Positions 1-64,000 of a DNA stretch of 64,000 nucleotides are shown here, one piece after another. Source of the stretch: Candidatus Nitrososphaera gargensis Ga9.2 (GTDB taxonomy: Archaea > Thermoproteota > Nitrososphaeria > Nitrososphaerales > Nitrososphaeraceae); contig NC_018719.1 of the NCBI RefSeq assembly GCF_000303155.1, positions 1,364,001 to 1,428,000 on the forward strand. Direction: 5' to 3'. Both the position numbers and the translations under genes were made by a program. The notes beneath the pieces were generated by a model. That model had not been told where the DNA came from. It did no database searches and worked only from the letters and a program-made list of their open reading frames with translations. Positions within the stretch are counted from its first letter, which is position 1, and every line of letters begins with the position of its first letter.

Positions 1-801
1 TACGGAAGCCGGTTTGAGAATGAAAAAGATCTGGTAGATTGGTGCCTTGAGAAAACGGAAAAGCTTCTCAAAAAGCGTGGTGACAGGACAGCCGCGCTAG
101 TTATGGAAAGCGGTGCCCAGATCGCTGGAGGTGCGATCATTTACCCTGACGGCTACCAGAGAAAGGTTGCCAGACTGTGCAGAGACTATGACGTATTGCT
201 GGTGCTGGACGAAATTGCAACAGGGTTTGGCCGGCTCGGTAGCATGATCGAATACCTTGCCCAGAGATCAAAGCCAGACATAGTCTGCTTTGGAAAAGCT
301 CTGACTGCAGGGTATTTCCCACTTGCAGTTACGCTTACCACTGATCGCATCTTTGACGCGTTCCTTGGCAAGTATTCTGAAAACAAGCATTTCTATCATG
401 GACACACTTTTACGGGCCATCCTGTCGGCTGCGCAGCCGCATTGGCAAATATCGAACTTTACGAAAAACAGAATCTAATGCAACAAATCAATGAAAATGG
501 CAAATACATAGCGTCAAGGCTGCGCGAATTTGTAAGATCGCCGATAGTGGCAGACATCCGGCACAAGGGACTGCTGGCAGGTATCGAACTGGCAAGGAAC
601 AACAAGCCAATTGTCACGCTGAAAAATAAAGAGAGGATAAACTACTTTATCATGCAAGAGTCGTTGAAGATGGGCGTGCATCTGCGGCCGCTGGGCAACA
701 TCATGATGGTGATCCCTCCGCTTGCGATCGGGAGAAAAGATCTTGAGAAGCTGCTTGATGTGCAGCTAGAGGTATTGAGAAAAGTGGAGAAGCTATCTTA
801 G
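1..801 (+). CDS. bioA: BioA, adenosylmethionine-8-amino-7-oxononanoate aminotransferase (5' end outside window)
   Basis: The frame is open from base 1, so the gene enters from the left edge; 266 residues are visible. The product transfers an amino group from S-adenosylmethionine to KAPA, giving DAPA, in cytoplasmic biotin synthesis. Class III PLP-aminotransferase features are clear: LDEIATGFGR near residue 70 and FGKALTAGYFP near residue 100, whose lysine is the expected PLP Schiff-base residue. HGHTFTGHP follows. The assignment as BioA rather than another class III enzyme rests on the neighbouring bioB and bioF. The last 9 bases overlap the convergent recombinase gene. Confidence 0.9.
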   Translation, partial: YGSRFENEKDLVDWCLEKTEKLLKKRGDRTAALVMESGAQIAGGAIIYPDGYQRKVARLCRDYDVLLVLDEIATGFGRLGSMIEYLAQRSKPDIVCFGKALTAGYFPLAVTLTTDRIFDAFLGKYSENKHFYHGHTFTGHPVGCAAALANIELYEKQNLMQQINENGKYIASRLREFVRSPIVADIRHKGLLAGIELARNNKPIVTLKNKERINYFIMQESLKMGVHLRPLGNIMMVIPPLAIGRKDLEKLLDVQLEVLRKVEKLS

Positions 802-1386
802 CTGCCTCAGCTCTTTGTACAGCGTAGCCTTTGAGACGCCCAAGTTCTTGGCTATTTTTGCCTTTGAGTGGTTCTCTGCCAGCAGTGTGATTAACTGGTT
901 CTTGTCTATCACTTTTTGAGGTCTGCCAATTCCTTTGCCCGCAGCTCTAGCCCTCTCCATGCCGTCTTTTGTCCTCTGCACCAACATCTCGCGCTCTCTC
1001 TCGGCAACCCAGGTAAGGATGCCGATCATGAGTTTTCTGACGCTCGGTTCCGTCGTTTGCAGAAAAGATTCCCTCGGAGAACACGAGATTAAAGGAGCGT
1101 ACTGCTCTATCGCTTTTATGGCATCGAGGGTATCCCAGAAGGTTCTGCCTACGCGTGACAGCTCGTACACCAAGATTGCATCGACTCCTGCCGTTTTGAT
1201 AAGCTCGAGCATTTCCTGAAATCCGCGCCGCTGCGTAGCAGGGACCTTGCCACTGACAGCGGAATCTTCAAAAAAGTCAAGTATCTGGTAATTGTTTTCC
1301 TGCGCCCATTTTTCAAGAGCCAACTTTTGGTTCTGCACAGTCTGCTCTTCGGTGCTTACCCGGAGGTATGCAAAGGCGTATTTCAT
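793..1386 (-). CDS. Serine recombinase (resolvase/invertase family)
   Basis: This 197-residue protein starts at ATG 1386 (MKYAFAYLRVS). YLRVSTEEQ near residue 10 holds the catalytic serine of the resolvase/invertase family, and LSRVGRTFWD near residues 75-85 fits the conserved arginine region. The C-terminus (AKIAKNLGVSKATLYKEL) is a helix-turn-helix of the kind that binds recombination half-sites. The frame stays open about 270 bases upstream, but the domain begins exactly at this ATG. It lies between bioA and bioB on the opposite strand, breaking the usual bio order. No partner transposase gene was seen. It could be a free-standing recombinase or the remnant of a lost element. Confidence 0.85.
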   Translation of the reverse strand: MKYAFAYLRVSTEEQTVQNQKLALEKWAQENNYQILDFFEDSAVSGKVPATQRRGFQEMLELIKTAGVDAILVYELSRVGRTFWDTLDAIKAIEQYAPLISCSPRESFLQTTEPSVRKLMIGILTWVAEREREMLVQRTKDGMERARAAGKGIGRPQKVIDKNQLITLLAENHSKAKIAKNLGVSKATLYKELRQLR

Positions 1387-1726
1387 AGATCCTGCTAGAT
1401 AAAACAGCTTAACAGGGACATTGTCAACAAAGTGCGATAAACCGTTCAAAAAGGGTGATGACAGTAAATGACCACCGAATGAGCAACCAAGCAAAATCAA
1501 AAGTAAAAAAACAGGGCATGTTTTTGACCAATCCAGAAACGGGTCCTTTTTTGAACGGCTTGGCAGTGATCGACAAAATGACGGTTTTCGCCATTTCTGT
1601 CCGCTGTCGACAGTCAAAAACGATCTAGCAACATTTTGGCGTTTTTGCACGCAAAACATTGGCTCCGGACGCTGTTTTTTGGCCAGTTATTGATAGATGG
1701 TTTTTACGCACGATTTCCAGCATATA
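1387..1726. other. Non-coding stretch upstream of the recombinase
   Basis: About 340 bases without a supported gene. The reverse strand stays open in the recombinase frame, but its translation looks like no domain and lacks the composition of neighbouring genes. Several short runs of A or T occur. If an attachment or resolution site for the recombinase exists it is probably here, but I could not define one with confidence. Confidence 0.4.
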
Positions 1727-1748
1727 TTTCTAAACTCGAATTTTGAAA
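1727..1748. promoter_or_regulatory. 22-bp near-palindrome, copy 1 (upstream of bioB)
   Basis: The site reads TTTC, then TAAACTCGAATTTT, then GAAA: an imperfect inverted repeat centred on CTCGAA. A nearly identical and more perfectly palindromic copy lies at 3946-3967, just after bioF. This copy ends 20 bases before the BirA-type operator of bioB. Two such sites around one gene pair suggest the binding site of a dimeric regulator, but the factor is unknown. Confidence 0.55.
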
Positions 1749-1767
1749 TATCATGCCCAAACAGCAG

Positions 1768-1800
1768 TTGTGAACCAAAGTTTTAATTACCAGTTTACAA
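1768..1800 (+). promoter_or_regulatory. BirA-type biotin operator overlapping the bioB TATA box
   Basis: Two 9-base arms, TTGTGAACC (1768-1776) and AGTTTACAA (1792-1800), are separated by 15 bases. This matches the known BirA operator form, TTGTAAACC-N14/15-GGTTTACAA, with one change per arm. The spacer contains TTTAATTA (1782-1789), about 28 bases before the bioB start, the expected place for an archaeal TATA box of a leaderless transcript. BirA bound here would block TBP. The biotin ligase/repressor gene is not in the window. Confidence 0.8.
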
Positions 1801-1813
1801 CTCGACTGACCTG

Positions 1814-2788
1814 ATGATGGCCGATTCAGCATTTATCCGCAGTTGCACGAATAAAGTCCTTGCCGGCGGTTCCATTACATTTGAAGAAGCCGAGCGGCTA
1901 CTTGCAACTGATGATGTCATGACGCTTGCCGGCTGCGCCAACACCATAACCCGGACGTTTAATGGAGATACGGTGGATGTCGAAGCCCTGATAAACGCAA
2001 AATCCGGCAGGTGCCCGGAGGACTGCTCGTTCTGCGCGCAGTCGTCGTTCTATGACACTGGCATTACAAAATATCCGCTATTGCCAAAGGAAGTGCTGGT
2101 TGAAAATGCAAGGAAGGCCAAGGAGGCAGGGGCCACAAGTTTCTGCCTTGTATGCGCTTACAGGGAGCCGCCAGAAAAGGACTTTCAGCAGATCTGCGAA
2201 ACCATCGCAGAGATCCGGTCCAAGGTAGACATCGAGGTTAACGTTTCTCTTGGATTTATGACGCCTGCAAGGGCGCGCAGGCTAAGAGAGCTTGGAGTAA
2301 AGCGCTATAACCATAACCTGGAAGCTGCCGAGAGCTACTTTTCCAAGATATGCAAGACACACGACTTTGCTGACAGGGTCAATACCGCAAAAATTGTCAA
2401 GGAGGCCGGCCTTGAGTTGTGCTCCGGCGGCATTATAGGAATGGGTGAGAGCAAAAAGGAGAGGTTGGATCTTGCATTCTCGCTTGCATCCCTGCGCCCA
2501 GACGAAGTTCCGATAAACATTCTCATTGGCAGAGAAGGAACCCCGATGGCAGGATTTGAGCCGATCGACCCGCTTGAGGCAATCAAGACCATTGCAGTAT
2601 GGCGCTTTATCATGCCAAAAACGATCCTCAAGATCGCTGGTGGACGTGAGGTGCACCTCAAAGACAAGGACAGGCTTGCACTCAAGGCAGGCGCAAACGG
2701 CATAATCACCGGTGGATACCTCACGACAGGAGGAAACGCGCCAAACAAGGACATTGCGATGATAAAAGAGATTGGCCTCAAAGCATAA
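1814..2788 (+). CDS. bioB: Biotin synthase BioB
   Basis: A radical SAM enzyme that inserts sulfur into dethiobiotin to give biotin. The 324-residue length fits the family. RCPEDCSFCAQSS near residues 69-81 carries the CxxxCxxC triad that binds the [4Fe-4S] cluster, and later YNHNLEA and INILIGREGTP blocks are typical of BioB. ATG 1814 or 1817 could start translation; both sit just after the operator and TATA box, suggesting a leaderless mRNA. The 3' end overlaps bioF by 17 bases, so the two are probably translationally coupled. Confidence 0.95.
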   Translation: MMADSAFIRSCTNKVLAGGSITFEEAERLLATDDVMTLAGCANTITRTFNGDTVDVEALINAKSGRCPEDCSFCAQSSFYDTGITKYPLLPKEVLVENARKAKEAGATSFCLVCAYREPPEKDFQQICETIAEIRSKVDIEVNVSLGFMTPARARRLRELGVKRYNHNLEAAESYFSKICKTHDFADRVNTAKIVKEAGLELCSGGIIGMGESKKERLDLAFSLASLRPDEVPINILIGREGTPMAGFEPIDPLEAIKTIAVWRFIMPKTILKIAGGREVHLKDKDRLALKAGANGIITGGYLTTGGNAPNKDIAMIKEIGLKA

Positions 2789-3941
2789 GAAGACAGCAGC
2801 CTTCGTCAAAGAACGACTTGATTTTCTTGAAAGGAATGACCTCTACCGCCGCCTGAGAACAGTTGAAGTCGAAGGCCCTGCTGCAGTAGTCGATGGCAAA
2901 GAGGTCATACACCTCTGCTCAAACGACTACCTCGGGCTATCGCAGAATAAACAGGTCATCAAGAAGACTATCAAAGCGCTGCAGGAGGTTTCACAGTGCA
3001 GCTCCCGGCTGATCGCCGGCAATCATCCGACAATCATGGAGCTGGAGGGCCTGCTTGCGGACCACCGTAAGACAGAATCTGCGCTGGTATATCCAACAGG
3101 TTACAGCGCCAACTTGGGCGCAATCACGGCCATTGCAGGCAAGAGTTCGACGATATTCAGCGACGAGCTGAACCATGCAAGCATAATAGACGCATGCAGG
3201 CTGAGCGGCGCAACCGTCAAGGTCTTTCGGCACAATGATGCCGGCCATCTGGACGAACTAGTGCGCCAAACAAAAGGTGGCAGCAAGATCGTGATAACCG
3301 AAGGAGTTTTTAGCATGGATGGTGACATGGCAAGGCTGCCAGAGATATGCTCAATAGCAAAAGAAAATGACGCGATAACAATAGTCGATGATGCTCATGG
3401 CGACTTTGTCTTTGGCCCAAAATTTTCAGGCATTCCGGCCAAATTCAGAACAGATGTAGACATTCACATCAGCAGTATGAGCAAGGGCCTTGGCTGCTTT
3501 GGAGGCTATGTAGCCACCACTGAGCACTTGAGAGAGCTCTTGATCAACACATCGAGGCAGTTCATCTATACCTCGGCGCTGCCCAGCCACCTGTGCTCTG
3601 CCGCCATTGCGGCAATCCCACTGGCCAAAGTGGGTGATTTGCAGAAAAAACTCTACAAGAACATCGCTTACTTCATAGATGCGATGAAAAAGCTTGGATT
3701 TGTTATTGGCAACTCGTCTAGTCAGATAATCCCTATCATGATTGGTCCGGAGAGATTGGCAGTAGAATTTTCAAAAGAATTGCTAAGGCAAGGCGTTTTC
3801 GCCCAGGCGGTACGATACCCGACAGTCAGAAAAGGCTCTGCACGGCTCAGGGTTTCGCTCACTGCAATGCATACGCAAAAGCACTTGGACGCCGCTATCG
3901 ATGTATTTGGAAAAGCAGGTAGAAAAACAGGCATCATCTAG
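2772..3941 (+). CDS. bioF: 8-amino-7-oxononanoate synthase BioF
   Basis: A PLP-dependent alpha-oxoamine synthase that condenses pimeloyl thioester with alanine to give KAPA. 389 residues, family-typical. HLCSNDYLGL near residue 54, the IVDDAHGDF aspartate loop near residue 205 and SSMSKGLGCFGG with the PLP lysine near residue 235 are visible. The start is TTG 2772 inside the end of bioB; no ATG or GTG fits the expected N-terminus better. It is co-transcribed with bioB, while bioA lies beyond the recombinase. bioD was not seen. Confidence 0.93.
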   Translation: MASKHKKTAAFVKERLDFLERNDLYRRLRTVEVEGPAAVVDGKEVIHLCSNDYLGLSQNKQVIKKTIKALQEVSQCSSRLIAGNHPTIMELEGLLADHRKTESALVYPTGYSANLGAITAIAGKSSTIFSDELNHASIIDACRLSGATVKVFRHNDAGHLDELVRQTKGGSKIVITEGVFSMDGDMARLPEICSIAKENDAITIVDDAHGDFVFGPKFSGIPAKFRTDVDIHISSMSKGLGCFGGYVATTEHLRELLINTSRQFIYTSALPSHLCSAAIAAIPLAKVGDLQKKLYKNIAYFIDAMKKLGFVIGNSSSQIIPIMIGPERLAVEFSKELLRQGVFAQAVRYPTVRKGSARLRVSLTAMHTQKHLDAAIDVFGKAGRKTGII

Positions 3942-3945
3942 GATG

Positions 3946-3967
3946 TTTCTAAACTCGAGTTCTGAAA
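3946..3967. promoter_or_regulatory. 22-bp palindrome, copy 2 (upstream of the 109-aa gene)
   Basis: TTTC-TA-AACTCGAGTT-CT-GAAA is a near-perfect palindrome centred on CTCGAG. It begins 4 bases after the bioF stop and ends 5 bases before TTAATTAA (3973-3980), a TATA-like box about 26 bases before the GTG start at 4002. That position, directly upstream of the TATA box, suits an activator or TFB-blocking repressor. Copy 1 is at 1727-1748. Confidence 0.6.
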
Positions 3968-4001
3968 CAAAGTTAATTAACATCCATTTTGCATTATTTC
4001 T

Positions 4002-4331
4002 GTGCCTACAAAGGAGTTCATGTTCAAGCTAAAGCTTTCAGACGAGCAGAGCAGGGAATTTGCGATGTATCTTAACTCGCTTTCACCTTCAGATCTGCTT
4101 TTTGGCCTGCGCTTTGCATACAACCGGCATGCGGCAGCAAGTGGCGGCTACCTGATGCCGGGTCGCAAGAGCATGGTGAAAAGAGAGACGCACCTTTTAA
4201 GCCAGGATCAGGCAAAGTGGCGCCTCAATAACTGGAAAGCCATGATCAAGACGTACAGGGAGAAAGGATACAGCTATCCTACAATATCAAGGATAAAAAA
4301 ACAGGTTCAGAAAATAGCAGGTCAAAAATAA
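4002..4331 (+). CDS. Hypothetical protein, 109 aa
   Basis: I do not recognise a family. The start is GTG 4002, placed about 26 bases after a TTAATTAA box, so probably leaderless; ATG 4020 is an alternative. The protein is soluble and basic, with no membrane segment or Cys motif, and its C-terminal half (residues 55-105) is rich in Lys, Arg and Trp. It sits just after bioF behind the second copy of the palindrome also found before bioB, which suggests common regulation with the biotin genes. No biotin-related function can be read from the sequence. Confidence 0.6.
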   Translation: MPTKEFMFKLKLSDEQSREFAMYLNSLSPSDLLFGLRFAYNRHAAASGGYLMPGRKSMVKRETHLLSQDQAKWRLNNWKAMIKTYREKGYSYPTISRIKKQVQKIAGQK

Positions 4332-4355
4332 AGAGGAAAAGGAGCGGGCAGGCTA

Positions 4356-5009
4356 CTAGTAGCCTGTTGCTTCCAAGTTCTTGGTCATGCTTGACGTTGT
4401 TGATGATGGCAAGTCCGGGAACTTGTTCTTCATGTTCATTTCTACTACGGCGCTTGCTTCTTCCATTATCCGTGCGGTATCTTCGTTGAACCCGGTGACC
4501 GTTCCGATTTCGTTGTTCGGTATCTGCCCAGAGTCAGTTATGATGTTTCCAAGCAGTTCTGATATCTGTCCAAATGACTGATCTGCTTCCGGCATCATTC
4601 CTGCCAATCCACCCTGCAATCCCTTTATTACAGACATTGCCGGGCTCAGCGTTACTACCACGTCTCCAAGCTCTGTTATCGTGTTCAGCCTTAGCTGTAT
4701 CTGTTCCAGCGCCAGTTTTGCAGAAGTCACCATTTTGTTCATTTTCCGGATCTGTGCCAGCTCTCCTGATAGCACCCTTGCGTGCGAAGCGTCGTGGCTT
4801 TGCATCGCAAGCACTACGCGCTTGAAGATCACATGATCTTTTTCTTGCATCCTTGCCGATATTGAATCCAGTTTTGCGATTTGCATTTGCAGCTTTTTCT
4901 GTGCTTCTTCTATTCTTGGCTTCAACGGCGCTTGTGGCTTGATGCCCTCGAGCAGCCTGTGACCAACACTTTCCCCTTGTGGCTTTACCCACTTGCTATC
5001 AAACGGCAT
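4356..5009 (-). CDS. cdvB: CdvB-like ESCRT-III/Snf7-family cell division protein
   Basis: 217 residues, almost all helical and charged, with the ESCRT-III layout: a basic N-terminal helix region (residues 25-75), long alpha-helices to about 130, and an acidic C-terminal part. Hydrophobic methionine-rich stretches near residue 120 and a short proline-containing tail (KFPDLPSS near 198-205) resemble the region that contacts the CdvC/Vps4 MIT domain. CdvB polymers constrict the membrane at division in Thaumarchaeota. cdvA and cdvC are not adjacent, as is common in this phylum. It could be one of several CdvB paralogues. Confidence 0.75.
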   Translation of the reverse strand: MPFDSKWVKPQGESVGHRLLEGIKPQAPLKPRIEEAQKKLQMQIAKLDSISARMQEKDHVIFKRVVLAMQSHDASHARVLSGELAQIRKMNKMVTSAKLALEQIQLRLNTITELGDVVVTLSPAMSVIKGLQGGLAGMMPEADQSFGQISELLGNIITDSGQIPNNEIGTVTGFNEDTARIMEEASAVVEMNMKNKFPDLPSSTTSSMTKNLEATGY

Positions 5010-5049
5010 ACTATTACCTAGCCATCATGGTATCATCAAAGAACTAAAA

Positions 5050-5102
5050 GTCGCGATGTACTGCGACCAACAGTAACTGCGGTAACACCAGTCCGCGGTT
5101 AC
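5050..5102. promoter_or_regulatory. Two adjacent inverted repeats between cdvB and the 87-aa gene
   Basis: First dyad: GTCGC (5050-5054) pairs with GCGAC (5063-5067). Second dyad: GTAACTGCGG (5073-5082) pairs with CCGCGGTTAC (5093-5102), one mismatch in ten. They occupy the divergent region 40-95 bases upstream of cdvB and before the 87-aa gene. They could be operators or hairpins in a cdvB leader; no coding frame explains them. Confidence 0.5.
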
Positions 5103-5191
5103 ACATCTTCTAGAACAATCTCATATGTACCACAAACCTTATCCTTTAGACAAGTTTTTTAAAGACCACATCCCGGGGTTAGTCTGTAGAG

Positions 5192-5455
5192 ATGATAAAG
5201 GAAAAGATCAAAGTCAACAATCGCAGCTACAATGTCACTATAAACGAGCAGACGCAGATGTATGCAATGCGATTGCGGAGGCTTTATCAGCAGAGTTACA
5301 GCGACATGGACAGTTTTGACGAAGTGAGCTCTGAGATCTCTAGCACGGTGAGCAACCTGCTCAAGCACGCTGTTTCTCCAGAAGTAAGGGAAGACGATAT
5401 GGATGGAGTCATACAGCAGCTGCTAAAGATGTACGAAAAGGCTGCCAAGAAGTAG
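5192..5455 (+). CDS. Hypothetical protein, 87 aa
   Basis: Unrecognised. The ATG at 5192 follows a TTTTTTAAAG box (about 5153-5163) at leaderless distance. The product is small, soluble and predicted helical after residue 20, with a charged helix at the C-terminus (EDDMDGVIQQLLKMYEKA). There are no cysteines or membrane segments. It is divergent from cdvB and shares its upstream region with the paired dyads. A link to cell division is possible only by position. Confidence 0.6.
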   Translation: MIKEKIKVNNRSYNVTINEQTQMYAMRLRRLYQQSYSDMDSFDEVSSEISSTVSNLLKHAVSPEVREDDMDGVIQQLLKMYEKAAKK

Positions 5456-5517
5456 TAGCACATTTTATAGCATCTAGAAAACATCTAAATAACAATCGCA
5501 AGCGTCCCTTCTCATAT

Positions 5518-6858
5518 ATGGACGCCTACGCAATCAAAAAGTGTATCAATCCAGCGTGCGGTCTTACTTATGAAATTAACAACGACATCTACCGGTGCTC
5601 CTGCGGCTCGCTCCTTGATATAAAATACAACAAAAAGCCAAGCCGCGATCTTGTCGAAACGTTCTACCAGCGACGCAACCACGGGGGCAACATTTACAAC
5701 GAAAGCGGTGTATGGCGCTTCCGCGACCTTATCAATTTTGCCGGCATTGACACTGAAAACTTTGAAGAATGCGCACGTGTTTTGGTCTCCCTTGACGGCT
5801 CTGAAGGCCGCCTCTCAAAGCCCTACAACATGAGCAAAGCGGCTGACTATGCAGAAATGAACCATGATTCGTTCCTGCTCCAGCCCGAAGGCTACAACCC
5901 ATCCGGCTCGTTCAAGGACAATGGCATGTCGACCGCGGTGACCCATGCAAAGATGCTTGGAGTAAAAAGGATAATCTGCGCTTCCACCGGCAATACTTCG
6001 GCCTCTGCTGCAATGTATGCTGCCAACGAAAACATGGAGTGCGATGTCTATATTCCAAAGGGCGAAATTGCGCCCGGCAAGCTTGGACAGGCGTTCCAGT
6101 TTGGCGCGCAAGTGATACAGGTTCAGGGCAACTTTGACGACGCTCTTGCGGCGTCGCTCAAAAATGCCAAAGAAACCGGCGGATATACTGTTAATTCCGT
6201 AAACCCATTCCGCCTTGAAGGACAAAAGACTATTGTCTATCGGGTCCTAGAACACCTCAACTGGAACCCGCCTGATTGGATCGTATATCCCGGAGGGGCG
6301 CTTGGCAACACTTCAAGCTGCGGCAAGTGCCTGATTGAACTGTACGAATGGGGTTGGATCAAAAAAATCCCGCGCATGGCAATAGTGAACGCAGAAGGCG
6401 CAAACACATTCTACGAACTCTATAATGGCTTGTTCGAAGGCAAGCGGCTGACCTGGAACGACGGTAGGCCGGATCTTGCAATGGTTGATCGCTACTACGA
6501 GCATTTGGACAAGAAAGGCATCAGGCCAAAGACCCATGCAACGGCTATCCAGATAGGAAAACCTGCCAACATTGTAAAAGCACTGCGCGCGCTCGATTTT
6601 ACAAATGGCATCGTTGTGCAAGTAAGCGACAAGGAAATGAGCGACGGTATGTCGATAGTCGGGCTCAACGGCTTTGACTGTGAAATGGCGTCTGGAGCTG
6701 TGCCAGCCGGCGTGAGAAAGCTACGCAGAGAGGGCTTGATAAAACGCGATGATGTGGTGGTTGGCATACTTACTGGAAGACAGAAGGATCCGGGGCTTGC
6801 AGTAGAATATCATACCAATCCAAATAACATGTTTGCAAAGCCGCCAACAAGCCACTAG
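5518..6858 (+). CDS. thrC: Threonine synthase
   Basis: PLP-dependent lyase converting O-phosphohomoserine to threonine. The N-terminus has a zinc-ribbon-like pair of cysteine motifs (CINPACG and YRCSCGS, residues 9-32), a feature of many archaeal ThrC proteins. PSGSFKDNGM near residue 130 contains the PLP lysine, and a glycine-rich phosphate loop (GGALGNTS) follows near residue 265. 446 residues. The ATG at 5518 is the only sensible start. It appears monocistronic. Confidence 0.92.
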   Translation: MDAYAIKKCINPACGLTYEINNDIYRCSCGSLLDIKYNKKPSRDLVETFYQRRNHGGNIYNESGVWRFRDLINFAGIDTENFEECARVLVSLDGSEGRLSKPYNMSKAADYAEMNHDSFLLQPEGYNPSGSFKDNGMSTAVTHAKMLGVKRIICASTGNTSASAAMYAANENMECDVYIPKGEIAPGKLGQAFQFGAQVIQVQGNFDDALAASLKNAKETGGYTVNSVNPFRLEGQKTIVYRVLEHLNWNPPDWIVYPGGALGNTSSCGKCLIELYEWGWIKKIPRMAIVNAEGANTFYELYNGLFEGKRLTWNDGRPDLAMVDRYYEHLDKKGIRPKTHATAIQIGKPANIVKALRALDFTNGIVVQVSDKEMSDGMSIVGLNGFDCEMASGAVPAGVRKLRREGLIKRDDVVVGILTGRQKDPGLAVEYHTNPNNMFAKPPTSH

Positions 6859-7099
6859 ATTTTTAATTATTGCAATGGTTCTGCATATGTTATGATATAG
6901 TCTATACTATAGCGTATTAATATGTAATATAACTGTAATTGCACTATTGTAATGACAGATATCAGAGTGCTACATCAATTATAGTTTTTGGCGGCATTTT
7001 TTAGGCCGGCTACTAAGAACCATCCCTTTTGGTGCTTGAACGAGCATAAAAACAGGGCTAAAAGGGTTAGAATGGCCTGCAGGATTGAGCGGAAAATGT
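6859..7099. other. Intergenic, AT-rich then mixed
   Basis: 240 bases between convergent thrC and trpE. The left half is AT-rich with weak dyads (TATAG/CTATA). The right half holds C-rich and G-rich tracts. I see no gene or tRNA. Confidence 0.4.
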
Positions 7100-8482
7100 C
7101 TACTTTGACGCCTTCTTCAGCGCTGACAGCATAGCGTTTGCCTTGTGCTCTGTTTCAGCCCATTCTCGCTCTGGGTCCGAGTCCATGACGATGCCTGCGC
7201 CTGACTCAATGTAGCCATTTCTGCCGTTGACAAAAAGGGATCTTATTGTGATCGCAAAGTCGCAGGAGCCGTTGAAGGAAAAGTAACCAAGGGCGCCTGC
7301 ATACGGACCTCTAAGCGTGGGCTCGAGCTCGTCTATTATCTCCATAGCACGAACCTTCGGGGCTCCGGACACGGTGCCGGCAGGAAAAACCGCCTTCAGA
7401 GCGTCGTACGAGTCATAACTTTTCTGCAGTCTGCCTACAACATGCGACACAATGTGCTGCACGTGGCTGAACCGTTTGACCGTCATGAGCTCGTTGACCC
7501 TGACCGTTCCAAACTCGCACACCCTGCCAATATCGTTTCTAGCCAAATCTACGAGCATTGTATGCTCGGCGATCTCTTTTTCATCCTTGAGCAGGTCTTG
7601 GCGCAGCTCTTCATTCTTCTTTTCGTCTTCCACTATAGGCCTCGTGCCCGCTATTGGAAATGTCTCAACATAGTCTTTTGTTACGCGAATAAGCATCTCT
7701 GGGCTGGAGCCGATTATGCATCGCTCAGATATTTTCAGGAGGTACATATACGGCGAGGGATTCACCTCGCGCAGGCTCGCGTACAGATCAATCAAGTTGC
7801 CTTTAACTGTGAAGTTCATGCTCTTTGCAAGGACGACCTGAAAGACGTCGCCTTCATAGACATAGTGCTTGGCTTTTTTCACCATTTTTATAAAGCGTTG
7901 TTTCGTCATGTTCCTGCGAGGCGTCGAGTATGAAAAGCGCGTAGCTTTGTTCTTGACTTTCGCCATTTTGCGCTCTACTTCTTGCAGGCGCGACTTGTCC
8001 AGGAAAAAGTAGTAGGCCTGGTTCTCCTCGTGGTTGTACAGTATCCCATCCTGGTATATACCAAATTCTAGCAAAGGAAAGTTGCTTTGCTTTTTACCCT
8101 TGACTGGCAGGTGTTCCCAGAAGCGTATTGCGTCGTAGTTAATGTATCCCACTGCGCCTCCAATGTACCGAAAGCGTTCGTCGTTTACCTTTGGCATCAA
8201 TTCCCGCAGTTGTGAAAGTGGTTCTGTAACGGGCGAGCTTTGGACGACTTTACCCTTTCTGTCTCTGACTGTGAATTTCTTTGAGTCGCAGGTCACTGTG
8301 ACTTCGGGGTCAAAGCCGATGACTGACATCTCGGCAAGCTCTTTTGGTCCTATGAGCGACTCTAGGATGAAGACCTTGTCGTAAAGCGAGTAGATCTTTT
8401 TGAAAAGTTCAAACTGGTTTTCAGACGTAGCTAGTTTGTGTATCTGGATCGAGCTGCCAGCAAGCTGACCAAAAGTAACCAC
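7100..8482 (-). CDS. trpE: Anthranilate synthase component I (TrpE)
   Basis: Converts chorismate to anthranilate with the glutaminase subunit TrpG. 460 residues. FILESLIG near residue 40 fits the LLES element that binds feedback tryptophan, favouring TrpE over PabB. The chorismate-binding domain is complete: [19 protein letters not shown] and [13 protein letters not shown]. Translation starts at GTG 8482; the nearby ATG at 8492 is in another frame. It follows ilvD by 51 bases on the same strand. No trpG is adjacent. Confidence 0.88.
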
Positions 8483-8533
8483 CTTTGCTCATGTTCTCCT
8501 AGCCTATCGGCCTATGTGCCCTGTAAATATCAT

Positions 8534-10213
8534 TTAAACCTTTACTGGCAGTGTTACTGCACCCTCGGATGCAGACTGGACCAGTGATGCATATTTCGCA
8601 AGAGCGCCCGTCTTGTAGTGAGGCCTGATGGGCTTCCACTTTTTCATCCTCTTTTTTAGCTCTGCCTTTGATACCCTCAGGTCGATTCTGCTCTTTGATG
8701 TGTCTATCACTATTTCGTCGCCCTCCTTTACGAGTGCTATCGGGCCGCCCACCATCGCTTCTGGCGCGACGTGTCCGATCATAAAGCCCCTTGTCGCGCC
8801 CGAAAACCTGCCATCGGTGACCATTGCCACCTTTTCGCCAAGTCCCTGCCCTACGAGCGCAGCAGTCACTGCCAGCATTTCGCGCATGCCTGGCCCACCC
8901 TTTGGGCCTTCGTACCTGATGACGACTACGTCTCCTTCCACTATCTTGCGCTTTGATATAGCGTCAAACGCCTTTTCTTCTGCATCAAAGACGCGCGCCC
9001 TGCCGACGAATCTCTTGCTTTGAACACCTGCAAGTTTCACTACGGCACCGTCTGGCGCAAGCGTGCCCTTCAATATCTTGAGCGTCCCTTCAATCTTGAT
9101 CGGGTTGTCAAGGTGCCTGACCACCTTGGCGTCAGGACCATAGTTGAACGTCATGGATTCGAGGTTCTCCTTCATTGTCTTGCCTGTAACCGTCATGATG
9201 TCGCCATGCAGGAGCCCCTTCTTGAGCAGGCTGTTCAGTATCACCGGCACCCCGCCAACCTTGTCGAGGTCGAGCATGACATACATGCCACCAGGCCTCA
9301 TGTCTGCGATATGGGGCGTACGCTTGCGGATCCTTTCAAAATCAGACAGCGTTAGCTTGACGCCAACTTCCCTTGCTATCGCAAGGAGGTGGAGCACTGC
9401 ATTTGTGGATCCTCCAATGGCATTTGCCATCATGATCGCGTTTTCAAACGCTTCAAAGGTCATGATGTCGCGTGGGCGGATGTTATTTTCAAGCAGGTTC
9501 ATTATGGCCTTGCCAGTATTGTAGCAGATTTCATGTCTCCTTTCGCTTTCCGCAGGAGGAGAGGCACTTCCCGGCAGCGACATACCTATTGCCTCGCTGA
9601 TTGAAGCCATTGTGTTTGCTGTGTACATTCCTGCGCATGATCCGGCAGCTGGGCAGGCCACGTCTTCAAGGCTCAGCAGCTCTTGCAGCGTCATCTTGCC
9701 TGCATCATAGGCGCCCACAGCTTCATAGACATCCTGCACCGTCACCTGCTTGCCATTCCATACTCCCGGCATGATTGTCCCACCGTAGACAAATATCGCC
9801 GGCAGGTTGAGCCGGCCCATCCCCATCAATGTGCCTGGCAGGCTCTTGTCGCAGCCAGATATCCCCACCACACCATCATACTGGTGGGCCCTGACCATGA
9901 CTTCGATCGAGTCGGCTATTATCTCTCTGCTGACAAGGGACGCCTTCATTCCCTCGTGCCCCATGGCAATGCCATCAGAAACTGCAATAGCGGTAAATTC
10001 TCTTGGAGTGCAGCCGGCGTCCTTTACCCCGCGCTTTGCGCTCTGCGCCAGCTGACCTAGATGTATATTGCAAGGTGTTGCCTCGTTGCAAGTTGAGGAC
10101 ACTCCTATGAGCGGCCTGTCCAGATCTTCATTTGTCAGGCCCATCGCCTTGTACATGGCCCTGTGAGGAGCCCTCGCCGGCCCCTCGATCGCCTTTCTGC
10201 TCTGAAGCTCCAT
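8534..10213 (-). CDS. ilvD: Dihydroxy-acid dehydratase
   Basis: Fe-S dehydratase of valine/isoleucine/pantothenate synthesis, converting 2,3-dihydroxy-3-methylbutanoate to 2-oxoisovalerate. 559 residues, family length. The cysteines expected to hold the cluster are in SGCDKSLPG near residue 121 and [14 protein letters not shown] near residue 190. [12 protein letters not shown] and [11 protein letters not shown] are IlvD/Edd signatures. ATG 10213 is a clear start. It may share a transcript with trpE. Confidence 0.95.
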
Positions 10214-10252
10214 TACAGTTATCGGGGCGCTTTGTGCATATTTTAAGATTCG

Positions 10253-10441
10253 TTAGTCAAGGGTGGCCGTTATCTTTACCGCGTCTAGCCCCTCTACCTT
10301 GAAGATGGTTTCACACATGCCGCACTCTGCGTTGCCGCTTGAAAGGTCTTTGGCGGTCACTTCCTCGTTCAAATAGTCACACTTGGGGCAGCGAAAAGAG
10401 AAGCTAATATCAAAGCTTTCAAGCTCAAGTGTTTCGGCCAT
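10253..10441 (-). CDS. Small zinc-ribbon protein
   Basis: 62 residues from ATG 10441 (an ATG six bases upstream also fits). Two CxxC pairs, FRCPKCDY and NAECGMCET, about 20 residues apart, form one zinc ribbon. The rest is acidic beta-strand-like sequence. Its size recalls amino-group carrier or rubredoxin-like proteins, but it lacks the LysW C-terminal EDWGE motif, so no function is assigned. It is divergent from the HIT gene. Confidence 0.7.
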   Translation of the reverse strand: MAETLELESFDISFSFRCPKCDYLNEEVTAKDLSSGNAECGMCETIFKVEGLDAVKITATLD

Positions 10442-10538
10442 GTACATGATAGAGTCGGAACTCTGGTGTATTTAAAAATTCGTATATGGACACAATAGCA
10501 AAAAATAAACATGCAATCCATGCAAAAAGGCACATTAC

Positions 10539-10973
10539 ATGTCCAAATCCTGCATATTCTGCGCCATAATAGCAGGCCAAGAGCCGGGAGCTCTGGTCTA
10601 CCGTGACTCTAACTTTGTTGTAATCATGGACAAGTACCCGATCAACCCGGGGCATACACTCGTAATGCCGGTGAAACACTACGAGGACCTGCTGCACATG
10701 CCTCCTGCCGAGGTAGGCAAGCTTCACGCACTGGTGCCTACAATTGCCAAAGCAGTAGTTTCGGCAGTCAAGGCCGACGGCTTTAACGTCGGCCAGAACA
10801 ATGGGATAGCGGCAAACCAGATCGTGCCCCATGTCCATGTCCATATTGTGCCGCGCTTTAATGATGATAGCCCAGACGGCAAGTGGCCCGCACGCAGGGT
10901 CGCGCCGCAGGAAGAGCTTGCCAAGATAGCGCACAAGATCAAACAGGAAATCACTTTGATCCCTTCAAGATAA
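10539..10973 (+). CDS. HIT-family nucleotide hydrolase
   Basis: 144 residues. CIFCAIIAGQEPGALVY at the N-terminus and the histidine triad HVHVHIVPRF near residues 97-106 define the HIT/Hint family, nucleotide-binding hydrolases or transferases acting on adenylylated substrates. The upstream CxxC (CIFC) fits zinc-binding members. ATG 10539. The next gene starts 4 bases after the stop, so the two are likely co-transcribed. Confidence 0.9.
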   Translation: MSKSCIFCAIIAGQEPGALVYRDSNFVVIMDKYPINPGHTLVMPVKHYEDLLHMPPAEVGKLHALVPTIAKAVVSAVKADGFNVGQNNGIAANQIVPHVHVHIVPRFNDDSPDGKWPARRVAPQEELAKIAHKIKQEITLIPSR

Positions 10974-10977
10974 GGCC

Positions 10978-11412
10978 ATGACAAACCCAAAGAAGACTGC
11001 GATACCGAAGGACTTGGTGATAGAGCTCCACCGCATAATGTGTCCCGGCGCATGCCCAGATTATTCAGTTTTTGTCTATGGCGACGGAAGAATCGTATAT
11101 GAAGGAAGGCGTTATGTGGCCGTAAAAGGAAGACGTGAGGGACGAATTTTGGGAACTCGGGTGAAACAGCTCCTAGACCAATTTTACAAAGCAAATTATT
11201 TTTCGCTTAAAGACAGGTATGATGCAATAGCCACTGACGGCGCCATCACAAAAACGTCAATTTTTGCAGATGGCAAGACCAAGGAGGTTGTCAACTGTTA
11301 TCCATCGCAAGCACCTGAAGAACTCTATCAGCTGGAGAAAATGATAGACGAAATTTCACAATCAGGACGCTGGGTAAGAGACCAAGCTGGTCAGCCGGTA
11401 TTAAGAGCCTGA
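10978..11412 (+). CDS. DUF6438-type protein
   Basis: 144 residues. The pattern IELHRIMCPGACPDYSVFVYGDG followed by an R-I-V-Y-E-G strand, with a later ITKTSIFADGKTKEV strand, is that of DUF6438, a small beta-rich domain of unknown function with a conserved C-x3-C-P-x-Y core. There is no signal peptide. It follows the HIT gene by 4 bases. Confidence 0.7.
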   Translation: MTNPKKTAIPKDLVIELHRIMCPGACPDYSVFVYGDGRIVYEGRRYVAVKGRREGRILGTRVKQLLDQFYKANYFSLKDRYDAIATDGAITKTSIFADGKTKEVVNCYPSQAPEELYQLEKMIDEISQSGRWVRDQAGQPVLRA

Positions 11413-11440
11413 TCGCTAAGCATATTCGCAAAAAATGTTT

Positions 11441-11572
11441 TTACTTTTCAAAAATGGGCACGTATGATTCAGGATGTGGGTTGCAATCAGGACATTCTTC
11501 AAAGCAGAGCCTGCCGTCATTTTCAACTGCCAGAATCAACGCTGTTCCCTTGCAGGTACGGCACACGAACAT
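11441..11572 (-). CDS. Zinc-ribbon microprotein, 43 aa
   Basis: A 43-residue ORF from ATG 11572 to TAA 11441. CRTCKGTAL near the N-terminus and CFEECPDCNPH near residue 26 supply two CxxC pairs, enough for one zinc ribbon. The protein ends VPIFEK. The cysteine spacing and lack of any competing gene argue that it is real. Function unknown. Confidence 0.65.
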   Translation of the reverse strand: MFVCRTCKGTALILAVENDGRLCFEECPDCNPHPESYVPIFEK

Positions 11573-11752
11573 GCCTAAATCACAGTCTTATACTGGTCTT
11601 CCCGGCATAAAGCTCTTTTGGTTTTCAGAACTTCTTATATGATGAGGCTAAAGGATATTCACATGTAAAAGCTGAGATTTTTCGACAAATTCTTCTATCT
11701 ATTGCAGGATTTACATATTCATAAGACATGACTTCTCAATGGCAAATGCTGG

Positions 11753-12013
11753 CTAATGGGCTTTCTTTTTTCCTTTGCTGGAGGGTTTGCTTTTCTCCTT
11801 ATCTTGTTTGCTCTCATCAAAAACCTTGATTTCTCCGTATCCTTCAGGGCTTATTCTTTGGCGGCTTTTCATCCTCTTTAAATACTCGGCCATGTACTCC
11901 TCAGCTTCATCACGCGTCTCAAACTTGGCCTCGCCTCGAAACGAGCCATTCTGGTCGATCAGGCTGACGGCACTCCACATCCCGTTCTTGCCGAGCCTTT
12001 TGACGACAAACAT
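11753..12013 (-). CDS. Hypothetical basic protein, 86 aa
   Basis: Unrecognised. Residues 1-55 look like a small alpha/beta domain (FVVKRLGKNGMWSAV, then EEYMAEYLKRM). The last 25 residues are a lysine/serine-rich tail ending KGKKKAH, which may contact nucleic acid. ATG 12013. No cysteines or membrane segments. Confidence 0.6.
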   Translation of the reverse strand: MFVVKRLGKNGMWSAVSLIDQNGSFRGEAKFETRDEAEEYMAEYLKRMKSRQRISPEGYGEIKVFDESKQDKEKSKPSSKGKKKAH

Positions 12014-12129
12014 CGCGCTATGCTATTGCGCCGCAGATATTTAAGACAGCCGTTTATGCTCTAATTGCAATTTTGGCAAAAGGCCTTTCACCGGCAACTT
12101 AATTAAAAACCTCCAGTTTCATACTGCAA

Positions 12130-12792
12130 GTGACCAGTTCAGAAGCAAGATTTACGATAAACGTTAGGGAAGGCGTAGTTGAGCTTGAAGGCAAGGAAAG
12201 TTTTGTTGACAAGCACCTTGAAAAATTTGAAGAGATTTTCAAGATGGCCGTAAAGGAAGCCATAACGCGCGGTCTTGAGCAAAACATCGCATTGAAAGCG
12301 CAGCCGGTACAGGCCGCTCTGCCTCAGGAGTTGCAGCATCAAGAAATTCCAATTGCGGCCGAACAGCAGATGGCACCGGTGCAGCCACAGCCCAAGGGTG
12401 GTAACGGCAAGCACACTCCAAGACCGACGGTCACGATCCATCCAATTCCTGTCGACTTGAAGGCTAATGAAAGCAAGGTGGGCCTGCGCGAGTTCTATGC
12501 AGAGAAAAAGCCGGCCAACCACTATGAAAAGGCGGCCGTCTTTGTATATTATTTGACGAAATTCAACAAGCAGCAGGAAGTCAGGTTTGGCGAGATCCTA
12601 TCATGCTACGAAGAAGTGAACGAGAAAAAGCCAAGCATCGTAGACATTGTAAAGAACTCGATCCGCTACAAGGGGTGGCTTGAGCAAGGCTCTGAAAAAT
12701 ACACGGCGCGCTTGACGATCTCGGGGGAAAATTTTGTCAAGTTTGACCTGCCGGCTCAAGGCGAAAAAGTAGCGCAGGCGACACTGAGCTAG
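12130..12792 (+). CDS. Hypothetical protein with coiled N-terminus and possible winged-helix C-terminus, 220 aa
   Basis: Starts at GTG 12130, 15 to 30 bases after a TTAATTAA box. Residues 1-55 form beta strands plus an amphipathic helix (DKHLEKFEEIFKMAV). Residues 60-105 are a Q/P-rich linker. Residues 118-205 are a compact helical domain (YEKAAVFVYYLTKF, then a helix and a beta hairpin) that could be a winged helix. I do not recognise the family. It is convergent with endA, 6 bases apart. Confidence 0.6.
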   Translation: MTSSEARFTINVREGVVELEGKESFVDKHLEKFEEIFKMAVKEAITRGLEQNIALKAQPVQAALPQELQHQEIPIAAEQQMAPVQPQPKGGNGKHTPRPTVTIHPIPVDLKANESKVGLREFYAEKKPANHYEKAAVFVYYLTKFNKQQEVRFGEILSCYEEVNEKKPSIVDIVKNSIRYKGWLEQGSEKYTARLTISGENFVKFDLPAQGEKVAQATLS

Positions 12793-12798
12793 GCTATC

Positions 12799-13344
12799 CT
12801 AGGCGCGCCACCAGTCAAAGCCCACATAGTCCACTTTTCTTTCTTTTATTTTCGGGATCGCCAGAATAAACTGTTTTTTCACTGTGGTTGCAAGCCTGCC
12901 AGCAAGCACGACTTCTGTCGCTGTAAGATCGTCTGCAGGCCGGAACACCTGCACAAGGTAAGGCGCATGATCGATTCCGGGCCCCTGCTCGTACACTGCA
13001 AAATCGCAACCAAACTTTATGCCGGGCGTGACTATGTAGCCTTTGTCACGGAGGTCCTGAAATACAAAGTACTGAGTTTCAAAATCGACGTACTGCTTTT
13101 TGCATATCTTTTTTATTTCTGCAAGAGGTACGGCCTTGCCGTTAATGTGGGTTACTTTCAGCTTGTTCTTTTCGACAAGATAGCAGCCCTCTATCAGGTC
13201 GAGCACGAGCGGCGCGTCAAAATCCGTCCCTTTTGGCTTTGGAATGCCAAGCGGCTTGCCGTAATAGCCGCTGCCAAAGAGGGTCCTTGAATCTGGTATG
13301 TCCCAGATTACAATCCTGCTTTCAACCAGCTTGCCGCTGATCAT
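12799..13344 (-). CDS. endA: tRNA-splicing endonuclease
   Basis: Cuts bulge-helix-bulge motifs in precursor tRNAs. 181 residues, the size of the homotetrameric archaeal form. The catalytic triad is recognisable in the C-terminal half: Tyr in LRDKGYIVTPGIKFG (near residue 105), His in GPGIDHAPYLV (near 125), Lys in TTVKKQFILAI (near 156). The N-terminal domain starts ISGKLVESRIVIWD. Its ATG directly abuts the stop of the upstream DUF47 gene. Confidence 0.9.
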   Translation of the reverse strand: MISGKLVESRIVIWDIPDSRTLFGSGYYGKPLGIPKPKGTDFDAPLVLDLIEGCYLVEKNKLKVTHINGKAVPLAEIKKICKKQYVDFETQYFVFQDLRDKGYIVTPGIKFGCDFAVYEQGPGIDHAPYLVQVFRPADDLTATEVVLAGRLATTVKKQFILAIPKIKERKVDYVGFDWWRA

Positions 13345-13998
13345 TTACATGCTCAGTGCCAGTATTGTGAATGAGTCGGACGCTTCTTGGCATTTGTCTA
13401 CCATGCCCTCAATGCCTTCTACGGCATCTTTTAGAAGCAGGAGATCCTTGGTTGAGGAAATTTCATTCAGTGCCTTAATGATCACAGCCCTGTACTTGGC
13501 ATCAACTTGGCGCTCTAGCTTTTGCACGTCCTGTGCCAAGTCGATCGCGTTTGCAGGGTTGATGGATAGCGCGCGGCCCATTTCGTTCAGCTTGAAAATC
13601 GTGTCAACGACCATTCCGACCAGCTGCTTCAGGTCATCGTCAAATGATGCCTTCTTCAGCGAAGACGGCTTCATGTTTGCAAGCCTAAAGGCGACTCCGC
13701 TAATGTAGCCTGCAATGTCGTCGATGATGTAGGCGGTTCTCAAAATGTCCTCCCTGTTTGCCATAAGGCTCCCAATCTCGGCGACCTCTCGAGTTATCTT
13801 TCTGCGTAGGTTCTCGACCTCTTCCTCGGTGTTCCTCATGCGCTCAAGGCAGTGCTGTATGTCTTTGTCGTCGCCCTTCATAAGCGAGGCTGTGAGTGTT
13901 GACAGATCCCTTGAAGAGTTTAAAATTCTTGTGATTTCATCCTGCAAAACCGCCAGAGCCTTTCTCTTGGCCTGAACTTCCAGTTCCCCGCTGTACAT
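13345..13998 (-). CDS. DUF47/PhoU-like protein
   Basis: 217 residues of almost pure alpha-helix with heptad patterning, matching the DUF47 family, which is PhoU-like and often pairs with Pit phosphate transporters. TAYIIDDIAGYISGVAFRL near residues 88-106 is the acidic helix where PhoU relatives bind metal. No transporter gene is adjacent; endA follows with no gap. The phosphate link is inferred from the family only. Confidence 0.75.
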   Translation of the reverse strand: MYSGELEVQAKRKALAVLQDEITRILNSSRDLSTLTASLMKGDDKDIQHCLERMRNTEEEVENLRRKITREVAEIGSLMANREDILRTAYIIDDIAGYISGVAFRLANMKPSSLKKASFDDDLKQLVGMVVDTIFKLNEMGRALSINPANAIDLAQDVQKLERQVDAKYRAVIIKALNEISSTKDLLLLKDAVEGIEGMVDKCQEASDSFTILALSM

Positions 13999-14160
13999 TA
14001 GAGCCGAAATACGCTTTCAGGCTAATAATTCTATCGATGCTCCTTTTGGCTGTAGAAGAAATTGTTTTTCATATTGCAAGAATTGTACCAAGAGGTAGAG
14101 CTCCACTCTATAATGGCAAATCACAACGAATTACTATGATTCTGAGGCATCTTCTGAAGT

Positions 14161-15033
14161 TTGAAGAACTTGGGCTTTGCTGCTGTGGGATGCGCGGCGC
14201 TACTGCTTATAGTCGCTCTTGAAGCAACTCCTAATGCCAGCAAGGTCCCGACCTGCACCTGTGCCGCCTTTCGGCTAGATGACATTCAAGATTATTTCCT
14301 TAACAATGTACAGGTCGAGGTCATGAGTGTATTTGAGCGGCGGGGCCTGAGTCTGACTGTTGGCGTGATTGGCAATCATATTGGCAGCGACCCCATGATC
14401 GTCGACTATATCAAAAACAGGACTGGCGATCCCCTTTTTGAAATCGCCAACCATGGCTGGAACCACGAAGACTTTACAGAGCTAAGCCTTGAAGGCCAGT
14501 CATCTCTTGTGCAGAAAACCAACAAGAAAATCTTTGACCTGCTAGCGATCAAGCCTACAGTGTTTATCGCGCCTTATAATACCATAAACAACGACACTTT
14601 TGCCGCTGTGCAGGAAAACGGCATGCGCTACATCAGCGCCAACATGACATACGATCCTCCTCCCTATGACATCATCAGCAGCAACCAGAGCCTTTACCGG
14701 TTCCCAGAGACAGTCCTGATAGGAGACCTGAGCGCAGACGACACCCACTGGATAACTTTTAGCCATCAAGAGGTTTTTGAAGGGATCCGAGAAAGCCTAG
14801 ACCAGCACGGGTTTGCAGTTGTAACGATGCATCCGCAGGACTTTGCAGCAAGGGACATGCTGAATTACCAGAACATGGTTGACCATAATTACATAAAAGA
14901 ACTAGAAATGCTGCTGGACAAGATTCAAGAGCAGGGCATCAAGGTGGTGACAATAAGCGAAATTAACCGCCATGTCACTCAAAAGCAAGACATTTTTTTC
15001 CTGCAGGCACCGCAGCCGCGCAAAGAAGACTAG
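14161..15033 (+). CDS. Secreted polysaccharide deacetylase-like (NodB fold) protein
   Basis: Starts at TTG 14161, since a stop lies 6 bases upstream in frame. Residues 1-22 are a signal peptide or membrane anchor. The NodB motifs are present: FRLDDIQD near residue 37 with the catalytic/metal aspartates and NHGWNHED near residue 98 with the two metal histidines; TMHPQDF near residue 224 fits the late histidine motif. Likely substrate is an extracellular acetylated glycan. The protein is also rich in Asn and may be glycosylated. Confidence 0.8.
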   Translation: MKNLGFAAVGCAALLLIVALEATPNASKVPTCTCAAFRLDDIQDYFLNNVQVEVMSVFERRGLSLTVGVIGNHIGSDPMIVDYIKNRTGDPLFEIANHGWNHEDFTELSLEGQSSLVQKTNKKIFDLLAIKPTVFIAPYNTINNDTFAAVQENGMRYISANMTYDPPPYDIISSNQSLYRFPETVLIGDLSADDTHWITFSHQEVFEGIRESLDQHGFAVVTMHPQDFAARDMLNYQNMVDHNYIKELEMLLDKIQEQGIKVVTISEINRHVTQKQDIFFLQAPQPRKED

Positions 15034-15044
15034 ATCGCATCTGG

Positions 15045-15926
15045 CTAAAAGCGTCTGAGAAACTTGGGTTTGAGCATCTCAGGGTGGGACTTTAAACTCC
15101 TGACAAGCGTCAAGACCTTGTCCTTATCGTCTGGCATTGTGCCTCCAATAGAGTAGACGTTTGACGCATGGTTTGCCCGGAATACCACCCGTGTTTTTGG
15201 GTTGAAATTTGCGACAAGCCTTTCAAGCTCGTCGAGAACGCCCATATCGTCAAGCCCTATGAAAGGTTCGCCAAATTTTGTCATAAACTCGTTGTATATG
15301 CCATGTTCCAAGTGCAGAGTCAGCGCGCCCACATAATCCGGCGCTGTTTCGCTCAGTATGCGGGCAGTGTCTGCGATATGCTCCCGGGTATAGGTCTTGC
15401 CGCCAAGTCCAAGAATAACCATGCATGACAGGATGTAACCGTGGCGCTTGGCCTTCTGACATGCCTGAACTATTGTCCGGTACGTCGCGCCCTTTGTCAC
15501 CTTCTTGAGCACGATGTCGCTTCCGCTTTCAATGCCGACATACAGCATGTGGAGGCCGGCGGCCCTCATTTCTTCAAGCTCATCGTCCTTTTTCTTTAGC
15601 AAGTTCATGGGCATCGCATAGCACGATACACGTTCAAGTTCTGGAAATTTTGAATATAGGTACTGCAGGATCTGGATCATCCTGTCCTTTGGCAGGTTGA
15701 GCGCGTCGCCGTCTGCAAGGAACACCCTGCGCGTATCAGGATAGAATTTTGCAACCATATCGATCTCAGCCTTTATTTCATCCCAAGGCCGTTCAGAGTA
15801 TTCTTTGGTGCGGTACATATTGCAAAATGAGCACTTGTTGAAAGAGCAGCCCAAGGTGACCTGAAATATCATAGAGTTGGCCTCCGAGGGCGGCCTATAA
15901 AGCGGATAATCGTAGATGATCTCCAT
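15045..15926 (-). CDS. Radical SAM protein (Elp3/HemN-like)
   Basis: 293 residues. GCSFNKCSFCNMYR near residue 27 is the CxxxCxxC cluster motif; LADGDALNLP near residue 70 and YVGIESGSD near residue 129 match the SAM-binding elements of the Elp3/MiaB/NifB domain. There is no HemN C-terminal domain, so the substrate is unknown. ATG 15926. Upstream are a TATA-like box (around 15960) and a 58-bp element (15981-16038) that is repeated upstream of cbiX. Confidence 0.85.
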   Translation of the reverse strand: MEIIYDYPLYRPPSEANSMIFQVTLGCSFNKCSFCNMYRTKEYSERPWDEIKAEIDMVAKFYPDTRRVFLADGDALNLPKDRMIQILQYLYSKFPELERVSCYAMPMNLLKKKDDELEEMRAAGLHMLYVGIESGSDIVLKKVTKGATYRTIVQACQKAKRHGYILSCMVILGLGGKTYTREHIADTARILSETAPDYVGALTLHLEHGIYNEFMTKFGEPFIGLDDMGVLDELERLVANFNPKTRVVFRANHASNVYSIGGTMPDDKDKVLTLVRSLKSHPEMLKPKFLRRF

Positions 15927-15980
15927 TTTTATTTAAAATGGGAGGTGGATGCTAATAATTGTTTTATGTATGTCTAGCCC

Positions 15981-16038
15981 TGCACGTATTTCCACTGGAA
16001 AAATGATACAGAGCTGCTGCATTTTACGCACAAAAAAT
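15981..16038 (-). repeat. 58-bp repeated promoter-proximal element, copy 1
   Basis: The core, from TGCACGTATTTCC to ACGCACAAAAAAT, matches about 50 of 58 positions with 34438-34496. It contains GCTGCATTTTACGCAC. Both copies lie 50-55 bases upstream of a minus-strand start codon, in the same orientation, directly behind a CATAAA-type TATA box. It may be a shared regulatory site or a small mobile repeat that carries a promoter. Confidence 0.65.
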
Positions 16039-16212
16039 GGTGCAATTCCAAATGTGCGCATACACATGCTTGTACCGATGCAACCTTGTAGTAATTTGGG
16101 TCGGTTCGTCGCGAGATCTTCATCGCTTTTGCTCAGTCTGGAGCAGCGAACTCACCTCATCCCCTGTATGCATGCTATGGCGGCGAACCAACTTAAATCT
16201 TGGTATACCACT

Positions 16213-16509
16213 TCAGGTCAGGCGGCGCTTGAGCTGCTTTATGCTGCCTGACATGTCAAGCGTCACAACTGGCGGGTCTGACAGGGCAATGGCAACAAGG
16301 ACGTTTTCCAGCTGGTTCAGCCTGCACTTGATTATCGTTACGCTATTGTTGTTATTTTCTGACTTGATCAGCCTTATTGCGGCATTTTCCGTCGCAACAG
16401 AGCCGAAAAGATCAGAGCAGCGCTTTATGATCGTGTTGACTGCTTCGTTGGCCGGCGCTGTATGCATAATTGACAGATAGCGCCGTTTGGCCCGCCTGTT
16501 AAGCACCAC
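16213..16509 (-). CDS. pop5: RNase P protein Pop5
   Basis: 98 residues with the Rpp14/Pop5 pattern: RRYLSIM at the start, an alternating central region (SVTIIKCRLNQLENVLVAIAL) and DMSGSIKQLKRRL at the end. It is a subunit of the ribonucleoprotein that trims 5' leaders from tRNAs and works as a dimer with Rpp30. The start codon shares base 16509 with the end of the rpp30 gene, so the two subunits are tightly coupled. Last gene of the minus-strand informational operon. Confidence 0.8.
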   Translation of the reverse strand: MVLNRRAKRRYLSIMHTAPANEAVNTIIKRCSDLFGSVATENAAIRLIKSENNNNSVTIIKCRLNQLENVLVAIALSDPPVVTLDMSGSIKQLKRRLT

Positions 16510-16982
16510 TAGACAGACACCCTCCTTGATAGTTTTGCCTCAAGCCAGCTGTTCATTTCGTGCCAGTGCCTTTGTGGGTCGATGTCGCAATTCTTCAGTA
16601 CAGCGTCCAAGCATGGGCCGGAAACCATTTCATGCATCGATGCCGCGCCGCTTGAGAGGATAAACTGGCACCGGGATGACTGGCAGAAGAGGTACAGCTC
16701 TCTAATACCTTCAAACCACCTACCGACGCCTGCGGCGTCCATTTTTCTTGCTGGCGCGACTGCCACTTCAAGGCCGGTTCCTTTTTTTACTTTCTTTTTC
16801 AATTTTTCTTTGGCTCTGTAGATGTTGCAGATGTCGCTTATCATAAGAACATCGGCTGCAGGCGCATCTAGATTGTCTGAAACTATCAGGTATGGATATT
16901 TTACTGGAGATTCCGGCGCCTTTTTCAGCCTGTAAATGATGCCTTCGCGTACCTTACCGTCAACAAATGGTGGTGACGCCAC
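16509..16982 (-). CDS. rpp30: RNase P protein Rpp30 (true start probably further upstream)
   Basis: 157 residues from GTG 16982. CQFILSSGAASMHEMVSGPC near residues 104-123 and the final HEMNSWLEAKL resemble the C-terminal part of archaeal Rpp30, a TIM-barrel RNase P subunit; position next to pop5 supports this. Upstream of the GTG the frame continues in sequence that looks homologous (RIDLCVSGDFDIAATAKAL) back to about 17048, with no ATG, GTG or TTG. ATA at 17048-17046 overlaps the upstream TAG as ATAG, mimicking a usual ATGA coupling. The annotated start is therefore minimal. Confidence 0.75.
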   Translation of the reverse strand: MASPPFVDGKVREGIIYRLKKAPESPVKYPYLIVSDNLDAPAADVLMISDICNIYRAKEKLKKKVKKGTGLEVAVAPARKMDAAGVGRWFEGIRELYLFCQSSRCQFILSSGAASMHEMVSGPCLDAVLKNCDIDPQRHWHEMNSWLEAKLSRRVSV

Positions 16983-17044
16983 TTTGCTTATTGAAAGCGC
17001 TTTTGCTGTTGCCGCAATGTCAAAGTCGCCGCTGACGCAAAGAT

Positions 17045-17491
17045 CTATTCGGTTGAAGACAAAAGCCCCCTGTAGCTCTCAAGATTGCCCGAAGGTCGAT
17101 ATCTCTTGACAGGCCGGAATCTTATCCTTATTGCGTCTGCCTCTGACAGCGAAACCTTGCCCTGAACTATTCTCTGTTTGTCAAGCCTGAGGTAGAGGTT
17201 CCCCTTTTCGTCTGAATATTCTGGTAGCGAACTTGACAGGTGCTCCCTATCGGAGCTATTCAAAAGCGACATGATGCGGCGAGCGAGCTCGCCTGCTTCT
17301 TGGCTTGAAAGTATGGCCTTGAGCAATAGGATCTTGTTCTTGTAGTGCCCTTCTGAAGGCGAAACGGAAAAGCGCTCTAAAGGCACAGAGAGGACATCAT
17401 GTATGGACTGGAGCACCTTGTTGCCGTCCTCCGTGGCATGCAGGACCAAGTTCACCTCTGCTGTAGAAAATTTCAGGTCCTCTTCAGGCAT
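17045..17491 (-). CDS. RNA-binding protein, COG1325 (predicted exosome-associated)
   Basis: 148 residues. The blocks VNLVLHATEDGNKVLQSI, EGHYKNKILLLKAIL, GNLYLRLDKQRIV and ADAIRIRFRPVKR in this order match COG1325, a small RNA-binding family of archaeal exosome/RNase P operons with a ribosomal-L5-like fold. ATG 17491. It precedes rpp30, overlapping it if that gene starts at 17048. Confidence 0.82.
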   Translation of the reverse strand: MPEEDLKFSTAEVNLVLHATEDGNKVLQSIHDVLSVPLERFSVSPSEGHYKNKILLLKAILSSQEAGELARRIMSLLNSSDREHLSSSLPEYSDEKGNLYLRLDKQRIVQGKVSLSEADAIRIRFRPVKRYRPSGNLESYRGLLSSTE

Positions 17492-17529
17492 TTGAAAAAA
17501 TATGGAGAAATACCGGCTAAAAAGCTATG

Positions 17530-18225
17530 TTATTGGGCCGGCGGGGCGGCTTCGACAGGCTTGGCTTCTTCGATCGCCCTTGACTCTGGCGTAGAGATCA
17601 GCTTTGTCTTTTTGATCCCAATGTGCCGAATCACGGTTATCTTTTTCGCTTCGTTCAGTATTTCAGCACCTAGCTTGCTGTTGGTCTCCCTTGGAATGTC
17701 CCCCCTCTTGCTTCCCGTGACTTCTTGGACGAACCGGTCAACCGTCAGCTGTGGGATCCTTTCAGACAGGATCTTGTGAGCCACCATTCTGATCTCGTGC
17801 TTTTTGGACGAGTTGACCCTCCTCTGGGTAAACGCAACCACGGCGACCCTGAAAGTGTGGCCGTCCATGGTGGTATAATCATGAGTGAACATGATCATAG
17901 AGCTTCCTCTGCGAATCAGGCTCCTGAGGAACTCTTTGGCATATTCGTGGCCCTTAAAGATCGTGCTTGCAATGCCGTCGTTAATCTTGTCTATCTGGAT
18001 AAAGACCTTGATCTGGTGCTGGTCCATGCTCTGGTCTGGGTTACCTTTCATCATATCGTGCAGCGTGTTTTCAATAGTGCGCCCTTTGGCATGCTCAACG
18101 TCTGTAATTGGAACATAGTTTACTGGCACTTGCGGCTCAAAGCCGTAGGGCTTGTTTACAACTACCCATTGCTTGTCTCGCCATTTGTCGCGGACCCTGC
18201 CACCTTTCTTTGCTCCTTTAACCAT
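17530..18225 (-). CDS. rps3ae: Ribosomal protein eS1 (S3Ae)
   Basis: Small-subunit protein near the mRNA exit. 231 residues: basic N-terminus (KGAKKGGRVRDKWRDK), then WVVVNKPYGFEP, DVEHAKGRTIENTL and SSKKHEIRMVAHKIL, all typical of eS1. An alanine/proline tail ends the protein. ATG 18225. It lies between serS and the COG1325 gene. Confidence 0.93.
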   Translation of the reverse strand: MVKGAKKGGRVRDKWRDKQWVVVNKPYGFEPQVPVNYVPITDVEHAKGRTIENTLHDMMKGNPDQSMDQHQIKVFIQIDKINDGIASTIFKGHEYAKEFLRSLIRRGSSMIMFTHDYTTMDGHTFRVAVVAFTQRRVNSSKKHEIRMVAHKILSERIPQLTVDRFVQEVTGSKRGDIPRETNSKLGAEILNEAKKITVIRHIGIKKTKLISTPESRAIEEAKPVEAAPPAQ

Positions 18226-18274
18226 TAAACTTCTCTCTCCTTTTCTGACTAAAATATATAATATATACGATGCG

Positions 18275-19555
18275 TCAATTGCGGGGCTTGATCTCCTTTA
18301 TGCCGCCCATGTACTTTTGCAGCGCGTCTGGCACTTCGACAGTGCCATTGGAGGTCTGGTAGTTTTCAAGTATTGCCACCATCGTGCGCTCGGTGGCAAC
18401 AAGCGTGCTATTGAGAGTATGCACAAGGCGCGTCTCCTCATTCGTCCTATCCCTGAAGCGAATGCCTAGCCTCCGCGCCTGATAGTCCACACAGTTTGAG
18501 CAGGAAACGATCTCGCGATAGGCATTCTGGCCGGCCATCCACGCCTCGATGTCATATGTCTTGGCAGATATCTTGCCGGTGTCGCCAGAGCACAGGAGCA
18601 TCACCCGGTTTGGGATGCCAAGCCTGTTATAGAATTCTTCAGAAAGCGCGAGCATCCTTTCATGTTCTTTCCACGAGTCTTCCGGCCTGCAGTAGACAAA
18701 CTGCTCCACCTTTTCAAACTGGTGCACCCGAAAGATGCCTTTCATGTCCTTTCCGTGCGCGCCTGCTTCTTTGCGGAAGCATGGGCTGTAGCCGGCGTAC
18801 CTTATCGGCAGCTTTTTGCCGTCAAGAATCTCGTCCATGTGCATGCTTGCGATTGCGTGCTCTGACGTGCCTATCATGTAGAGGTCTTCGCCTTCTACCT
18901 TGTAAATGACATCCTGAAAGTCGCCAAGTATCACTGCGCCTGACATCGACTCCCTTCTTATCATGTAAGGAGGCTGGACTAGAATGTAGCTGTGCTCTGA
19001 CAGAAAATCAAGGGCAAAGTTCACAAGCGCCTGATTCATTTTTACAAGCTCGTTTTTCAAATAGTAAAAGCGCGCGCCGGATACCTTGGCAGCGCGCTCT
19101 ACATCTACAAGGTCAAGCGCGGCTGCAATATCGACATGATCCTTTGGTGCGAAATTCATCTTTTTTGCGCTGCCGTTCTGCCGCACCACCACATTGTCCT
19201 TTTCGTCCTTGCCCGTTGGCACGGACTCGTGAAGCATATTGGGCACGACCATCATCAGCTCTTTGAACCTGCCCTCTGTTTTCACCAGCTCCTCTTCGCT
19301 ATCTCCGAGGTAGCTGCTGACTTCTTTCATCTGAGCAAGCTCCGAGGAAGCATCCTGCTTGGCCTTTTTCTTGCGCGCGATGGCTTCTGCAAGCACGTTC
19401 TTTTTCTGCCGCAGCTCCTGCGTTTCAACGATCAGCTCGCGCCGGCGCCTATCAATAGTTACAAGCTCGTCAAGCGGGAAATTGGCCATGTTGCGCCTGT
19501 TTAGCATGTCTTTTACTGCCTGTGGATTTTCCTTCAAAAGTTTCGGATCGAGCAT
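18275..19555 (-). CDS. serS: Seryl-tRNA synthetase
   Basis: Class II aminoacyl-tRNA synthetase. 426 residues of the common (bacterial/eukaryal-like) SerRS type rather than the rare methanogen type. An N-terminal antiparallel coiled coil (residues 30-105) grips the long arm of tRNA-Ser. Motif 2 is recognisable in YSPCFRKEAGAHG near residue 256, with FRVHQFEKVEQF after it, and motif 3 in LNSTLVATERTMVAILE near residue 385. The ATG at 19555 lies 1 base after the pcc1 stop. Confidence 0.95.
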   Translation of the reverse strand: MLDPKLLKENPQAVKDMLNRRNMANFPLDELVTIDRRRRELIVETQELRQKKNVLAEAIARKKKAKQDASSELAQMKEVSSYLGDSEEELVKTEGRFKELMMVVPNMLHESVPTGKDEKDNVVVRQNGSAKKMNFAPKDHVDIAAALDLVDVERAAKVSGARFYYLKNELVKMNQALVNFALDFLSEHSYILVQPPYMIRRESMSGAVILGDFQDVIYKVEGEDLYMIGTSEHAIASMHMDEILDGKKLPIRYAGYSPCFRKEAGAHGKDMKGIFRVHQFEKVEQFVYCRPEDSWKEHERMLALSEEFYNRLGIPNRVMLLCSGDTGKISAKTYDIEAWMAGQNAYREIVSCSNCVDYQARRLGIRFRDRTNEETRLVHTLNSTLVATERTMVAILENYQTSNGTVEVPDALQKYMGGIKEIKPRN

Positions 19556-19556
19556 A

Positions 19557-19823
19557 TTAATCAGCCATCACTTTCTTTGATATTGAAATGTGCTCCAGCA
19601 CTTCGTCAAGGGTGCTGAGGACCGTTGCGGCCGGGACGTTCTTGCCTGTCAGCTGGATTGCAAGAGTAGCACCCTTTGAAAATATTCTCATCGACAGCCC
19701 CTTTGGAAAGTTAACATTGTCTGGTATTAATGCCTTCACCACAGCTTTGGCTTCTGCGCTGCTTGAAAACGGGACATCCACCGACACTGTAACATCAAGT
19801 TGCCGTTGCAAATTTCGGGTCAC
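19557..19823 (-). CDS. pcc1: KEOPS complex subunit Pcc1
   Basis: 88 residues from GTG 19823. The pattern of SVDVPFSSSAEAKAVVKAL, then PDN, a strand (SMRIFSKGATLAIQLTG) and a final helix matches Pcc1, the dimeric KEOPS core used in t6A modification of tRNA. The start overlaps the recJ-like gene by 29 bases, as in many archaea that pair these genes. Kae1 and Bud32 genes are not in the window. Confidence 0.85.
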   Translation of the reverse strand: MTRNLQRQLDVTVSVDVPFSSSAEAKAVVKALIPDNVNFPKGLSMRIFSKGATLAIQLTGKNVPAATVLSTLDEVLEHISISKKVMAD

Positions 19824-21234
19824 TTGTAGCCGCCCTCAAGCTGGCAAGGAAATCTTCAAGAGCAGTAGAGGGTATCCGGCAGCCTGCCGCAGCCGAGTGC
19901 CCGCCACCTGCACCCTTGAATGCTTCGGCATGATGCCGCATTATCAGGCCAAGGTTGGCCTTGGAATCACAGCCAAGGCATTTGCGGGAAGAAAATCGAT
20001 AAGTGCCATCTTTTGTAAGAGTGCGAACAAAGAGCAGCCTGCCGCTAAGCGAAGGCGAACCACTGAGTAGTGACGACACCGCTCCCAGCATATCCTCAGC
20101 CAAGAGCCCGTCGCCATTTACAAAGGCATTCTTGCCATCGTCAACAAGCCTCCACTTTTCGCTGAAAATGGTAGAAATGTAGTTACGAAGCGTCGTCCTG
20201 TATTCTCCTACTATTTCCTCCCCCGCACTCAGCATGGCATTCCTGTCTCCCATGCATATTGCAATGCCTACGCCTGCCTTACCGATTCTGCCGCATGCAT
20301 TGAGCATTGTGGAGAACTCTCTTGCGTCCCTGAGCTGGCTCCTCTTGTCCTCGCCCGCAAGCGTGTAGACGTAGCCGATTAGGTCATCAAGCACGCTCGT
20401 TGAGGTCTTGTTTGAAGTGGCGACAAACCTGGCTATTGCGTCAAGAACTGCACTCTTTTCCTCCTGCGAAAACTCGGCCAGCACGCGCCACCGGCCGTTG
20501 TCCTTGAGCCTTATCCCTGCGTTCTTGAGCAGTGTGTAGCAGGCTTCCCTGTTCCATGTGAGCCCGTCGATGTATGGACAAGAGGTGTATGCAAGAGCCT
20601 CGTGAAGCGGCCGTGTCTCCCGCCCTGTCAGCATGATGTCCAGATCTACGCTCACAAGGCCAAGCGACTGGGCGGTTTTCAGTATTTCAGTATTCAGGCC
20701 GATAAACGACTTTTTGTCGCCTTGGTCCTGCCTGTCGGCGACAGCGGAAACGACTGCAATGTACGACAGGTCGCGATTCTTCCTATCAAGCGTGCTTGCA
20801 ACCATGTAGGCCATGCCGCCCGCTGGCACATGCCTGCCACCGTCGATTCCAAATTTCCACGCGTTCAATATCTGGCCGTCGTCATCGGTCAGTATTTCTT
20901 CTTCTGGTATTTGGTGGTGGTCAATTATGACCCATTTGTCGCCAAGGCTCTTTCTCAAGTGCGACGCCCAGCCTCCGCCAAGGTCAGTTATGACGTAAAA
21001 ATCTCGATTGTCAGCTTTCATCCTTTCAATGACTGAAGGGTTCATGTCAGAAATGGTCCGGACAGAATAGCGCGCCCCCATGCGCCTGAGCGCGCTTGCA
21101 ACTATGCTGCCAGACGTTATGCCGTCGGCGTCAAGGTGTGTAATGACTGCAATCTCGTTGCCATTCTCCACTACTGATCTCAGTTTTTCGCAAAATGGTT
21201 TTAGAGCTTCAATAAGCTTGGCGCTGTCGCTCAT
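19795..21234 (-). CDS. RecJ-like DHH phosphoesterase
   Basis: 479 residues. Motifs of the DHH superfamily are clear: ITHLDADGITSG near residue 31, the diagnostic VIIDHHQIP near residue 102, and the DHHA1 element GGGHSAAAGC near residue 447. Archaeal members associate with the replicative CMG complex (GAN) or act on RNA. Placement between uS15 and Pcc1 is conserved in archaea and favours a core housekeeping role. ATG 21234 is 11 bases after the uS15 stop. Confidence 0.88.
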   Translation of the reverse strand: MSDSAKLIEALKPFCEKLRSVVENGNEIAVITHLDADGITSGSIVASALRRMGARYSVRTISDMNPSVIERMKADNRDFYVITDLGGGWASHLRKSLGDKWVIIDHHQIPEEEILTDDDGQILNAWKFGIDGGRHVPAGGMAYMVASTLDRKNRDLSYIAVVSAVADRQDQGDKKSFIGLNTEILKTAQSLGLVSVDLDIMLTGRETRPLHEALAYTSCPYIDGLTWNREACYTLLKNAGIRLKDNGRWRVLAEFSQEEKSAVLDAIARFVATSNKTSTSVLDDLIGYVYTLAGEDKRSQLRDAREFSTMLNACGRIGKAGVGIAICMGDRNAMLSAGEEIVGEYRTTLRNYISTIFSEKWRLVDDGKNAFVNGDGLLAEDMLGAVSSLLSGSPSLSGRLLFVRTLTKDGTYRFSSRKCLGCDSKANLGLIMRHHAEAFKGAGGGHSAAAGCRIPSTALEDFLASLRAATSDPKFATAT

Positions 21235-21245
21235 CTAAAGGAACC

Positions 21246-21695
21246 TTACTCTAGCTGAGCAATAACCGCGGCGTATTTCCAGTTCTTTGGAAGCTTGCCA
21301 ATGCTCTTGTAATACTTGGAAAGCCGATGGATCTTGGCCTCTACCAACTCGAGCGAACGAACGTTCCGGTGGTCGCTGTTGTGAACCTTGAGGTGTTTTT
21401 GAAGGCCAAGTGCCTTTTTCACTAGCTTGTCTAGATCCTCTGGCATGTCTGGCTTGATGTTGTTTTCAGCCAGAACCTCGGTTAAGCTCTTGCCCAGAAC
21501 CGGCTTGACAAGAGGGATCCTGTGCTCGTCTCTAAGCTTTAAGCCTATCTCGCTTGGGCTCAGACCATCCTTTGAAAGCTTGACAACAAGTGATGAAACC
21601 TGATCCCTGCTCTGGTTCAGCCATGATGGTGAACTCTTTGAGGTAGGACGGGTAGAGTGAGACTTGCCATGAGTGTGAACATGAATTCGCGCCAT
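21246..21695 (-). CDS. rps15: Ribosomal protein uS15 (archaeal S15P)
   Basis: 149 residues of the archaeal/eukaryal S15 type, with an N-terminal extension (ARIHVHTHGKSHSTRP) and the S15 core (LQKHLKVHNSDHRNVRSLELVEAK, residues about 99-122). It binds the central domain of 16S rRNA. First gene of the minus-strand operon that runs to pop5. ATG 21695. Confidence 0.94.
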   Translation of the reverse strand: MARIHVHTHGKSHSTRPTSKSSPSWLNQSRDQVSSLVVKLSKDGLSPSEIGLKLRDEHRIPLVKPVLGKSLTEVLAENNIKPDMPEDLDKLVKKALGLQKHLKVHNSDHRNVRSLELVEAKIHRLSKYYKSIGKLPKNWKYAAVIAQLE

Positions 21696-21790
21696 ATATC
21701 CTTACCACACTGCACGCACGTCTTATATGTTTACTTGCTTGCATGACTGGCGTTTGAGGTTCGCCAAAAAAGTGTAAAGTCTATTCCATA

Positions 21791-21803
21791 AAAAGTTAAA
21801 TAG
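21791..21803 (+). promoter_or_regulatory. TATA box of the 121-aa membrane protein gene
   Basis: AAAAGTTAAATAG. TTAAATA is centred about 29 bases before ATG 21828, the right distance for initiation at or next to the start codon. GAGG at 21815-21818 could act as a weak ribosome site if the leader is longer. Confidence 0.55.
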
Positions 21804-21827
21804 CAGAATTCGAAGAGGTTAGGTAAT

Positions 21828-22193
21828 ATGAACAAGCCAATCATCATGATGGCTCTAGCTGCTGTAGCGGTTTTTGCCACCCCTGTAATTGTGCTCCAGA
21901 CCGCATACGCTCAGGGCTTGTATGGCGGAGGCGGAGGAACAGCTTCTCCAGAACAACTGAAAGAATGCGAACAGCTGGGAATCGACAGGAACGAGTGCAA
22001 CGACACGACTCTTCTGGCAAAGAGAAGACTGATAGCGGCACAAGAGAACCCATCCACCGGATCTGGAACACCAATGCTCTCAACTGAGACAGGCCAGATG
22101 GCAGTCTTCATTGGCGTTCTCGGTGCAATCTTTGGTGGAGTTGCTGCAGCGTTCTTCTTTAAGGGCAGAGGCGCAAAGCCAGTCTCAACCTAA
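21828..22193 (+). CDS. Signal-peptide, single-TM protein; candidate AMO subunit AmoZ
   Basis: 121 residues. Residues 1-28 form a signal peptide ending near TAYAQ. A glycine run (GGGGG) follows, then an extracellular segment with two cysteines (KECEQLGIDRNECND, residues 45-59) spaced for a disulfide. Residues 90-112 are a membrane helix and KGRGAKP is the cytoplasmic end. It has its own TATA box and a T-rich terminator. Ammonia monooxygenase of Nitrososphaera viennensis was reported to contain extra small subunits, AmoY and AmoZ, encoded side by side. This gene and the next fit that description, but I make the match from architecture and memory, not alignment. Confidence 0.65.
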   Translation: MNKPIIMMALAAVAVFATPVIVLQTAYAQGLYGGGGGTASPEQLKECEQLGIDRNECNDTTLLAKRRLIAAQENPSTGSGTPMLSTETGQMAVFIGVLGAIFGGVAAAFFFKGRGAKPVST

Positions 22194-22230
22194 CCCTCCC
22201 TCTTTTTGTTTTATTTTAAATCCAGCTTCA
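22194..22230 (+). terminator. T-rich terminator after the 121-aa gene
   Basis: CCCTCCCTCTTTTTGTTTTATTTT directly follows the stop codon: pyrimidine-rich with several T runs and no hairpin, the usual archaeal intrinsic terminator. Confidence 0.6.
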
Positions 22231-22273
22231 ATAAGACAGGATGATAATCGTTCTTTAAACTCTCTGCAACCAA

Positions 22274-22286
22274 AATGTATATATCT
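22274..22286 (+). promoter_or_regulatory. TATA box of the 80-aa membrane protein gene
   Basis: TGTATATATC, with TATATAT at 22278-22284, lies about 29 bases before ATG 22310. A strong consensus box at leaderless distance, so the gene is transcribed separately from the upstream membrane protein gene. Confidence 0.6.
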
Positions 22287-22309
22287 TTGGATCCTTTTGC
22301 ATAAGGATA

Positions 22310-22552
22310 ATGGTCTTCGATAGTCTAATTGGGCAGATAGGTCCAGCGTACGACCCACTCTTCTACGACGTCATGGTCTACATATTCGGAACCATGCTGT
22401 TCGCAGTCTTCCTGCTAGGCGTCATCGCCTTCTGGCTGAGGAGAAAAGGTCTCGGCGGTGGCTCTGCAAAAGAAAAGTGGGCACAAGAGCTGGAAAGGTA
22501 CTTTGAACGCGAGCAGATCGGCCTGATTCCGGACGAAAAGCACCACTGGTAA
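22310..22552 (+). CDS. Single-TM small protein; candidate AMO subunit AmoY
   Basis: 80 residues. A short N-terminal amphipathic part (GQIGPAYDPLFYD) leads into one strong membrane helix (residues 22-43, ending WLRRKG), then a charged cytosolic tail with aromatic and histidine residues (KHHW end). No signal peptide. Strong TATA box upstream and a GC-stem/T-rich end downstream suggest high, separate expression. Adjacent to the AmoZ candidate in the same direction; the same caveat applies. Confidence 0.65.
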   Translation: MVFDSLIGQIGPAYDPLFYDVMVYIFGTMLFAVFLLGVIAFWLRRKGLGGGSAKEKWAQELERYFEREQIGLIPDEKHHW

Positions 22553-22602
22553 AAACCCTCGGGCTACGCGCCCATTTTATCTTATTTTCTTTTATTATAT
22601 CT
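22553..22602 (+). terminator. Terminator after the 80-aa gene
   Basis: A short stem GGGC-TACGC-GCCC (22561-22573) is followed by a T-rich tract (ATTTTATCTTATTTTCTTTT). Either part could end transcription. Confidence 0.55.
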
Positions 22603-22642
22603 AACAACAACATAATTACCCGCCTTTTGCATCAAGGATCAG

Positions 22643-23113
22643 TTGAACGTAGTAGTCCTCATATTCCCTCCTTCCGCTTCTACAAGCAGACGGGCACTTG
22701 CCCGCTCCATAAGGGGGCTGGACATCAGGATTTCTAACGAAGGCGGATGCATCATCTGCGAAGGACGCGACCCTACCAAGCTTGCATCAAGGCTGGCCAA
22801 CCTTGCTGGAGCTGATATCACCACAATAGCAAGAAAAGTACCAAGTCGGTTTTCAAGCATCACAAATGCAATTGTTCAGGCGGGGAGCGAAACAATTTTG
22901 CCTGATGAAAAGTTTTACGTCAAAGTGATACAGCAGGCGGCCAAGGCCGACTATGTAGACAGGGACATCGAATTTGCTTCTACCGGCGCGCTTGTTGGCA
23001 AGCTGGCAGAAATAAACGCCCTGCCGGCAAAGAGCGAGCAGGAAGCTGACAGGGTGATTCTGGCTATCGTGGGCAAAAAGTCGGCATACATTTGCGTCAA
23101 AGATATGACCTGA
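22643..23113 (+). CDS. THUMP-domain-like protein, 156 aa
   Basis: From TTG 22643. Residues 85-156 resemble a THUMP RNA-binding domain: FYVKVIQQAAKADYVDRDIEF, then a helix, then ADRVILAIVGKKSAYICVK. No catalytic domain (ThiI thiolase, methyltransferase) follows, so it may serve as a tRNA-binding adaptor. The N-terminal 75 residues include a ferredoxin-like pattern. It is convergent with the glycosyltransferase gene, overlapping by 17 bases. Confidence 0.65.
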   Translation: MNVVVLIFPPSASTSRRALARSIRGLDIRISNEGGCIICEGRDPTKLASRLANLAGADITTIARKVPSRFSSITNAIVQAGSETILPDEKFYVKVIQQAAKADYVDRDIEFASTGALVGKLAEINALPAKSEQEADRVILAIVGKKSAYICVKDMT

Positions 23114-24269
23114 CGATCTGCGCCACGTTGTCAATCCCGTTCAGGTTTTCAGTCAGACTCTGGAGCTCGGCAGCCTTGTTTCTGTATTGAGCATTGCCAA
23201 GTACTTGCGAGATTGCGTCTGCAAGCTGTTCTGGCTTTAGCCCCTTTGGATGCAGCATCACGCCCATCCCCAACTCAGCCACCTTGGCCGAATTGCCAAG
23301 CTGCTCCCCGTGGTTCTCAATTGGGACAGTCACTACAGGCTTGCCAAACTGAATCGCCTGCGACAGCGCCACGTGCCCACCCCTGAGCACCAAAAGATCG
23401 CTCAGAGCAAATATCTCGTCACGGACCGGGCACCAGCCGTAGTACCAGCCCGACTCGCCAATTCGCCGGGGCTCGCTCTCACCCTTTGGGTTTCCTTCAG
23501 AGATCACGAACTGGATCTTGGGATCGAGCTTCTTGACCGCCTCAAGTGCAACCCTGATGAGCGCCGGGCGGGTCTGCGCCGGGCCGCTCACGTGTATGAA
23601 CACCACCGGCCGTGACCGGTCAAGCCCAAGACTGTCGGCCACCTTGTCTACCTGCTCTTTGCTTACATGCGGCTTTGGCGAGGCAAACCCGATGTATTCA
23701 AGCTTTTGAGCCGCCGAGCCTACCTCCCATATGTTATGCGCCGCTATAGTATATGGCGGAGGGAGATCCGGCACCAATATGCGGTCTGCCATTGTCCACA
23801 TCGAGCCGAGGAACTCGCCAACCATGTTTTCAAACAGGCGCGAAACTGCAAGCTCCCGTAGGCGCGGTGACAGCAAGAGCTTGACTTGGTTCAGAACAAC
23901 TATCGAAGGTATCTTTAGCAGCCTGGCGGCCACAAGCGGCGACAGGCGCGAGTCAGACACCACGATGTCGGGGTTGCACGCAGTCATGTTGCGAGTTTCT
24001 TGGTTTACCTGCTTTGAAAAGTTGGCAAACCAGAGCGGTATGTTGGCTAAGCTGTTCTTCACAGAAAAGCCCCCTTCCATGCTCCATGCGAACTCGACTG
24101 CCGCAACAGTGACGCATTTGTAGCCTCTCAATGAAACGTAACTTGCAGCCTCGCCGTATGACGAGAACTGGACTTCTGATCCGCCCTCCCGGAGCTGGTC
24201 CGCCACCATGACCAGACGGCTAGCATGTCCAAGGCCCACCCCGTATGGAGCAAAATAGGCTACGCCCAC
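23097..24269 (-). CDS. GT28/MurG-like glycosyltransferase
   Basis: 390 residues from GTG 24269. The start FAPYGVGLGHASRL is the glycine-rich acceptor loop of GT28 enzymes (GxGH). The C-terminal nucleotide-sugar domain has VVFIHVSGPAQT, LLVLRGGHVALSQAIQFGKPVVTVP and NHGEQLGNSAKV, the pattern of GT-B enzymes such as MurG and UGT. The likely acceptor is a lipid or a surface glycan precursor. Single gene. Confidence 0.82.
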   Translation of the reverse strand: MGVAYFAPYGVGLGHASRLVMVADQLREGGSEVQFSSYGEAASYVSLRGYKCVTVAAVEFAWSMEGGFSVKNSLANIPLWFANFSKQVNQETRNMTACNPDIVVSDSRLSPLVAARLLKIPSIVVLNQVKLLLSPRLRELAVSRLFENMVGEFLGSMWTMADRILVPDLPPPYTIAAHNIWEVGSAAQKLEYIGFASPKPHVSKEQVDKVADSLGLDRSRPVVFIHVSGPAQTRPALIRVALEAVKKLDPKIQFVISEGNPKGESEPRRIGESGWYYGWCPVRDEIFALSDLLVLRGGHVALSQAIQFGKPVVTVPIENHGEQLGNSAKVAELGMGVMLHPKGLKPEQLADAISQVLGNAQYRNKAAELQSLTENLNGIDNVAQIVRSYL

Positions 24270-24303
24270 GAATGGGACTACTAAGTTTGATTATATAATA
24301 TTG

Positions 24304-24918
24304 TCATAGCTCAAGTCTTGTAACCTTGCCCCTTGGCTCTACCTCCTTGAACACTATGGCCTGAAACCTGTACAATTTAGATGCAGGGTCCAGCCATGCG
24401 TCAGCCGGCGCCCCGGCCTTGTAGCATATGTTGGCAAGGTATTGGTCTACATTCCACTTTAGTTCCACCGGCACCTGCGGCAGCAAGAGCCCTGAGCCGT
24501 AGCGCCAGCGCAGGACGAGCCCGTCCCTTCCGATCTTGATCTCTTTTCTATAATCAGCTGCAGATTTGGTCCTGATCTCCTCAGGCGGGGTCAGGACGCT
24601 CACTTCAAAGATTATGCTGTCCAGCTCCTGTTTGTCTACCGGCGGAAAGCGAGGATCTTCTGTCGCAGCAGCGATGGCCGCCTCCACCACAGACTGGTAA
24701 AGTTCTTTTTCCGGCAGTGGAAAGCCTATGCAGCCGCGCAGGTGCTCTTCCTTGTTCCTTGTCAGGTAGTTGAGCGTGACAAATACTCCGGCGGCCCTCC
24801 CTGCATCCTGCTCAGGCTGGATTATTACTGATTCGCGCAGGTATGTTTCGACGGCCTTTCTGGCCAGCCTGACAAGCTCGGCGCCTTCGCTATCAGAGAT
24901 CAATACGCGACAGTTCAC
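24304..24918 (-). CDS. AMMECR1-domain protein
   Basis: 204 residues. GVFVTLN, the signature LRGCIGFPLP near residues 79-88, and AAIAAATEDPRFPPV define the AMMECR1 family. These proteins are widespread in archaea; their role is unsettled, with proposed links to RNA or protein modification. GTG 24918 start. In many archaea the gene neighbours a MEMO or radical SAM gene; here it stands alone. Confidence 0.9.
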   Translation of the reverse strand: MNCRVLISDSEGAELVRLARKAVETYLRESVIIQPEQDAGRAAGVFVTLNYLTRNKEEHLRGCIGFPLPEKELYQSVVEAAIAAATEDPRFPPVDKQELDSIIFEVSVLTPPEEIRTKSAADYRKEIKIGRDGLVLRWRYGSGLLLPQVPVELKWNVDQYLANICYKAGAPADAWLDPASKLYRFQAIVFKEVEPRGKVTRLEL

Positions 24919-25010
24919 GCCAGACGGACTAAAAAGTCATATCCTTACGAGTATTTTCTTCCGGTACTCTGGCATGCTACAGATTTTAAACTGCAGCTGC
25001 ATGATATTGT

Positions 25011-25373
25011 GTGGAAGTACCAGACGACATCCTGCCGCTTCTTGATGAGGATGAGAAGGTGTTATTCAACATAAAGCAGAGGAAATACAGACCATCGATA
25101 AATATCGAGTCTGCCACCATTACCAACAAGCGCATAATACTCCGGCGGCCCTCGATGTTAAGGATAAAAAAGAGCTACGTCGACTACAGCTATGGCGACA
25201 TTACAAACATTGTCCTTGACAAAGGCCCCCTTAGGTCTACCATAATGCTGAACCTGAAGATGGATGCCAATGATCTGGTGCTAGAGGACATCCCAAATGA
25301 AATGGCGCAGCAGGCATTCCGGCTTATTCGGGAAGGCATAGACAGGGCAAGGGAGGCTGCTGATGCGGCTTGA
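25011..25373 (+). CDS. PH-domain-like protein (bPH type)
   Basis: 120 residues from GTG 25011. LLDEDEKVLFNIKQRKYRPSI, then SATITNKRIILRRPSML and SYGDITNIVLDKGPLRSTIML, is the strand order of bacterial PH domains of the YvbH/YdbS kind, followed by a C-terminal helix. No membrane segment. Probably binds protein or lipid partners; partner unknown. A second PH-like gene is at 59598-59927. Confidence 0.75.
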   Translation: MEVPDDILPLLDEDEKVLFNIKQRKYRPSINIESATITNKRIILRRPSMLRIKKSYVDYSYGDITNIVLDKGPLRSTIMLNLKMDANDLVLEDIPNEMAQQAFRLIREGIDRAREAADAA

Positions 25374-25427
25374 TGTAATTTTTAGCAAGGCGGAATTTTT
25401 ATACTGGACGGGGTGGAATTGTTGGCG

Positions 25428-25571
25428 ATGAAGTGCACCTACTGTAGCCGCGAGCTTGTGTTTTACCCGCGCACGGATAGGGTATCCGGGGCGCAGTTAG
25501 AAGTATACCGCTGCATCTACTGCGGCACAGAAATGAGAGAGTACCGGCCCAAGAGGCAGATTGGGCGCTGA
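25428..25571 (+). CDS. Zinc-ribbon microprotein, 47 aa
   Basis: ATG 25428 (TTG 25422 also in frame) to TGA 25571. CTYCSREL at the N-terminus and CIYCGTEM near residue 30 give two CxxC pairs, with a basic tail (RPKRQIGR). Predicted single zinc ribbon. A TATA-like box (TTTTTATACTGG around 25397) lies about 30 bases upstream. Confidence 0.7.
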   Translation: MKCTYCSRELVFYPRTDRVSGAQLEVYRCIYCGTEMREYRPKRQIGR

Positions 25572-25618
25572 TAATAATAAAGATATATTAACTGTATTTT
25601 ATCAACCTACCACCACAT

Positions 25619-25792
25619 ATGATGAACTGCCCTTCCTGCGGCGCAATCATGGTGTGGTTGAACGGATCAGTCCTGCACGACCCACCCGTAAAAGAATACA
25701 AATGCAGGAGATGCCAGCTATTCGTAGTCAAATACCCCGATGGTAACTATGAAGCAAAGCCCATAGAGCAAAATCAACAGCAGCAACAATAA
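25619..25792 (+). CDS. Zinc-ribbon microprotein, 57 aa
   Basis: ATG 25619 or 25622 to TAA 25792. CPSCGAIMVW and KCRRCQLFVVKY provide two CxxC pairs; the C-terminus is a glutamine run (QNQQQQQ). AGATATATTA around 25583 is a plausible TATA box. The next gene starts 2 bases after the stop, so it shares a transcript with the VOC protein. Confidence 0.75.
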   Translation: MMNCPSCGAIMVWLNGSVLHDPPVKEYKCRRCQLFVVKYPDGNYEAKPIEQNQQQQQ

Positions 25793-25794
25793 TC

Positions 25795-26220
25795 ATGAAA
25801 ATAAACAAAGTTGTCGAGACGTGCATCTATTCTTCCGACCTTGACAGTATGAAAAAGTTCTATGTCGAGATCCTAGATCTTCCTCTTGTGCAGGAAGAAA
25901 AGAACAAGCTTGTTTTCCTGCGGGCCGGCAAGAGCATGCTTTTGATATTCAACCCTGCCAAGACCAGCATCGACAACTACAGGCTACCAACACACGGCGC
26001 GCAGACCCCGCCGGCAAGCATCCACTTTGCCATGGAAATAGAAGAACACGATTATTTGCGCTGGAAGGAATTGCTGGCAAAGAACAGGATCGCAATAGAA
26101 AAAGAGGTTGATTGGAATGGCAGTGGCAGTGGGGGTGGCAGCAGATCACTTTACTTCCGCGACCCCGCCGGCAACCTTGTCGAATTGATAACGCCAGGCG
26201 AATGGCCGGTGGAAAGCTAA
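25795..26220 (+). CDS. VOC (glyoxalase/dioxygenase) superfamily protein
   Basis: 141 residues. KVVETCIYSSDLDSMKKFYVEIL at the start and DPAGNLVELITPGEWP at the end are the paired beta-alpha-beta-beta-beta modules of the VOC fold. The metal ligands of true glyoxalases are only partly visible (HFAMEI and E in VELI), so the reaction is unknown. It is coupled to the upstream zinc-ribbon gene. Confidence 0.8.
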   Translation: MKINKVVETCIYSSDLDSMKKFYVEILDLPLVQEEKNKLVFLRAGKSMLLIFNPAKTSIDNYRLPTHGAQTPPASIHFAMEIEEHDYLRWKELLAKNRIAIEKEVDWNGSGSGGGSRSLYFRDPAGNLVELITPGEWPVES

Positions 26221-26252
26221 TAATATAACGTTCTTGCCTGTTCTCCCCACTG

Positions 26253-27125
26253 ATGGCCAAGAAAGCAAGACTGTTGTCGCTGAAAGAGCAGCTTGAAGAT
26301 AAAAACAGGATAATCATCCTTCCCGGTGTCTTTGACGCGTTGAGCGCCAGAATAGCAGAGCAGGTGGGCTTTGATGCAATGTTCCAGACTGGGTACGGAT
26401 CATCAGCCGCGCTGCTTGGGATGCCAGACTTTGGGTTCCTCAACGCCGGCGAGACCGTCGACAATGCAAGGAGGATAATTCGCGCAGTCAGCGTCCCCGT
26501 TCTGGTCGACGCCGACACGGGATATGGCAACCCGCTCAACGTCTGGCGGCTTGTGCAGGACCTTGAAAGCCTGGGTGCTGCCGGCATATTCCTTGAAGAC
26601 CAGATATGGCCCAAAAGATGCGGCCACATGATAGGCAAGGACGTCATACCAAAGGACGAGTACCTACCCAAGCTCAAGGCGGCAGTTGAAGCGCGCAAGA
26701 GCAAAGACTTTATCATAGTCGCAAGGACCGACGCCCGCGCGCCGATAAGCCTTGATGAAGCGATAGAGCGCGGCAAGGCTTACAAAAAGGCTGGGGCCGA
26801 CGTCATATTTGTAGAAGCTCCAAGATCTGTCGAAGAGCTGAAAAGAGTAGCTGATGAAATAGATGCGCCGCTGGTGGCAAACATGATAGAAGATGGGGTC
26901 ACGCCGACCTTGCCTGCCCAAGAGCTGCTAAAGCTTGGCTACAGGATAGCCGTGTTTCCGCTGTCGGCACTTTACAGCGCCACGTACGCCATGAGAGAGG
27001 TGCTAACAGAGCTGAAAAAGACTGGCGCGACAAAAGAGACACGCAAGATGATGGTCACATTCAAAGATTTCAACCGCTTTGTAGACCTTGACAAGTACAT
27101 GAATCTTGAAAAAAGATACACTTGA
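26253..27125 (+). CDS. Isocitrate lyase/PEP mutase superfamily enzyme
   Basis: 290 residues. GVFDALSARIAEQVGFDAMFQTG, VDADTGYGNPLNV, FLEDQIWPKRCGHM (the K/R-C-G-H catalytic loop) and IVARTDAR are diagnostic of the methylisocitrate lyase/oxaloacetate decarboxylase/PEP mutase group. The exact substrate cannot be read; no 2-methylcitrate pathway genes are near. Possible roles are 2,3-dimethylmalate, methylisocitrate or oxaloacetate cleavage. ATG 26253. Confidence 0.88.
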   Translation: MAKKARLLSLKEQLEDKNRIIILPGVFDALSARIAEQVGFDAMFQTGYGSSAALLGMPDFGFLNAGETVDNARRIIRAVSVPVLVDADTGYGNPLNVWRLVQDLESLGAAGIFLEDQIWPKRCGHMIGKDVIPKDEYLPKLKAAVEARKSKDFIIVARTDARAPISLDEAIERGKAYKKAGADVIFVEAPRSVEELKRVADEIDAPLVANMIEDGVTPTLPAQELLKLGYRIAVFPLSALYSATYAMREVLTELKKTGATKETRKMMVTFKDFNRFVDLDKYMNLEKRYT

Positions 27126-27304
27126 TATCATTATATTACACTAGTAGAATGATCTCGAATTGGTAAGTAAAATCAATCAATATTATTAATTTACATGGGT
27201 CAGCAGAAGGTAGCCATGGTGATACCTATGTGCCAGAAATGAAGAAAATTTTATTATTGACAAGACCCTAACGGCTCTCCTTTCGCTAGCAAAAAGCTTG
27301 TACC

Positions 27305-27571
27305 TTGAAAGTGGAGGAGGTTGTATCCATAATCAGATTTAAAAGGCAACAATGTTTTTCTTGGTTATTGCCCGCCAAAAAGAAAAGAGCAAAAAAACCA
27401 AGCGCTCAGGAAGAGCAGTTAGAACTGTTGAGACAGATCCTTGCTGAATTGCAGACACTTAATGCCAACTTTGCTACTGGCAGTACACTAATGAGACAAA
27501 CCGTAATAGAGCCAGATACACTAACAACAAGTGATCTCGGTGATGACGAAGAGCTGGAAGAATACGAGTAA
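27305..27571 (+). CDS. Hypothetical coiled-coil protein, 88 aa
   Basis: From TTG 27305. A basic stretch (PAKKKRAKKPSAQ) precedes a short coiled coil (EEQLELLRQILAELQTLN, residues 37-54) and an acidic end (DDEELEEYE). No family recognised. The start is uncertain and there is no obvious TATA box at leaderless distance. Convergent with the small minus-strand gene. Confidence 0.5.
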   Translation: MKVEEVVSIIRFKRQQCFSWLLPAKKKRAKKPSAQEEQLELLRQILAELQTLNANFATGSTLMRQTVIEPDTLTTSDLGDDEELEEYE

Positions 27572-27581
27572 TAACAATCAG

Positions 27582-27752
27582 TCAGCCAGTATAGGCGTTC
27601 CTGTATTCTTGGAGCATGACCTGCTTTACATTTTCTACAAGGTCCCTCATTTCCTTTCTGTCGTTCAGCTCATTCTTCCTCTTTACGTTGATTCCAAGCG
27701 AGTCCAGCTCGTTGGACCAGTACCCTTCCTTGTCGAGCTCATCGCCTTGCAT
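27582..27752 (-). CDS. Hypothetical small protein, 56 aa
   Basis: ATG 27752 to TGA 27582, starting MQGDELDKEGYWSNEL. Highly charged and helical. On the minus strand TATAAAT (27776-27782) is about 27 bases before the ATG, supporting a leaderless gene. No family recognised. Confidence 0.55.
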   Translation of the reverse strand: MQGDELDKEGYWSNELDSLGINVKRKNELNDRKEMRDLVENVKQVMLQEYRNAYTG

Positions 27753-27817
27753 CTGATCAAGAATGACTACAACTGATTTATACGATCACGAAAATTTAGC
27801 TAGCGTCAGTGTCTCTC

Positions 27818-28291
27818 TTAAATCTTGCCGGCTTCTTTCAGGCGCGATTGCATTCTGGCATATCCTTCTTTGAAGCGCTTTCTATCGTCAGCCGTCTTGA
27901 GTACGAGCTGAGGCACCTCTGTCGGCTTGCCATTTTTGTCAAGCGCAACAGTGGTTACAAATGCAGTCCCCGTGCGGACCCTTGTCCCGTCATCAAGGTT
28001 CTCTGCCTCGATCGTCACTTCTACTTCCATCGACGACCTGTGGACGTAGTTGAGCCGGGCAGACAGGATCAGCGCGTTGCCAATGTACACGGGCTTTAGA
28101 AATGTCATCCTGTCAATGCTGGCAGTGACGCAGTTTGTGTTTCTCGCATGTCTCTTTGACACAATCCCTGCGACAAGGTCAACATACTTTAGTATCACAC
28201 CGCCAAAGACATTCCCTTTTGGGTTGGCATCTGACGGAAGCATCATCAACGTCATCTCTGTCTTTGATTCGCTAGGGCTTTTCTTCTTCAA
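27818..28291 (-). CDS. Acyl-CoA thioesterase (hotdog fold, YciA-like)
   Basis: 157 residues. MMLPSDANPKGNVFGGVILKYVD near the start holds the conserved N and G-x-x-F-G-G pattern with the catalytic aspartate of this hotdog family; ASIDRMTFLKPVYIGNAL and VEVTIEAENL follow. It hydrolyses acyl-CoA thioesters. The geranylgeranyl reductase gene is 24 bases upstream on the same strand, suggesting a lipid-related unit. Confidence 0.88.
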   Translation of the reverse strand: MKKKSPSESKTEMTLMMLPSDANPKGNVFGGVILKYVDLVAGIVSKRHARNTNCVTASIDRMTFLKPVYIGNALILSARLNYVHRSSMEVEVTIEAENLDDGTRVRTGTAFVTTVALDKNGKPTEVPQLVLKTADDRKRFKEGYARMQSRLKEAGKI

Positions 28292-28315
28292 ATCGATTTC
28301 TTTGCTGTTTGCTTG

Positions 28316-29362
28316 CTATAAAGCGTTTACCAGTCGCGTCATCTTGTCTAGGCTGACCTCAAAGCCAAAGCGCTTTTCTTCCTTCTTCATGTGACGGTAC
28401 ATGCTCATCATGAGATTTACGTGCTTTATCGTGCTCAGCTTGCCGTCCATCTTGAGCCTAACTATCCTGTAGACATCGTCGTAATAGTCGAACCTATCAA
28501 GCACCCGTTTGCGATATTCCTTGAAGTCGAACTTGCCGTTATTGTTGTTACTCCTGCCAAGCACGTCCAGAAATATGTCGCAGCAGATAAGCGATGGAAT
28601 TATGCCCTCGCCCAGCATCGGAAAAACGCAGCCTATCGATTCGCCCACTCCAATTATGTTGCTGTCGCCGTCGTAAAACGGCTCCATGCGCTTTGGCGGG
28701 GCCAGCCTGATCGGCCTGCCTATCTTTTTTACGACCTTTGCTTCCGGGTGCTCCTTGAAAAATTCGTCCACTCCATAGTATTTTTTCTGAACGTCTCCTG
28801 CCCCCATGTAGCCCCGTCCGCCGTCAAGCGGAAAATACCAGAAATACCCTTTTGCGCCCTTGTAGCCTATGACGTAAAACTCGTCTATGCCATGCACATT
28901 TTCAAGCAGGTATTCGTACGCCGGTATCAAAAAGTCCTGCTCGGATTTTGGAAGCAGGGTCCGGTGGAGGCCTGTGCAGTCTATTACACAGTCGTACTTG
29001 TCAAATGGAAATGTCTCGCGTGTGACCTTGACGCCATATGTCACCTTTACGTCCTTTAGCAGGTCGTTTTCCCATCTGTGCTTGTCATAGGTCACAAGGC
29101 CCTTCAGGTCCAGATATTCTTCATTGTCGTTTGGAAGCTCCATCCTGAGCCGCTGGCCGACATGGAAAATGTAATTGGCAAAATCAAGACCTGCCTGATC
29201 TGAAAACTTTTCAAGCATGTGTCTTGATGCGCCCCACGCGCAGACGGGCCAGTGATGCTCCTTCTTTGATGCCTCAAAGATCTCGACGTCATGGCCGCGC
29301 TGCTGTAGCATCTTGCCAAGGTAGCTCCCTGCCACGCCTGCACCCGCTATTGCAAAACGCAT
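28316..29362 (-). CDS. Geranylgeranyl reductase-family flavoprotein
   Basis: 348 residues. FAIAGAGVAGSYLGKMLQQRGHDVEIFE is the N-terminal FAD Rossmann motif (GxGxxG). CAWGASRHML near residue 43, KGYFWYFPLDGGRGYMGAG near residue 170 and a late IGVGESIGCVFPMLGEGI flavin motif are typical of archaeal geranylgeranyl reductases, which saturate isoprenoid chains of membrane lipids. ATG 29362. The number and position of double bonds reduced is unknown. Confidence 0.87.
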   Translation of the reverse strand: MRFAIAGAGVAGSYLGKMLQQRGHDVEIFEASKKEHHWPVCAWGASRHMLEKFSDQAGLDFANYIFHVGQRLRMELPNDNEEYLDLKGLVTYDKHRWENDLLKDVKVTYGVKVTRETFPFDKYDCVIDCTGLHRTLLPKSEQDFLIPAYEYLLENVHGIDEFYVIGYKGAKGYFWYFPLDGGRGYMGAGDVQKKYYGVDEFFKEHPEAKVVKKIGRPIRLAPPKRMEPFYDGDSNIIGVGESIGCVFPMLGEGIIPSLICCDIFLDVLGRSNNNNGKFDFKEYRKRVLDRFDYYDDVYRIVRLKMDGKLSTIKHVNLMMSMYRHMKKEEKRFGFEVSLDKMTRLVNAL

Positions 29363-29405
29363 CTTCTTCTGCTTTCAATGCCTGCAAGTTTACTTATAAT
29401 TCTTG

Positions 29406-29567
29406 TCAGGATTCCGAATACCTGTCCGCTATCCTGTAGCGGACATACTTGTCGTCAGGAGAATACTTTGGTGGATGCGGGTCCGTGGTTGGAGTTTTGC
29501 ATTTTGGGCATTCGTGCTTGAGCGTGTAAGTATTGCATGAGGGGCACTTGCGTATTAGGTGCTTCAT
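29406..29567 (-). CDS. nop10: Nop10, H/ACA ribonucleoprotein subunit
   Basis: 53 residues from ATG 29567 to TGA 29406. RKCPSCNTYTLKHECPKCK has the zinc-ribbon cysteines, and the tail TPTTDPHPPKYSPDDKY is the conserved Nop10 segment that wraps around Cbf5. It supports H/ACA-guided pseudouridylation of rRNA. It begins 5 bases after the aIF2-alpha stop, the classical archaeal pair. Confidence 0.93.
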   Translation of the reverse strand: MKHLIRKCPSCNTYTLKHECPKCKTPTTDPHPPKYSPDDKYVRYRIADRYSES

Positions 29568-29572
29568 ATGAC

Positions 29573-30385
29573 TTAACCTGACTGGTGCGACTTTTTCGAC
29601 TCTTCGCGAGTAAAATTAAAAGATCCGTGCTGCTTTTCGATTGCGGACCGTATCTTTTCCACAGCATTGTTCATCGATTTCTCGGCTACCTTGAAATTCT
29701 CCGCAGTCACCACTATCCTGTACCTTGGTGCGCCTACATAGGTCACAGTGGTGGTCGCGCCTCCCTTGCTGCTTTCGATGCCGGCAAGAGTGTTCTTGAT
29801 AATTTCAATGCCGTCCGGCTTTTTTGATGATATCTCCATTATGCCCCTTACCTCGACTTGCGGGATCTGGATCTTGTTGCTTTCTTCTTCTATCGCCTGC
29901 TTTATTTCCGGCGCAAGGTCGATGTTCTGGATGGCTTCCGGCCCCTTCCTTGCCACCGCCTCAAAAGCGTCGTAAACATAATCATACTTTTGCAGAATCT
30001 TTTCCTCTATCTCTGCGACCTGCTGATCAGTAAGCTTCAGCTTTGACTTGATAAAGTCCATGAACGCGGTCGCCTTTTCGTTCTTTTTTACTTCGATCAG
30101 CTTGGACTTGCGCTCTTCTCCTGAGACCTGCTTGAGAGAGGTGTCAACTTCTCCTCTTGCCTTGTTGACCCTGATGACCTTGAGGACTGCCTTTTGTTTT
30201 GGCCTGACGTATCGCTCGACGTTTCTTATCCAGCCGGTTGCAATCTCTGAGATGTGGAGAAAGCCTGTCATGTTGTTGTATTCGTCAAGCGTGACATATG
30301 CGCCGTGGCCGGTGACTTCCTTGACAGTAGCAATCACAATTTCTCCCTCCTCAGGAAGCCTCTGAACCTCATCGGTGGCAGTCAT
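29573..30385 (-). CDS. eif2a: Translation initiation factor aIF2 subunit alpha
   Basis: 270 residues from ATG 30385 ([11 protein letters not shown]); the frame opens further upstream but the family begins here. An S1 domain occupies residues 12-85 ([37 protein letters not shown]). A helical domain and the C-terminal alpha-beta domain ([15 protein letters not shown]) follow. It joins beta and gamma subunits to deliver initiator tRNA. Co-transcribed with nop10. Confidence 0.94.
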
Positions 30386-30440
30386 TTGCTGATTATTACG
30401 ATACACGGTGCAAATGGCATACTTTAAGGTTGCTCCATGC

Positions 30441-30935
30441 TCAGGCAGACGATGCAAATCGCTTGCTCCGGTCGTGCATTACACTGTCCCTGTTTGCCCT
30501 GTACGCATTATGCTGATCAGTATCAGCACTTCCAATGGGTGATTCATACTGGTCTACATTGGCCTTGTCGTGCTGTGTGTTTTCTGGCATTTCACCAATG
30601 TATGATGATACGGCAGCCTGCTGGTTCCGGCCGCGCAGCTCCTCCGCGATCATGTTTCTTACCCTGCCAGCAGTCACGGTCTTTTTGCTTTTTTCTTTTG
30701 CTTCGGATTTGATCTGCTTTGAGACATTCTTGGCAATGTCTCTGGCTATCAAAAACGGCACCCCCGATCTGCTGGTAGTTGCAGCCATCCGGTCAAGGTC
30801 AAACTTTTCCTTTCTACCGCTTGATCGCCGGATCGTGACTGCTGCCGGCTTTTTCCTGGGCCTTTTCTTTCTCTTGGCGGCGCCCTTGCTTTTCCTTGTC
30901 GTGCGCTTTTTGACAGCTTTTTTCTTCCTTGCCAT
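30441..30935 (-). CDS. Orphan ATP-cone-like protein with basic tail
   Basis: 164 residues from ATG 30935. Residues 1-33 are almost all Lys, Arg and small residues, like a histone tail. Residues 33-112 ([18 protein letters not shown], then [28 protein letters not shown]) resemble the nucleotide-sensing ATP-cone of NrdR and ribonucleotide reductases. No catalytic domain or zinc ribbon accompanies it. The C-terminus is polar and probably disordered. It may act as a nucleotide-responsive DNA-binding protein. It lies between cobO and aIF2-alpha. Confidence 0.65.
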
Positions 30936-30957
30936 GTACCAATATGGCAAACAAGCG

Positions 30958-31491
30958 CTAAAAGTCGATGCCCTTTTTCGCCTTTATCCCCTTTTGGTAG
31001 GGATGCTTGATCTCCTTCATCTCTGTTACAAGGTCTGCTGTCGCAATCACAGGATCGGGCGCATAGTTGCCGGTGAGCACAAGGCTGGTCTTTTCTGGCT
31101 TTGCAGCAATTATGTCCAGTATGTCCTGTTCTGAAATCAGGTTAAGTTTTGCTGCATAGTTTATTTCGTCCAGTATCATGATGTCGTATGCACCTGATGC
31201 AAGCTTCTCTTTTGCCAGCGAGACTGCCTGTTTTGCGGCGTTTTGGTGATCCCCGATCGGGTGGTCGTCGTCTATTATTCCTACGAACCCTTTGCCGGCT
31301 GCTATCAACTCAAATTCTGGCTCGAGTCTTTTTGAGCTTGCTAGTTCGCCATAGTACCATTCTCCCTTGATGAACTGGATCATGCAGACCTTGTAGCCGT
31401 GCCCAACCGCCCGAAGCACTATTCCAAGGGCGGCTGTAGTTTTGCCTTTGCCCTTGCCGGTGTATACTATGACAAGGCCCCTTTCTGACAT
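30958..31491 (-). CDS. cobO: Cob(I)alamin/corrinoid adenosyltransferase (CobO/BtuR type)
   Basis: 177 residues. The P-loop VYTGKGKGKTTAALG near residue 10 and MILDEINYAAKL near residue 108 are diagnostic of the CobA/CobO/BtuR family, which adds the 5'-deoxyadenosyl ligand to Co(I) corrinoids. ATG 31491. Divergent from cbiA with an 82-base gap that probably holds both promoters. Confidence 0.93.
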   Translation of the reverse strand: MSERGLVIVYTGKGKGKTTAALGIVLRAVGHGYKVCMIQFIKGEWYYGELASSKRLEPEFELIAAGKGFVGIIDDDHPIGDHQNAAKQAVSLAKEKLASGAYDIMILDEINYAAKLNLISEQDILDIIAAKPEKTSLVLTGNYAPDPVIATADLVTEMKEIKHPYQKGIKAKKGIDF

Positions 31492-31573
31492 CTGTTATAC
31501 ACGTTAATCGTCGTGAAGATAAAAATCAATCTAAATAAAAAGTTAAAATTAAAACTAATCCAACTCTGTTCTA

Positions 31574-32944
31574 GTGCAGATCCCAAGAATCGTCATTGCA
31601 GGGGTCACAAGCGGAGTGGGCAAGACCACCGTTGCTGTGGCTGTCATGCATGCGCTCCGCAGGAAGGGGGGCCTGAAGGTTCAGCCGTTCAAGGTCGGGC
31701 CCGACTTTATCGACCCCTCATACCACACTTTTGTAACAAAGAGGCAGTCACGCAACCTTGACGTCTGGATGATGGGCAAGCAAGGCGTGCTTGATTGCTT
31801 TGTTGGCGCCTGCCAAGGCGCAGATGTCGCGGTGATCGAAGGAGTCATGGGGCTGTTTGATGGCATGTCTGGCAAGGACGATTTTGCCAGCACTGCCCAC
31901 GTGGCCAAGATTCTAGACGCGCCCGTAGTGCTGGTAGTAGATGCTGCCAAGAGCGCACGATCAATAGCAGCTATCATTCTTGGCTTTTTGCAATTTGACA
32001 AGAATCTCAGGATAGCAGGGATAATCCTGAATAATGTCGCAGGCGAAAGGCACGCTGGCTACATCACCGACGCGCTGGCCGGCAAGATCAAGGTGCCGGT
32101 AGTAGGCATTGTCCGGCGCAACAGCGAGATCAGGATGGAAGAGCGCCATCTGGGCCTCGTCCCTGCGCCAGAGCTGCATGAGGTAAAGAGGAAGGCAATA
32201 GTCGCCGCGGCAAAATATGTTGCAGACCAGATCGACATCGACAAGATACTGAAGCTTTGCGGCACAAGCCTACTTTCAGATGCTCCTGTACGTACTCGAC
32301 TTGATACAAAATCAAGGATCGCAGTTGCTCTAGACGAGTCGTTCAACTTCTACTATGCAGACAACCTTGACGCGCTGAGAAGGAGTGGAGCAGAATTAGT
32401 GTTCTTTAGCCCCGTGCAGGAGGCAAGATTGCCTGAATACATTCATGGCATAATGCTTGGCGGCGGGTTCCCAGAGGTGCTTGCAGACAGGCTGGAAAGG
32501 AACCAATCGATGATAAAATCCATCCGAAAAGCGGTGTTGGATGGCATGCCGATCTATGGCGAATGCGGTGGACTGATGTACCTCACCCGGTCGATAAGAG
32601 GCTACAAAGGCGAGAAAAAGGCGAGGAAAATGGCAGGTCTGGTAGACGCCGACACGCTCATGACGAGCAGGCTCACCCTGAACTATACGGAGGCGGTATG
32701 TGATGGGCCCATTTTTGGCAGGACGCGCCTGCGAGGACATGAATTCCACTATTCTTCTATTGAAAATGTTGCGCGCGATTCCAAGTTTGCGTATTCGATG
32801 AAAAAAGGCAAAGGCATAACGGGAGACAAGGACGGTCTTGTCGTAAATGGAAGCGGCCTTGCAGCATACATGCACCTGCACTTTGCAGACACAAAGCTAC
32901 CTGACAGGTTGATGCAGGCGTGCGCTAGATATTCACGCAGATGA
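31574..32944 (+). CDS. cbiA: Cobyrinic acid a,c-diamide synthase
   Basis: 456 residues from GTG 31574. N-terminal dethiobiotin-synthase-like ATPase: IAGVTSGVGKTTVAVAV P-loop and KVGPDFIDPSYH. C-terminal glutaminase domain of the triad type: GGGFPEVLADRLERN, PIYGECGGLMYL with the nucleophilic cysteine, and RGHEFHYS. It amidates the a and c side chains of the corrin ring using glutamine and ATP. Confidence 0.95.
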   Translation: MQIPRIVIAGVTSGVGKTTVAVAVMHALRRKGGLKVQPFKVGPDFIDPSYHTFVTKRQSRNLDVWMMGKQGVLDCFVGACQGADVAVIEGVMGLFDGMSGKDDFASTAHVAKILDAPVVLVVDAAKSARSIAAIILGFLQFDKNLRIAGIILNNVAGERHAGYITDALAGKIKVPVVGIVRRNSEIRMEERHLGLVPAPELHEVKRKAIVAAAKYVADQIDIDKILKLCGTSLLSDAPVRTRLDTKSRIAVALDESFNFYYADNLDALRRSGAELVFFSPVQEARLPEYIHGIMLGGGFPEVLADRLERNQSMIKSIRKAVLDGMPIYGECGGLMYLTRSIRGYKGEKKARKMAGLVDADTLMTSRLTLNYTEAVCDGPIFGRTRLRGHEFHYSSIENVARDSKFAYSMKKGKGITGDKDGLVVNGSGLAAYMHLHFADTKLPDRLMQACARYSRR

Positions 32945-32953
32945 TGACTACTA

Positions 32954-33634
32954 CTATTGTTGTTTGCTCTGGTACAACAGCAGCATTGCGTTTATTATTG
33001 AAGACGCCGCCGGGCTGCCGCCCTTCCTGCCCACGTTTGTAATGAAAGGCACATCATCCATCTTGGCCAGCTCTTCCTTTGATTCTGGCGCAGAGACAAA
33101 GCCAACTGGTATCCCAACCACGAGTGCGGGCTTTGTGACGCCTTCCCTTACCATACTGATGACCTCGTAAAGCGCGGTTGGGGCGTTGCCTATTACCACA
33201 ATGCCTCCGTCCATGTCTTTTGCCGCGTGGCGCATGGCAACCTCGGACCTTGTCCTGCCGGACCTGCGAGCCTCCTCTGCTATTCCACTGTCAGATATGT
33301 AGCACGCTGTCCTAAGGCCAAGGTCGGTAAGCGATTTCTTGTTCATAGCGGCAAGCACCATGTCAACATCGGTTACAATGGTGCACCTGTTTCTGATCGC
33401 GTCAAAAGCGGATTCGATCGCCCTTTCATGAAAGAGAATTTTGCCCTTGCCTGCAAAGTCAAAGTCGGCGGTCGCATGTATGACCCGCCTGACGATGGCC
33501 CATTGCAACTCGTTATAATCGTGGCTCCCGATTTCAGAGTCGATTATTTCAAAGCTCTTTTTCTCAATGTCAAATGCCCTGTTGGACATTGCTCTGCCTG
33601 CTGCAGTGCCGCTGTGGTGATGATCAGACGCCAA
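32954..33634 (-). CDS. cbiC: Precorrin-8X/cobalt-precorrin-8 methylmutase
   Basis: 226 residues. RRVIHATADFDFAGKGKILFHERAI, TIVTDVDMVLAAM and GIPVGFVSAPESKEEL match CbiC/CobH; the catalytic histidine lies in VIHATAD near residue 53. The enzyme moves a methyl from C-11 to C-12 of the corrin. The gene overlaps the end of cbiX by 11 bases. Confidence 0.93.
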   Translation of the reverse strand: MASDHHHSGTAAGRAMSNRAFDIEKKSFEIIDSEIGSHDYNELQWAIVRRVIHATADFDFAGKGKILFHERAIESAFDAIRNRCTIVTDVDMVLAAMNKKSLTDLGLRTACYISDSGIAEEARRSGRTRSEVAMRHAAKDMDGGIVVIGNAPTALYEVISMVREGVTKPALVVGIPVGFVSAPESKEELAKMDDVPFITNVGRKGGSPAASSIINAMLLLYQSKQQ

Positions 33635-34388
33635 ACCTTTTCTCCACCTCTCTTGCCCTCTCGATCACGAGGTCAACCAGCTTTTCGTCGACGCCCAGAT
33701 GCCGGGCCATGAACGCACTTGTAAAGCCATGCTTGTCAAGCGCAGCGTTTACGTCCTTGACCACGTCTGTCTTGATGTGTGCTCCTCTGTGCAAAAAGTA
33801 TGGCATCATCAATATCACTTTTGGGTTCCCGGCAATCGCCTGCCCGATCCCTTCTTCGATGTTTGGATGGTCTAGTTCTAGAAAGCAAAAGTGGACGCTG
33901 CGATAGTGTGGCCTTATCATGTTTGCAGCATGAATGAAAGCGTCGCGGGCATTCTTGTCGCTGCTGCCATGCCCAATAAGCACAACATCGCACTCTTTGT
34001 CAGGATATGTGATCCCCCTGTCTTTTTTGAGCTCGCTTATCCTGTCGACTATCAGCTGCGCCATCATCGGGTGGTAGGAAAGGGGCTTTGTGATAGCCAT
34101 CTGCAGTTTCCTGTCCTTTCCTATCTTGGCGCTCTGCTTCACAGTGTCTTTCAGCTTCATGCCTGGGTACAGGAAATATGGCATCACCGTGACAAAGCCG
34201 GCCCCGCTTGCCACGCACTTGCTTATGCCTTCTCCGATAAACGGCGGAAGCACTTCAAGGAAGCAATAGTCTGCATAGTCATATCCTGCGCGGCGCTTTG
34301 CAATCGAGCAGATCTCTTGCAGCTCCTGCCTTACGTCCGGCTCCCTGCTCCCTCTGTCAACTATCAAAAGCGCCTTTTTCATTTTCAA
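33624..34388 (-). CDS. cbiX: Two-domain sirohydrochlorin cobaltochelatase CbiX
   Basis: 254 residues: two tandem chelatase halves, the long CbiX form. The C-terminal half keeps both expected metal histidines, H140 in VVLIGHGSSDKNAR and H204 in PYFLHRGAHIKTD. In the N-terminal half the same positions are R12 (LIVDRGSREP) and K78 (YPGMKLKD), so this half looks catalytically dead. It inserts cobalt early in the anaerobic corrin route. ATG 34388. A CATAAAG box (around 34425) and repeated element copy 2 lie upstream. Confidence 0.9.
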   Translation of the reverse strand: MKMKKALLIVDRGSREPDVRQELQEICSIAKRRAGYDYADYCFLEVLPPFIGEGISKCVASGAGFVTVMPYFLYPGMKLKDTVKQSAKIGKDRKLQMAITKPLSYHPMMAQLIVDRISELKKDRGITYPDKECDVVLIGHGSSDKNARDAFIHAANMIRPHYRSVHFCFLELDHPNIEEGIGQAIAGNPKVILMMPYFLHRGAHIKTDVVKDVNAALDKHGFTSAFMARHLGVDEKLVDLVIERAREVEKRFGV

Positions 34389-34437
34389 CTACCTGTGCAG
34401 ATGGTTTGCACGGGCTAATTATCTTTATGCGCGCGTA

Positions 34438-34496
34438 TGTGCGCATTTCCAGTGGAAAAAATGATGCAGCGCAGCTGCATTTTACGCACAAAAAAT
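34438..34496 (-). repeat. 59-bp repeated promoter-proximal element, copy 2
   Basis: Matches 15981-16038. The inner part ATGCAGC-GCA-GCTGCAT is a perfect hairpin here. Flanks GCGCGTATGTGCGC (34431-34444) and ACGTACACATACGTGC (34507-34522) form imperfect terminal inverted repeats around a 92-bp unit, as in a MITE. It lies 50 bases upstream of cbiX and abuts the decayed propeller gene. Confidence 0.65.
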
Positions 34497-34518
34497 TATA
34501 CAGATTACGTACACATAC

Positions 34519-35500
34519 GTGCTTCCAGTCCAGAATGGAAAGATAACAAAGATTTCGAATGGTACCACATTTCTCAGGGATTGGAGTTCGGATGGCAGAT
34601 TCATAATCGGAGATAACCTCGTAATGATTAGTCCAAATGGTATAATTTTACAAGTTCCGGAAGGCTTGGAAGAGATCTCTATTCCGAGCATTTCACCGAG
34701 CAATGATCAACTATTATTTATTGCCAAGCATGAAATAGAAATGGATACAAATTATGATGTTTTCAAGTATAAGCTAAGCGATGGTTCGATACAACAGCTA
34801 ACAAATAATCCAAAATTGACAGCGCAGGGCTTGGTTGAGCGAATAGTTGGAGCTGAATGGCTTTCGAACGGTAGAATACTGTACGTTCAAAGTGAGACAG
34901 ATACAAAGGACACCAGTCATCAAACAAGCTCTCTGGATTGCTAACTCTGAAGGAGTATAGGCCGAAAGAGTCTTAACAATATCGGGCAGTATTTCTCAAC
35001 AGCTAGACGTAAGTACTGATAATAAGGTAGTGTTTGTTAAAATCCAATCGCATCCAGAAATCAAAGGCTTATTTCAGCATAAACTCATGACATTTGACAT
35101 AAACAGCAAAAAGCTATTCGAAGTCCCTCTAGACTTTGGAACAAGCTGTCTAAGTATGGCAAATGGGCAGCTAATTCACATTTAGTCGTCTACGAAACCC
35201 AAACCTGCCACTTTGTGCCGGGTGATTCTATTGAAGTCATAAGCGAAGATGGACAATTTCATGAGAAGATCTACAGTTCTACATGCGACATTTACCGCCG
35301 TGGTGGCACCCGACGGTTCCAAGCTCGTCTTTGATAGCAATGGAGTATATCAAATGGGGTTTTCGCATCCTATGCCTGAATTTTCTCCTTTTACGACAAT
35401 CTTGCTTTTCACATGCTTGCATTTGTTATAGTAGGCCTGAGAAGTAAGTCCCGGCGTTCATTAGGGACTTGCATTGCTAAAGCCAGATTGGCATGCACGT
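34519..35500 (+). pseudogene. Decayed TolB/WD-type beta-propeller gene with PEF-type C-terminal sorting tail
   Basis: Fragments in all three forward frames join into one propeller-like protein: DWSSDGRFIIGDNLVMISPNG (34576 on), LLFIAKHEIEMDTNYDVFKYKLSDG, then after a shift WIANSEGV and an in-frame TAG, VVFVKIQSHPEIKG, another shift to VVYETQTCHFVPGD, and a last shift to VVAPDGSKLVFDSNGVYQM. The end reads MPEF, a hydrophobic stretch split by one more shift (HMLAFVIVGL) and basic RSKSRRS: the layout of PEFG-CTERM tails recognised by the thaumarchaeal archaeosortase. The 5' signal peptide is missing. At least four disruptions make this a pseudogene. Confidence 0.75.
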
Positions 35501-35571
35501 ATTTTGCAGCAGGCGTTCTTTGTTATGCGCTAGATTCTAATAGCTTTGCCATAGTTGATAGATTCTGCATA

Positions 35572-37056
35572 TTGCTTTCTGTATCTTTCAACAAGAGATA
35601 CTTGCTGATCCTTATTCCATTAGCGCTGTCTTCGTTTACGCACCTCTGGAATGCCACGGGCTTTCCAGACCTGTTTTACGACGAGGGCATCTACATGAGA
35701 AGAGCAATGAACGTTCTGGAACATCAAATGCTGCAGGAAAACCTGTACTATTACGATCATCCCTTGTTTGGCCAGATCTTTCTGGCTGGCTTGCTTGCTC
35801 TTACCAACTATCCGGATTCACTAAATCCGTCAATCTCAGCTCAATCGATTGAATCGCTCTATCTTGTGCCAAAGATATGGATGGGAGTGCTTGCTGTGAT
35901 TGACACGTTCCTGATCTACAAAATTGCAGACTACAAGTACGGCAGCTCTAGAATTGCGTTTCTTGCTTCGATCCTGTTTGCAGTAATGCCAATGACTTGG
36001 CTTACCAGAAGGATACTGCTAGAGTCGTTGCTGCTGCCCTTCCTGCTATCCTCGATCTTGTTTGCGCTCCAGCTGCAGCGCTCGCACAACAAAAGACAGC
36101 AGCAGTATTTTGCCATGATGCTTTCCGGAACGTGTCTTGGCCTTGCGATTTTTACCAAGATCCCCGTATTTACAATGATCCCGCTGATTGGCTTTTCAGT
36201 CTATACTGGCAGCAGCAAGGAGAAGAACCAGCTGAGAAATGTGGGCCTCTGGTTCATTCCGGTAGTCTTGATTCCGATGATCTGGCCTGCGGAGAGCATT
36301 TCCACCGGCTCTTTTGATAACTGGGTCAGAGGCGTTCTGACGCAGACACAGAGGCACAGCGACGGCATTACCACCGCCTTTGCAGGCTTTCTTATCACAG
36401 ATCCTGTCCTCCTTGCGCTGGGCATCCTTGGATTTGGTTATGCCATTTTGAAGAAGGACCTGTTCGTTTTGCTCTGGGTAGGACCGTTTCTGGTATTCTT
36501 GTGGCTTATAGGTTACGTGCAGTACTTCCATGTGATGCCAGTATTGCCAGTGTTCTGCATCTCTGCAGCCCTCTGGATAAATGACGTCATTAACAAAGTC
36601 GGACCAGGGCGGCGGCTGATACAACATGGCATAGTGGCTTCCATAGTAGTCTTTGGGCTTGCCAGCACCACGCTGCTGATAACAACTAACGTAACATCGA
36701 GCCAATTTGAGGCTGCTGCATTTGCCCTGTCGCTGGCAGACAATGACACGACGATAATTGCAAACCCTGTCTATTCATGGCCCTACAATTTCGTGTTTCA
36801 TGTGCCTCATGCCATGAATGACTATCGGGATGTCATGTACTCTGCAATCCCAACCGACAAGGTTGTGCTCATTTCCGATCCTCACTTCCGGGGCAGCATC
36901 AATGAAGCGCCGATAGTGCAGACATACAACAGCACCACCAGCGTCAGAACCTTTTATGGAAACGCCAGAAGCTACGACCCAGACCTGTACCCTTATACCA
37001 GCATGACCCTGAACTATCAGGGAAACGACATTGACGTCAGGCAGAAACTGCCTTGA
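35572..37056 (+). CDS. GT-C membrane glycosyltransferase (PMT/ArnT-like)
   Basis: About 494 residues if TTG 35572 is used. The open frame reaches back to 35413, but that part encodes the sorting tail of the upstream pseudogene, so the start must be later. Around ten membrane helices. The first loop has GFPDLFYDEGIYMRRA and YYYDHPLFGQIFLA, the acidic (D/E) and H-P motifs of GT39/ArnT-type enzymes that use polyprenyl-phosphate sugars outside the membrane. A soluble C-terminal part follows near residue 400. Adjacent to a second GT-C gene. Confidence 0.8.
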   Translation: MLSVSFNKRYLLILIPLALSSFTHLWNATGFPDLFYDEGIYMRRAMNVLEHQMLQENLYYYDHPLFGQIFLAGLLALTNYPDSLNPSISAQSIESLYLVPKIWMGVLAVIDTFLIYKIADYKYGSSRIAFLASILFAVMPMTWLTRRILLESLLLPFLLSSILFALQLQRSHNKRQQQYFAMMLSGTCLGLAIFTKIPVFTMIPLIGFSVYTGSSKEKNQLRNVGLWFIPVVLIPMIWPAESISTGSFDNWVRGVLTQTQRHSDGITTAFAGFLITDPVLLALGILGFGYAILKKDLFVLLWVGPFLVFLWLIGYVQYFHVMPVLPVFCISAALWINDVINKVGPGRRLIQHGIVASIVVFGLASTTLLITTNVTSSQFEAAAFALSLADNDTTIIANPVYSWPYNFVFHVPHAMNDYRDVMYSAIPTDKVVLISDPHFRGSINEAPIVQTYNSTTSVRTFYGNARSYDPDLYPYTSMTLNYQGNDIDVRQKLP

Positions 37057-37074
37057 CAAGGCTTTTATCCTCAC

Positions 37075-38685
37075 ATGCATTTTGAAGGGACATACATGCT
37101 GCAGGTGACAGTTGCCAAGGGAAGAGAGCCAGTAATAATATTTCTGGCTGTCGTGGCGATTGGGCTTGCTGCAGCGTTTTACCTCTATTTCGTAGTTGAC
37201 AAGTATTCGCTCCTCTATTACTGGGACGCTGTCTCGCATTCAGTCGCGGCCAGAAAGTTCGTAGACTGGGGCGAAAACCCTGGTCTGGGCCAGATCGGAA
37301 CGGTGTGGATGCCACTTCCGCATTTCCTGCTTTTGCCGTTTACTCTGATAAACGCATTGTTCACGACAGGATTTGCAGGAACTGCCCTCAGCCTGCCATG
37401 CTTGGGCCTGACATCCGTGTACCTGTACAAGATCATAAAATCGCTAAAGATGCCAAGCATCGCAGTCATCCCGTCATTTGCGGCGTTTGCAGGAGCGATG
37501 CTCTATGCAACAAACCCTAACATCATGTACCTCGGCATCACTTCGATGACCGAAGCTCCATTCATGCTCTTTTTCGTGGCTTCTGCATACTATTTCCAGT
37601 CATGGTACCAGAACGGCAACAGGCTGAGAGATCTGATACTGTGTTCAATCTTTCTGTCTTTTGCTACACTTACCAAGTATGAGGCTTGGTTTCTTCCGAT
37701 CTTTTTGATAATCGTGGCGGCCGTATTTATGATAAGGAGCAAGAGCCAGAGCCCGAACAAACAAAAAATATTTGCGATCCTTGCCTCTGTCCTGTCGCTG
37801 TCAAACATAGTATTCTGGCTTGTATGGAATCAGTATCATTACGGCGACGCGCTAGAGTTCAGCAACGCTCAGTATTATTCCGCTTCATGGTACGCGCAGA
37901 ACAGACCATTTCGGGAGATCTTGTTCCTCCAGCCTGCAAACGTCCTGTCTATCTATGGCGTGACCGCGTTTGCAATGTACGGCCCATTGCTTCTTGGCGC
38001 CGGGATACTAGGGTACTGGATCTTTCGCAAAGCCAACGTCAGCGGCAAGAAACTCGTACTGCTGTTTTTGGCCCTACCTCCAATCTTTACGATCACCTCT
38101 CTGCTGATTGGAATTGGCGAAATGTCGTACTGGTTCAACTCACGCTTTATGGTGCTCTTGTCGCCGCTTATCATAGTAATAGCGTGCATCTTTCTTGCCA
38201 ATACGAACAATAATAATAACATCAAAGAAGACAGGCGGCGGATCATCATAATTGGCGCAATTGGCGTGCTGTTTGCGTCCCAGTTGGCAATGCCTGCCTT
38301 TTTCACGATTATCACAATGAACGACGCTATCGGCGGCTATTCCGTCAAAGAAAACCTCCTTGCCATAGACACCGGGGAGGCTTTAAAATCGCTGTACGAC
38401 GGCAACGGAAAAATAATGATCCTGACCGGCTCTGGGCTGGAACACAGGGTAATGATCACCAGCGGGATCCCCCTTGCAAATTTCGACGAAATAATTGAGC
38501 ATAGCACTTGGAAGGCATCGTTCAAGGAGCCTTGGTCACACGACAGATGGGTGGTCATAACAGAAAAACCGGGGACTGATGCCCTGAGCACCACGCAGTA
38601 CTGGCTAGACAGGATGGCAGAGCTTGAGACACATTACAGAACGGTATATGAAAACGAATACTACAAGATACTGGTTCTAAGATAA
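37075..38685 (+). CDS. GT-C-type membrane glycosyltransferase-like protein
   Basis: 536 residues from ATG 37075 (ATG 37096 is also possible). About ten membrane helices; the first loop reads YYWDAVSHSVAARKFVDWGENPGLGQIGT, with an acidic residue and His, followed by VWMPLPHFLLLPF, the usual GT-C pattern. TSMTEAPFMLFF and TLTKYEAWFLPI are shared with archaeal GT83/GT39-like proteins. It starts 18 bases after the previous GT-C gene; the pair may glycosylate surface proteins or lipids. Confidence 0.8.
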   Translation: MHFEGTYMLQVTVAKGREPVIIFLAVVAIGLAAAFYLYFVVDKYSLLYYWDAVSHSVAARKFVDWGENPGLGQIGTVWMPLPHFLLLPFTLINALFTTGFAGTALSLPCLGLTSVYLYKIIKSLKMPSIAVIPSFAAFAGAMLYATNPNIMYLGITSMTEAPFMLFFVASAYYFQSWYQNGNRLRDLILCSIFLSFATLTKYEAWFLPIFLIIVAAVFMIRSKSQSPNKQKIFAILASVLSLSNIVFWLVWNQYHYGDALEFSNAQYYSASWYAQNRPFREILFLQPANVLSIYGVTAFAMYGPLLLGAGILGYWIFRKANVSGKKLVLLFLALPPIFTITSLLIGIGEMSYWFNSRFMVLLSPLIIVIACIFLANTNNNNNIKEDRRRIIIIGAIGVLFASQLAMPAFFTIITMNDAIGGYSVKENLLAIDTGEALKSLYDGNGKIMILTGSGLEHRVMITSGIPLANFDEIIEHSTWKASFKEPWSHDRWVVITEKPGTDALSTTQYWLDRMAELETHYRTVYENEYYKILVLR

Positions 38686-38736
38686 TAAGAAAAATGCAAA
38701 AGGTTATTTTTCCATCGCAATCCTTCCCTTAACTGT

Positions 38737-39804
38737 TTGACCAAGACAGCCATCGTCGCCATAACAAAGCACGGGATCGAAATAGCACGCAGGATAAAGC
38801 AAAAGATGCCCGAAGTAGAGATCTACGTCCCGGCAAAGCACAGCGACGGCGTGACCGATATCAATTGGTTCTCAGAGCAGAGCACGCAGCTCGTCGGCAG
38901 CCTCTTCAAGACGTACGACGCCCTGATCTGCATATTCTCTCTTGGCGCGGTGATAAGGATGGTCGCGCCGCACCTTGTCGATAAAAAGAGCGACCCGGCG
39001 GTAGTCGTCATAGACGACAGGGCAAACCACGTCATAAGCGCGCTATCGGGCCATCTTGGAGGTGCAAATGCGCTGGCGAGGCTGGTCGCCTCGTTCCTTG
39101 GCGCGCAGCCCGTCATTACGACAGCAGCAGACGTCAACGAGACAATCGCAGTCGATCTCGTGGGCAGGGAGTTTGGCTGGACAATCGAGAACTTCGAAAA
39201 CGTGACCAAGACGAGTGCATTCATGGTCAACGAAGAAAAGATCGCTATTTACCAAGACGCAGGAGAAAGGAACTGGTGGCACGCACCACTGCCAAAAAAT
39301 GTCGCTGTTGTTGGCAGTATCGAAGAGATCAAGTCGCCTGAGTTCAAGGCCGGCCTCGTTATTTCCGACAGGGCAATTTCCGATCCTGAAATAATAAGCA
39401 AGTCGGTCATTTATAGGCCCAAGTCGCTCGTCGTCGGGATCGGCCTGCACTGGGACACAAGCAAGGATGTCATTGAATCTGGAATCATGACGGTTTTCAA
39501 GGTAAAAGGTCTGTCGTTCAAAAGCATAAGGAACATCTCTAGCATCAACCGCGGGGCAAAGGTAAAGGGCCTTGAGGAATTTTCAAAACAATATGGGATA
39601 CCTATCGAGATCTATGACAAGGACAAGCTGGCGTCGGTAAACGTCCCGAACCCTTCACAGACCGTTCAAAAGTTCGAGGGGACACCCAGCGTTTCAGAGG
39701 CGTCGTCGCTGCTGAGCTCAAAGGGCGAGCTTGTCGTGCCAAAGCAAAAGTTCTCGCCAAACCTCACTGTGGCAGTCTCACGCATCAACTTTAACCAAAT
39801 TTAG
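38737..39804 (+). CDS. cbiG: Cobalt-precorrin-5A hydrolase CbiG
   Basis: 355 residues from TTG 38737. IAITKHGIEIARRIK, FSLGAVIRMVAPHLVDKKSDPAVVVIDD and HVISALSGHLGGANALA form the N-terminal CbiG domain; VVGIGLHWDTSKDVIESG starts the C-terminal domain. The enzyme opens the lactone ring and releases the C-20 fragment as acetaldehyde in the anaerobic pathway. It is separated from cbiX by the propeller pseudogene and two GT-C genes. Confidence 0.92.
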   Translation: MTKTAIVAITKHGIEIARRIKQKMPEVEIYVPAKHSDGVTDINWFSEQSTQLVGSLFKTYDALICIFSLGAVIRMVAPHLVDKKSDPAVVVIDDRANHVISALSGHLGGANALARLVASFLGAQPVITTAADVNETIAVDLVGREFGWTIENFENVTKTSAFMVNEEKIAIYQDAGERNWWHAPLPKNVAVVGSIEEIKSPEFKAGLVISDRAISDPEIISKSVIYRPKSLVVGIGLHWDTSKDVIESGIMTVFKVKGLSFKSIRNISSINRGAKVKGLEEFSKQYGIPIEIYDKDKLASVNVPNPSQTVQKFEGTPSVSEASSLLSSKGELVVPKQKFSPNLTVAVSRINFNQI

Positions 39805-39901
39805 ATATAAATATTCAATATTTTATAGTAAATATGCGACTTTTTTCTGCTGATGAACTAATTTTAAATATTGCATTGTTGTATCATAATTCTGATATGG
39901 C

Positions 39902-40132
39902 ATGTCAGAACCAGTAATACTCCACTGGGAGCGTGTCATACACAAGAACGTGCGATCTAGGGACGGATACGACATCGGAAACATCATTTCAGAAGCTGGC
40001 GACACTATAACCGTGATGCAGGGTGCAAGCCGCGAATACAATATTCCAAAATCGGCCGTTGATGGCTTTAACGGGTCAGAAGTCAGCCTTTCAATGACGT
40101 ATTCAGAAGTTCAAAGCTACAAGGTAGCATAG
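39902..40132 (+). CDS. Small beta-rich protein, PRC-barrel-like, 76 aa
   Basis: ATG 39902. HWERVIHKNVRSRDGYDIGNII, then a turn and ITVMQGASREYNIPKSAVDGFNGSEVSLSMTY, resembles the PRC-barrel/DUF2171 pattern of small proteins that read a surface or bind RNA. TTTTAAATA around 39862 is the probable TATA box. Partner unknown. Confidence 0.65.
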   Translation: MSEPVILHWERVIHKNVRSRDGYDIGNIISEAGDTITVMQGASREYNIPKSAVDGFNGSEVSLSMTYSEVQSYKVA

Positions 40133-40168
40133 CTACCTTCTCTATTTTTTGCAGGCGCGGCTAATTTT

Positions 40169-40643
40169 CTACGAACGGCCAAGAAATAATTCTTTTAAGC
40201 AAGTTATTTTCTGGAAAATTCCCAGTTTGACCTCGTAGGTAAATGTATTGCTAGTTGCATTATGCGGAATGCCGTTTGAATACCATGATATTTCCGCATA
40301 TACCGAATACTTGCCAATCTCGTTTGTCGGATTGTATCGAACAACTAAAGTACAATTGTTGTCTACTTCTGCTTCTACATGATGGTTACATTGAATAATT
40401 TACCACTAGGGGTTGCTGTATAGTATACTACCTTGACGACAGGATGCCAGGGTCTTGAATATTCATAGTCCTCATTAGTCGTTGGAACAAATCTGTACAT
40501 AGCTTTCCTTGGATTTTTTGAGGCTCACCTTTTTTTAGTTCAGAGCTTGCCCAAATAGTAAACGAAGAGGAAACATCGTGGTTGTTTTGAGCATATACGG
40601 TTGGAGCAAGTGAAGCTGTCGTTAGAATACAAAATGATATCAC
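40169..40643 (-). pseudogene. Decayed secreted-protein gene
   Basis: From GTG 40643 a signal peptide (SFCILTTASLAPTVYAQ) leads into SSFTIWASSELKKGEPQKIQG. The frame must then shift to continue KAMYRFVPTTNEDYEYSRPWHPVVKVVYY, and shift again to VEAEVDNNCTLVVRYNPTNEIG and SNTFTYEVKLGIF, ending at a TAG at 40169. Each segment looks like part of one extracellular beta-sandwich protein. Two frameshifts argue for decay. Confidence 0.65.
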
Positions 40644-40712
40644 TATTATAACAGGAAAACAAGTCGCTTTTCAATGTAAGGTTATAAGATGGATTAGCTA
40701 TTTGTTACAACG

Positions 40713-41159
40713 TTGCCTGTCCAGCTTGACGACACCGATGTTGCTATAGTGAAATCGCTGATGGAAGATGGTCGCAAGTCCTTTCGGGCCATATCACGCG
40801 AGATAAAGGTAAGCACTCCTACTGTCAAGGCCAGGTACGAGCGCCTTGTTAATATGGGCCTCATCAAGGCAATCAAACCTGAAATTGACCTGTCAAAAGT
40901 GGACAAGAAAAGCAAGGATGAATTTGACGACACTCTGGAATCGCTGAAAAAGCAAAAGAAGCACTTTCACGTTTACGTTGAAGGTCTTAAAGTCAAGCTG
41001 AAATGCGAGTTCTGCGGAGGGCCCATCCACGGCAAGCCCAAGGTTCTGAAATTTGCAGGCTTTGAGAGGTTCTTTTGCTGCACCCAGTGCAGGGTATCCT
41101 ACAAGGACAAGCACGGCGGACGTATAGAAATGCTCAAGGAACAATACAAAAAGCGCTAG
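40713..41159 (+). CDS. Lrp/AsnC-type HTH regulator with C-terminal TRASH metal-binding domain
   Basis: 148 residues from TTG 40713, about 30 bases after TATAAG. Residues 5-55 are an AsnC-type helix-turn-helix (LDDTDVAIVKSLMEDGR, STPTVKARYERLVNMG). A coiled linker follows. Residues 94-135 are a TRASH domain (LKCEFCGGPIHGKP, then FFCCTQCRVSYKDK), a zinc-finger-like sensor used in archaeal metal regulators. It ends overlapping the stop of cbiD by 4 bases. The gene context suggests cobalt, but zinc or copper are equally possible. Confidence 0.82.
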   Translation: MPVQLDDTDVAIVKSLMEDGRKSFRAISREIKVSTPTVKARYERLVNMGLIKAIKPEIDLSKVDKKSKDEFDDTLESLKKQKKHFHVYVEGLKVKLKCEFCGGPIHGKPKVLKFAGFERFFCCTQCRVSYKDKHGGRIEMLKEQYKKR

Positions 41160-42313
41160 ACATCAAGAGGAGGATGGCGGCCGATCACTTGCCCATCAAA
41201 CTCAAACATCACTACCTCTATGTCTAGCTGTCTCTTTGAGTGCTCGCTCATCTGCTCGTGTACCTTCTTGCATACAAGATCAAAGTATCCGGCGACATTG
41301 TTTTTCGTTATTATCTCTGACACGTGCCGGGCAGTGTTTGCGCCCCTGATCTCTTGAACAACCTCTGGCGGCGCTTTGCATTCGGCTGCAAGGCGCGCCA
41401 TGAACTCCATGTCAACATGCGAGCCGGCGACATGCGTCTGCTTGACTCCCATCGCCATTTTTGTCAGCTTGCCGATAAAGCCGGCAATGATCGCCTTGCG
41501 CAATTTCTTGCTTGCGCACTGCTTTATCGAGTAGCCGGCAAAGTCTCCCATCTGCACAAAGCAGTGATCAGGCAGCTTGAACAGCGTCTTGGCAAAGTCC
41601 TCGCTGCGCCCTCCGGTTGTAAGAACGGTAGTGTCCGCACCCATCGCGATTGCCACGTCAAGGCCTTGCCTGATCGAGGCAGCAAACGACGCTGTCGAGT
41701 AAGGCAGGACTATGCCAGTGGTGCCAAGAATAGAGATGCCGCCTAGAATGCCAAGGCGTGGGTTGTCGGTCCTTTTGGCGATCTCTTCACCCTTTGGGAC
41801 CGATATCACGACCTCGACTCCGTGTTTTTTCAATTGATCTTGTGCGACTTCGCGGACTGCCTGCTCAAGCATCTTCATCGGGATAGGGTTGATCGCGGCC
41901 TTGCCTATTTCAAGCCCTAGCCCCGGCTTGGTCACCCTGCCAACTCCCTTACCTCCGTCGATGTTTATCTGGCCGGCGTTGTCGCTGAGCGAAACAGTGG
42001 AGCATATCTCTGCGCCGTGCGTGACGTCCGGGTCGTCGCCGCCGTCTTTTATCGCGGCACAGGTGGCCTTGTTGCCGTCGATTCTTGTCCACGCGATCTT
42101 GATCGTGGCAGTCTTGCCTTTTGGCAGCGACACCGTCACCTGCTCGACTGGCTTCTCAATTAAAGCATAAAGCGCGCCCTTCGTGGCCGCCGTCGCGGTA
42201 GTGCCTGTCGTGTAGCCTGTTCTGAGTGCGCCCTTGCGCCTTTTTTCCTCGATCTCTGGCGGCAGCTCTTGTTCCTGCTCTGCAAGCTCTAGATCCTTGT
42301 CTTCAGCAAACAT
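41156..42313 (-). CDS. cbiD: Cobalt-precorrin-5B C1-methyltransferase CbiD
   Basis: 385 residues from ATG 42313 (MFAEDKDLEL); a longer frame exists but would overlap the end of the upstream SDR gene. LRTGYTTGTTATAATKGAL near residue 30, GGDDPDVTHGAEI, and LPYSTASFAASIRQGLDVA with TTGGRSEDF are diagnostic of CbiD. It methylates C-1 using S-adenosylmethionine after CbiG acts. metK lies two genes upstream on the same strand. Confidence 0.94.
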   Translation of the reverse strand: MFAEDKDLELAEQEQELPPEIEEKRRKGALRTGYTTGTTATAATKGALYALIEKPVEQVTVSLPKGKTATIKIAWTRIDGNKATCAAIKDGGDDPDVTHGAEICSTVSLSDNAGQINIDGGKGVGRVTKPGLGLEIGKAAINPIPMKMLEQAVREVAQDQLKKHGVEVVISVPKGEEIAKRTDNPRLGILGGISILGTTGIVLPYSTASFAASIRQGLDVAIAMGADTTVLTTGGRSEDFAKTLFKLPDHCFVQMGDFAGYSIKQCASKKLRKAIIAGFIGKLTKMAMGVKQTHVAGSHVDMEFMARLAAECKAPPEVVQEIRGANTARHVSEIITKNNVAGYFDLVCKKVHEQMSEHSKRQLDIEVVMFEFDGQVIGRHPPLDV

Positions 42314-42314
42314 A

Positions 42315-43070
42315 TTACAGCAGCACTGTCCCGCCATCTATCACTATCGTGTTGCCTGTCGCAAATGAAAAATCGTCACTTGCCAAGCTTGCGGCAACCT
42401 TGGCGACTTCTGACGGGTCGCCCCACCTTTTCATCGAGTTTTCCATCGCCGCCTTTTTCCTTTCAGTCACGGTCATTGAATTGAAGGTGGCTTCGCTAGA
42501 GATGTTGCCAAGCGCAAGGGTGTATGCCCGGACGTTCTTGTCCCCGTATTCAAGCGCAATGTGCTTTGTAATGGCGATCACGCCGGCCTTTGCGACCGTG
42601 TAGGGCGCGCCCTCGGTGTGCCCTGACACTGCAGGCGTCGAAGAGATGTTGATTATCACTCCCCCGCCGCCCTTGATCATGAACGGGAGCGCGGAAAGGC
42701 ATAGCCGGAGGGTGCCTTTGAGGTCCACTTCTATCACCCTGTCAAACTCTTCTTCGGCAACCTCGTGGAACCTCTTTGTCCACATGTTGCGGTCAAACGG
42801 GTATCCAGCGTTGTTGATCAAGATATCGATGCGCCCGTGCCTCTCTGCTACGTGGCGCACGAATTTTGTCACGCCGGGCGCGTCAGTCACATCCAGCCTT
42901 TCAGGGTATGCCTTGCCCTTGATCATGTTGGCAGTCTTTTCTGCGCTTGCGATCTTGCGCGAACACACGATAACAGTGGCGCCGCGCGCGGCATACTCTT
43001 TGGCTATCTGGAAGCCAATGCCCCCGCTTGCGCCAGTAACTACTGCAACCTTGTTCTTTAGCAACAACAA
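42315..43070 (-). CDS. Short-chain dehydrogenase/reductase
   Basis: 251 residues. AVVTGASGGIGFQIAKEYAARG holds the TGxxxGxG cofactor loop; INNAGYPF gives the NNAG element; YTVAKAGVIAITKH is the YxxxK active site. The R near residue 37 (VIVCSRK) favours NADPH. The substrate is unknown; FabG-like fatty acid or polyhydroxyalkanoate chemistry is possible. It starts 34 bases after metK ends and is followed immediately by cbiD. Confidence 0.88.
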   Translation of the reverse strand: MLLLKNKVAVVTGASGGIGFQIAKEYAARGATVIVCSRKIASAEKTANMIKGKAYPERLDVTDAPGVTKFVRHVAERHGRIDILINNAGYPFDRNMWTKRFHEVAEEEFDRVIEVDLKGTLRLCLSALPFMIKGGGGVIINISSTPAVSGHTEGAPYTVAKAGVIAITKHIALEYGDKNVRAYTLALGNISSEATFNSMTVTERKKAAMENSMKRWGDPSEVAKVAASLASDDFSFATGNTIVIDGGTVLL

Positions 43071-43104
43071 CTGGAAAGTCTATGCCCTCTGGCTATTTTT
43101 AATA

Positions 43105-44247
43105 TTAGCGCAGCTCGAAAGCCTTGTCGGTCTTTTCCCAGGTAAAGTTCTGGTCGTTTCTTCCAAAGTGACCGTAGGCTGCAGTCTTGTGGTATATCGG
43201 GCGCTTGAGGTCAAGCGTCTTTATGATGCCTGCCGGCCTCATGTCAAAGACTTTGTGGACCTTGGCTTCGATCTCTTCTTCCGAGGCCTTGCCGGTGCCA
43301 AACGTGTCTATCATTATAGAGACTGGTTCTGCCACACCTATCGCGTAGGCCACCTGCACTTCGCACTTGTCCGCAAGACCTGCAGCAACAATGTTCTTGG
43401 CCACGTATCTTGCCATGTAGCAGGCAGACCTGTCTACCTTTGACGGGTCCTTACCAGAGAACGCCCCGCCTCCATGCCTCCCCATGCCGCCATAGGTATC
43501 AGCAATTATCTTTCTACCTGTCAGGCCAGTGTCGCCGGGCGGGCCGCCTATCACGAACCTGCCTGTCGGGTTGACAAGGAACTTTGTCCTGCTATCAATC
43601 CAGCTGCCGCAGACTGGTTTTACCACCTTGTTGATTATCTCTTCTCGCAGCTGACTCATGCCAATGTCCGGCGAGTGCTGTGTCGAGACGACTACCGTGT
43701 CAATGCGTTTTGGAACGCCGTCTTCATAAACGACAGAGACTTGGGACTTGCCGTCCGGCCTGACCCAGCTCAGCTCTTTCTTTTTGCGCACTTGTGCCAG
43801 CTTCATCGATATCTGGTGAGCCATCGTGATCGGAAGTGGCATCAATTCTGGTGTTTCGTTTGTGGCGTATCCAAACATGAGCCCCTGATCGCCGGCTCCC
43901 TGCTCCTTGTTTGAAGTGGCCGTGACGCCCAGGGAGATATCAGGGCTCTGCTCGTGCAATGCTGCGAGCACGGCGCACGAGTCGCAGTCAAAACCATAAT
44001 CCGGCTTGTCGTACCCTATTTCCCTGATCGTGTCGCGCACGATCTTTTGCACATCCACCCTGCCCTTTGACGTGACCTCGCCGGCGACAAACACGATGCC
44101 AGTCGTGGTCATTGACTCTATGGCGACACGAGAGTCAGGATCCTGCCTTAGAAAATCGTCAAGAACGGCGTCAGATATCTGGTCGCACACCTTATCAGGG
44201 TGCCCCTCAGTTACGCTTTCAGATGTAAACAACCATCTTCTTACCAT
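43105..44247 (-). CDS. metK: S-adenosylmethionine synthetase, bacterial/eukaryal type
   Basis: 380 residues. [39 protein letters not shown] and [17 protein letters not shown] are the classical MetK signatures. This is the bacterial/eukaryal family, not the divergent archaeal MAT. It joins methionine and ATP to make SAM, used by the corrin methylases and the radical SAM enzymes nearby. ATG 44247. Confidence 0.95.
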
Positions 44248-44272
44248 TTATAAAATAGCACCGACTTCATGG

Positions 44273-44530
44273 CTAGAACTCTTTTTCTAGTTTGATGAAC
44301 AGGACATTGTTGCCCCTTATCACGACCTTGCCATAGTTTGCAAGCACGTCAGAGCCGTTGAACTCTTCGGCGTCTGTCAGGATCAGGTTCATGTACGAGT
44401 CGACGTTGTTCATCCTGCCCTTGTATTCTATTTCGCTCTTGAGCCTTACAGCAACCTTCCTGTTGATCGCACGCTGCAGTGTCGACAGGGGGCGCTTTGG
44501 TTGCTGTTGTGATGACGGCGAAGATGACAA
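44273..44530 (-). CDS. Sm-like (LSM) protein
   Basis: 85 residues from TTG 44530, placed about 33 bases after a TTTTTATTCG box; the longer open frame would run into the divergent radB gene. Sm1 is visible in VAVRLKSEIEYKGRMNNVDSYMNLILTDAEE and Sm2 in YGKVVIRGNNVLFIKLE. LSM rings bind U-rich RNA. The Sm2 IRGNNV motif is typical of archaeal SmAP proteins. Confidence 0.88.
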   Translation of the reverse strand: MSSSPSSQQQPKRPLSTLQRAINRKVAVRLKSEIEYKGRMNNVDSYMNLILTDAEEFNGSDVLANYGKVVIRGNNVLFIKLEKEF

Positions 44531-44636
44531 TCTAACTAATCGCTTTTGAAAAATCGTGGCTCGAATAAAAAGGTTCCTTTGCCGCAGGTTCATAAGTGGG
44601 TTTTGTACATAGTAGAGATATAGCGAGCTTGGCACG

Positions 44637-45338
44637 TTGGCTACCACCATTTCTACCGGCTCAAAAGCAATAGATTCGCTCCTTGGAGGAGGCGGCATAC
44701 GCACAGGCATGCTAACGGATGTTTATGGCGAAAGCGGCTCGGGCAAGTCGCAACTTTGCTTCACCCTTTGTGCCAACTGCGCAAGGGCCGGTGGCACGGC
44801 GATATTTGTCGATACCGCCGGGACGTTCCGGCCAGAGCGCATAGTCGAGATATCCGGCTCGCCCGGCGCGCTTGAAAAGATCAATTTTATAAGGGCGCTT
44901 AACACGCTTGACCAGACAAACGCTATCAGGAAAATCCTTGACACAGGTCCGCAGCTCGTAGTAGTGGACACACTGACGTCGCTCTTTTCTGCAGAGTACT
45001 CGGGGCCTGCCCGGCACCTTGCGGTGATGAAGCACATGCACGAGCTGGCGCTCGCCGCGATAAATGCCGGCTGCGCGGTCGTAGTCACCAACATGGTCAG
45101 AAACGCGCCGATAACTGTAGTCGACCAGGCAGGCCGCAACATTGCGCAGGCGGTGGTGCCTTCCCAGCAGCGCGAGTATCTTGGGAGCTCGGTCTCGATC
45201 TATTCACATATAAAGGTCAAGCTGGAGATAGTCGACGCGGCCAAATCCTCGTTCAGGGCTCTGCTCGTCCAGTCGGCAGGCAAAGAGCCCGTGCCATTTT
45301 CCATAACGCCTCGCGGGATTTCTGATATCATCAATTAG
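44637..45338 (+). CDS. radB: RadB-like RecA-family recombinase
   Basis: 233 residues from TTG 44637. It lacks the N-terminal HhH domain of RadA and begins with the ATPase core: GIRTGMLTDVYGESGSGKSQLCF (Walker A) and QLVVVDTLTSLFS (Walker B). Length and domain content fit RadB, a recombination paralogue. Divergent from the LSM gene with a shared 106-base promoter region; the DPM1-GtrA gene follows. Confidence 0.82.
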   Translation: MATTISTGSKAIDSLLGGGGIRTGMLTDVYGESGSGKSQLCFTLCANCARAGGTAIFVDTAGTFRPERIVEISGSPGALEKINFIRALNTLDQTNAIRKILDTGPQLVVVDTLTSLFSAEYSGPARHLAVMKHMHELALAAINAGCAVVVTNMVRNAPITVVDQAGRNIAQAVVPSQQREYLGSSVSIYSHIKVKLEIVDAAKSSFRALLVQSAGKEPVPFSITPRGISDIIN

Positions 45339-45363
45339 AATAATTTTATACCCCGCTGTTCTA

Positions 45364-46551
45364 TTGGAGCATGTGAGCGCACCAGCGCAGGAAGAGCTGC
45401 TAAAGGCCGGCAAGGTGCCGCTGTCTATAGTCCTTCCAACGTACAACGAGTCTCAAAACATAGCCAAGATGCTCGATTCGATAGCCGAAGCGCTCCCTGC
45501 AGATACTGCCGCAGAGATTATCGTCGTGGACGACAATTCGCCCGATGGCACCGGCGACATTGCGGCCCAGCACGCCAAGAACATCAGCAACAAAAAAGTG
45601 CGCATCGAAGTCATCCGCCGGCCGGGCAAAATGGGGCTCAGCTCTGCCATACTTGCCGGCGTCCAATCGGCCGCAGGCGAGATCGTAGTTGTCATGGACG
45701 GCGACTTTTCCCACCCGCCGCAAACGATCTCCCACATGCTTGAGGAGCTCCAGGACCCGAAATGCGATATCGTGGTCGCGTCAAGGTACGTCAAGGGAGG
45801 CTCAGTGATAGGATGGCCTTTCAAGCGCAGACTCATGAGCAAGAGCGCGACAAAGATCGCGCAGGTGGGCCTTGGCATCGAAGTGAAGGATCCAATGTCA
45901 GGGTTCTTTGCTTTCAGGCGGCGCATCATAGAAGGAGTCAAGTTTGACGCGATAGGCTACAAAATGCTGCTTGAAATTCTGGTCAAGGCAAAGGGCGCCC
46001 GCGTCAAGGAAGTGCCTTATACTTTTACCAACAGGCGCGCCGGCGCCAGCAAGCTCGACTCGTCTGTCATGTTTGACTACCTGCGGGCGGTGTGGAGGCT
46101 GTACCGCTATGGCAAGTCGCTGCGGGAAAAGGAAAGACGCGCTTCGGTCCGCTTTCTTTCAAAAGCGGCAAGGTTTTACACGATCGGAGCGACTGGGCTG
46201 CTTGTCAATTATGCTGCCACTACCCTGTTTGTCGGACTGCTGCCGGGCATCTGGATCCTGTATGCAGCAGTGGCTGGAATAGTATTTTCGATAACTTCAA
46301 ACTTTTTCCTCAACAAGCTGTGGACATTTGAAGATAGGGACTTTACGGCAAACACGACACTGGTGCAATACGGCCTGTTTGCAGGCTTTAGCTCACCGGG
46401 TGCCGCCATACAGCTATCGATGCTATACATGCTGCATGGGAGCCAGCAGGTAAGCTACCCTGTCGCGCTGGTCCTTGCAGTGATGGTTGCAGCCGTTGGA
46501 AACTTTTTGTTCAACAAAAAGTGGACCTTCAAGGAGAAAATATGGAGCTAA
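45364..46551 (+). CDS. DPM1-like GT2 glycosyltransferase fused to a GtrA membrane domain
   Basis: 395 residues; TTG 45364 or GTG 45373. Residues 18-245: GT2 domain with SIVLPTYNESQNI, IIVVDDNSPDGTGDI and the DxD motif VVMDGDFSHPP, close to dolichol-phosphate mannose synthase. Residues 262-395: four membrane helices of the GtrA type (NFFLNKLWTFED, NFLFNKKWTF). It should charge a polyprenyl phosphate with a hexose and help move it across the membrane, supplying GT-C enzymes such as the pair at 35.5-38.7 kb. Confidence 0.9.
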   Translation: MEHVSAPAQEELLKAGKVPLSIVLPTYNESQNIAKMLDSIAEALPADTAAEIIVVDDNSPDGTGDIAAQHAKNISNKKVRIEVIRRPGKMGLSSAILAGVQSAAGEIVVVMDGDFSHPPQTISHMLEELQDPKCDIVVASRYVKGGSVIGWPFKRRLMSKSATKIAQVGLGIEVKDPMSGFFAFRRRIIEGVKFDAIGYKMLLEILVKAKGARVKEVPYTFTNRRAGASKLDSSVMFDYLRAVWRLYRYGKSLREKERRASVRFLSKAARFYTIGATGLLVNYAATTLFVGLLPGIWILYAAVAGIVFSITSNFFLNKLWTFEDRDFTANTTLVQYGLFAGFSSPGAAIQLSMLYMLHGSQQVSYPVALVLAVMVAAVGNFLFNKKWTFKEKIWS

Positions 46552-46655
46552 ATTGGCGACCGCGACGATACTATCACGGATTTGATAAATTTACATCAAA
46601 AACCTTAATTATTTACCTACACTAACAACATGCAACCAACAAAACGTCCGCTAAA

Positions 46656-46725
46656 TAGGTAGAAGGACCCTCCGTATCAATTAGGGGTATTTGGGGCCCC
46701 TGCGATAGGAGGACGACCCTACCTA
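46656..46725. ncRNA. Candidate structured RNA: three stacked helices
   Basis: Three nested inverted repeats: TAGGTAG (46656-46662) with CTACCTA (46719-46725); CCTCC-G-TATC (46669-46678) with GATA-GGAGG (46704-46712); AGGGG (46683-46687) with CCCCT (46697-46701). Together they make a long rod. A TTAATTATTTA box (about 46606-46616) lies 40-50 bases before the first arm, so it could be transcribed on its own. It is not a tRNA (no T-loop). Strand cannot be set with certainty; plus is favoured by the TATA-like box. Confidence 0.5.
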
Positions 46726-46804
46726 ATTATAGACACACATATAGAGTCTCCATACAGAACGTAGCGTCAAAATGCTTTAATCCGATTTCACCCGACCGTC
46801 GCCA

Positions 46805-47065
46805 TTGGATCTGATTGAGGAGTCTACCAAGATCCTGTCGGCCGCGCTGGAAGGCGCGTCGCGCGCCAGAATCGCGGCGCTGCAGCAACACCTAAAGCAT
46901 AACGAGATAGAATGGCTGCTGAAAATGCTCGTAGACAGGAAGCTGCTCGAGATGGACTCGACATCATCTTCAGCCTACTACTGGACTACCGTCAACGGCG
47001 TCAAGCTTTTAGAGATCCGGTTCAACATGGAGCGGATGCTGCAGGCGCAAAAAAGCCTAGTTTGA
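46805..47065 (+). CDS. Winged-helix-like protein, 86 aa
   Basis: From TTG 46805. ILSAALEGASRARIAALQQHL, then EIEWLLKMLVDRKLLE and a hairpin (AYYWTTVNGVKLLEI), is the order of a single winged helix, the same plan as the gene at 56839-57084. GCTTTAATCC around 46772-46781 is about 28 bases upstream, fitting a leaderless start. It overlaps the next, convergent gene by 9 bases. Confidence 0.68.
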   Translation: MDLIEESTKILSAALEGASRARIAALQQHLKHNEIEWLLKMLVDRKLLEMDSTSSSAYYWTTVNGVKLLEIRFNMERMLQAQKSLV

Positions 47066-48076
47066 GCGCCTCTTTCTCGGCTCCATCAGCCCCATCAGCT
47101 GGTAGCCGTATTCCAGATTGTGCTTGACGTGGTTTATCCCGTGCGTCCCATGCGGGACGAACTTGCCATCGAGGACGTTTTCGATGTAGGTCTTGGCTTT
47201 TCTTATCGAGTTAATGGCGTGCTGCAGCTGGTTGTCGGTCAGTTTGCGCCCAAGCTCCTTTTCAACCTCCTTCTTGAAGGCTGCCGGGCTTGATAGCAGT
47301 TTGCTGTACTTTTGCAGGCGCTTGTAGTTTAGCGAAAGATCGGTTATCTTTTTGATGTCTGCTGCTTGCAGGCCGGCAAGCGACTGCTCAAGGTCCTTCC
47401 GCGGCCTGCCTGTGATGTGCACGAGGTTTTCCACCAGCTCGTCGCTGTACGAGGGCAGATCCTGTGAGGCAGATGATGCCGGCTTTTCGCTTGTCGGAGT
47501 TCCGACATAGGTTGCAGCAGGGTCTTCCAGTATCGCAGTTGACTTTCTTTCCTGATAATATCTATCTAGGCTATAGACTCCGACTGCCTCTCCTCTGGTA
47601 TCAACCCCCTTGTCAAGTGCAGAAATAGTATCGACAATGATCCGGGGGTAGTGCAGCTTCACCCTGTCATCTGACTTTTGGTAGTTCTCCATGATGTCGA
47701 CGTAAATGTGAAAAGTGGCGTCGTTGACCGCCTTTGCACCGGCCCTCTTTGAATCGACGCCCTTTGCAGCCACCGTCAAAAAGTCGCACATTTCGGATTG
47801 GGAGAACAGCCGGCCGCTGACTGCGCACGAGTCGGCTATTGCCTTGGCCGCGGTTATCCACTTGCCGTACGTGTTCACTGTGCCAAGTGGGACACTTCCT
47901 ACAAATTCAACCGCCTTTTTTCGCACCTCAGGGTCGTCGATCTTGAGCAGGTCAAGGCATGCAGTAAGCACGTTGCCCAAGGATGGAGAGGAAGAAAAAG
48001 ACTGGCTTTCGTTTGGCTCTTGGAGGGATGGCGAAGGATGCTGCTTGCTGTTGTTAGCGGAAGGATGAGAAACCAT
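47057..48076 (-). CDS. Hypothetical protein, 339 aa
   Basis: ATG 48076 is preferred; the open frame extends further, but into the divergent dUTPase promoter. Residues 1-30 are low complexity (Ser, Pro, Gln). The rest is helical: LTACLDLLKIDDPEVRKKAVEFVG, GTVNTYGKWITAAKAIA, and after a linker PSYSDELVENLVHITGRPRKDLEQSL. The C-terminus (GTHGINHVKHNLEYGYQLMG, residues about 310-329) looks strongly conserved and histidine-rich. I do not recognise the family. Confidence 0.65.
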   Translation of the reverse strand: MVSHPSANNSKQHPSPSLQEPNESQSFSSSPSLGNVLTACLDLLKIDDPEVRKKAVEFVGSVPLGTVNTYGKWITAAKAIADSCAVSGRLFSQSEMCDFLTVAAKGVDSKRAGAKAVNDATFHIYVDIMENYQKSDDRVKLHYPRIIVDTISALDKGVDTRGEAVGVYSLDRYYQERKSTAILEDPAATYVGTPTSEKPASSASQDLPSYSDELVENLVHITGRPRKDLEQSLAGLQAADIKKITDLSLNYKRLQKYSKLLSSPAAFKKEVEKELGRKLTDNQLQHAINSIRKAKTYIENVLDGKFVPHGTHGINHVKHNLEYGYQLMGLMEPRKRRSN

Positions 48077-48188
48077 TGTCAAGGCTAATAGGCAAAAATC
48101 ATGCCTTAAAGCTTTCGCAGGCACCCTGCCATTCGACACCAGTCGGAGAACAAGGCTTTTTACGTAGGCGGCTGGAACTAGCAGGTTG

Positions 48189-48518
48189 ATGGACACCCTT
48201 GAAGCCATTTTTTCAATGCAGAAGGAACTTGCATCCATGATGGACCTATCTCGCTATCCAACTTCGGCCGAGGGCAGGGTTTCGGCGCTTTCGACTGCGA
48301 TAATCCACGAAGCGGTGGAGCTCCAGCGGCTTACGAGCTGGAAGTGGTGGAAAAAGCCGGCAGCCTTTGACAGCATGGCGGCAAAGGAGGAACTTATCGA
48401 CATCTGGCATTTTGTCGTCCAGGCATCGATAGAGCTTGGCATGAGCCCGGCCGACATACTGGAGGAATACAAGAAAAAGAACAAGGTCAACCGCGATAGG
48501 CAGGCTTCAGGCTACTAG
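48189..48518 (+). CDS. All-alpha dUTPase (dimeric dUTPase/MazG-like family)
   Basis: 109 residues from ATG 48189 (TTG 48186 also in frame). HEAVELQRLTSWKWWKK near residue 40 and EELIDIWHFVVQASIELGM near residue 68 hold the E-x(2-3)-E and E-x3-D metal motifs; KKKNKVNRDRQASGY at the end is the nucleotide-binding tail of the dimeric dUTPases. It removes dUTP and supplies dUMP. Convergent with the MtrA-like gene, 12-base overlap. Confidence 0.85.
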   Translation: MDTLEAIFSMQKELASMMDLSRYPTSAEGRVSALSTAIIHEAVELQRLTSWKWWKKPAAFDSMAAKEELIDIWHFVVQASIELGMSPADILEEYKKKNKVNRDRQASGY

Positions 48519-48980
48519 TAGCTTCTCAATATCAGTGGTGCCTATCATGTCCAAGATTTCGACCTGTTGCCTGAATGCATCCACATCGCCGGCTGGCGAC
48601 TCTAATATCGGGTACGGCCCCAGTGCGCCGACTATCCTGCCATTCCTGTCTATGCCGTTTCTGGCAAGCGCAAGCAGGGCCTGACCCGCCCTGTGCCCCT
48701 TGACCTCTTTGCCGCAGACGATTATGCGCCTAAGCTCTGGATGATCGAGCGCAAACTTGATCATCGCGTCGATGCCCCTGTTCTCCGAGAGGAGCCGGCC
48801 GGCTATTGCGATCTTGTTCATAACAGGATCAGACTTGGATAGCTTTTCCAAGAGATCCATGCTTGACAGAGTGCATATCGCCAGCTCCTTTCCCATGCCA
48901 AGGTGGTATTCGTGCTTGATCGGCAGCACGGCTTCACACACCTTACCGGCCACATCGTCGAGTTTTTTCCGGATGCCCAT
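48507..48980 (-). CDS. MtrA-like protein (tetrahydromethanopterin S-methyltransferase subunit A homologue)
   Basis: 157 residues from ATG 48980. VLPIKHEYHLGMGKELAICTLSSMDLL, IAGRLLSENRGIDAMIKFAL, CGKEVKGHRAGQALLAL and GPYPILESP closely follow MtrA of methanogens, the subunit that holds a corrinoid. The C-terminal membrane anchor of methanogen MtrA is absent. No other mtr gene is present. With a cobalamin pathway in the same window, a soluble corrinoid carrier is plausible. Confidence 0.85.
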   Translation of the reverse strand: MGIRKKLDDVAGKVCEAVLPIKHEYHLGMGKELAICTLSSMDLLEKLSKSDPVMNKIAIAGRLLSENRGIDAMIKFALDHPELRRIIVCGKEVKGHRAGQALLALARNGIDRNGRIVGALGPYPILESPAGDVDAFRQQVEILDMIGTTDIEKLLVA

Positions 48981-48985
48981 TATTA

Positions 48986-49387
48986 TTAGAGTCCCCAGCT
49001 GACCTTGCTTATCGGAGTCATCTTGAGGAATGGCGCTTCGCCTTCCTTCCATGGATCCCGTCTCACCCATTCAAAGCGATCGTGGAATATCTTGTAAAGC
49101 CTTGCAAATTCCTTCCCTTTTTCGATTATCTCTGCCTTCCCCTGGATGCACACGGCCTTGTTGCCAACAGAGCTGTAGATGTCAACTGCCAGAGCCACGC
49201 GGTTGTTCGCCTTGATGTTTTCGTACTTTTTTGTTTCATAGTCGGTTGCAATGTAAAAGGCGCCGTCCTCAAAAACGTACGACACTGGCGTAATGTGCGG
49301 AATGTTGTCATGGCATGTTGCTATCCTGCATGCCTCGTTACGTTCCAGAAACTCGCGCTCTGCCTTGCTGAAGGTCACTCTGCCCAA
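48986..49387 (-). CDS. PNPOx-like flavin/F420-binding protein
   Basis: 133 residues from TTG 49387, chosen because TATAAATA (minus strand, 49411-49418) is about 27 bases upstream; ATG 49447 is the alternative. FLERNEACRIATCHDNIPHITPVSYVFEDGAFYIAT, then KKYENIKANNRVALAVDI, is the split beta-barrel of pyridoxamine-5'-phosphate oxidase-like proteins, many of which use F420. It ends 5 bases before the MtrA-like gene and is probably co-transcribed with it. Confidence 0.8.
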   Translation of the reverse strand: MGRVTFSKAEREFLERNEACRIATCHDNIPHITPVSYVFEDGAFYIATDYETKKYENIKANNRVALAVDIYSSVGNKAVCIQGKAEIIEKGKEFARLYKIFHDRFEWVRRDPWKEGEAPFLKMTPISKVSWGL

Positions 49388-49410
49388 CAGAAGAATCTGG
49401 AAATTCCTGC

Positions 49411-49418
49411 TATTTATA
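49411..49418 (-). promoter_or_regulatory. TATA box for the PNPOx-mtrA pair
   Basis: TATAAATA on the minus strand, a consensus archaeal TATA box about 27 bases before TTG 49387. It decides the start of the PNPOx-like gene. Confidence 0.6.
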
Positions 49419-49465
49419 GACGCGTGTTTGAACTCATTAAATAACATGTCTGCGTAGCAATTGCA

Positions 49466-49597
49466 ATGGCATCCAGAGCGAACGTTGCTCAGGTGAGATG
49501 CTCGGTCTGTGGAAAGACCTTTCTGACGCAGCAGGAGGCCGACGAGCACACAAAGCGCGACCACGTGCAGCAAACGAGCCCCGCCGGCGTAAGCTAA
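49466..49597 (+). CDS. C2H2 zinc-finger microprotein, 43 aa
   Basis: ATG 49466 to TAA 49597, 25 bases after ATTAAATAA (49436-49444). CSVCGKTFLTQQEADEHTKRDH has the C-x2-C-x12-H-x4-H spacing of a classical C2H2 finger with the hydrophobic F and other core positions. The whole protein is one finger with short tails. Divergent from the PNPOx-like gene. A second single-finger gene is at 50506-50679. Confidence 0.75.
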   Translation: MASRANVAQVRCSVCGKTFLTQQEADEHTKRDHVQQTSPAGVS

Positions 49598-49872
49598 GAG
49601 CCACCACTAGTTTTTTTGTCACTTCTCCACCTGCTGAATCTTACCATGAACACGCCGGCTGCGATTATCAGCAACGTAACTGCAAGGAACCCCGGCTGCA
49701 CTATTGCGGCTAGTTGCTCCGGCGCCGTCGAAGTGTAGGAGCACCTTTCTTTACTATCTTCGCACTCTTTGATCACTGGGAACGCCAGCAGAACGACTAC
49801 GAACGCCACCAAGAGTGCGACTCCGGCCGATGACACTATCGCGCCAGACTTGGCAAGCACTTCAAGCGACAA
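49594..49872 (-). CDS. Small membrane protein, two TM helices, 92 aa
   Basis: Residues 8-32 and 60-78 are membrane helices. The loop between them has two cysteines (IKECEDSKERCSY) that could form a disulfide outside the cell. The tail is basic (RFSRWRSDKK). No family recognised. The end overlaps the zinc-finger gene by 4 bases. Confidence 0.65.
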   Translation of the reverse strand: MSLEVLAKSGAIVSSAGVALLVAFVVVLLAFPVIKECEDSKERCSYTSTAPEQLAAIVQPGFLAVTLLIIAAGVFMVRFSRWRSDKKTSGGS

Positions 49873-49901
49873 TCAGCAATATGCTGCTCATGGGCGCTTG
49901 A

Positions 49902-50552
49902 TTAAAGTTCCGCAGGGTCGAGTGTGGCAAAGCGGTACGAATCATCCTTCCGCACCCGCTTGAAGCGGCTATCAAAGTACAGAAAGGGCTTGTCCTTGTA
50001 GACATGCTTGTCCCACAGGTCGTGAACCTTGCCAAAATAGTCCTTTTTCGTCTTGCCCTTCATCCGGAGAAGCTCATGCGCAAGGACGTGCGACACCCGG
50101 GGGCAGTTATTATCCGCATAGAACACATAGCGCTCTGTCTCAGAGACGCCGCTGTCCGGCCTCTGCCACCATGCCATCCCGATGTTCTCTGCCGTGTATC
50201 CCTCGGTATTACAGTCAGTCCAGAACGGCTTGAAATATGCAAGGTAAAAGTGGTAAATATCGTTTCCTCTTTCAGAGTGGTCCCTTACAAGGTATGCAAG
50301 CGACATCCTGTCAAACAGCTTGCCCGGGATCACGGGCAGGATGTCGGCTTCGACAGGCAGCTCGACATCGAAATAGCGCTGCGCCCACCACTTGAAGAAA
50401 CGGGACATAGATGAAACGTAGCCCCAATCCTCCTGCTGTCTCTGCTGCCACTCTTTATTCTTGGCGACATAGATGAAGAAGAGCTTGTCTGCTTTCAACG
50501 CTGGCTCAGCCGTCTTTGTGCGTATGATGGCCACCGCAGCTGCACGAGTCAT
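49902..50552 (-). CDS. Hypothetical protein with SprT/minigluzincin-like helix, 216 aa
   Basis: ATG 50552; a later GTG (50534) would reduce overlap with the upstream zinc-finger gene. The protein is rich in aromatics (FFKWWAQRYF, IYHFYLAYFKPFW). CPRVSHVLAHELLRMKGKTKKDYFGKVHDLWDKH near residues 149-182 has an H-E core and a third H, recalling metallopeptidase helices, but lacks a clean HExxH. I cannot assign a function. Confidence 0.6.
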   Translation of the reverse strand: MTRAAAVAIIRTKTAEPALKADKLFFIYVAKNKEWQQRQQEDWGYVSSMSRFFKWWAQRYFDVELPVEADILPVIPGKLFDRMSLAYLVRDHSERGNDIYHFYLAYFKPFWTDCNTEGYTAENIGMAWWQRPDSGVSETERYVFYADNNCPRVSHVLAHELLRMKGKTKKDYFGKVHDLWDKHVYKDKPFLYFDSRFKRVRKDDSYRFATLDPAEL

Positions 50553-50679
50553 CGCCGCCCACCCAGCCGGTCTTTTTCGGCTGCGGATGGAACTTGCTCA
50601 TGTGCTTCAATAACTTGTAGTCAGAATCAAAACCCTCGCCGCAGATCGAGCAGTTCTGGAGTATCCGGAATTCTTTCAA
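50506..50679 (-). CDS. C2H2 zinc-finger microprotein, 57 aa
   Basis: TTG 50679 to TGA 50506. CSICGEGFDSDYKLLKHMSKFH is a C-x2-C-x12-H-x4-H finger. The C-terminal tail has a second Cys/His cluster (DSCSCGGHHTHKDG) that may bind another metal. It overlaps the following gene by 47 bases in another frame. Confidence 0.65.
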   Translation of the reverse strand: MKEFRILQNCSICGEGFDSDYKLLKHMSKFHPQPKKTGWVGGDDSCSCGGHHTHKDG

Positions 50680-50928
50680 CGTTCTACGATTAAATTAAAA
50701 AGGAATTTAAGCATAACTGCAAGCAGGCAGCGGAATCTACAGTTCATCACATATCTTGGACAATAGGAGCATATTGGCAGTCATCATTCCGCCGCAAAAG
50801 CCGGTAGTTTTGATCACATTTTTCACGGTAGGAACAAATGAGGACCACTACCGGAAATAAAAGAGAAATAATAAGTTGTACACATTCGTTATAAAGTGAT
50901 AATATCGATAGGGTGCAATGATTGATGG
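50680..50928. other. Intergenic, 250 bases
   Basis: AT-rich between divergent genes. GTTATAAAGTG (about 50887-50899) is a likely TATA box for the decayed DUF892 gene. A reverse-strand open frame here has no family features and was not called. Confidence 0.35.
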
Positions 50929-51531
50929 ATGGCTCACAAGAACCAACCATCAGGAACGAAAAGAAATGCCAAAAAGATGATGACCATTAACGATAAACTT
51001 GTCATCTACCTTAATGACGCTTTAGCTATTGAAAATGTCGCTATACCAAGGTTGCAGCAAAGGATAAAGGAAGTCTCCCTGCCCGAAGCAAAAGAGCAAT
51101 TGAAGCACCACCTTGAAGAAACGAGAGAGCAACAAAGTAGACGAGCAACTTATTTCGAACCTTGGCGGAAAGGCTACCCATGAAGCTGCACTGCTGCCTC
51201 TACCTGCGACACCCAAGAGCTTAGCAAACGCAATGAAGCAGTCAGTTATAGAAGCAGAGAAACAGCTGATAGCAGCCAAAGAGGATGTGATAATAGAAAA
51301 TGCCGAGATTGTATGCACGATACGCTGAGCCAGCTCGCCCAGATTATGGATGTCGGTGATGCAGTGCCAGTATTTGCACAGAATCTTAATGAAGAAAAGG
51401 AAATGGCTGATTGGCTAAGAGCGAACCTGCCTGCAATGATAACGCAGCTCTATCCATAGTCTTCGGTTGCCTCTGAAGCTGGCGACAGCCAGACACAACA
51501 AGTGGGCGCAGGAACAACTGCTGAAGCGTGA
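50929..51531 (+). pseudogene. Decayed DUF892 (YciE/YciF) ferritin-like gene
   Basis: Frame 1 (50929 on) encodes INDKLVIYLNDALAIENVAIPR and LKHHLEETREQQSR, the N-terminal helices of DUF892. After a shift near 51140, frame 2 continues LISNLGGKATHEAALLPLP and AAKEDVIIENAEIV. A further shift near 51312 gives LSQLAQIMDVGDAVPVFAQNL and LPAMITQLYP, then an in-frame TAG and a polar tail ending TGA 51531. The pieces align in order with one ferritin-like four-helix protein, so the gene is broken at least three times. Confidence 0.8.
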
Positions 51532-51573
51532 TTGATTGATTAAAAACTACGCCAGCCTATTGTTGCGTCGATT

Positions 51574-51771
51574 CTAGCTTGAGGCAAGGCTTATTGCATT
51601 CCGCCTCTTGCGCAAGTAATACTCCAATATAAGTCCAGCGGCGATAGCTCCGCCGGCCACTGCTGCTGTAGTAGCAATGCACATGCGCGCTGGCATTTGT
51701 ATCCTTCCTTTAACCCCGATATCGTCAGGCATTTCTGCCCGCAGCTCCAAATCTGTTCGAGCAGTTTGCAT
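51574..51771 (-). CDS. Possible small membrane protein, 65 aa
   Basis: Residues 28-50 are a hydrophobic helix (CIATTAAVAGGAIAAGLILEYYL) followed by a basic stop-transfer signal (RKRRN). The start may be the internal ATG at the membrane helix. No conserved motif. It could be a gene or a remnant in this decayed area. Confidence 0.4.
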   Translation of the reverse strand: MQTARTDLELRAEMPDDIGVKGRIQMPARMCIATTAAVAGGAIAAGLILEYYLRKRRNAISLASS

Positions 51772-51957
51772 ATCATCATCCCACGTCAGATATTGCCTTT
51801 ATTGGTTGAGAAAGATGCTTCGGTGCAACGTAAGAAAATAGCAGAAATGAGGCTACTCTGGCTTTCCATTAAGTCACTACCATACCCTTATCATCGATAG
51901 CCAGCAAAAGAGCTATTACTTTGAAGAACTGCAAAAGATAGTCAAGTATTACCTGTC

Positions 51958-52335
51958 CTACCTCTGGGCGTATGTTTTTGCGCCAGTAAAGTCAATGCCT
52001 ATGCAGGGCTCGTTTCCTTCTACCCATGCATCGTGACCCGGCGGGATTATCGCCACGTCTCCAGGCCCACATTCCATTTCGGTTCCATTGTCCATTCTTA
52101 CCCTCATTCGCCCAGAAATGATGTACCCGGTATGATGCTGCTGGCAGCTGTCGGTCTTGACTATTGGTTTTACAGATGTTGACCATTTCCACCCCGGTTC
52201 AAGCGTGAATCGGCCAATCGATACATCTCCAATATTTGCGATATCCAGCTTACCTTTGTCAAACTTGCGGGTTTCATCTGGCTTGGTGTTAAGGTTTCTT
52301 TCTTCCAGCCTTCCCATGCTTTGAGTTGAACTCAT
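51958..52335 (-). CDS. Cupin-domain protein
   Basis: 125 residues from ATG 52335. HTGYIISGRMRVRMDNGTEMECGPGDVAIIPPGHDAWV is a near-complete cupin core: G-x-I-x-G motif 1 preceded by QQHH and PGD-x6-PPGH-x3-V motif 2. The histidines could hold iron, zinc or manganese. Small single-domain cupins act as sensors, isomerases or dioxygenases; the substrate is unknown. Confidence 0.85.
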   Translation of the reverse strand: MSSTQSMGRLEERNLNTKPDETRKFDKGKLDIANIGDVSIGRFTLEPGWKWSTSVKPIVKTDSCQQHHTGYIISGRMRVRMDNGTEMECGPGDVAIIPPGHDAWVEGNEPCIGIDFTGAKTYAQR

Positions 52336-52481
52336 ATTGTAGGCAGGGTGCAAATGTGCTTTATGGTTACTGGTGTTGTTTACGATAAGATTTCGCTGTC
52401 GTCTGCTTTCAGCTACTATCCACGATCTTTTCTGTTTGTCAAAAACAGTTAGAATATTAATTTCAAGCTAGAACTTCTTAT

Positions 52482-53342
52482 GTGGCGGTAATGATGGCCG
52501 CAGGCTACGATCCTGTCAAGTACAAGATAAGCTCAATTCAAAACTGGAACACTGTCGCACCCGGCTACCACAGCGACTGGGCAAGCAAGGAAAGGGGCCC
52601 CTTCAGGTCGACTGCCGAGCTGATCAAGGCGGCTGACATCAGGTCGGACGACTATGTGCTAGATGTAGCATGCGGCACTGGCGCAGTGTCAATGCATGCT
52701 GCGCGGCTGCTTGGGCCTTCAGGGACACTTGTAGGAATTGATTTTTCAAGAGGCGCCCTTGGCATCGCTAAGTCATCTGTCCCGACTGGCCACTTTGCCG
52801 AGATGGACGCCGAGAACATTGGATTTGATGTAAAATTTGACAGAATAGTGTGCCAGTATGCCCTGATGTTCTTCCCGGACCCTGTACGGGTTCTTAGCCA
52901 GCTCTGGGCACTTTTGAAAAAGGATGACGGCAAGCTTGCAGTAGCGGTCCATGGAATGCCAGAAGGAGTGCCGTACTTTAGCACAGTGATGGAGCCTGTC
53001 CTGCGACACATACCGGACATCCGGCCAGAAGGAGCTCCGACGGTTCACCGCTTTGGCAACAAGGCAGACCTGCAAAAAGTGATTGCCAGCGCAGGATTTT
53101 CCAAGATCTCGATTGAAGAATTTGTTTTTGAGTGCGAGGCCGGGACCTTTGAAGAGTACTGGTCGGACTATATGTCCACAACGGCAAATTCCATACGAGC
53201 CACGATTGAAGGCAGGGGTCTTGGCGTGGTGTCTGCAATAAAGGCCGAGGCAGAAGAGAAGGCGCGCAAGTTCATGAAAGGCGGCAGGATACGGTTTCCA
53301 TGGCAGGTGCTCATTGCGACTGCGATACGCGCGCAAGACTGA
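52482..53342 (+). CDS. Class I SAM-dependent methyltransferase (UbiE-like)
   Basis: 286 residues; GTG 52482, ATG 52491 or 52494 are possible. VLDVACGTGAVSMHAARLLGPSGTLVGIDFS near residue 62 is motif I and the acidic ribose loop; FAEMDAENIGFDVKFDRIVCQYALMFFPDP is motif II/III. A C-terminal cap follows. Similar to methylases of quinones and small molecules, but no pathway genes are adjacent. Confidence 0.88.
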   Translation: MAVMMAAGYDPVKYKISSIQNWNTVAPGYHSDWASKERGPFRSTAELIKAADIRSDDYVLDVACGTGAVSMHAARLLGPSGTLVGIDFSRGALGIAKSSVPTGHFAEMDAENIGFDVKFDRIVCQYALMFFPDPVRVLSQLWALLKKDDGKLAVAVHGMPEGVPYFSTVMEPVLRHIPDIRPEGAPTVHRFGNKADLQKVIASAGFSKISIEEFVFECEAGTFEEYWSDYMSTTANSIRATIEGRGLGVVSAIKAEAEEKARKFMKGGRIRFPWQVLIATAIRAQD

Positions 53343-53548
53343 TGCCCTCTGTTTCAATAACAGGCGTGTGCAATAAGGACAGAAAAAGCAGATTTTCCTC
53401 TACGCCGGCATCAGCTTTGTGGCAGTCGGCATTGCCTCAATAGTTCTAAAGTAACAGTGCGCTATTTCTTTCGAGATCAAATGAGGATAATACATCAGAA
53501 CCCATAAGAATTTGATAATTGCCTTATGCTTAGATAGCTCAATGAATC
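53343..53548. other. Intergenic
   Basis: About 200 bases after the methyltransferase. It contains short fragments with hydrophobic translation (TAGISFVAVGIASIVLK, around 53407-53457) like a lost membrane helix, but no intact gene. Confidence 0.35.
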
Positions 53549-53746
53549 ATGGGAATGATCCTTCTAGAAATAGCGACAGAGCGCATGGTTATAGACAAGG
53601 ATGATGAATGTTGCATCCAATTACTAGCTGAAGCGGTCAACAACAGAGCAAAGATAAGAAAAGCCTACAATTCGTTCGTGACGTCTACTTTAACCTGCTT
53701 ACCTTGGATCTTTACTATTTTTCAACTATCTCTAGAAAAATTGTGA
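53549..53746 (+). CDS. Doubtful small ORF, 65 aa
   Basis: ATG 53549. The first 40 residues (LLEIATERMVIDKDDECC, AEAVNNRAKIRKAYNS) have protein-like helical composition; the end is hydrophobic and looks random. It may be the start of a decayed gene. No family recognised. Confidence 0.3.
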   Translation: MGMILLEIATERMVIDKDDECCIQLLAEAVNNRAKIRKAYNSFVTSTLTCLPWIFTIFQLSLEKL

Positions 53747-53780
53747 TAAGGCATATTTCAGCTATAACTTTTGCCAGCTC

Positions 53781-54062
53781 TCAAAAGCTCTTTCTAGGCA
53801 TTCTTTCATAATCTGGTCCAACTGATACTAACGGACCTATTTCGTTGTACAGATTCAAGAATTTGTGGCCCTTATCGCTTGTTTCGTAGACTTGACCAGC
53901 CTGATTGTATTCTAGCAGACCATTTTCGATCAGCTGCGACGCGTACTCCTTTAGCTACGCATATGATAGGTACGCTTTGTACATTATTCTTGTCTTCGTT
54001 GCGCCCCCGCAGGCAGCTTCTAAAATTTGAGCAGTTATCTCGGTTCTACTTCTATATTTCAT
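53781..54062 (-). pseudogene. Winged-helix gene with an in-frame amber codon
   Basis: One continuous frame of 94 codons from ATG 54062 to TGA 53781 is split by TAG at 53957-53955. It reads ILEAACGGATKTRIMYKAYLSYA-stop-LKEYASQLIENGLLEYNQAGQVYETSDKG. In the intact relative at 56839-57084 the same position is Gln (VSYTQLSKEYL), so CAG to TAG explains the stop. Either a recent pseudogene or a read-through gene. The fold is an archaeal winged helix with a C-terminal coil. Confidence 0.75.
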
Positions 54063-54597
54063 ATGTTTCAAAATTACAGAACAATACGGTCTAATATGCC
54101 ATCGGTGTACAATGGGTGTAAACCAAGTTTGTATGAAAACCAAGCCCTACTCACCCTTCCGAGCTTGGCGAATGTTCCCACCCAGGATGTATATATGGGC
54201 GGAGTTGTGTACTACAATGATAGTTCAACATGATTGTTATGCAGGATTCATGCTTGTTACTTTTGAAAGTTAAAAACTGAAAATACGAATGGAGAAAGTG
54301 AATTGAGCACTGGAAAAAGAACAGGAAAAGCCTTCAATAGACACTACAGCGTGAATAATAAACAACCATCTATCTTGTACCACGTCGAATTCTGATCCAA
54401 CATACTGGCACTATGACTCTAGACAAAATTGTAATTCCTACGGTGCCCAGAACCAAGCTTGCCAATGGGTTCAACCTACTTTTTCCCATTACTATGTGCC
54501 CTATTCTGTTATAGTTTGCATTTGATTTAAAGGATGCCGGGAAATAAGCGTCCAAAGTTTTGGCAGGCAATTCTCCTCTCCAAAAGCCTTGGCTGTA
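54063..54597. other. Gene-poor stretch
   Basis: Over 500 bases with no supported gene. A minus-strand frame from ATG 54489 to 54370 encodes a 39-residue hydrophobic peptide with a basic tail (VCWIRIRRGTR) and could be a tiny membrane protein, but nothing else supports it. The rest is AT-rich. Confidence 0.35.
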
Positions 54598-55041
54598 ATG
54601 AAACAGTTAATTGCGTTATTAGAAGATATAGCATGTATGGGCATCGTAGAATATACTGTCCGTGAATTGTTCAGGGAGCTTGACAAAAGAACGCAGGAGT
54701 TCTATGAATATGTGATGCCTGCCGTGGACATGTATGAGGATGGAAATGATTTGGTTGTTGATGTTGATCTGCCCGGTTTTAGAAAGGAAGACATCAGCAT
54801 TAGAATCGTAGATGGAAACATACTGTCGATCAAAGCAACAAAAAAGCGAGCGCCACCAACAGCAGAGGAACCACTAGGTCCGATACACTACAGACAGAGG
54901 CCAGTTCAAATAGACAAGAGGATAGTGTTGCCTATCTCTACGAGAGACGCTGAGAGAGTAACAGGAACAGCAAAGTATGAAAATGGTGTTGTTACATTGA
55001 GAATCCCAATTCCCAAAGCAACCGTTGTTCCTATAACGTAG
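54598..55041 (+). CDS. hsp20: Small heat-shock protein (Hsp20/alpha-crystallin)
   Basis: 147 residues from ATG 54598 (TTG 54589 and ATG 54634 are alternatives). The alpha-crystallin domain spans residues 43-137: AVDMYEDGNDLVVDVDLPGFRKEDISIRI, then ERVTGTAKYENGVVTLRIPI with the A-x-x-x-N-G-V-L-like motif. The tail has an I-P-I/V-V-P-I element fitting the I-x-I anchor. An ATP-independent holdase chaperone. Confidence 0.92.
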   Translation: MKQLIALLEDIACMGIVEYTVRELFRELDKRTQEFYEYVMPAVDMYEDGNDLVVDVDLPGFRKEDISIRIVDGNILSIKATKKRAPPTAEEPLGPIHYRQRPVQIDKRIVLPISTRDAERVTGTAKYENGVVTLRIPIPKATVVPIT

Positions 55042-55266
55042 AGAGTAATCAATACAACGGAACGTTGATCAGAGTTTCTGCGCATTGCCTGAAGATCAGG
55101 AAGGTTCAGAGAAGGAGAGAAGTAAACCAAGCTCTACTTACCTAAGGATTTAGAGCTGATACCATTGGCTTTCAGGCTTGTGCCTGCCAACCCTCGCTAC
55201 TTTTCTTGTTAGTAAGAAATACGATAAAGAAAAAAGTTGATTTGATTGGAGCCGGCCCGATTTTTG
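55042..55266. other. Intergenic with one hairpin
   Basis: 225 bases. CAGGC (55173-55177) pairs with GCCTG (55182-55186) around TTGT, with outer TTGG/CCAA arms (55165-55168 and 55187-55190). No gene. The hairpin could be a terminator relic or small RNA. Confidence 0.35.
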
Positions 55267-55641
55267 TTAACAAGTTGAGATCTTGAAAGGATCCATGTGG
55301 GAGTTATTCGGTGGAATTATGAGAACAACCTTACACGGATGGTGATTATCAAGTTTTACACCGATTTTAACTTTAACTGTGTCGTCTGTACTTGAGGACA
55401 CCGACACGCTAGACTGTGAGGACTGGGATTGCGAGCACGTCACAATCGACCCTGAGGATACAGACACGCTGCACTTTGTGGACTGTGAGGACTTGACGAC
55501 AGACACTGAAGACTCTCCAACGACAGCAGTTGCTGAAACTGTGAAAGCTTCAGGCAGTAGAGCGACTGCTGCAACTAATGCAGATGTGGTGACGGCTGCC
55601 ACTATGAAAAGAGAGTTTGTCATCATTTCTCTTTCAGACAT
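55267..55641 (-). CDS. Secreted Ser/Val-rich low-complexity protein, 124 aa
   Basis: ATG 55641, with ATG pairs at residues 6-7. Residues 8-37 are a signal peptide or anchor (SLFIVAAVTTSALVAAVALL). The mature part repeats S-V-S-V and S-Q-S-S blocks (residues 42-87), then DDTVKVKIGVKLDNHHPCKVVLII. Alternating Ser/Val suggests a beta-rich surface fibre or coat. No family recognised. Confidence 0.55.
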   Translation of the reverse strand: MSEREMMTNSLFIVAAVTTSALVAAVALLPEAFTVSATAVVGESSVSVVKSSQSTKCSVSVSSGSIVTCSQSQSSQSSVSVSSSTDDTVKVKIGVKLDNHHPCKVVLIIPPNNSHMDPFKISTC

Positions 55642-55860
55642 AATGTATTGGTCTTGACCTTTAAGAGATTCGTCGGATTCTGTTGAATGCTAAACTCTAA
55701 AAGTTGATCAATCTAGGTCTTGCTGAAGAATTGCACGACAACATTACATAAGCTCTATGGCCTTGGCGAACGTCAACCAAGAACATAAACTGCTGATGAT
55801 AAATCCACTTCTCTCCAATACCCCTTTATCTTGTAGGTTCGAACACTATTCTTACGACCG
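55642..55860. other. Intergenic
   Basis: About 220 AT-rich bases upstream of the secreted protein gene; GGTCAAGACC (around 55652-55661) is a short dyad near its start. No gene seen. Confidence 0.35.
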
Positions 55861-56016
55861 CTAATTGTAGTGTGCTATTTGGCTGCCATACATCCTTTTT
55901 ACTATATCATCAGAAACACCCGAGGCATTGCGTTTGATCGTCGCATCTATCTTGATCCACATCCAGCCTAGGGTATCAATTTCATGATCCAAGGCCAGAG
56001 TCGTTGCATCTTTCAT
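55861..56016 (-). CDS. Orphan ORF, 51 aa, LDHEIDTL family copy 1
   Basis: ATG 56016 to TAG 55861. ALDHEIDTLGWMWIKIDATIKRN (residues 8-30) is closely matched by HLDHEIDTLSSIWTKIDVIKFN in the ORF at 57328-57612. Two similar short ORFs on one strand argue that this is, or was, a real gene family. The function is unknown; the helix pattern suggests a small coiled coil. Confidence 0.5.
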   Translation of the reverse strand: MKDATTLALDHEIDTLGWMWIKIDATIKRNASGVSDDIVKRMYGSQIAHYN

Positions 56017-56126
56017 GTTCAGCTTTCTTCTATTATGGATTCAGAGCGAATTAGCAAGTTCAATATTATATTCAGATTCGTCGTTGTAGTGATAAATGAT
56101 TCCACGAGATTCGTATTATTAGTTCA

Positions 56127-56215
56127 AAAATATAATTCAATTTCGAAATTCAAAATTTAATTATATTTTTATATTTCAAAATGCAATTACATTTTTGTAT
56201 AATATTATTCGCCAT
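56127..56215. repeat. AT-rich cluster of nested palindromes and direct repeats
   Basis: AAAAATATAATT (56127-56138) and AATTATATTTTT (56160-56171) are perfect inverted arms; between them AATTTCGAAATT is itself a perfect palindrome. The stretch starting CAAAATTTAATTATATTTTT (from 56152) is repeated with few changes as CAAAATGCAATTACATTTTT. ATTATTCG-CCAT-CGAATAAT (about 56206-56225) is another perfect hairpin. No coding function. Local GC is far below the window average. Confidence 0.55.
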
Positions 56216-56225
56216 CGAATAATTC

Positions 56226-56427
56226 ACCATTGCCAGTTGTGGATTCTTAGATGGATAGACCCTAGATAGATAGCGATTGGGACTTGATGATTTTGATACT
56301 GTTGCGTCAGACCGATCTTCGAATGGAATTCAAAAACATATTTTGTCGTATCTCCATTGCAAGTAAAAAAGAAGAAAGAAAATGAGGGAGGGTGATAGAG
56401 TTATCTACTTTTTGCCTGCGATATTGC
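56226..56427. other. Intergenic
   Basis: 200 bases downstream of the secreted Asn/Gln-rich gene. GAAAGAAAATGAGGG precedes its stop on the other strand. No further feature found. Confidence 0.35.
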
Positions 56428-56718
56428 TTACGAGCAGTCTGTGAAGCTGTTCCGTCCGCCACCAATGTTGGCCGATGCTGCTGCATTATTGACTGCCGCT
56501 ACATTTTGCTGACAAGCGCCTGCGTCTTGGAATACAGCGGCTGTTGCGCTGTTGGTGTTGAAAGCTCCGCCTCCACCAACGGTGGCGGTAGCAGTGGCAT
56601 TTTGTGTGTTGCTGTTGAAGTTTGACTGGTTGATGGTCGTCTGCGCGGCTGCGGCTGCTGGTACGAGTGTGCTTACGAGCACGGTCGTAAGCATGATCAT
56701 CCTTGTTGTTGGGATCAT
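56428..56718 (-). CDS. Secreted Asn/Ala-rich protein, 96 aa
   Basis: ATG 56718. Residues 1-25 form a signal peptide ending AAAAAQ. The mature part is low complexity: TTINQSNFNSNTQNATATATVGGGG, with many N-x-T/S sites, and two cysteines (GACQQNV, TDCS) able to form one disulfide. The composition suggests a surface or biofilm matrix protein, possibly glycosylated. No family recognised. Confidence 0.65.
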   Translation of the reverse strand: MIPTTRMIMLTTVLVSTLVPAAAAAQTTINQSNFNSNTQNATATATVGGGGAFNTNSATAAVFQDAGACQQNVAAVNNAAASANIGGGRNSFTDCS

Positions 56719-56838
56719 CGCTCAGTGGTATGGTTGGTCTTGGCGATAAGAAATCCCGCAATACAAGATTCTTATACTTTGAATGCTAACGGCAATGATA
56801 ATTGTTGTTGGGTAAGGATATTGCATTCAGCTATAGGC

Positions 56839-57084
56839 TCATTTTTCATAACTTCGTAAATATTCACAGCCCTTTGCAGTGGTGAAATATCTGTTTCTCT
56901 CTGCATCATATGCCAATAGTTCGTTTTTCAAGAGAACTGGCAGGTACTCTTTACTAAGTTGAGTATATGAAACGTATGCATAGAACATCATTCTCGTCTT
57001 TGTAGTGCCCTCCAAAGCTGAAGTCAGCATTTCTACAATGATATCGTTCCGTGTGCGATTTTTCTTCTTAATGTCTTTAGTCAT
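56839..57084 (-). CDS. Winged-helix DNA-binding protein, 81 aa
   Basis: ATG 57084. NDIIVEMLTSALEGTTKTRMMFYAYVSYTQLSKEYL, then a wing (NELLAYDAERNRYFTTAKG), and a short C-terminal helix. This is a common archaeal winged-helix family, often regulators. It is the intact relative of the amber-interrupted gene at 53781-54062 and shares a plan with the gene at 46805-47065. Confidence 0.82.
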   Translation of the reverse strand: MTKDIKKKNRTRNDIIVEMLTSALEGTTKTRMMFYAYVSYTQLSKEYLPVLLKNELLAYDAERNRYFTTAKGCEYLRSYEK

Positions 57085-57327
57085 GCCTAAGACGGCAGCA
57101 GCTCGTTAGTTTCGTATTCTGCGTGACTAGTCATGTCTTTGTGATGTACTACCTCAGAATATGCGAAGAATATCATTTTACACATCACGCAAACATACCT
57201 CTGCCTTTGCTGTCTTGTGTCATATGATAAATATGATATTCTGCAGAAATAACTTTAATAATTGATACGACCTGTTGTTAGATTTCACATCTAGCAGGCT
57301 CAAAAAGCTGCTAATCGTGGCGCGCCA
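57085..57327. other. Intergenic
   Basis: 240 bases between two minus-strand genes. It holds probable promoter sequence for the winged-helix gene and no recognised gene or RNA. Confidence 0.35.
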
Positions 57328-57612
57328 CTAGCAATTTTTCACAGATTGATAAGACGATAATAGCCGCGACCTTACTTGCAATAAGACTTTTTTGCTGGCT
57401 CTTGCTACATTTACAAATAATAATCTTCCATTCCACCAGTTGTTATTCTTCACTTTAGAAAAGACAGTCAATGAAGGCGATCTTACAGGCAGAACGAACG
57501 ATTCTAATGGCGCTTCTTCAGATGTACTCCGCACATTAAACTTGATCACATCTATTTTTGTCCATATCGAGCTCAAAGTATCAATTTCATGGTCTAGATG
57601 CAAAACGTACAA
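57328..57612 (-). CDS. Orphan ORF, 94 aa, LDHEIDTL family copy 2
   Basis: Residues 4-30 (LHLDHEIDTLSSIWTKIDVI) match the ORF at 55861-56016. The remainder (SLTVFSKVKNNNWWNGRLLFVNV, then ARASKKVLLQVRSRL) has no counterpart in copy 1 and could be native or read from decayed DNA. No known domain. Confidence 0.45.
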   Translation of the reverse strand: MYVLHLDHEIDTLSSIWTKIDVIKFNVRSTSEEAPLESFVLPVRSPSLTVFSKVKNNNWWNGRLLFVNVARASKKVLLQVRSRLLSSYQSVKNC

Positions 57613-57863
57613 GGAACTATGATTTTATCCTTCACGCTTTCGCATTCCTTCTTTTATGCACTCTCGCTGAGATCTCAGCCCCAGTGCGATAATCAATAAC
57701 AATACCATATCTCTGAAAATCATCAACTGACAAGACTTACGGCTGATAATGTGTAAGTGGTATCAGCAGAAATCTCCGACAAACCACATAAATCATTATG
57801 TTTTGACAAGTCTGCACGGCAATCACGCCAACAATATCTGCGGCCATCATTTCTCTTGGACTA
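57613..57863. other. Intergenic, with a possible lost gene start
   Basis: Just before the acidic ORF at 57864 the same frame reads VCTAITPTISAAIISLGLLAPG, a signal-like helix, but an in-frame TGA two codons after ATG 57799 cuts it from a start. This hints that the downstream gene has lost its 5' end. Confidence 0.4.
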
Positions 57864-58058
57864 TTGGCACCAGGAATGGCTGTTCCTGCACTCGCTGTGT
57901 CTGTGTCAGTCGATGACGGCACAGTATCGATCGAACACGAAGAATTTCTGGTCGATGTCCAAGAAGATAGTACAGTACACATCGAAGCTAGAGATATTGT
58001 AGTGGATATAGAAGATAGCAGTGTAAGTGTTGAAACTCCGGAGAAGGGGGAAGAATAG
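57864..58058 (+). CDS. Acidic beta-rich small protein, 64 aa (probably 5'-damaged)
   Basis: ATG 57864. SVSVDDGTVSIEHEEFLVDVQEDSTVHIEARDIVVDIEDSSVSVE alternates hydrophobic and acidic residues, a surface-strand pattern like the Ser/Val-rich secreted protein at 55267-55641. The sequence upstream in frame resembles a signal peptide, suggesting a secreted protein whose true start was lost. Confidence 0.4.
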   Translation: MAPGMAVPALAVSVSVDDGTVSIEHEEFLVDVQEDSTVHIEARDIVVDIEDSSVSVETPEKGEE

Positions 58059-58202
58059 AAGTAGGCCGACATAGAAGAAATTGAAAACCCTCATTTTTCT
58101 TTGAATTTATTGAAATAGGTCTTTTGGGTATGCTGCAACAATACTATCTTTAGGTTTCGCAGAGACACGCGTGTCTTATTTTTTGTTCTTCTCCTCCGCT
58201 AT

Positions 58203-58545
58203 TTACCAAATACAAACTATTTGCAACATCTCTAGCTCCACCACTAGCTTCTGAGTTTCGGTTATATGGTTAGCGTGTTCCTTTGCACGGATCTTCTTTC
58301 TGGTCAATGCTTCTAATGCAATCACATCCCCAGAGGCTTTAGCGTAGCTATCTCCAATTCCAAGCGACTGTTAATAATTGGCGGATTCCGAGTAGTTATC
58401 ATGCTCATGCGTTTCTATCATCTTTTGAATCGCGACTCTTGTAGGATCGAGCTGGAAAACATCTGGCGTCCAGTGAGAAGAGCTAATTATAACAAAGCTA
58501 GCACCATAGGGAGAGAGGTATCCTTTTAGAACGGCTTCATATCAC
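58203..58545 (-). pseudogene. Unidentified decayed gene
   Basis: A single minus-strand frame reads YLSPYGASFVIISSSHWTPDVFQLDPTRVAIQKMIETHEHDNYSESANY, then a TAA, then QSLGIGDSYAKASGDVIALEAL and a basic helix (TRKKIRAKEHANHI). There is no start codon: a TGA precedes the first residues. Composition is protein-like on both sides of the stop, so this is a remnant. Family not recognised. Confidence 0.5.
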
Positions 58546-58554
58546 TGATTTCGT

Positions 58555-59078
58555 ATGAACAAGAAGACCATGTTTATCCTGATGGGAGCTGGGCTAGTTG
58601 TCTCTGGAATAGTCACTATTATTCTAATATATCAGGGGTTATCCGTAGGAGATGTCTTGGTCTACCAGCCACTAGCAAGCGAGACTGCAGGAGAAATGAA
58701 CAAGTTCAATCTAGAAGAGATCCATAGCGTTTCTCTTGCAAAGCACGACCATGTTTTACTTACTATGTTGGTGGACAGCCAGCCTGCAGTTGTTCCAGAG
58801 GGAATAGGAATGAGCCCGCAGCTGTAGTACGATCACTCGACAAATATGGTCCGTCCGGTATATCGCCCATGCACACCCACGACACCTCCGGCACCACCCA
58901 TATCGAATCGACCACTCCAAGAGAATACACGGTGGGCGAATTTCTAAAAGTGAGGGGGACGGATCCAAGCATGGTTACAAGGATGACCGTCAATGGAAAT
59001 GAAGTGGCCGACTTTTTAAACCACGAGATGAAGATAGGTCAAAGGATTCAGATAGAAATCATGACCGCTTCTTCATAA
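58555..59078 (+). pseudogene. Broken membrane-anchored protein gene with HTHD motif
   Basis: From ATG 58555: an N-terminal membrane anchor (MFILMGAGLVVSGIVTIILI), then DHVLLTMLVDSQPAVVPEGIGMSPQL and TAG at 58825. The sequence continues YDH in frame, then after a one-base shift SLDKYGPSGISPMHTHDTSG, THIEST and REYTVGEFLKVRG to TAA 59078. A single W codon (TGG to TAG) and one frameshift separate the halves. The MHTHD element looks like a metal-binding site of an extracellular cupredoxin-like domain, but I cannot name the family. Confidence 0.75.
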
Positions 59079-59373
59079 CGACCTTTTCCTTTTTTAACTC
59101 GCTATGTATCCACATCAAGGTCGATATCGTATAGACTGGCACAAAGTCGCCTACCAGCGGCACAAACTCGGCCATATTGATAAGCGCAGAGCGCTTGCTC
59201 CTTGTTATCGCATAAAGCACGCTGGTTACTATGGCGTCTGATATGTCACCTATGACAGGCGTGGCAAAGAGCGGAGCTGCCACATAGTCAAGGGCATCTA
59301 CTGCCACTGATATCGCAAGTGCAGTTGCAGCCCTTGCCCTGAAGAGAGAGACCAATGGTAATAACAATTGCAC
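59059..59373 (-). CDS. Hypothetical membrane protein, 104 aa
   Basis: Two or three hydrophobic stretches (residues 12-30, 35-55 and 66-88) with TRSKRSA between them and a basic tail (KKEKVVMKKRS). VIGDISDAIVTSVLYAITRSKRSALINMAEFVPLVGDFVPVYT resembles small proteins with two GD turns in membranes. Co-transcribed with the small gene 9 bases upstream. Confidence 0.65.
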   Translation of the reverse strand: MQLLLPLVSLFRARAATALAISVAVDALDYVAAPLFATPVIGDISDAIVTSVLYAITRSKRSALINMAEFVPLVGDFVPVYTISTLMWIHSELKKEKVVMKKRS

Positions 59374-59381
59374 AGCATGGC

Positions 59382-59543
59382 TTATAGTCGTTCATTCATC
59401 ATCTCGTCTGTTCTGTCCTTTATCTTGTAGGCGACGTTGTGGAGTCCAACTCTTCCTATTTCTGCCCGGCTTTTGCCAACCTTGATTTTTTCTTCAAGCT
59501 CTTTTTCTATCTTTTCTTCGACCTTGTCCACGTTTGCGGCCAT
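59382..59543 (-). CDS. Small charged coiled-coil protein, 53 aa
   Basis: ATG 59543 to TAA 59382. KVEEKIEKELEEKIKVG is a short charged helix, then RVGLHNVAYKIKDRTDEMMNERL. It lies 9 bases upstream of the membrane protein gene, so the two likely work together. Family not recognised. Confidence 0.6.
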   Translation of the reverse strand: MAANVDKVEEKIEKELEEKIKVGKSRAEIGRVGLHNVAYKIKDRTDEMMNERL

Positions 59544-59597
59544 ATGCCTGAATCTAGCTACATCGTATTTATCAGGTTAAAGATGAAAATTATTATT

Positions 59598-59927
59598 TTA
59601 TTTGATTACTGCTTGCAGGCTATGGTATAGCGGCTTTAGGTGTGACGGCGAACCTTTGATGTCAAACTTTACGGTCCCTTGGACAGAGACCACTGCTGAA
59701 CGAAAGATGGTGCCTCTTTCAAAATATTTTAACCCGTGCAGCGAGTCCAGCCTTTCACTGATAATGTCGTCTGATTTCATCAGCATTCCCCTTTGTGCAT
59801 AAAGGATCAACCTTTTGTCTGTTACAAGAACCCTATACCTTTTTTCTGCATATTCGGCGATGCTGTCCTTGCTCGAAAACCTGACGTTTTCGGCAGGCAA
59901 TAGAAAATCATCCAATACCATTGGCAC
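59598..59927 (-). CDS. PH-domain-like protein, 109 aa
   Basis: LLPAENVRFSSKDSIAEYAEKRYRVLVTDKRLILYAQRGML, then SERLDSLHGLKYFERGTIFRSAVVSVQG, follows the strand order of small bacterial PH domains. No membrane segment. It resembles the protein at 25011-25373 in plan, not in close sequence. Confidence 0.7.
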   Translation of the reverse strand: MPMVLDDFLLPAENVRFSSKDSIAEYAEKRYRVLVTDKRLILYAQRGMLMKSDDIISERLDSLHGLKYFERGTIFRSAVVSVQGTVKFDIKGSPSHLKPLYHSLQAVIK

Positions 59928-60039
59928 TTGTCAATGGATGGAAATTTATTAGAACGTGTCATACTTGTTTGGCTCGATGTACAAGTTTTGTGAATATAGA
60001 GAGGTTCTATTTTTCCTCATTAAGTAACAGATCTTCCGG

Positions 60040-60056
60040 CTGGCGAAATGCGCCAG
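60040..60056. other. Short hairpin CTGGCG-AAATG-CGCCAG
   Basis: Six paired bases with a five-base loop between two divergent genes. It has no T run, so it is not an obvious terminator; it might be an operator or a small RNA part. Confidence 0.35.
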
Positions 60057-60155
60057 AGCTAAGGAATTAAGGTGGAGTAGTTATACTAACCCCCGCATGC
60101 ATATACCGTTAAGTTCATTATTTACCTTTGTAGAACTCCGGGTAGGTGCGTTTGC

Positions 60156-60557
60156 TTGTCCTTTAGAAAAGTCGGAGCTGTAATACTGCTTGTTTCAAAC
60201 ATGGAAAAATCGATCAGGTTCTACAAAGATACCCTTGGAATTCCGATAAAGACTAAGTCAAATGACTGGACCGAGTTTTTCAACAAAGATACAGTGCTTG
60301 CGTTGCACCCTGCAAAGAAAAAGAGCAAGATGAAGACAGGCTCGGGCATGCTTGTAGGATTTGAGGTAAGCGACCTCGACTCTACTGTGCAAAAGCTGAA
60401 GGAAAAGAAAGTCAAGTTCTTTAAAAAGCCAAAGGAGGAGCCGTTTGGTAAGCATGCGATAATTCAGGACCCCGATGGCCACTTGGTGTCAATAGCAGAG
60501 ATCAAGGAAAAGTCGGCAGAAGGCTTTGATCTACTTGGGCTGATAGGGCGAGAGTAG
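60156..60557 (+). CDS. VOC (glyoxalase-like) superfamily protein
   Basis: 133 residues from TTG 60156. VGAVILLVSNMEKSIRFYKDTLGIP begins the fold; VGFEVSDLDSTVQKLKEKKVKFFKKPKEE and AIIQDPDGHLVSIAEI complete it. H and E near the end may bind metal. Function unknown. Convergent with the methyltransferase gene, 4 bases apart. Confidence 0.82.
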   Translation: MSFRKVGAVILLVSNMEKSIRFYKDTLGIPIKTKSNDWTEFFNKDTVLALHPAKKKSKMKTGSGMLVGFEVSDLDSTVQKLKEKKVKFFKKPKEEPFGKHAIIQDPDGHLVSIAEIKEKSAEGFDLLGLIGRE

Positions 60558-60561
60558 GCTA

Positions 60562-61560
60562 CTACTTGATTGCAGTAACAAGGTAGACAGAGCCGCCGAG
60601 GGCTTTGAAGCGAACTCTTGAGAACTTTGCAAGCAGCCTGGCGACCTCTTTCTTTGTCATGAACCTGTAGCCCTGAAGCGCAAAATCAAGCTGCATCCCC
60701 ATTATCAGCCGGCTGTCGTCACCGTGCAATCTAGACTCTGGCAATAAACCCTCCACTATCGCAATGGTGCCCCCTTTTTCCAGGGCGTGCCGGCAGTTTG
60801 ACACTACCTTTTGCTTGTCCCTTGCGGCATAGAGCGACTCGCCAAGGTACACGATATCAAACTCGTTTTCAAACACCATTGATTCGCCGGCCTGTTTTAT
60901 TATCTTGATTGGTTTGCCCTTGGCAATCTTGCGCGCAGCCGCCACTGCCTTGTCGCAGGGGTCTATCCCAACAAAACTTGACTTTGGATATTCAGCACAC
61001 ATCTTGGCGAGCAGGCTGCCGGTTCCGCAGCCGACATCAAGCAGCCTGCATCCTTGTGATAAAAGCCGGCTCATTTTCTTGTCCCGCCTGATTGCGGTCA
61101 GGAACGAATAGTGGTCCCAGTCGGTGGCCTGCTCTATCGCGCCAAGGGTGTACGACATTTCACGTGTCCGGCCTAACCTGAACAGGTCTTGAAAAGCGCC
61201 GTACTCTAGGCTCCTCAGAGCCAAGTACGAGAATTGCCCGCCCAAATAGTCAGGATTTTTCCTATCCAAGAGCATTATCTTCATTTCCGGCTTTAGATAC
61301 ATCTTCTTGTCTTTCTTTTCGCTGACAAGCCCGTACGCAATTGCGGCAGAGCACCACGCCTGCACGGCAGGAGGATGCATCTTTGTCGCAGAAACCAGCT
61401 CGTCTACTGATACTGGTCTGTGGGCGATCCTCTCAAGCAGACCTGTCTGCCTTCCGATGTGGGCCAGCCACACTCCGTAAAAGCCGACAGAGTATCCCCA
61501 TAGCCTTGCAAAGCCTGCCGAGCGCGCCTTCATAACCGCTGGCAGGTCGGCCTGCGCCAT
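60562..61560 (-). CDS. SAM-dependent methyltransferase with N-terminal winged-helix dimerisation domain
   Basis: 332 residues. Residues 40-105 form a winged helix (LLERIAHRPVSVDELVSATKMHPPAVQAWCSAAIAYGL) as in O-methyltransferases. CRLLDVGCGTGSLLAKMCAEYPKSSFVGIDPCD near residue 165 is motif I; FDIVYLGESLY and GGTIAIVEGLLPES follow. The substrate is unknown. ATG 61560 lies 7 bases downstream of the end of the FAD-oxidase gene. Confidence 0.87.
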   Translation of the reverse strand: MAQADLPAVMKARSAGFARLWGYSVGFYGVWLAHIGRQTGLLERIAHRPVSVDELVSATKMHPPAVQAWCSAAIAYGLVSEKKDKKMYLKPEMKIMLLDRKNPDYLGGQFSYLALRSLEYGAFQDLFRLGRTREMSYTLGAIEQATDWDHYSFLTAIRRDKKMSRLLSQGCRLLDVGCGTGSLLAKMCAEYPKSSFVGIDPCDKAVAAARKIAKGKPIKIIKQAGESMVFENEFDIVYLGESLYAARDKQKVVSNCRHALEKGGTIAIVEGLLPESRLHGDDSRLIMGMQLDFALQGYRFMTKKEVARLLAKFSRVRFKALGGSVYLVTAIK

Positions 61561-61567
61561 TCTTAAA

Positions 61568-63091
61568 TCATTGCACCGGGACTTTTTTGCCGGGGTTCAT
61601 CATAAATGCAGGATCGAGTAACTTTTTGACCGCTGAGAAGAGGTCGGTGATGTGTCTGCCGTACATCATTTCGATATAGCTCACCCGCGCAAGACCGTCG
61701 CCGTGCTCGCCAGTTATCGTGCCTCCGCTCCTGATAACCTGCTCAAACACGCTCTTGGCGATCCTCCGCATCAGATCGACCTCCTTGTCAGAGCCCATGT
61801 CCACAAGCGGCCTTGTATGTATGTTGCCGTCCCCGACGTGGCCGTACATCACGTAGTCCAGTTTGTTTTGCCGGTAGGTCTGGAGCAGGTTGGTGGCATG
61901 ATCTGCCAAGAGCTCCGGCCGGACTACGGTATCTTCAATCAGCCCGATCGGCTTTCTGCTGCCTACTGTGAGCTTCATGACGTTGTTCAGCGCGCCCTTT
62001 CTGGCCCTCCATATCTTGGCCATGCTCTGCTCGTCTGAAGCATATTCAAGCACCGAGCACTTGCCGGCAAGCTCCTCCTTGCACGCTTGTAGACGGTCTT
62101 CAATCTTCTTGCTGTCGTCGCCGGCAAACTCGACAAACAGTAGGCACCCTGTGCCGCCGGCCCTGCTGCCAAAAGAGAGGACGGTGTGGTCCAGCATTTC
62201 AAGAGCGACCGGCGAGAATTTCAGGATAGCCGGGACTGCCGAAACTGCGCCTAGCAGATCTACAAAGCCCAGCACCATTATGCACCGATACTCAGGAATG
62301 TCAAGGAGCCGGAGCTTTGCGCAGGTCACTATCCCAAGCGTCCCTTCCGAAGCGGCAAATACCTTGTGCGGCATGAATCTGTCTGACATCACGGTGTCGA
62401 GCCTGTATCCGCAAGAATTCTTGCTCACCTTAGGGTAGCCATTCTTGATGGCGTCAGCATGTGGAGACAGCAGCTTGCCAAGTTTTTCCATCCTGCCATC
62501 GAATCTGTCGGCGCTTGCAAAGCCCGGCTCCCCGTCAGCGTACACCACGTCCACTCCTTCAAGAAAGTCGATGGTGTTGCCGTAGCCAAGGCAGTGCATG
62601 CCGCTAGAGTTATCCGCTATCATGCCGCCGATCGTGCAATAGTTGCTGCTTGCAGGATCCGGCGGCAGGAACTTGTTCCTCTTTTTTAGCTCCCGGTCAA
62701 GCACGCCCTTGACGATTCCCGGTTGCACCACCACATAGTCGTCTTCAATTTCGATTATCCTGTTCATGTGCTTTGTAAAATCAAGGATTATGCCTTCAGA
62801 GAGCGATTGCCCGAGGAGCCCTGTGCCCGCGCCCCTTGCGGTTATTGGCACCTTTTTTTCAGAGCTGTACTTGCATGCCTGTTCGACGTCATGTGAATCT
62901 ACAGGACATATAGCCGCCGCAGGCTGAATTTCATAGTGGCTTGCATCAACAGAATAGGCCTGCCTGCTCCAGCTGTCGCCAAGAACCTCGCCTTTTGCAA
63001 TGCGGAGCAGGTCATCGGCTATGACGTGATGCAATGGCAGGGAATAGCCATACGCGTATAACAAATTTTTGCCACAAGCGTGGATAAGCAA
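61568..63091 (-). CDS. FAD-linked oxidase (GlcD/D-lactate dehydrogenase-like)
   Basis: 507 residues; the extreme N-terminus is uncertain. VPITARGAGTGLLGQSLSEGIILDFTKHMNRI near residue 80 and GGMIADNSSGMHCLGYGNT near residue 152 are the FAD-binding PCMH domain; the C-terminal half ends GGTITGEHGDGLARVSYIEMMYG, the typical FAD-oxidase C motif with catalytic histidines, and KKLLDPAFMMNPGK. It oxidises a 2-hydroxy acid such as glycolate or lactate. No Fe-S partner subunit is adjacent. Confidence 0.9.
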   Translation of the reverse strand: MLIHACGKNLLYAYGYSLPLHHVIADDLLRIAKGEVLGDSWSRQAYSVDASHYEIQPAAAICPVDSHDVEQACKYSSEKKVPITARGAGTGLLGQSLSEGIILDFTKHMNRIIEIEDDYVVVQPGIVKGVLDRELKKRNKFLPPDPASSNYCTIGGMIADNSSGMHCLGYGNTIDFLEGVDVVYADGEPGFASADRFDGRMEKLGKLLSPHADAIKNGYPKVSKNSCGYRLDTVMSDRFMPHKVFAASEGTLGIVTCAKLRLLDIPEYRCIMVLGFVDLLGAVSAVPAILKFSPVALEMLDHTVLSFGSRAGGTGCLLFVEFAGDDSKKIEDRLQACKEELAGKCSVLEYASDEQSMAKIWRARKGALNNVMKLTVGSRKPIGLIEDTVVRPELLADHATNLLQTYRQNKLDYVMYGHVGDGNIHTRPLVDMGSDKEVDLMRRIAKSVFEQVIRSGGTITGEHGDGLARVSYIEMMYGRHITDLFSAVKKLLDPAFMMNPGKKVPVQ

Positions 63092-63182
63092 GAAATGGAG
63101 AATATCTACGGATTAATTTCCCGTAAAAGGATTGGTTAAGACTCCATTATCATTATATTATAGTATATTCAACCTAGAGGAG

Positions 63183-63422
63183 ATGGCTCAGACCGACGTC
63201 CAGAAATGCCCCGTCTGCTCCGGCAAGGGGCTTATAGAAATCACCGATTCTGATTGTCCATTTTGCAATGGCACCGGCGAATTTACAAAGGCAGCCGAGA
63301 GTTACATGAAGTCTCACATCTGCCAATGTGTGTTCCTCGATAGGAAGAACTGCCCGCTGTGCGGCAAAAAGTGCCACCACAATACGCCCAACCGGCCAAA
63401 GATCCTGATTGCGCCGATGTAA
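63183..63422 (+). CDS. DnaJ-type zinc-finger protein, 79 aa
   Basis: ATG 63183 (the frame opens earlier but the motif starts here). CPVCSGKGLIEI and CPFCNGTGEF are two CxxCxGxG repeats of the DnaJ central zinc finger, followed by CQCVFLDRKNCPLCGKKCHH, which can bind another zinc. No J domain. Possibly an RNA- or protein-binding adaptor. Confidence 0.8.
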   Translation: MAQTDVQKCPVCSGKGLIEITDSDCPFCNGTGEFTKAAESYMKSHICQCVFLDRKNCPLCGKKCHHNTPNRPKILIAPM

Positions 63423-63455
63423 GGTTTAATAGCCATTCCGCCTTTTTCATATTCG

Positions 63456-63623
63456 TTGAAGACAATATCCAAGGCAAATGAAAGTACTGCTACTGCTGCG
63501 GCAGCGTGCGCTTTTTGCAATGCCGAGATCCCTTACGGCCAGAGTGTCTGCCCTTTATGCATGAAGAAATACAACATCAGAACTTTTGACCTCAGCAACG
63601 ACGGCTGCGGATGCGACAAGTGA
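63456..63623 (+). CDS. Zinc-ribbon microprotein, 55 aa
   Basis: TTG 63456 to TGA 63623. CAFCNAEIPYGQSVCPLCMKKY holds two CxxC pairs; the C-terminus adds GCGCDK. The N-terminus is an alanine-rich tail. It lies 33 bases after the DnaJ-type protein gene. Function unknown. Confidence 0.68.
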   Translation: MKTISKANESTATAAAACAFCNAEIPYGQSVCPLCMKKYNIRTFDLSNDGCGCDK

Positions 63624-63704
63624 TAAGAAGAGGAAAAGAGGGGTCAGAGATTGGTATACATAATCATATCTAGGTCATACAGCCACCACATCTTCATCCC
63701 CCAA

Positions 63705-64000
63705 TTAATCGATGCCAATTCTATCCATTAAGTCTTTGGCTTGCTTTTGCTTTGCACTTGTTATTTTGACTATTACCAGCCCCTCAAGAGGCTGACCGTA
63801 GAGGACCGCAGAACCTTCTGGCGCCATTGTAAAGAGCGGAAGGGCAAGCATATCCTCTTCGCCATCTACGAGCACCCGCACAGGAGAAGGCATCCTCAAG
63901 GCGTCCTGCAAAACCTGTACTGCTTCTTTTGAAATTGTGCCGGCGGGGTTGATACAATGCAATTCTTTTGCAGAATAGCTTGCAGAATAGCTCCGCTTTG
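63705..64000 (-). CDS. GTP-dependent dephospho-CoA kinase (DUF359), C-terminal part
   Basis: The minus-strand frame is open to the right edge, so the 5' end is outside. NPAGTISKEAVQVL, RVLVDGEEDMLALPLF and EGSAVLYGQPLEGLVIVKI are the conserved blocks of DUF359, the archaeal GTP-dependent dephospho-CoA kinase that finishes coenzyme A synthesis. GEED holds the expected acidic residues. Confidence 0.88.
   Translation of the reverse strand, partial: KRSYSASYSAKELHCINPAGTISKEAVQVLQDALRMPSPVRVLVDGEEDMLALPLFTMAPEGSAVLYGQPLEGLVIVKITSAKQKQAKDLMDRIGID
63969..63992. repeat. 12-bp tandem duplication
   Basis: TGCAGAATAGCT occurs twice in a row. In the DUF359 frame it encodes a doubled S-Y-S-A unit upstream of the conserved NPAGT motif. 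Probably a recent slippage event. Confidence 0.7.

Follow-up and report, generated by a model that had tools for sequence, protein, structure and literature searches.

The AMO subunits AmoY and AmoZ were found to migrate with, and to cross-link to, AmoABC and AmoX of archaeal ammonia monooxygenase (AMO), and their membership in native AMO has been published for two organisms only, Nitrososphaera viennensis and Nitrosocaldus cavascurensis (PMC10030591). In N. viennensis, which possesses six amoC copies, amoZ (NVIE_004550; 12.8 kDa) is located directly upstream of amoY (NVIE_004540; 9.6 kDa), and AmoZ was only loosely associated with AMO in gels (PMC10030591). The soluble two-helix part of AmoZ was modelled against AmoB, and a disulfide was predicted in Nitrososphaera (PMC10030591). 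Transcription was reported to be high for the N. viennensis pair and for N. maritimus amoY, and lower for N. maritimus amoZ (PMC10030591).

The window, a stretch of 64,000 nucleotides from the single contig (2,833,868 bp) of the Candidatus Nitrososphaera gargensis Ga9.2 genome, carries two adjacent small membrane-protein genes that the original prediction had proposed to be amoZ and amoY. Open reading frames of 121 and 80 aa were confirmed, and their position and strand agree with this prediction. The following features were assigned:

21828..22193, + strand: amoZ, 121 aa, identified by orthologues and synteny
22310..22552, + strand: amoY, 80 aa, with single-copy orthologues across the class and a 43-sequence consensus
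21794..21806, + strand: BRE/TATA element of amoZ (AAAAAGTTAAATA region), aligned in eight genomes, about 22-34 nt 5' of the ATG
22270..22288, + strand: BRE/TATA element of amoY (CCAAAATGTATATATC) in the intergenic gap, identical or nearly identical in eight genomes
22194..22225, + strand: T-rich stretch after amoZ, a possible archaeal terminator noted by sequence inspection only
22568..22602, + strand: T-rich stretch after amoY, likewise a possible archaeal terminator noted by eye only

The pair is almost certainly amoZ and amoY, two AMO subunit genes, apparently with a promoter each, whose products would join AmoA, AmoB, AmoC and AmoX. In this reading, orthology, synteny, distribution and promoter conservation come from the present analysis, and complex membership and subunit contacts from the literature. 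The pair represents an already described family and not a new one; with its correct naming, two “hypothetical” genes of this organism are assigned to the enzyme at the core of archaeal nitrification.

Orthology and genomic neighborhood of the pair

The closest comparison is provided by genome G105 (2,527,938 bp), which carries six amoC copies and, at 375.6-374.8 kb, a corresponding pair in which amoZ immediately precedes amoY, as published. Its AmoZ (123 aa, 12.84 kDa) and AmoY (82 aa, 9.56 kDa) are 60 and 96% identical, respectively, to the window proteins. From the amoC count, the masses and the gene order, we infer that G105 matches N. viennensis. The proposed identity is thereby borne out by similarity, order, masses and neighborhood. 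The window pair shares with NVIE_004550/NVIE_004540 protein size and mass, gene order, a single transmembrane (TM) helix in each product and the AmoZ cysteine pair (PMC10030591), as well as the distance from amoABC and the genomic neighborhood. It differs from the N. viennensis-like copy in its AmoZ sequence, which is about 60% identical, and in the presence of two further AmoZ-like genes in its genome.

In both genomes, the pair is flanked by genes for S15, a RecJ-like protein and SerS on one side and by THUMP-like, glycosyltransferase-like and AMMECR1-like proteins on the other; these neighbors were named by eye, with S15 alone confirmed by Pfam. The THUMP-like gene downstream of amoY (window 22643-23113) codes for 156 aa, compared to 343 aa at the G105 position, and its product aligns exclusively to the N-terminal part of the G105 protein (32% identity) and consequently lacks the C-terminal half.

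The Nitrosocaldus cavascurensis-like genome G041 (1,577,284 bp) exhibits the order SerS, RecJ-like, S15, AmoZ, AmoY, AmoB, AmoC, AmoX and AmoA, in which Pfam matches confirmed AmoB, AmoC and AmoA, and AmoX was assigned by position and size only. The N. cavascurensis genes (AmoZ, NCAV_0486; AmoY, NCAV_0488) are thus an orthologous pair with S15 and the RecJ-like gene on one side but, unlike the window pair, are clustered with amoB, amoC, amoX and amoA. Linkage to amoB, amoC and amoA within a few kb is found in early-branching lineages, represented by G041 and by the Nitrosopumilaceae-type genome G024, where the distance does not exceed about 4 kb. In the window's genome, amoC (1958 kb), amoB (1966 kb), amoA (1974 kb) and a second amoC (2629 kb) are far from the pair at 1386 kb. 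The expectation that the genes lie away from amoABC is therefore correct here, with a separation of at least 570 kb.

When named genomes were scanned with the window AmoZ protein, a Nitrososphaera MAG was the sole relative recovered. Searching Pfam and the PDB with the AmoZ and AmoY sequences yielded nothing usable, neither a confident Pfam family for either protein nor a solved structure.

The presence of three stand-alone AmoZ-like genes in the window's genome raises the alternative that the 121-aa gene encodes a non-AMO paralogue and that the true subunit is the 69%-identical copy at G000:C1:2548508-2548837 (G000 denoting the window's own genome). This is very improbable: the window copy alone adjoins amoY and keeps the S15/RecJ-like/SerS neighborhood, whose conservation extends to the N. 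cavascurensis-like genome, whereas the 2548508 copy has unrelated surroundings and no counterpart in the other sampled genomes of the genus. Small single-span proteins are common, and given the lack of a confident Pfam family, the two genes might also encode unrelated membrane proteins whose likeness to AmoY and AmoZ is limited to size and topology. This look-alike explanation has practically no likelihood left, as it is refuted by alignments with orthology E-values down to about 1e-50 and by a pair order that is conserved across the class.

Promoters, protein features and proposed role in AMO

The two genes are separated by 116 bp on the + strand. In an alignment of upstream DNA from eight genomes, all from the genus or closely related to it, approximately CATAAAAAGTTAAATA was common before amoZ and the element listed above before amoY, both at roughly 24-36 nt from the ATG, while the surrounding upstream DNA had diverged. 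For comparison, 2.5% of 18-nt windows drawn at random from the local DNA contain an A/T run of at least eight nucleotides. The TATA boxes that had been noted upstream of both genes are thus conserved as BRE/TATA elements, and because one precedes each gene, amoZ and amoY each appear to be transcribed from their own conserved archaeal promoter. The spacing between element and ATG suggests leaderless or near-leaderless messages for both. T-rich ends had also been described, and T-rich stretches do follow both stop codons. Termination at these sites can only be presumed, since a scan for bacterial-type terminators 3' of amoZ and amoY performed no better than chance; the combined bacterial promoter and terminator scan of the pair region was uninformative.

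All features previously noted for the 121-aa protein are present in its sequence. AmoZ (computed mass 12.45 kDa) begins with a hydrophobic, signal-peptide-like N-terminus that extends to about residue 29 and ends in AYAQ, followed by a glycine run (residues 33-37), a two-helix extracytoplasmic segment with Cys47 and Cys57, and a GSGTP motif (residues 78-82). A second hydrophobic stretch (about residues 88-113) forms the single TM helix and precedes a short cytoplasmic tail. A structure predicted from a two-sequence input places helices at residues 41-50, 59-73 and 88-112, with Cys47 near the end of the first helix and Cys57 just before the second, at low confidence (mean pLDDT 53). The model is unfit for a fold search because of this low value, and it is compatible with the published two-helix soluble part. 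AmoZ is poorly conserved, with about 30-60% identity between genera.

AmoY (9.31 kDa) contains no cysteine and exhibits the expected single TM helix and charged tail, with one hydrophobic stretch at about residues 16-45 and a charged C-terminus thereafter. It is conserved along its full length across the class (56-98% identity among class genomes with a match), and the consensus of 43 distinct sequences reveals a conserved QxGPxYDPLFYDV segment before the TM helix.

Given their orthology to the published subunits, it can be assumed that this species uses AmoZ and AmoY as its relatives do. In this model, both products would be single-span membrane subunits joining AmoA, AmoB, AmoC and AmoX. AmoZ would be exported, with a disulfide between Cys47 and Cys57 probably fixing its extracytoplasmic two-helix part, and this ectodomain would pack on AmoB, where it would replace the C-terminal domain of bacterial PmoB. 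The C-terminal cupredoxin domain of PmoB in bacterial pMMO can be considered as a functional analogue that shares this proposed place by the AmoB/PmoB soluble domain, whereas AmoZ is no cupredoxin but small, helical and anchored in the membrane. AmoY would contribute a TM helix preceded by the highly conserved segment.

Distribution among ammonia-oxidizing archaea

The pair was expected to be present in other ammonia-oxidizing archaea. Of 120 genomes of the class with a completeness of 90% or more, 106 contain AmoZ and 104 contain AmoY, the latter always as a single copy; neither protein had a match in the outgroup families f4 and f6-f10, which consist of non-ammonia-oxidizers. Class-wide conservation, which for AmoY extends over the full length, is unexpected for chance ORFs and indicates that both are real genes. 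An AmoZ profile (A1; 20 sequences) matched 35 of 43 hand-chosen genomes and none of the 8 outgroups among them. AmoC presence agreed with that of AmoZ in 17 of 17 genomes tested, and neither amoZ nor amoY turned up in any tested genome without amoA, amoB or amoC.

Three genomes presumed to belong to ammonia oxidizers (G022, G118 and G085) gave no AmoY match; all of them are drafts of 130-210 contigs. G085 (family f5) possesses amoA, amoB and amoC, and its one AmoZ-like gene adjoins a winged-helix gene. As this MAG consists of about 130 contigs, the absence of AmoY may be an assembly gap.

In 30 of the 39 genomes tabulated, amoY follows amoZ directly in the same orientation, at a distance of up to 350 bp. 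In the Nitrosocosmicus-like genus g2, amoY is found about 4 kb from amoZ on the opposite strand, and AmoZ carries a four-cysteine, zinc-ribbon-like tail, matching the tail reported for Nitrosocosmicus AmoZ (PMC10030591). The cysteine pair was found in AmoZ of Nitrososphaera and Nitrosocaldus, as published (PMC10030591).

AmoZ-like paralogues beside winged-helix genes

AmoZ belongs to a larger family, and further AmoZ-like genes exist in many ammonia oxidizers including this one. The AmoZ profile identified two paralogues in the window's genome, at 2548508-2548837 (69% identical) and 361381-361734 (53%). Over the sampled genomes, 33 extra AmoZ-like genes that are not located beside amoY were tabulated, and for 28 of them a membrane winged-helix gene is located no more than 400 bp away. 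Such pairs are found at G000:C1:360502-361743 (L072:9003-10244) and G105:C1:2195790-2197011, and Nitrosopumilaceae examples are L076:8897-10059, L118, L119, L120 and L136. We consider this pairing to be the part worth following, and it would matter more than the naming of amoZ and amoY.

In Nitrosopumilaceae, the paralogue and the winged-helix gene are nearly always divergent. The winged-helix protein, whose best Pfam match is HTH_24, has as its C-terminal part an AmoZ-like segment (approximately E-[ES]-L-x-x-A-K-x-x-V, and after it NP-x-x-GSGTP) plus a TM helix, and an hhalign comparison of 12 such proteins with AmoZ gave a probability of 98.3% (E 1.3e-14). The winged-helix gene of Nitrososphaera and G085 comes from another family and mostly precedes the AmoZ-like gene immediately, in the same orientation. 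The similarity of this second family to AmoZ is weak (33%), and shorter relatives also occur in non-ammonia-oxidizers.

In the AmoZ tree, the winged-helix-linked copies of Nitrosopumilaceae form one clade (100/98), with one divergent copy from G019 outside, and those of Nitrososphaera fall elsewhere. Because AmoZ sequences are short and branches long, only the Nitrosopumilaceae clade is firm. Although several branches are long and the sequences short, the tree suggests that the paralogues arose by recurrent duplication.

We know of no regulator of archaeal AMO. It is conceivable, albeit rather unlikely and put forward as a conjecture, that the AmoZ family has a regulatory branch in which the Nitrosopumilaceae winged-helix protein, given its AmoZ-like C-terminal segment and TM helix, would directly sense AMO, or the occupancy of AmoB by AmoZ, and adjust expression. 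In this reading, the association with winged-helix genes would have been established repeatedly, as Nitrososphaera has a winged-helix gene of another family. If true, a membrane DNA-binding protein with an AMO-subunit domain would be a concrete candidate for AMO sensing or remodelling.

Neither the larger AmoZ family nor the pairing of AmoZ-like and winged-helix genes was found in the literature searched. PMC10030591 does not use the word “paralog” in its main text, and in the one paper that a full-text search retrieved for this word together with AmoZ, it refers to NirK; a mention in supplementary material is possible. One candidate link to published data was the N. viennensis protein NVIE_027260, an unexplained protein co-migrating with AMO (PMC10030591). 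If amoC6 (NVIE_028540) is equated with the copy at 2388.5 kb, and amoZ (NVIE_004550) serves as the other anchor at 375.2 kb, NVIE_027260 is expected near 2.28-2.29 Mb, and the G105 paralogue, located at 2.196 Mb, was rejected as its counterpart by position.

Several further observations were made on AmoZ-like sequences. The 69%-identical copy in the window's genome (G000:C1:2548508-2548837; L071:9900-10340), its third AmoZ-like gene, is located near HxlR-like and TFB-like genes, both named by eye. In one Nitrosopumilaceae genome (L134, G047:C1:1581995-1585272), a second amoC is found about 1.5 kb from an AmoZ-like/winged-helix pair. An AmoZ-like two-cysteine motif, approximately TPxxLxECxxLGIxxxKC, is seen again, combined with a TM helix, in further exported proteins of the Nitrososphaera type (L073:8733-9803, L074:9810-10181, L133:2264-2653, L132:2523-2888 and L129:1803-2444), and in one instance this combination forms the C-terminal end of a 356-aa protein.
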